Assembly (NCBI GenBank): GCA_000416085.1
Contig: KE356579.1
Location: forward strand, 2,216,993 to 2,233,118
Direction: 5' to 3'
DNA: 16,126 nt
DNA from: a halophilic archaeon J07HX64
GTDB taxonomy: Archaea; Halobacteriota; Halobacteria; Halobacteriales; Haloarculaceae
The position numbers were made by a program, and so were the translations under genes. How positions within the stretch are numbered: the stretch's first letter is position 1; each line of letters begins with the position of its first letter. Of this stretch, positions 1-16,126 are shown piece by piece. Under the pieces are notes generated by a model. It ran no database searches. It was not told the origin of the DNA and saw nothing but the letters and a program-made list of their open reading frames with translations.

Positions 1-1
1 C

Positions 2-142
2 ACGGACTCTTCACCGAGTTCGGGTGTGAATTCCAGCCGACTCGAAAGAGAAGGTCGGGAGGAATTAAATTCACCTGCGGACGCGGTGCCGACCCAAGAC
101 GGTGAAGCCTCGGGGTCGTACGGAAATCTTCGATTTCCGTGA
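2..142 (+). CDS. C-terminal tail of a TnpB (IS1341-type) gene, 5' part off the window
   Basis: An open frame enters from the left edge and runs to a TGA at 140-142, giving 46 codons. The translated tail is low-complexity and polar, and ends EASGSYGNLRFP. From memory, this resembles the long variable tail that haloarchaeal TnpB proteins carry after the zinc finger and third RuvC motif. No catalytic motif is inside the window, so identification rests on the tail and on the hairpin-rich DNA directly downstream, where an IS1341-type element would have its right end. TnpB is an RNA-guided nuclease of IS200/IS605-family elements. The tail is unlike that of the second TnpB in this window, so these would be two different elements. 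The alternative is an unrelated open frame; the left-hand flanking sequence would settle it. Confidence 0.5.
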   Translation, partial: TDSSPSSGVNSSRLEREGREELNSPADAVPTQDGEASGSYGNLRFP

Positions 143-244
143 TGAACGTTGGACACCGTCCAACGAACCTGCGAGCGGGCGATGCCCGCGAGCAGTTGAC
201 GAGAGACGCAGTCTCTCAAACTACTTGTCCCCGAGGTACTTCAC
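119..244 (+). ncRNA. array of four tri-loop hairpins; candidate TnpB guide-RNA scaffold and element right end
   Basis: Four perfect short hairpins, each with a 3-nt loop, lie in tandem: stems 120-128/132-140 (loop ttc), 147-154/158-165 (loop acc), 175-180/184-189 (loop gat) and 201-207/211-217 (loop gca). The first overlaps the putative tnpB stop codon. After them comes a short stretch ending ggtacttcac at about 244. In TnpB systems the guide RNA overlaps the tnpB 3' end, and its guide is the DNA just outside the right end. By that logic the guide here would read into the 3' end of the neighbouring cupin gene. The hairpins are seen directly; the RNA role and exact boundary are inference. Confidence 0.4.
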
Positions 245-567
245 TGGTGGGTTCCCGTCGCCGGGGCGTAGACGACTGTCATGACCAGTTCGTCCTCGAA
301 CGCCTGGAACCGGTGGTCGGTCCCCGGTTCGAGGTGGACGATATCACCAGCAGAGACAGGTGTCACGTCACCGTCGATGTTGAGCTCTGCGGTGCCAGAC
401 TCGACAACGTATATCTCGTCTTCTCCGTGGGCGTGCATATTGTCTTCGTCGCCCGGTTCGAACCGCATTATCTCGAGACTTACGTTCTCTGTTCGGAGCG
501 ACTCTGTCGATTCCGACCCGGTTTCGGCAAGTTCGTCCGCAACCTCGCGTATCTTGACTGTGTTCAT
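241..567 (-). CDS. small single-domain cupin protein
   Basis: This 108-residue protein (126 if read from a GTG at 621) is a single cupin beta-barrel. Cupin motif 1 is an exact match: G, five residues, HAH, three residues, E, six residues, G. Motif 2 is GDIVHLEPGTDH. Two His and one Glu of motif 1 plus the motif 2 His would bind a metal. Small cupins have many functions (isomerases, dioxygenases, sugar or ligand binding), so no substrate is assigned. The ATG at 565-567 is preferred because AAGGA lies a few bases before it and the residues before it look unstructured. The upstream GTG at 619-621 would overlap the PIN gene's stop as GTGA and couple the genes. The stop codon sits in the tcac that may be the end of the adjoining mobile element, so the C-terminus may have been set by that insertion. 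Confidence 0.85.
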   Translation of the reverse strand: MNTVKIREVADELAETGSESTESLRTENVSLEIMRFEPGDEDNMHAHGEDEIYVVESGTAELNIDGDVTPVSAGDIVHLEPGTDHRFQAFEDELVMTVVYAPATGTHQ

Positions 568-617
568 CGCATCCTTAGTAGGTGTCCCAGTCGCTTGTAG
601 CTTCGGAATCGGATCAC

Positions 618-1658
618 TCACCCGGTCTCGTAGGCATCGAGCACAGACTGGTCGCGTTCGAGTCTGGTCTCGACAGCGGGGCTGCGGGCCACGACATCGA
701 CCTCCTGTGCCCGCCAGTGTTGCCCCGTCTTGCCGTCCCAGACACCGTAGATGGTCACCGTCGGGAGCTTCAGAACACCGAACACGACCGCGAGCACGTA
801 CAGCGTGTCCCGTATCTCGTCCCAGGTGGCAGTCACCGCCCGCGGGGTTCCGACGGGGTACTCGACGTGCACCGCGGGCACCCCAACATCGGTTGCCCGG
901 TTGACGAACCCGCGGTCGTTAGTAAAGAGGACCACGTTCTTTCGAGCGTTCGCGGCCCACTCGCGGTATCCCTCGACGATCGCCTCGTCACCCTCGCCGG
1001 TTTCGACGACCTCCGAGCGACGGTTCGCCCGGAGCCGGCGGAACTCCGAGCTTCCGAGGAACCCGGCCCGCCGACTGCCGGCAGGCTGGTTTTCGAGGCG
1101 CTCGAACTCCGCTCCGAACGCCTCGGCAATCTGCTGTGTGTGTTGCTGTTTGAACCGCCAGTCGAGTTCGCTCTCGACCCCCGAGGAGAGTGCGTACCCG
1201 TTTATCGGCGGCCGTCGGTCGTCGTACTCGGGTCGCTGTGGGTCGATTCCGAGCACCGCCGGGATGCGCCAAGGAAAGATATTGGCGTCGATACCGGCGA
1301 AAACCGGCGCGTGTCCGGCCTCCAGGTCCGGGTAGGCGTGTCGCTCCAGAAACGAGTCGATCTCGTCCCTGTTGTGCACATCGACCAGACCGCCCGCGGT
1401 GAGTGCCTGACAGTACGTGTGGGCGTCGGGGAGGTCCTCGTAGGCGCGGGTGCCGTGGCTGAGGCGAACCTCGTCGCGCCGCGATTTGTACGTCTGTCTG
1501 CCGGCACGTATCCGGACAGTGCTCTCCTCGGCACTCTCCAGGTCGATTTCGAGTAGCGTCCCGATCTCCGCGCAGGGGTGTTCGACCGTGACGTGTTCGA
1601 CAGCCTCGGTCCAGAGCGCGTTCAGGACCGACATCAGCCCCTGCCGGGAGACGGTCAT
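618..1658 (-). CDS. PIN-domain nuclease, partner of the CARF-like protein
   Basis: The 346-residue protein has a PIN-like nuclease core at about residues 115-270. Its first strand ends in an Asp (FAGIDANIF, D124), Glu residues 162 and 164 follow in the next helix, an acidic pair sits in GDEAIVEGYREW (D224/E225), and FTNDRGF carries D248 before a final strand. This D..E..D..D layout is the Mg-binding site of PIN RNases. The N-terminal 110 residues are an extra domain I do not recognise. Residues 285-325 are hydrophobic then beta-rich and may form a small barrel or interface. The start ATG overlaps the stop of the upstream CARF-like gene (ATGA) and follows a full GGAGGTGATC ribosome binding site, so the two are translationally coupled. 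The inferred role is an RNA- or DNA-cleaving effector switched by its partner. Fold confidence is good; the exact family is unknown. Confidence 0.7.
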   Translation of the reverse strand: MTVSRQGLMSVLNALWTEAVEHVTVEHPCAEIGTLLEIDLESAEESTVRIRAGRQTYKSRRDEVRLSHGTRAYEDLPDAHTYCQALTAGGLVDVHNRDEIDSFLERHAYPDLEAGHAPVFAGIDANIFPWRIPAVLGIDPQRPEYDDRRPPINGYALSSGVESELDWRFKQQHTQQIAEAFGAEFERLENQPAGSRRAGFLGSSEFRRLRANRRSEVVETGEGDEAIVEGYREWAANARKNVVLFTNDRGFVNRATDVGVPAVHVEYPVGTPRAVTATWDEIRDTLYVLAVVFGVLKLPTVTIYGVWDGKTGQHWRAQEVDVVARSPAVETRLERDQSVLDAYETG

Positions 1659-2125
1659 CCGATCACCTCCGTGAAATCCATCAGGTCGACAGCGGTCCGT
1701 GGTACCTCCGGGTAGGGCCGGTCGTAGTATTTCGAGTCGTGGATGTAGAGGTAGTGGATGCGGTCGGCGTCGAACTGCCGGGCCGCCTGGAACGCCATCG
1801 CCGCCATGAACTTGCGCCCGGGTGTCAGGTCGACCGCGATCTCGCTGTCGGCTGGTGCATCCGTGACCGCATCGCGGTAGTATTCGGCGATGTCCTCGAA
1901 GTCACGCTCATCAGCGAGACGCTCCGTGTGAGTCGTCACGGACTCACCGTACGTATCGACGATGGCCTCGATGGTTGTCAGCGCCTCGTCTGCCGCCTCC
2001 TCGACAGACGGGTTCCTGACCAGGTGGACCGTTGTCGGGACGAACCCCTGTTCACACGCCGCCGTGACCGGGTCGACAACTGCCTGCACTGTCGGACTGG
2101 CTCTCGTCACCCACACACGTTCCAT
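1655..2125 (-). CDS. stand-alone CARF-like (Rossmann-fold ligand-sensing) protein
   Basis: This 156-residue alpha/beta protein shows the pattern of CRISPR-associated Rossmann fold (CARF) domains. The first strand, RVWVTRASPTV (residues 3-13), ends in a Ser-Pro loop. Later a strand runs into DLTPGRKFM (99-107), the counterpart of the D/N-x-T-x-G-x-K-x-M loop that binds cyclic oligoadenylate in CARF proteins, followed by a helix and the strand RIHYLYI. CARF domains normally sense nucleotide second messengers made by type III CRISPR Cas10 and control attached or partner nucleases. Here there is no fused effector; the next gene, overlapping by ATGA, is a PIN nuclease, which suggests a two-subunit switch. 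No cas gene is in the window. The ATG lies about 26 nt after a TATA-like box, in line with a leaderless transcript. It could also be a related Rossmann domain that binds another ligand. Confidence 0.6.
   Translation of the reverse strand: MERVWVTRASPTVQAVVDPVTAACEQGFVPTTVHLVRNPSVEEAADEALTTIEAIVDTYGESVTTHTERLADERDFEDIAEYYRDAVTDAPADSEIAVDLTPGRKFMAAMAFQAARQFDADRIHYLYIHDSKYYDRPYPEVPRTAVDLMDFTEVIG
1661..1670 (-). promoter_or_regulatory. strong ribosome binding site of the PIN gene
   Basis: On the minus strand GGAGGTGATC is fully complementary to the end of archaeal 16S rRNA. The GGAGG core ends 7 nt before the ATG at 1656-1658. It lies inside the last codons of the CARF-like gene. It stands out because most other genes here look leaderless, and it fixes the PIN start at an internal operon position. 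Confidence 0.85.
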
Positions 2126-2150
2126 ACTGTCCTGTATGAATTTCGAATCC

Positions 2151-2157
2151 TATAACA
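2151..2157 (-). promoter_or_regulatory. TATA-like box of the CARF/PIN/cupin operon
   Basis: On the minus strand CTGTTATAGG lies 26-32 nt before the CARF-like ATG. That spacing would put the transcription start at or just before the start codon (leaderless mRNA). All three minus-strand genes down to position 241 could be read from it. Confidence 0.5.
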
Positions 2158-2220
2158 GTTTTCTACGCCCGAGGAGAGACGACAGGCGGCGGGGTACCGA
2201 CGGCACGTGACCCGTCTGCC

Positions 2221-2239
2221 TGGTGACAGACAGTCACCA
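2221..2239. repeat. perfect 7-bp hairpin near the element's left end
   Basis: TGGTGAC and GTCACCA flank a 5-nt loop (agaca). It sits in the 233-bp gap between the CARF-like start (2125) and the DUF2080 start (2368). The rest of this gap holds the two divergent promoters and an AT-rich stretch at about 2262-2295. The hairpin is a candidate subterminal palindrome of the IS1341-type element. Confidence 0.45.
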
Positions 2240-2331
2240 CGACAGCCGACGAAAGGGTAACGTAACTTTACAAAATTTGGTTTGTTTTGGTAGTCTCCAG
2301 TATGAAACAGTACAACGCCGACGCCGCAACG

Positions 2332-2338
2332 GTTATAT
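2332..2338 (+). promoter_or_regulatory. TATA-like box of the DUF2080-tnpB pair
   Basis: GTTATAT lies 30-36 nt before the ATG at 2368 and 21-27 nt before a GTG at 2359. Transcription would start within a few bases of the coding region. Confidence 0.5.
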
Positions 2339-2367
2339 CTGTACTTGACTAATACATCGTGCGAACA

Positions 2368-2547
2368 ATGACCGAACTAACACTGGAGGTTGACGACGGG
2401 GACGTGTTCCTCATCAACGGTGAGGAAACCATCGAAAAAGAGGTCAAACCACAGGGCAACGGCGCTCACGTTATCGTCCCGAAACGCTGGACTGGCGCAC
2501 AGGTCAAAATCACGCGCATCTCAATCCCAGACTCCGACGACAAATGA
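2368..2547 (+). CDS. DUF2080 family transposon-associated small protein
   Basis: A 59-residue protein with the sequence pattern VNGEE-like (INGEETIEKEVKPQGNGAHVIVPK), then W and a basic VKITRI strand. This is typical of the small DUF2080 proteins encoded directly upstream of tnpB in haloarchaeal IS1341-type elements. The VKPQGNGAHVIVPKRW core resembles AbrB/SpoVT-type DNA-binding swapped-hairpin proteins, so a DNA-binding or regulatory role for the element is plausible but not shown. The ATG at 2368 is preferred over the GTG three codons earlier (2359) because it fits the family N-terminus. Its TGA overlaps the tnpB ATG (ATGA). Confidence 0.85.
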   Translation: MTELTLEVDDGDVFLINGEETIEKEVKPQGNGAHVIVPKRWTGAQVKITRISIPDSDDK

Positions 2548-4277
2548 CACAGCTCACCGAACAGTTCCACCTCCCGGATGACTCCCACGACGCGTGTGAC
2601 CGCCTCACCACGCTCGTCAAGAAACACAGTCGCCGATTGCTCGCTGAGGAATACTGGAGCGACGGGCATCTCGACGCCATCAGCGACCATACCGGGCAGT
2701 CCTACACATACATCCGAGACAACGACCGTGAGGACTTCGCAGACGTGACTGAATACGTCTACGACCGATTCAAGCGGTGCGTGTACCACCGCGTTACGCA
2801 CGTTCTCGACGCTCACACCGACGAGTTCCACGCCTTCCAGTTCGTGACTGACACTGTCGACGAGCGCAAGATTCGACGCATTGGCTGGAAACGACTTCGA
2901 ACACGACTGTATGATGAAGACACTCCGTACATCGAATGGCGCGTCTTGGAGTCTGTTGTCGACCAATTCAACGACTACTACGACCGGCACGGACGGTTCC
3001 CCGAAGCGTACACGGAGCTGGTCAAGACACCAGAGCCGAACGGAACGCTCCCCTACGCACCGGACAAAGGCGACTACCACATCCACGAACTCACAATCGA
3101 AGACAGTGACCTTCGATTCGTGCTGAACGCGCCGAACTCGCTCTCGCCGGGGAGCCACTATGACTGGACAAAACACGAACTTCGCCTCCCGATCCACCCC
3201 CGGTTTCAGCGGATGATCGACGCGGGAGACGCGAAAGCCCCAATACTCCACGCCTCTGAGCATGGCTACACGCTTGACGTGCCTGTGGCCGTCCCCAAGC
3301 AGGACACTGAGACTGTTGCCGACCGCGTTCTGGCAGTCGATCTCGGCGTGAAAAAACAGGCGACAGCGGTCGTGCTGGACAGCGGCGACGGCGGGACACA
3401 CGACCAACTGATGCCGCCACAGTTTCTCGACCATCCCGCGAAGAACAAACTGTTTCGTCTCAAGGCTGACGCCGAAGGCATCAATGACCGACTGGCAGAA
3501 CTCCGGCGACAGGGCAAAGACCACACAGACCGGTTCGACCACTTGGTCGGTGAGTTCCGCCAGACACGCCAGAAGGAACGCCGACTGCGCGAGCAGATCC
3601 AACACCACATAGCGAACCAGTTGGTGTGGTTAGCCGCCGAGAATAACTGTGAAACCATCATCTTCGAATCACTCGGCCAGATTGACTCTTCTGAGACGGA
3701 TGGTGCTATCGCGTGGTCGATCTCGTCGTGGGCACGAGGGGAACTGCTCGATCACGTCGAGTACAAGACCGGGTTGCTCGGAATCGAGGTTACGACAGTG
3801 AATCCGTGGGGAACGAGTCGATACTGTCCGCGCTGTGGTGAACGTGGCCGGACTGTGAACGCACCGAACGACCACGAACAGAATCGCCACGGTGGACACT
3901 TCCACTGTCGGACGTGTGGCTATGAGTGCGACCGTGACGTGGTTGGAGCGGTGAACGTCGGGCGGAAACATCTCTCAGAGAGCAAGATGGAGGAGGCGAA
4001 CCCTGCTGAGTACATCTCGACAGGGAATCACGCCAGTTTTCCATCATCCACGAGAGATGCCCGTTCTGCTGGCGTTCAGTCCGCGACCGACCAACAGGAA
4101 CCGGCGAGCGGTCGTCAGACCCACCTGTCTCAGTACTGTTCGGCGTCACTCACTGCGAAACGACGAGAGACAGATACGGGTGGACTGCATCAAAATCGCG
4201 GTAGCAACAAGACCCAGCAGTGGGTTAGTGGGAGTGTTACACGATACATCCTCGCCAGTACTACGGAATGTGGTTGA
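2544..4277 (+). CDS. tnpB: TnpB RNA-guided nuclease (IS1341-type), apparently intact
   Basis: At 577 residues this is longer than compact bacterial TnpB proteins of about 400, the extra being an N-terminal helical region and a C-terminal tail of about 100 residues. All nuclease features are present: RuvC-I VLAVDLG (D266), RuvC-II TIIFESLG (E375), a four-Cys zinc finger (C428, C431, C455, C458) and RuvC-III DRDVVGAVN (D465). TnpB cleaves DNA next to a short adjacent motif, guided by an RNA from the element's own right end. It helps retain the element after transposon excision. There is no tnpA, so any movement would need a transposase supplied elsewhere. The polar tail after residue 475 probably reflects overlap with the guide-RNA coding region. 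The gene is coupled to DUF2080 by ATGA. No frameshift or lost catalytic residue was seen. Confidence 0.95.
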   Translation: MTQLTEQFHLPDDSHDACDRLTTLVKKHSRRLLAEEYWSDGHLDAISDHTGQSYTYIRDNDREDFADVTEYVYDRFKRCVYHRVTHVLDAHTDEFHAFQFVTDTVDERKIRRIGWKRLRTRLYDEDTPYIEWRVLESVVDQFNDYYDRHGRFPEAYTELVKTPEPNGTLPYAPDKGDYHIHELTIEDSDLRFVLNAPNSLSPGSHYDWTKHELRLPIHPRFQRMIDAGDAKAPILHASEHGYTLDVPVAVPKQDTETVADRVLAVDLGVKKQATAVVLDSGDGGTHDQLMPPQFLDHPAKNKLFRLKADAEGINDRLAELRRQGKDHTDRFDHLVGEFRQTRQKERRLREQIQHHIANQLVWLAAENNCETIIFESLGQIDSSETDGAIAWSISSWARGELLDHVEYKTGLLGIEVTTVNPWGTSRYCPRCGERGRTVNAPNDHEQNRHGGHFHCRTCGYECDRDVVGAVNVGRKHLSESKMEEANPAEYISTGNHASFPSSTRDARSAGVQSATDQQEPASGRQTHLSQYCSASLTAKRRETDTGGLHQNRGSNKTQQWVSGSVTRYILASTTECG

Positions 4278-4286
4278 ATACTCCCA
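4212..4286 (+). ncRNA. candidate TnpB guide-RNA scaffold at the tnpB 3' end
   Basis: A small hairpin (ACCCA 4212-4216, TGGGT 4221-4225) is followed by a long-range stem: TGGGAGTGTT (4229-4238) pairs with AATACTCCCA (4277-4286), ten pairs with one G-U. The stem encloses the tnpB stop codon. TnpB guide RNAs usually come from exactly this overlap of tnpB 3' end and right end. Pairing is visible; expression as an RNA is inference. Confidence 0.4.
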
Positions 4287-4338
4287 AATACTACTGAAAA
4301 TCAGAACGGTTTAGCCCGCAGCACCCGCCGAGAGAGGT

Positions 4339-5043
4339 ATGCATATCGAGCAGTACGGTCCGGAGGACGGGTCGGATCTCGTCTGTGTACTGGGGTGGGG
4401 AAACAGACTCCACCACGAGAACGTCCAGTGGCTCCTCGACCAGTTCGTCGGGGAGGGGTACCGTGTCCACGGGTTCCAGATACCGACCGTCATCACCGAC
4501 TTCGAGCGCGAGTACGTCACACCGGTTGCGGAGTACGTCTCGGATCTGCCGGCGTTCCGTCTGGTGGGACACAGCGCAGGCGGACTGATCGCCGCGTATC
4601 TCGACGGCGCGCGAACGTCGACGTTTCTGAGCCCGTTCTGGGGGTTCTCGCGCGGGCAGGTCGGTGTCGACGACGCGCTCCTCGGACTGGTGTCGCGCCT
4701 CCCGGTCGACAGGGCTGTCCTCCCGAGCGGGACCGCCACCCGGAGTGCAATCGGCGAACTCGCGACAGACCGGGAACTCCGCGAGGGACCCTCCCGGGCC
4801 GCGCCGACGTTCATCCGGGAGTCCCGCCGGGCACACCGCGACCTGCCGCCGGTCGACGACGATGCGGTCGTGTTCTGTACGCTCGCGGACCGGGTCGTCT
4901 CGGTACGGGCTATCGGTGAGACTGTTCCCGCAGCGCGGACTGTCGTCTACGACGGCGGTCACGAACTGTTCGCCTCTCGTTCCCGTGCGGAACACCTCGA
5001 CACCCTGCTCACTGCTGTCGACGAGGGCGCGAGCGCGCTGTAG
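4339..5043 (+). CDS. alpha/beta hydrolase
   Basis: A 234-residue single-domain alpha/beta hydrolase with a complete catalytic triad in the expected order: Ser79 in the nucleophile elbow GHSAGG, Asp184 in LADRVVS and His208 in DGGHELF. An early VLGWGNR segment would supply the oxyanion loop. Length and layout fit small esterases, lipases or thioesterases of the haloarchaeal type. The substrate cannot be told from sequence. There is no signal peptide, so it is cytosolic. It begins about 50 bp after the IS1341-type element. A weak TTTAG box lies at 4310-4314, 25-29 nt before the ATG, and GAGAGGT directly precedes the ATG. It converges on the thermosome gene. The insertion may have replaced or moved its original promoter. 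Confidence 0.85.
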   Translation: MHIEQYGPEDGSDLVCVLGWGNRLHHENVQWLLDQFVGEGYRVHGFQIPTVITDFEREYVTPVAEYVSDLPAFRLVGHSAGGLIAAYLDGARTSTFLSPFWGFSRGQVGVDDALLGLVSRLPVDRAVLPSGTATRSAIGELATDRELREGPSRAAPTFIRESRRAHRDLPPVDDDAVVFCTLADRVVSVRAIGETVPAARTVVYDGGHELFASRSRAEHLDTLLTAVDEGASAL

Positions 5044-5277
5044 GGTCCCCGGACAGCGTCGGCGTGGTCGGGACTGCCGTCCGAAAAGTCCCGGAGGAAT
5101 ACACACGATTCTGTTGTGCACAGCACAGCAGACACCGGGGAGACGGGAAGTGTCGGGTGACCTGTGGGCACTATCGAACGGAGAGCCGCCGCTGTGGGCA
5201 TAAAAATAGAAGGAAGGTTCAGTTCGCGGGCGGTGCAGGTCGAGTCGGGTCGGGTCAGGTGTGGGCTGTGGCCGACT
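5044..5277. other. convergent intergenic region with T-rich terminator-like run
   Basis: There is no credible gene between the hydrolase stop and the thermosome stop. On the minus strand TTCCTTCTATTTTTATG (about 5200-5216) is a T-rich run downstream of the thermosome gene, typical of archaeal termination sites. Confidence 0.4.
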
Positions 5278-6963
5278 TCACATCGCGCCGCCCATGCCAC
5301 CCATACCGCCCATACCGCCGCCCATGCCGCCCATGCCGCCGCCGGGGCCGCCGGGGGCCGCGTCGTCGTCGTCGTCGTCGCCGCTGCCACCTTTCAGGTC
5401 GCCAGCAGCGATTACATCGTCGATGCGCAACAGCATGACAGCGGCCTCGGTGGCGCTCTCGATTGCCTGGGTCTTCACGCTGAGCGGCTCGACAGCCGTG
5501 CCCTCGAGGCTACCGACCTCGCCAGCCTCGGCGTCGAGACCGGACGTGGTGTTGCCGGCGTCGTGCTGACTGCGCAGTTCGACAAGCGAATCGATGGGGT
5601 CGAGTCCGGCGTTCTCGGCGAGCGTTCGCGGGACAACGTCGATTGCGTCGGCGAACGCCTCGACAGCGAGCTGCTCGCGACCGCCGACACTGTCTGCGAA
5701 GTCACGCAGACCGAGCGACAGAGCGGTTTCCGGCGCACCGCCGCCGGTCAGCACCTTGCCGTCGTCCAGTGTCGAGGCGACGACACCGAGCGCGTCCTCG
5801 ATTGCGCGCTCGACCTCGTCGACGACGTGCTCGGTACCACCGCGCAGCACCAGCGTGACCGCTCGCGCGTCGTCGACATCCTCGATGAACAGCTTCTCCT
5901 CACCATCGAGTTCGCGCTCCGCGACCGTGCCGGCAAAGCCGAGGTCGTCGGCCGTGATGTCCTCGATGGTCGAGACGACGCGGCTGCCAGTCGAACGCGA
6001 GAGCGCCTGGATGTCGGACTGCTTTGCCCGTCGGACCGCGAGGATACCCTCCTCCGCGAGGTAGTGCTGGGCCATGTCGTCGATACCCTTCTGACAGATG
6101 ACCACGTCCGCACCGGCGTCGGCGATAGAGTCGACCATCTCCTGGAGCTGTTTCTCCTCCTGGTCGAGGAACTGCTGGAGCTGGTCGGGGTCGCTGACGT
6201 TGACCTCCGTGTCGAGCTCCGTCTCGGGCACCTCGATGGCGGTGTCCAGCAGCGCGATGCCGGCGTCCTCCTTCAGCGGGGGCATATTGTCGTGGACACG
6301 CTCCTTGCCGACCACGACACCCTCGATGAGGTTCGACTCGTCGATCGAACCGCCGACGACCGTCTCGACCTGCACGTTGCCCGTGTCGATCTCGTCGTCG
6401 TCGGCAACCGAGCGCACACCCTGCACGACCAGCGAGGAGAGGTGTTCCTTCGCGCTCTCCGCGCCCTTTCCTGTCATCGCCGTGCTGGCGACGCCCTCGA
6501 GAGTCTCGGTATCGTCGTCGTCGACCTCGATCGCGATCTCTTCGAGCGTATCCTTTGCCTCCTCGGCAGCCTGACGGTACCCCTGTGCGAGGATTGTCGC
6601 GTGGATGTCCTGGTCGAGCAGGTCCTCTGCCTTCGAGAGCAGTTCACCTGCGATGACAACCGCAGTCGTGGTGCCGTCGCCGACCTCGTCCTCCTGTGTC
6701 TGGGCAACCTCGACCACCATGTTGGCGGCCGGATGCTCGATATCCATCTCGTCGAGAATCGTGACGCCGTCGTTTGTCACGACGACACTGCCCGTCGAAT
6801 CGACGAGCATCTTGTCCATCCCCTTTGGACCGAGTGTGGTCCGTACCGATTCTGCGACGGCCGTTCCGGCCGTTACGTTCATCGACTGAGCGTCCTTTCC
6901 GGAGGTCCGTTGACTCTCCTCGGACAGTACGATAAGCGGCTGATTACCCATTTGCTGAGCCAT
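5278..6963 (-). CDS. thermosome subunit (group II chaperonin)
   Basis: The 561-residue protein is a CCT/TCP-1 family chaperonin that forms the double-ring ATP-dependent folding machine of archaea. Conserved segments include [15 protein letters not shown] (the first TCP-1 signature), [19 protein letters not shown], the nucleotide-binding GDGTT (about residue 95 from the chosen start), ERAIEDAL with the ATP-hydrolysis Asp, and LTGGGAPE. The C-terminus has six Asp in a row and then GGM repeats, which project into the ring cavity in this family. The start MAQQM at 6963 is chosen over the ATG six bases upstream by comparison with remembered haloarchaeal CCT proteins. It is probably a single-gene transcript with its own TATA box. 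Haloarchaea usually have two or three paralogues; I cannot tell which this is. No defect was seen. Confidence 0.97.
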
Positions 6964-6978
6964 AGTCATTCCATCATT

Positions 6979-7000
6979 GAATGGGATTCTACATAAATCT
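6979..7000 (-). promoter_or_regulatory. thermosome promoter
   Basis: On the minus strand AGATTTATGT (6991-7000) is a TATA-like box 28-37 nt before the ATG at 6963. Downstream an inverted repeat, CATTC (6967-6971) and GAATG (6979-6983), flanks 7 nt just before the start codon and could be an operator for stress control. The latter is weak by itself. Confidence 0.45.
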
Positions 7001-7225
7001 ATTGGTACCCCCTCGGTAAACAGCCGCTACCGCCGGTAGAGACATGTTAAAACCTCTCATACAGCCGGTGTTTATATACAGTATCCGTGGAGGTAACTGC
7101 GGCAGAACAGCTCTGTTTGCCGGCACACGGATGGCTCACCGGCTGTACTGGGTGACTGTGACCGTTTGTAACGCGCGCTTACGTCGGTGATACGCACAGA
7201 ACAGTCACGCGTCGGTCGAGGTGAC
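7001..7225. other. non-coding region with an orphan TATA box
   Basis: No supported gene lies between the thermosome promoter and the metallophosphoesterase stop. TTTATATA at 7071-7078 is the best TATA match in the window but heads no gene: the only plus-strand frames downstream of it are about 20 codons. Because TATATA reads the same on both strands it could also fire leftward, giving the thermosome mRNA a second, longer leader. Confidence 0.35.
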
Positions 7226-7897
7226 TCACGAGCCATCGAGCAGTCGTGTGCCCGTCCGTCTCGGCAGTCCGGCGTCCTCGACCCTGGTGATCACGCTCTC
7301 GATATCGTACTCGACGCGGTGGAGATCGACAGTCCCAGCGTCGGGGTCGAGGACAGCGTAGGCGGCGTCCGGGTCCCCGTCTCTCGGCTGGCCGACACTC
7401 CCAGGGTTCACCACGAGTCGGTCGTCGACGACCGCCTTGTGCTGGATGTGTGTGTGACCCAGCACGATACCCTCGTGCTCGTCCAGGTGCGGACGCATCT
7501 CGGGGAAGTTCCTGGGTCGCACATACGACCCGAGTTCGTCGGGGTCAGGGTGGCTGTGAACGAGGCGGTACTCCCCGTCGGCGATGGTGGTTTGTTTCGG
7601 TCGGGTGGCGAGCCACTCGCGCTGTTTTTCGTCGAGTTCTGACTGTGCGTATCTCAACCCTTCCATCGCCATTTGGTTGGCGCTGTATCTCTCCGGGGTC
7701 TCGACTGTGCGGTCGTGGTTCCCCTGTACCGTGACCGATGCGACATCCCGCACCTGTTCGAGACACTCCGCCGGCCACGGGTTGTACCCGACGATATCGC
7801 CTGCACAGACGACCCTCTCTACCGGAGGCATATGATCCAGAACTGCCTCCAGTGCGGGCAGATTACCGTGAACATCCGAGATGAGTCCGATCTTCAT
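7226..7897 (-). CDS. YfcE/MJ0936-type metallophosphoesterase
   Basis: A 223-residue calcineurin-like phosphoesterase with every metal-binding motif in order: SDVHGN (D8, H10), AGDIVGY (D34), GNHD (N60, H61), VHSH (H114) and LGHTH (H148, H150), then the NPGSVGQPRDGDP block typical of the YfcE/MJ0936 subfamily. These are two-metal phosphodiesterases active on model substrates and often on 2',3'-cyclic or other small phosphodiesters; the natural substrate is unknown. It is cytosolic. The ATG is chosen because the family starts MKIGLISDxHGN. A TATA-like TTAAATAA lies 24-31 nt upstream, so the mRNA is probably leaderless and separate from the mutase-epimerase operon that ends 85 bp before it. Confidence 0.93.
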   Translation of the reverse strand: MKIGLISDVHGNLPALEAVLDHMPPVERVVCAGDIVGYNPWPAECLEQVRDVASVTVQGNHDRTVETPERYSANQMAMEGLRYAQSELDEKQREWLATRPKQTTIADGEYRLVHSHPDPDELGSYVRPRNFPEMRPHLDEHEGIVLGHTHIQHKAVVDDRLVVNPGSVGQPRDGDPDAAYAVLDPDAGTVDLHRVEYDIESVITRVEDAGLPRRTGTRLLDGS

Positions 7898-7920
7898 CTG
7901 TCATCTGTTCGGTCTCACGT

Positions 7921-7928
7921 TATTTAAT
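7921..7928 (-). promoter_or_regulatory. TATA box of the metallophosphoesterase gene
   Basis: Minus-strand ATTAAATAACG contains TTAAATAA 24-31 nt before the ATG at 7897. This is ideal spacing for a leaderless transcript. Confidence 0.6.
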
Positions 7929-7982
7929 CGATGGGCCCCGCTGGACGGAAGACCGATTGTCACCGACACCTGCTCACCTCCC

Positions 7983-8384
7983 TCAGTGTTCGACAAACTC
8001 AAACAGGACACCGCCGGTCGACCGCGGATGCAGGAACGCCACCTGGTGGCCCCACACACCCGGTCGCGGCCCCTCGACCGGGTCGACACCACAGGCGCGT
8101 GCCCGCTCCAGCGCCGTCTCGATGTCGTCTGTCGCAACCGCAAGGTGATGAATACCCGGGCCGTACTCGTCGAGATACCGCGCGATGGTCCCGCCGTCAC
8201 GTGGTTCTAGCAGTTCGAGGTACCCCCCGCCCAACTCGAGGAAACAGACGAACATCCCGTCGAAGGTCTCCTCGTGGGCGCGCTCACAGCCGAACAGGTC
8301 GACGTACAGGGCTGTGAGTGTGTCGGCGTCGGTTGTTGCGATACCGGCGTGGTCGAACCTCGGTTCACCTGTGCTGTCGGTCAC
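7983..8384 (-). CDS. mce: methylmalonyl-CoA epimerase
   Basis: A 133-residue vicinal-oxygen-chelate (glyoxalase fold) protein with two beta-alpha-beta-beta-beta modules. Metal ligands are visible: His12 in FDHAGIA, a Glu in YLELLEP, the His pair in GIHHLAV (79/80) and Glu129 in LFEF near the C-terminus. Size and motifs match methylmalonyl-CoA epimerase, which converts (S)- to (R)-methylmalonyl-CoA before the mutase. Context supports this over other VOC proteins: its GTG start overlaps the mutase stop as GTGA, so both enzymes are made from one message. The start is GTG, not ATG. Confidence 0.92.
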
Positions 8385-10063
8385 ACCGCGGCCCCCTGCC
8401 GGAACTCGCCGAACACCTCGCGCATTGCGTCACAGATCTCGCCGGTAGTGGCGTAGCATTTCACCGCGTCGATTATGTACGGCATCAGGTTCTCCTCGCC
8501 CCGCGCGGCCTCCTCGAGCGCGTCGAGTGCGGTCTCCACTGCCTCGGTGTCACGCTCCGCCCGCAGAGTGTCCAGACGCTCGCGCTGGCTCTCCTGTACC
8601 GCCTGGGAGACCTCCTCGATGTCGACATCCTCCTCCTCGTCGACAGTGAACCTGTTGACACCGACGATAACCCGTTCGCCGCTCTCGATCTCCTGCTGGC
8701 GCTCGAATGCAACGTCCTGTATCTGGCGCTGGACCCACCCGGCCTCGATCGCCTTCCGCATCCCGCCGCGGTCGTCGACGGTCGCGATTATCTCACGCGC
8801 CTCGGCCTCGACCTGGTCGGTTAGCGACTCCACGTAGTAACTGCCCGCCAGCGGGTCGACTGTGTCCCCGGCACCGGACTCGTGGGCGAGGATCTGCTGG
8901 GTTCGCAGCGCCGTCCGGACAGACTCCTCTGTCGGGAGTGAGAGTGCCTCGTCCTTGCCGTTCGTGTGCAGGCTCTGGGTCCCGCCGAGCACCGCCGCGA
9001 GCGCCTGGTAGGCCACCCTGACGACGTTGTTGTCCACCTGCTGTGCGGTCAGCGTCGACCCCGCAGTCTGGGTGTGGAACTTCAACTGTTTCGACTTCGG
9101 GTTCTCGGCGCCGAACCGCTCCGCCATTATTCTCGCCCACATCCGTCGTGCTGCCCTGAACTTTGCAACCTCCTCGAGGATGTTGTTGTGTGCGGCAAAG
9201 AAAAACGAGAGCTGTGGGGCGAACTCGTCGACATCGAGACCGGCCTCGAGCGCCGCCTCGACGTACTCGATACCGTCGGCGATAGTAAACGCGAGCTCCT
9301 GGGCGGCAGTCGCGCCCGTCTCGCGGATGTGATAGCCCGAGATGGAGATGGTGTTGAACTTCGGCGTCTCGGCGGCGCAGAACTCGAAGATATCGGTGAT
9401 GATCCGCATCGATGGCTCCGGCGGATAGATGTAGGTGTTGCGCGAGATGTACTCTTTCAGTACGTCGTTCTGGATGGTGCCCCGCAGCGCCTCGCGGTCG
9501 GCCCCCTGGCGGTCTCCGACGGCGATGTACATCGCGAGTAGCACCGCGGCCGGGGCGTTTATAGTCATGCTCGTGGACACCTCGTCCAGCGGGATCCCCT
9601 CGAACACACGCTCCATATCACGGAGCGAGTCGATCGCGACACCGGACTTTCCAACCTCGCCTGCGGCTAACCCGTTGTCGGAGTCGTATCCCATCTGTGT
9701 CGGCAGGTCGAACGCGAGCGAGAGCCCGGTCTGACCCTCGTCGATGAGATAGTTGAACCGCTCGTTTGTCTCGGCGGCGGTGCCCATTCCCGCGTACTGT
9801 CGCATCGTCCACAGACGACCACGGTACATCGTCGGGTACACGCCACGGGTGTACGGCGGTTCACCGGGGAACCCGAGCGCCTCCTCGTACCCGCCCTCGG
9901 GCAGGTCCTCCGGGGTGTACAGTCTGTCGACACGCTGTCCACTGGTGTCTGTCTCGAACTCGTCGGTGCGCTCACCATACCGCTCGAGCACCGGGTCCAG
10001 TGTCTCTGCCTCCCAGCGCTCCTTTCCCGACCGTATCTCCGCCAGGTCGTCGGCATCGAACAT
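8381..10063 (-). CDS. mcmA1: methylmalonyl-CoA mutase, catalytic (large) subunit
   Basis: The 560-residue protein is the TIM-barrel substrate-binding half of B12-dependent methylmalonyl-CoA mutase, which interconverts (R)-methylmalonyl-CoA and succinyl-CoA. Key segments are [11 protein letters not shown] with the active-site Tyr (Y90), [27 protein letters not shown] with the catalytic His (H245), and [19 protein letters not shown]. These residues line up with Tyr89 and His244 of the bacterial enzyme. The protein ends without the C-terminal B12-binding domain (no DxHxxG), as usual in archaea, where that domain is a separate small subunit; that gene is not in this window. The epimerase gene is translationally coupled downstream. 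A TATA-like box lies about 30 nt upstream. The enzyme is cytosolic and acts in propionyl-CoA utilisation. Confidence 0.96.
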
Positions 10064-10088
10064 ACTCAGTCTCTCCGGGTCCCCGCGG

Positions 10089-10095
10089 CTTAATC
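10089..10095 (-). promoter_or_regulatory. TATA-like box of the mutase-epimerase operon
   Basis: Minus-strand GGATTAAGC gives GATTAAG 26-32 nt before the ATG at 10063, compatible with a leaderless message. The match to consensus is moderate. Confidence 0.45.
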
Positions 10096-10235
10096 CTGTC
10101 CCGACCCGCTGCGCACCTGGCCGACTGTCGCTCGGGGTCCATCATCGCCGGCAATCGAGAACCGGGCCTGCCGGTGGGCACCCGCTCTGGCCACCGTACT
10201 GTGCTGTGATGTCGTGGATGGAGCAAACGAAACCG

Positions 10236-10261
10236 GACAGTACACTGTCAAAAGAAGAGAA
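10236..10261 (-). terminator. T-rich terminator-like site after the phasin-like gene
   Basis: On the minus strand TTCTCTTCTTTT (10250-10261) precedes a small hairpin, GACAG/CTGTC with a 4-nt loop (10236-10249). It lies 38 nt after the phasin-like stop and before the mutase promoter. Archaeal termination needs mainly the T-rich run. The remaining gap 10096-10235 holds no recognisable gene. Confidence 0.4.
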
Positions 10262-10298
10262 TCTGGTGCCGTCCGACGGGGGCTGTCGTCGGGTTAGT

Positions 10299-10850
10299 TC
10301 AGTTGTCGACGGCGGCAGCGGCGTCCTCGGAGACGCTCTGAATCTGCGCCTGCACGTCCTCGACCTGTGCCTGCAGCTCCTCGAACTGCTCCTCGACCTG
10401 TTCGGTTGCCTCGACGGACTGCTCCTCGAGCTCCTCTTGAGCATCGACGAGATCGTCCATGAGCGCCTCCAGCGCCTCGACTGTCTCTGCGCTCAGGTCG
10501 TCGTACGCCTCGATAGTCTCCTCCAGGCTGGTCGAGAGACTCTCGAACAGGTCCGCGTGAGCCTCGAGCACCGACCCGTACTGGTCGTCGACTACCTCGC
10601 GGACATCGTCGGTAGAGGTTTCGACGCCGGGGAACGTCTCCTCGACGGTGTCGAGCAGGCTGTGAATCGCGTCCTGCTGGAACTCCACGATGTTGCGCTG
10701 GGCAGACTCCTGACTGTCCAGACTGTCGACTGCCGCGTCGCCAACACGCGTCGGGAAGCTCAGTGTCTGCTCGAGCGCCTCCTGGCTCTGCTCTATCGAA
10801 CGGCGCTGCAACTCGAACGTCGTCGCAACGGGGTTTGTGTAATCTGCCAT
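10299..10850 (-). CDS. acidic coiled-coil protein, possible phasin (PHA granule protein)
   Basis: A 183-residue, very acidic, almost wholly helical protein with no cysteine, no membrane segment and no signal peptide. Residues 5-70 (FELQRRSIEQSQEALEQTL, then QESAQRNIVEFQQDAIHSLLD) resemble the amphipathic helices of phasins, with Gln-rich QxS/QESAQ repeats. Residues 100-180 form a continuous heptad coiled coil rich in Glu and Gln. Phasins coat polyhydroxyalkanoate granules in haloarchaea and bacteria. No phaC or phaE synthase gene is in the window, so the link is family resemblance plus the neighbouring propionyl-CoA-type genes. It stands alone between a terminator-like site and a strong promoter with a palindrome. 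A different structural or regulatory coiled-coil protein is possible. Confidence 0.6.
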   Translation of the reverse strand: MADYTNPVATTFELQRRSIEQSQEALEQTLSFPTRVGDAAVDSLDSQESAQRNIVEFQQDAIHSLLDTVEETFPGVETSTDDVREVVDDQYGSVLEAHADLFESLSTSLEETIEAYDDLSAETVEALEALMDDLVDAQEELEEQSVEATEQVEEQFEELQAQVEDVQAQIQSVSEDAAAAVDN

Positions 10851-10872
10851 TGTTCTTTACTCTACCTCTGAC

Positions 10873-10892
10873 TACTCGGGCCGAGTATATAA
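10873..10892 (-). promoter_or_regulatory. promoter with overlapping perfect palindromic operator
   Basis: Minus-strand TTATATA (10886-10892) is a good TATA box 36-42 nt before the phasin-like ATG. Touching its downstream edge is TACTCGG-c-CCGAGTA (10873-10887), a perfect 7-1-7 inverted repeat in the TATA-to-start region. A protein bound there would block transcription initiation. GAGGT about 13 nt before the ATG may serve as a ribosome site. Confidence 0.55.
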
Positions 10893-10914
10893 CTGTTGCG
10901 TCTGTTACCACGCA

Positions 10915-10950
10915 GTACCACTGAGCTACATCGAGTGTAGCGAGCGGTAC
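10915..10950. repeat. nested inverted repeat
   Basis: An inner stem GCTACA/TGTAGC (10925-10930, 10936-10941; 5-nt loop) lies inside an outer pair GTACC/GGTAC (10915-10919, 10946-10950). It sits just upstream of the phasin-like promoter. Confidence 0.5.
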
Positions 10951-10975
10951 GCGGGTGGCGGTGACACACCGGTGG

Positions 10976-11039
10976 CCGTGTCTATGATCGGCTGTGTCTA
11001 CAGTCGGCCGTGTCTACGGTCGGTTGTATCCAGAGTCGT
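10976..11039. repeat. four tandem copies of a 16-bp repeat
   Basis: Units start at 10976, 10992, 11008 and 11024 with consensus CYGTGTCTACRGTCGG. The first three copies differ from consensus at no more than two or three sites; the fourth is degenerate. They lie upstream of the phasin-like promoter and downstream of the sensor-regulator gene. Confidence 0.75.
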
Positions 11040-11291
11040 TCGGAGATCGAACAGTTCCCTGATGACGAGAAGCGGGGTCTCTCGAACCAGTTGACCCCGG
11101 AGCAGTTCACGGTCAGAGCTTTGCGAACGCGGGCGACATGGCCACACGGGTCCGGGCTGAACCCCTCCGGATACGTCGGGACCGGAGAGAGACAGAGCAT
11201 ACACTTGTCGATACCCGTGGGTCCCCTCGGCACGACCTTGTGCTGTGGACCCGTGTTCGGTCTGCACTCAGTTGCCGCCGGTGTGTGAGAC
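11040..11291. other. unexplained region with no recognisable gene
   Basis: Open frames cross this stretch on both strands (for example 11010-11288 plus and 10982-11233 minus), but none has a recognisable domain and they run into the tandem repeats. A GGGGTC/GACCCC stem with a 13-nt loop is at about 11077-11101. It may be the eroded remains of a mobile element. Confidence 0.3.
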
Positions 11292-13583
11292 TCAGACCCT
11301 GTGCAGGAGCGTATCGAACAGTCGTTTCTGTGCCTCGCGGAGGTGGTGTGTGACAGTCGGCTGTGAGACCCCGAGATGGTCTGCGAGTTCGACGCCGGTT
11401 ATCTCGCGAGGAGACTCGAAGAAGCCACGCTCGTGGGCGGTCCGTAGCACCTCGCGCTGACGGTCGGTGAGGTCCTCGGCGAACGCGCGACGAGCCGTGG
11501 CCTGTGTGTCGGCACGTCCGGCGACATCACGCCGGGAGACAAGTTCGACACCGGGGTAGTGCTCGTCCAGACGGTCGAGAAACCGACGGACATCGGTATC
11601 GTGTGGCAATCTGACAGTGGTAGTGGTGCGGTCGGACCGGGCCACCACCTCCTCGGGGATAGCACCGCAGGAGAGCAGGGTCGTCGCGACAGTCGACCCG
11701 GCGAGTGTCGCCCGGAACACCGCTTGGTTGGACTGTGTGGTCACATCCAGTGACTCGACGGTGACGAACGTCGACTCCACCTCCCGCACCGCGTCCTCCG
11801 AGGACCGGGTGAGGTCGAAGGCGAGTTTCGTCCGGCCGTCCGGCGCGGGTCGCGCCTGCCGGCAGTGGACCGGCGTTCCAACTCTCCTCGCAACGGCGTT
11901 CGGGAACGCGTCGGCCTCCGGAACCGACAGTTCGAGTTCGGCTACCCGGTCGGCGAGCACCGTGCGGTTCCGCTGTAGCCTGTTACCCACCCGGGGAACG
12001 AGTTTGCCGAGATGCTCAACTATCGTTTTACTGAGTTCGTCGAACGCGTCCGGTTCGTTCGCGTACACCGTGAGTACACCGTACGTCACCTCGTCGTGTA
12101 CCAGCGGAACCGCGAGCACCGACTGGTAGTTGTGTTCGACAGCAGCCTGTGCCCAGTCGGTCTCCCGGAGGAGGTCTGTCACGTTCGGGACACAGACCGA
12201 ACTGCCGGTGCTGGCTGCCCGGGCAGCGGGGGTTTTACTGTCCAGTTCGAACGTCCCCAGGTCCAGATACGGTCGCTCCGTTTTGTCGCCGTCCGCCCAG
12301 GTCCGTGGCTCGACGGCAGTCCCGCCGGGTGGAACACCGCCGATCCACGCGAAGGCATACGGCTCGGTATCAGCGAGTTGCTCGCAGACCTCGCTCTCCA
12401 CCTCCTCGCGGGTGCCGGCCTGCTGGACCGCGGCATCGATACCGCCCACTAACGACAGCAGCGACTCGAGTCGTTCGAGCCGGTTCGCCCGCTCCTCGAG
12501 TTGGCGCTCTCGCTCGCTCAACTGCGCCTGGTCGGTGACGGTGTCGAGTGCGGCCTTTGTCGTCTCCGCGAGCAGTCTGATCAGCTGACGTTTCGCCTCC
12601 CCGAACGACCGCTCCTCGTCGGTGGCAACAACAAACACACCGTGGTCGTCCAGCGGCAGAAGCAGTACGCTCCGGGCCTCTGTCTCCGTGTTTGCGAAGT
12701 GCTCGGATCTCTGGACATCCGAGACGAACGTCTCGCTCCCGTCGACGTAGGTCCGCGAGGTGAGCGAGTCGGGTGGTCCGGGTGAGAACGACCGCCGGTC
12801 GCCGTAGAACTCCTCTAGTCGCTCTGTTCCGGCGGCCAGGTCGAGCACGTGCTCGTCGTCCAGCAGGAAGATACCGACACCCGGCGGGTCGAGCACCGAC
12901 GCGGCGGTCTCGACAACGAGGTCACAGACCTCCTGTGGGTGTTCTGCGGTCAGCAGGTCCTTTGTCTCCTCGTACAGTGATCTCAGCGCCGCCTCGCGCT
13001 TGCGGCGCTTGACAGCGGCGATCGCGTAGCCGACTGTGCCACCGAGCTCGTCGAGCACGTCCAGTTCGCGCTCGTCGAACGCCCCCGTCTGGGCTGCACA
13101 CACCGTGAGCACACCGTAGGTCTGTTCCTCGTAGGTGAGCGGAATCGCGGCTGTCGAGTGTGTCTCACCGTCCACGAGTGTCTGACCGACTGTCCAGCCG
13201 TGGCCGTCACCGGTCTGTTTCGCCTGCGTCTGGCCGGTCTCGGCTGCGTAGTGTGTCAGAGAGTGTTCCGGGAGCTCCGATACCGCTGTTCCATCCCCAC
13301 AGACCGTCTGCGGCGCGAGCTGTCCCCCGGTCTCCCGTGACACGATCACGTGTGCGTACCGACCGGAGCCCGCGAGTTCGTCACAGACGGTCTGTTCGAC
13401 CGCTGCCCGTGTCTCCGCGCCGACGAGCGCCGCGTCGACATCCCGGATGATACTGTTGATGCGGTCGAGGCGCTCGAGTTCGTTACGTTTCCTCCGCAGT
13501 TGGCGCTCACGCTCCGCGCGTTCGGTTACGTCGTCGAACGCGGCGATGACCCGCCAGAGTTCGCCGTCGTCGAACAGTGGCAC
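11292..13583 (-). CDS. C-terminal piece: three GAF domains, BAT-associated domain and HTH_10
   Basis: The open frame is 763 codons from a GTG. It begins inside the end of a PAS domain (PLFDDGELWRVIAAFDDVTERAERERQL), so it is not a natural start. Three GAF domains follow at about residues 45-190, 205-350 and 385-535, joined by helical linkers; the first and third share the phrase YGVLTV. Residues 550-690 match the domain that precedes the HTH in bacterio-opsin activator (BAT) relatives. Residues about 698-755 (LTDRQREVLRTAHERGFFESP, then ELADHLGVSQPTVTHHLR) are a clear HTH_10 DNA-binding domain. If translated alone it could still bind DNA without the upstream sensors. Its target is unknown; the divergent acyl-CoA dehydrogenase is one candidate. 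Confidence 0.85.
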   Translation of the reverse strand: MPLFDDGELWRVIAAFDDVTERAERERQLRRKRNELERLDRINSIIRDVDAALVGAETRAAVEQTVCDELAGSGRYAHVIVSRETGGQLAPQTVCGDGTAVSELPEHSLTHYAAETGQTQAKQTGDGHGWTVGQTLVDGETHSTAAIPLTYEEQTYGVLTVCAAQTGAFDERELDVLDELGGTVGYAIAAVKRRKREAALRSLYEETKDLLTAEHPQEVCDLVVETAASVLDPPGVGIFLLDDEHVLDLAAGTERLEEFYGDRRSFSPGPPDSLTSRTYVDGSETFVSDVQRSEHFANTETEARSVLLLPLDDHGVFVVATDEERSFGEAKRQLIRLLAETTKAALDTVTDQAQLSERERQLEERANRLERLESLLSLVGGIDAAVQQAGTREEVESEVCEQLADTEPYAFAWIGGVPPGGTAVEPRTWADGDKTERPYLDLGTFELDSKTPAARAASTGSSVCVPNVTDLLRETDWAQAAVEHNYQSVLAVPLVHDEVTYGVLTVYANEPDAFDELSKTIVEHLGKLVPRVGNRLQRNRTVLADRVAELELSVPEADAFPNAVARRVGTPVHCRQARPAPDGRTKLAFDLTRSSEDAVREVESTFVTVESLDVTTQSNQAVFRATLAGSTVATTLLSCGAIPEEVVARSDRTTTTVRLPHDTDVRRFLDRLDEHYPGVELVSRRDVAGRADTQATARRAFAEDLTDRQREVLRTAHERGFFESPREITGVELADHLGVSQPTVTHHLREAQKRLFDTLLHRV

Positions 13584-15100
13584 CGCGTTGCGACGATAGT
13601 CCGTTGCTTGCCCGCCGCTGTCTCCACGATGAACTCCTCGTCGTGGACCGGATCACCGGTCTGTTTGGCCTGCATGATGGCCCTCTCGTCGTCGGGCCGG
13701 GGCGTCCCGTCCGCGGACAGTATCTCGACACCCTCCGGTGCCGACTGCTGCTGTTCGAGTGCCTCCGGCTGTACACCCATCATCTCTGCCGCCTGCTTGT
13801 TCGCACGGGTGACCTGCAGGTCGGCGTCGTGCACCAGGATGCCAACGGGGCTCGTCTCGAGGATGCGCTCGACGAGGTCCCGCTCTGCCTCGAGCCGCTG
13901 TTCGCGTTGCTTGTGCTCGTCGATGTCCTGTGAGACACCCCGCATCGCCACCACCTCACCGTTCTCGTAGACGGGTTCTGCCTGTGAGTGTATCCACCGG
14001 GACCCCTCGTCGCCGGTGAGCACCCGTACCTCGATATCGAACGGCTCGCCGTCTCTCCAGAGGCGCTCGACTGCCGTTGCGGCCCGTTCTCTGTCCTCGG
14101 GGTGGTGAGACTGTATCACGTCGGCCGCGTCCATCTCTGTCTCCATCGACAGCCCGAGCAGGTCACACAGCGCCTCGGTCGGCCGGAGTTCGTCGGTCCG
14201 GAAGTCGTACGTCCAGCCGCCCACCTCACCAACCTGTTGGACCTGTTCGAGGAACCGCTCGTTGCGTTCGCGTTCCTGCTCGCGTTTCTTGCGCTCGGTT
14301 ATCTCCTGCACGGTCCCGCGGAGTCTGACGACACTGCCTGCCTCCGACTGTGGGTCACCCCGGAGGTGGACCCACCGCTGGCTGTCCCGGTCTCCCGATA
14401 GTCTGACCTCAAGTTCGAACGGCTCCCCCTCACTGGCTGCCCGCTTGAGCGCCTCACTCACCTCCGGCCAGTCCGCCGGGTGGTAGCACTCCTCGGTCAT
14501 ATCGAGTGTCGGTGTTGTTCCCTTCGGGACCCCGAAGATGTCGTACACCTTCTCGGTCCAGAGGTTCGGCCCCTGAAGATTGTACTCCCAAGCCCCGACA
14601 TCGGCGATCTCTTGTGCCCTCGTGAACAGGTCGTTCTGCTGTTCGAGCTGTTGCTGTCGCTCCATCCGGTCTGTGATGTCGTACGCGTGCCCGACGACCC
14701 CGACCAGTTTCCCGTCCTCGAACAGCGGCTGGTACCGGGAGTCCAACCACCGGCCGCCGAGTTCGACAGTCGCAGTCACCTCCTCGCCGTCGAGTGCCCG
14801 CCGGCAGTGCTCTGGTATCTCCGGGTGGTGTGCGAACACGTCGAACACCGACTCGCCGACGATGTTCTCCGACTCGACACCGAACTTCCCCAGTGCCTGC
14901 CCGTCGAACCGTGTGAGCACACCGTCCGCGTCGAACGCGAAGTGTACCATCGGGATGTTCGAGAGCACGGTGTCGAGCGTCTCCTGGAACTCCTCTAACT
15001 CCCGCTCGCGTTCCTCTCGTCTGTAACGTCCCGCGCAACACCGACCATCCGTTTCTGCTTGCTGTCCTCGGGAATACTGAACGTCCGGTCCTGAATCCAC
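13526..15100 (-). CDS. middle piece: four PAS domains
   Basis: The open frame is 524 codons, but the first 28 or so residues (before REERERELEEF) are out-of-frame reading of the previous PAS domain. Four PAS domains follow at about 40-160, 165-285, 290-405 and 410-520, separated by charged helices of the form ERKKREQERERNERFLEQ. The second and third have PAC-type ends (WVHLRGDP, WIHSQAEPVYENGEVVAMRG). The last 18 residues, after QRTIVA, are out of frame and end at a stop. No histidine-kinase domain is present. The ligand or cofactor of each PAS cannot be read from sequence. Confidence 0.75.
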   Translation of the reverse strand: MDSGPDVQYSRGQQAETDGRCCAGRYRREERERELEEFQETLDTVLSNIPMVHFAFDADGVLTRFDGQALGKFGVESENIVGESVFDVFAHHPEIPEHCRRALDGEEVTATVELGGRWLDSRYQPLFEDGKLVGVVGHAYDITDRMERQQQLEQQNDLFTRAQEIADVGAWEYNLQGPNLWTEKVYDIFGVPKGTTPTLDMTEECYHPADWPEVSEALKRAASEGEPFELEVRLSGDRDSQRWVHLRGDPQSEAGSVVRLRGTVQEITERKKREQERERNERFLEQVQQVGEVGGWTYDFRTDELRPTEALCDLLGLSMETEMDAADVIQSHHPEDRERAATAVERLWRDGEPFDIEVRVLTGDEGSRWIHSQAEPVYENGEVVAMRGVSQDIDEHKQREQRLEAERDLVERILETSPVGILVHDADLQVTRANKQAAEMMGVQPEALEQQQSAPEGVEILSADGTPRPDDERAIMQAKQTGDPVHDEEFIVETAAGKQRTIVATRCHCSTTANSGGSSPRSTT

Positions 15101-15768
15101 CGCACCTCACCGTCGGGGCGACGTATCCGGTAGGTTATCTCGTGACTGTGTGACTCGCTGCGCTCGTTCGATATGACCCTCCGGACGCGCTCGCGGTCGT
15201 CGGGGTGGACTGTCTCGTAGAACAACTCCACACCGTCGGTGAGGAGACGCTCACGCGGCCAGCCCCAGATTTCCTCGTAGGCGGCACTGACGAACTCGGT
15301 CCTGCCTGTCTGCAGGTTGTACACCCAGATGACATCCTGGAGATTCTCGCTGAGGTTCGAGAGCAGGTCCTCGTGCGTGTAGGCATCCTGACTGGCCGCG
15401 CCCGGGACTCCCCCTGCTTCACAGACGTTCTCGACACGCTGTTGCACGAGCGGGTCCGGGGCCTCCCCCGGTCGCGACCGGACGACATCGGTCGCACCCG
15501 CCTCGAGTGCCCGCTCGGCTCTGTCCGGGGTGAACACGACAATCGGCGTCGACGGATACTGCCCCCGGACGCGCTCGACGGTTTCGATGCGCTCGTCTGT
15601 GCCGACTGCATCGACCAGCAGACAGTCTACCTGCCCCCCGTCCGGCCAGGTGCCCTCGTCTCTGCTCACGGTCGACAGCTGGAACCCTCCCTGCTTCGCT
15701 ATCGTCGTCTCTGCTCTGTCTCCCCCACTCACGTACACCACATCCAGCGGGGTGGCTACTGCCTGCAC
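14995..15768 (-). CDS. N-terminal piece: receiver-like domain and first PAS
   Basis: This 257-codon frame starts at a GTG directly after an in-frame stop, so the start is well bounded. Residues 8-115 look like a degenerate receiver domain: VDCLLVDAV places an Asp (D53) at the phospho-acceptor position and VVFTPD gives the conserved Thr, but the usual Lys after the last strand is missing. Residues 125-250 are a PAS with PAC motif (HPDDRERVRRV, then ITYRIRRPDGEVRWIQDRTF). It runs out of frame after DVTDER and stops after NASGS. No phosphorylating kinase is nearby. If frameshift 1 is real this would be made as a free receiver-PAS protein. Confidence 0.75.
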   Translation of the reverse strand: MQAVATPLDVVYVSGGDRAETTIAKQGGFQLSTVSRDEGTWPDGGQVDCLLVDAVGTDERIETVERVRGQYPSTPIVVFTPDRAERALEAGATDVVRSRPGEAPDPLVQQRVENVCEAGGVPGAASQDAYTHEDLLSNLSENLQDVIWVYNLQTGRTEFVSAAYEEIWGWPRERLLTDGVELFYETVHPDDRERVRRVISNERSESHSHEITYRIRRPDGEVRWIQDRTFSIPEDSKQKRMVGVARDVTDERNASGS

Positions 15769-15934
15769 CTACATACACCCCCGGTGGCCGTGTGATCGGT
15801 CTGAGGTGTGTTTCTTCTTCACAGACATTCTGTTACTTCATGTGTGTGCTGTAGGAATAAGATTTTTTCGTCGGGATACCACAACCAGTGGGACCGGGAC
15901 AAGGCCTATTATTCACAGGCGCCCACAGCAGGGT
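15769..15934. promoter_or_regulatory. divergent intergenic region; promoter of acyl-CoA dehydrogenase gene
   Basis: A TATA-like CTATTATT (15906-15913) lies 22-29 nt before the plus-strand ATG at 15935, fitting a leaderless transcript. No convincing TATA box was seen before the regulator's GTG on the other strand. A T-run (gattttttc, about 15860-15869) is in the middle. Confidence 0.4.
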
Positions 15935-16126
15935 ATGCTGGACTATCTCGGTCTCGAGGAGGAGTTCACCCGCGAGGAGCGTATGGCGCGCGACACCGCC
16001 CGCGAGTTCGCCGACGACGCCCGCGAGGAGATGGTCGAAAGCTACCGCGAGGGGCAGTTCCCGGTCGAGCGAATCCCGGAGATGGGTGACCTGGGGTTCT
16101 ACGCGCCGAACCTCGACGGCTACGGG
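15935..16126 (+). CDS. acyl-CoA dehydrogenase, N-terminal part (runs off the right edge)
   Basis: The first 64 codons read MLDYLGLEEEFTREERMARD, then REFADDAREE and FPVERIPEMGDLGFYAPNLDGYG. This is the all-helical N-terminal domain of an FAD-dependent acyl-CoA dehydrogenase, and the MLDYLGLE opening with MGDLGFYAPNL resembles haloarchaeal members annotated as glutaryl-CoA-dehydrogenase-like. The catalytic Glu and FAD-binding parts lie beyond the window, so substrate chain length is undetermined. It starts divergently from the broken PAS/GAF regulator, with a TATA-like box about 25 nt upstream. Such enzymes introduce a double bond in acyl-CoA and pass electrons to electron-transfer flavoprotein. 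Confidence 0.88.
   Translation, partial: MLDYLGLEEEFTREERMARDTAREFADDAREEMVESYREGQFPVERIPEMGDLGFYAPNLDGYG

Follow-up and report, generated by a model that had tools for sequence, protein, structure and literature searches.

SiRe_0806 of Sulfolobus islandicus, deposited as a 429-aa 'PIN domain-containing protein' and solved with cA4 (PDB 9jxw and 9jxx), holds in one chain what the haloarchaeal pair described here carries in two overlapping genes; our literature search found no paper on this protein. The 2023 PADLOC models include CARF_m1--CARF (PDLC01972) and CARF_m1--CARF_PIN (PDLC01973), and the CARF_m1 families presumably trace to the 2020 CARF classification of Makarova et al. The second model is fused, whereas the CARF and PIN domains are encoded by separate genes in the window (the whole 16,126-nt stretch of DNA that we analysed, from the halophilic archaeon J07HX64). 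Both window proteins match these models in profile searches, indicating that the family is already catalogued. The ring nucleases Sis0811, Sis0455, SSO2081 and SSO1393 offer a further comparison. Unlike them, the window CARF protein is coupled to a nuclease gene and falls far below the cut-off of the NCBIfam Crn1 equivalog (12 bits against 125 bits).

What is already known comprises the CARF half and the fused CARF_PIN model, both in PADLOC, and CARF genes without cas1 or cas10, described since 2014. In the portion of Makarova et al. (2014, PMC4012209) available to us, cas1 and cas10 were both missing from 9 of the 145 genomes with CARF genes, and two families of CARF were linked with PIN domains; the two-gene haloarchaeal pair is not mentioned in that portion, and 'halo' is absent from the main text. 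CARF is absent from the main text of a 2026 survey of archaeal immunity (PMC12988326). A study of Csa3 homologues considered it worth finding out what they sense in organisms without Cas10 (PMC8844856). In a search of the literature on CARF-PIN proteins and haloarchaeal CARF proteins we recognised no description of the haloarchaeal two-gene form, the 2020 CARF classification, the likeliest place for one, lying outside the search.

The original prediction, made from the DNA letters, described a CARF-like sensor of 156 residues with a Ser-Pro loop after its first strand and a DLTPGRKFM loop, and a PIN nuclease gene whose start overlaps the CARF stop and which has a ribosome site of its own. All of these features are present as described (Table 1). 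Ser10-Pro11 directly follow strand 1, which spans residues 3-8 in the structure model, and direct reading of the window places the GGAGGTG of the Shine-Dalgarno-like sequence 5 nt from the PIN ATG. The TTATAG upstream of the CARF gene is a possible promoter of a leaderless transcript, judged from its sequence and position. By Pfam, the neighbours of the pair in the window are a cupin, a TnpB and an alpha/beta hydrolase gene; the remaining ones look like housekeeping genes by eye, and the pair stands outside a defence island. The same Pfam matches and inspection by eye revealed no cas locus around the pair. The arrangement is not of the VapBC type, the PIN protein being 346 aa long and its upstream partner a CARF domain alone. 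The cupin gene was considered as a third member and rejected, as no cupin cluster was seen by eye among the neighbours found in at least three genera.

Table 1. Positions of the features discussed (window coordinates, except where a locus is named)
Feature	Position	Strand	Basis
CARF-domain protein, signal sensor half, 156 aa	1655..2125	(-)	ORF list
PIN-domain protein, nuclease half, 346 aa	618..1658	(-)	ORF list
ATGA, 4-nt overlap of CARF stop and PIN start	1655..1658	(-)	direct reading; recurrent junction
Shine-Dalgarno-like GGAGGTGATC, within CARF gene, ahead of PIN start	1661..1670	(-)	direct reading
CARF motif DLTPGRKFM, residues 99-107	1805..1831	(-)	reading and conservation
PIN fold core, about residues 118-270	849..1307	(-)	stand-alone PIN fold matches and invariant residues
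PIN acidic residue D124	1287-1289	(-)	
PIN acidic residue E164	1167-1169	(-)	
PIN acidic residue D224	987-989	(-)	
PIN acidic residue D248	915-917	(-)	
TATA-like TTATAG, about 25-30 nt upstream of CARF start	2150..2155	(-)	sequence only
Cupin gene; listed GTG start overlaps PIN stop	241-621	(-)	Pfam
VWA/HEAT-repeat/ADP-ribosylglycohydrolase/AAA-DUF4143 set	L055, L061, L063, L066, L082 and others; L167: 6604-11175		

Profile and fold matches backed the CARF and PIN assignments. The CARF protein matches PDLC01972 at E=5.6e-51, and the CARF models of Pfam and NCBIfam match it only below their cut-offs. With the CARF family profile, five PDB sequences were found at E<=0.01, four of them named CRISPR-associated proteins and the fifth SiRe_0806; relaxing the limit to E=1 added a methyltransferase and Cas3-HD chains. 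None of the profile searches placed the protein in a Rossmann family unrelated to CARF, an outcome that had been named in advance as telling against the proposal. The PIN profile matched no PDB sequence. The sequence match to SiRe_0806 is weak (E=0.0058 with the family profile, no single stretch falling below 0.01, and E=0.26 in a search with the CARF protein by itself), so the case for kinship with SiRe_0806 rests on the folds.

The structure model of the CARF protein has the Rossmann-like CARF fold and matches residues 1-138 of SiRe_0806; the CARF structures among the fold matches were recognised by their titles. The PIN model matches residues 155-418 of SiRe_0806 over its whole length (1-346, with 240 residues aligned), including the flanking structure around the PIN part, and the matches to stand-alone PIN domains fall within residues 101-277. 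The N-terminal domain and the C-terminus of the PIN protein had been predicted to be extra and possibly to serve as a docking surface; as both align with the single-chain SiRe_0806, we rejected the proposal that they are peculiar to the split form.

We examined residue conservation in 64 CARF and 70 PIN homologues, all distinct sequences, with the window's own copy included in both sets. P102, G103 and R104 of the CARF motif are each present in 64 of 64 sequences, D99 in 63 and K105 in 58, with Arg replacing K105 in the other six; the corresponding motif of SiRe_0806 is DITPGRKYM. The proposed acidic set of the PIN protein stood up in part: all 70 sequences of the window's relatives keep D124, E164, D224 and D248, so that the feared lack of conservation did not materialise, and E162 was dropped as a catalytic residue because Glu occupies this position in only three of the 70. 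The conservation of the CARF motif and of the four acidic residues argues that neither is due to chance.

The same pair was found outside the class Halobacteria. Among 294 genomes drawn from the phylum, the CARF_PIN model is matched by 27 that lie outside the class, ten of which have Cas10; both halves were matched in 12 non-class genomes, seven of them with Cas10. Carriage without Cas10 is thus not confined to haloarchaea, and the link with type III systems is partial. In four genomes (G494, G530, G613 and G617) some 5 kb separate the pair from the Cas10 palm. At three loci (L172, L173 and L174) the pair, with the gene order and the two families of the window pair, forms one same-strand run with a Cas10 ORF of 782-784 aa and with ORFs that by eye are RAMP-type and Cas1-like; at L175 the pair is on the strand opposite to Cas10. 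Profiles identified Cas6, Cas10, Csm3, Cas5, Csm3-like proteins, the CARF_m1 CARF, CARF_PIN, Csx1 (CARF-HEPN) and Cas1 at L173, while the genes of L172 and L174 other than Cas10 were judged by their likeness to L173. At L172-L174 at least, the same-strand run with Cas10 marks the two split genes as ancillary to a type III system, whereas the surroundings of the haloarchaeal pairs (60 loci) share no recurrent cluster of cas genes, Csa3 in a few of them aside. The original prediction of a split, two-gene CARF-gated nuclease is therefore supported by the profiles, the folds and these relatives in type III operons. In a quick tree the haloarchaeal PIN proteins fall on one side of a branch from ten others (SH-aLRT 98), with long branches and an odd residue make-up flagged for all ten outgroup rows. 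The tree allows, and does not prove, a single entry into haloarchaea followed by separation from Cas10.

Within the class, PDLC01973 matches 58 of 391 genomes and 34 of 86 genera, a count that includes partial matches (for example G366, G371, G381, G125 and G221). Sulfolobus acidocaldarius was the only one of 14 control genomes to match PDLC01972 or PDLC01973. Flanking DNA was taken as 60 stretches from 54 of the 58 carriers, leaving out G125, G366, G371, G381 and the second place in G200. Both ORFs are present at 55 loci, where they overlap by 1 nt (31 loci) or 4 nt (17 loci) or abut (four loci), giving a 0-4-nt junction at 52 of the 55. One other locus has a 4-nt gap, and the junctions of L052 and L080 were unreadable, the ORFs listed there beginning too far upstream. 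The recurrence of the junction, together with the presence of two genes outside the class, led us to reject the suggestion that the split is a frameshift artefact of poor assembly. The window pair and the pairs of all 55 loci encode CARF and PIN as separate polypeptides. Fused forms are uncommon: L064 and L073 are single long ORFs with one frame over both model parts, L135 and L136 are also single long ORFs by likeness and tree, and the four form one clade in the quick PIN tree.

PIN proteins that are 96.5-99.1% identical occur across six genera and three families (L058, L060, L061, L063, L066 and L099), which points to recent transfer. The window pair and the copy in a genome of the same genus are 51% (PIN) and 44% (CARF) identical. 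We rejected a viral origin of the pair, since 50,697 phage records gave no match and pattern scans of viral contigs with either alignment gave no confirmed match. A scan of named genomes yielded 37 loci, 36 of them titled as haloarchaea, among which are Haloferax gibbonsii, H. elongans and H. marinum. The 37th (L122), a haloarchaeal-type PIN gene with the end of a CARF gene, is in a metagenome-assembled contig titled Candidatus Sumerlaeota, which is probably mis-binned.

Neighbours were counted about 8 kb on either side of the pair at 60 loci, using a home-made choice of ORFs and with related loci down-weighted only by genus count. A UvrD helicase (the representative examined has a PD-(D/E)XK end) is near the pair at 23 loci (15 genera), an ADP-ribosylglycohydrolase at 16 (13 genera), a HEAT-repeat protein at 15 (13 genera), a VWA protein at 15 (12 genera), an AAA/DUF4143 protein at 14 (11 genera) and another PD-(D/E)XK protein at nine (seven genera). 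The window pair has none of these recurrent neighbours. The VWA, HEAT-repeat, ADP-ribosylglycohydrolase and AAA-DUF4143 genes recur as a set, often by the pair and also without it, and may form an unnamed defence system of their own. The window genome has a VWA gene of this kind at a distance of about 324 kb, accompanied by an ADP-ribosylglycohydrolase gene broken into three pieces and by a short fragment of the HEAT-protein gene. VWA matches above 790 bits, a cut picked after viewing the list, were found in 27 genomes, 18 of them carriers of the pair, an association that ignores kinship; any VWA match was found in 68 of 391 genomes.

A Csa3-type (CARF-HTH) gene, encoding a second CARF protein, is directly upstream of the pair at L069 (= L116), L076 (= L112) and L169; these loci belong to Haloferax gibbonsii, a Haloarculaceae archaeon and Haloferax alexandrinus. 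No Cas10 palm was found in the two Csa3-locus genomes tested (G112 and G372). Twelve plasmid records match the PIN protein, 11 of them over at least 80% of its length. Four of the 12 were read: two show the recurrent neighbour set, one of these with DrmE; the third, from Haloferax alexandrinus, has Csa3, BREX-like ATPase and TGT genes by the pair; and the fourth has HNH, repair-exonuclease and PD-(D/E)XK genes. On some plasmids the CARF half is labelled 'ring nuclease' by NCBI and the PIN half 'hypothetical'.

We searched the carriers for a source of signal. The Cas10 palm2 domain (PF22335) was found in none of the 58, and both haloarchaeal genomes with a full Csm1, serving as positive controls, were recovered; the window genome is rated 72% complete and the other 57 carriers at least 90%. 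The predicted lack of cas genes in view extends to the rest of the window's assembly, in which, at that level of completeness, neither Csm1, a Cas10 palm nor Cas1 was found. Csm1 exceeds its cut-off in only two of the 391 class genomes, neither of them a carrier. The weak Csm1 matches (254 of 391 genomes at E<=0.001) were rejected as Cas10 because those printed, the two strong ones aside, cover only about the first 150 of 753 positions, which we took as the HD part. mCpol was found in none of the 58 carriers, in a set without a positive-control genome. The SMODS cyclase was found in 12 of the 58 at E<=0.001 and in six over the cut-off, giving those six another possible source of cyclic nucleotide; neither SMODS nor mCpol is in the window genome. 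Cas1 was no commoner in carriers (9 of 30, from the 58) than in non-carriers (10 of 30, from the 333), and a link with CRISPR adaptation was rejected. Among the control genomes, that of the laboratory strain Haloferax volcanii gave no match to the Cas10 palm, and that of Escherichia coli matches the Cas10-Cmr2 palm2 model over the cut-off.

We consider it probable that the two genes together make up an effector of the SiRe_0806 CARF-PIN type, which works without Cas10 in haloarchaea. The haloarchaeal pair looks like a type III ancillary effector that has lost the source of signal known for it, and defence islands and plasmids are frequent settings. The CARF protein would dimerise, and its S/T10 and DxTPGRK loops would bind a ligand resembling an adenine oligonucleotide, either cA4 or something closely related; the CARF protein would also associate with the PIN protein in the same geometry as the two parts of the single SiRe_0806 chain. 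By analogy with SiRe_0806 we infer the gating by ligand and the physical CARF-PIN complex, and the example of SiRe_0806 and other CARF effectors suggests that binding would turn on metal-dependent RNA cleavage by D124, E164, D224 and D248, resulting in growth arrest or abortive infection. The DxTPGRK[FY]M motif common to SiRe_0806 and the pair favours a cA4-like ligand, and the lack of Cas10 in the carriers suggests that it has another origin; in haloarchaea its source would have to be something not recognisable as a Cas10. Several observations tell against this reading: the window pair lies outside a defence island, the type III link outside the class is partial, K105 is replaced in six homologues, six carriers have SMODS cyclases over the cut-off, and the sequence match to SiRe_0806 is weak. 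A type III effector of the ordinary kind could instead receive cOA in trans, from an unassembled plasmid Cas10 or from a co-resident or incoming mobile element. The type III operons of related archaea would suit such an effector, as would the motif shared with a protein solved with cA4 and the adjoining Csa3, another CARF protein, in Haloferax alexandrinus and at L069 and L076, but the absence of a Cas10 palm from all the carriers, the confinement of full Csm1 to two non-carriers and the Cas1 counts make a supply in trans unlikely.

The upstream CARF protein might also keep the PIN nuclease inactive in the manner of a toxin-antitoxin pair, loss of CARF or its occupancy by ligand setting the PIN protein free. 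PIN nucleases are common toxins, and the gene order, the tight overlap, the coupling kept at 52 of 55 loci and the carriage on plasmids agree with such a role, which we nevertheless think improbable. There is likewise a small chance that CARF senses a different molecule, such as a derivative of ADP-ribose, the 3' ends of RNA or a nucleotide produced by enzymes of neighbouring genes. The CARF domain of RtcR acts in the regulation of RNA repair, according to PMC9650030, and the ADP-ribosylglycohydrolase counted above is directly upstream of the pair, on the same strand and with a gap of at most 3 nt, at six loci. However, the pairs at five of these are nearly identical and that at the sixth (L055) is closely similar, so the six are not independent; the matching gene is broken in the window genome, and the CARF motif is that of the protein solved with cA4. 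For the two-gene effector working without Cas10, we tentatively regard it as a serious possibility, short of likely, that haloarchaea have a CARF-gated nuclease pathway without CRISPR or Cas10, in which the signal that reaches the mobile pair in its defence islands comes from an unrecognised synthase or is a non-cOA ligand. If true, immunity based on nucleotide second messengers would gain a new branch, one that diverged from type III CRISPR. The pair makes a clean test case: it is small and coupled, is matched in 58 of 391 genomes, keeps its acidic residues intact, occurs in species of Haloferax, a genus with laboratory strains, and has a homologue whose structure was solved with cA4; the identity of the ligand would reveal a new synthase or show a CRISPR effector re-used for another signal.

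A second set of genes, a Cas4-like PD-(D/E)XK nuclease and a UvrD helicase, was seen by the pair at six loci (L043, L047, L057, L068, L075 and L085), accompanied at all except L057 by a protein of about 700 aa. Elsewhere in the window, three overlapping ORFs of 763, 524 and 257 aa on the minus strand (11292-15768) appear by eye to be frameshifted pieces of a single long gene for a sensor/HTH regulator, which, together with the 72% completeness, hints at assembly frameshift errors or a decaying gene. On the plus strand (2368-4277), a TnpB-like gene with a Cas12f1-like TNB domain is preceded by a 59-aa ORF that overlaps it by 4 nt, and we take the two to resemble a haloarchaeal IS200/IS605-type element.
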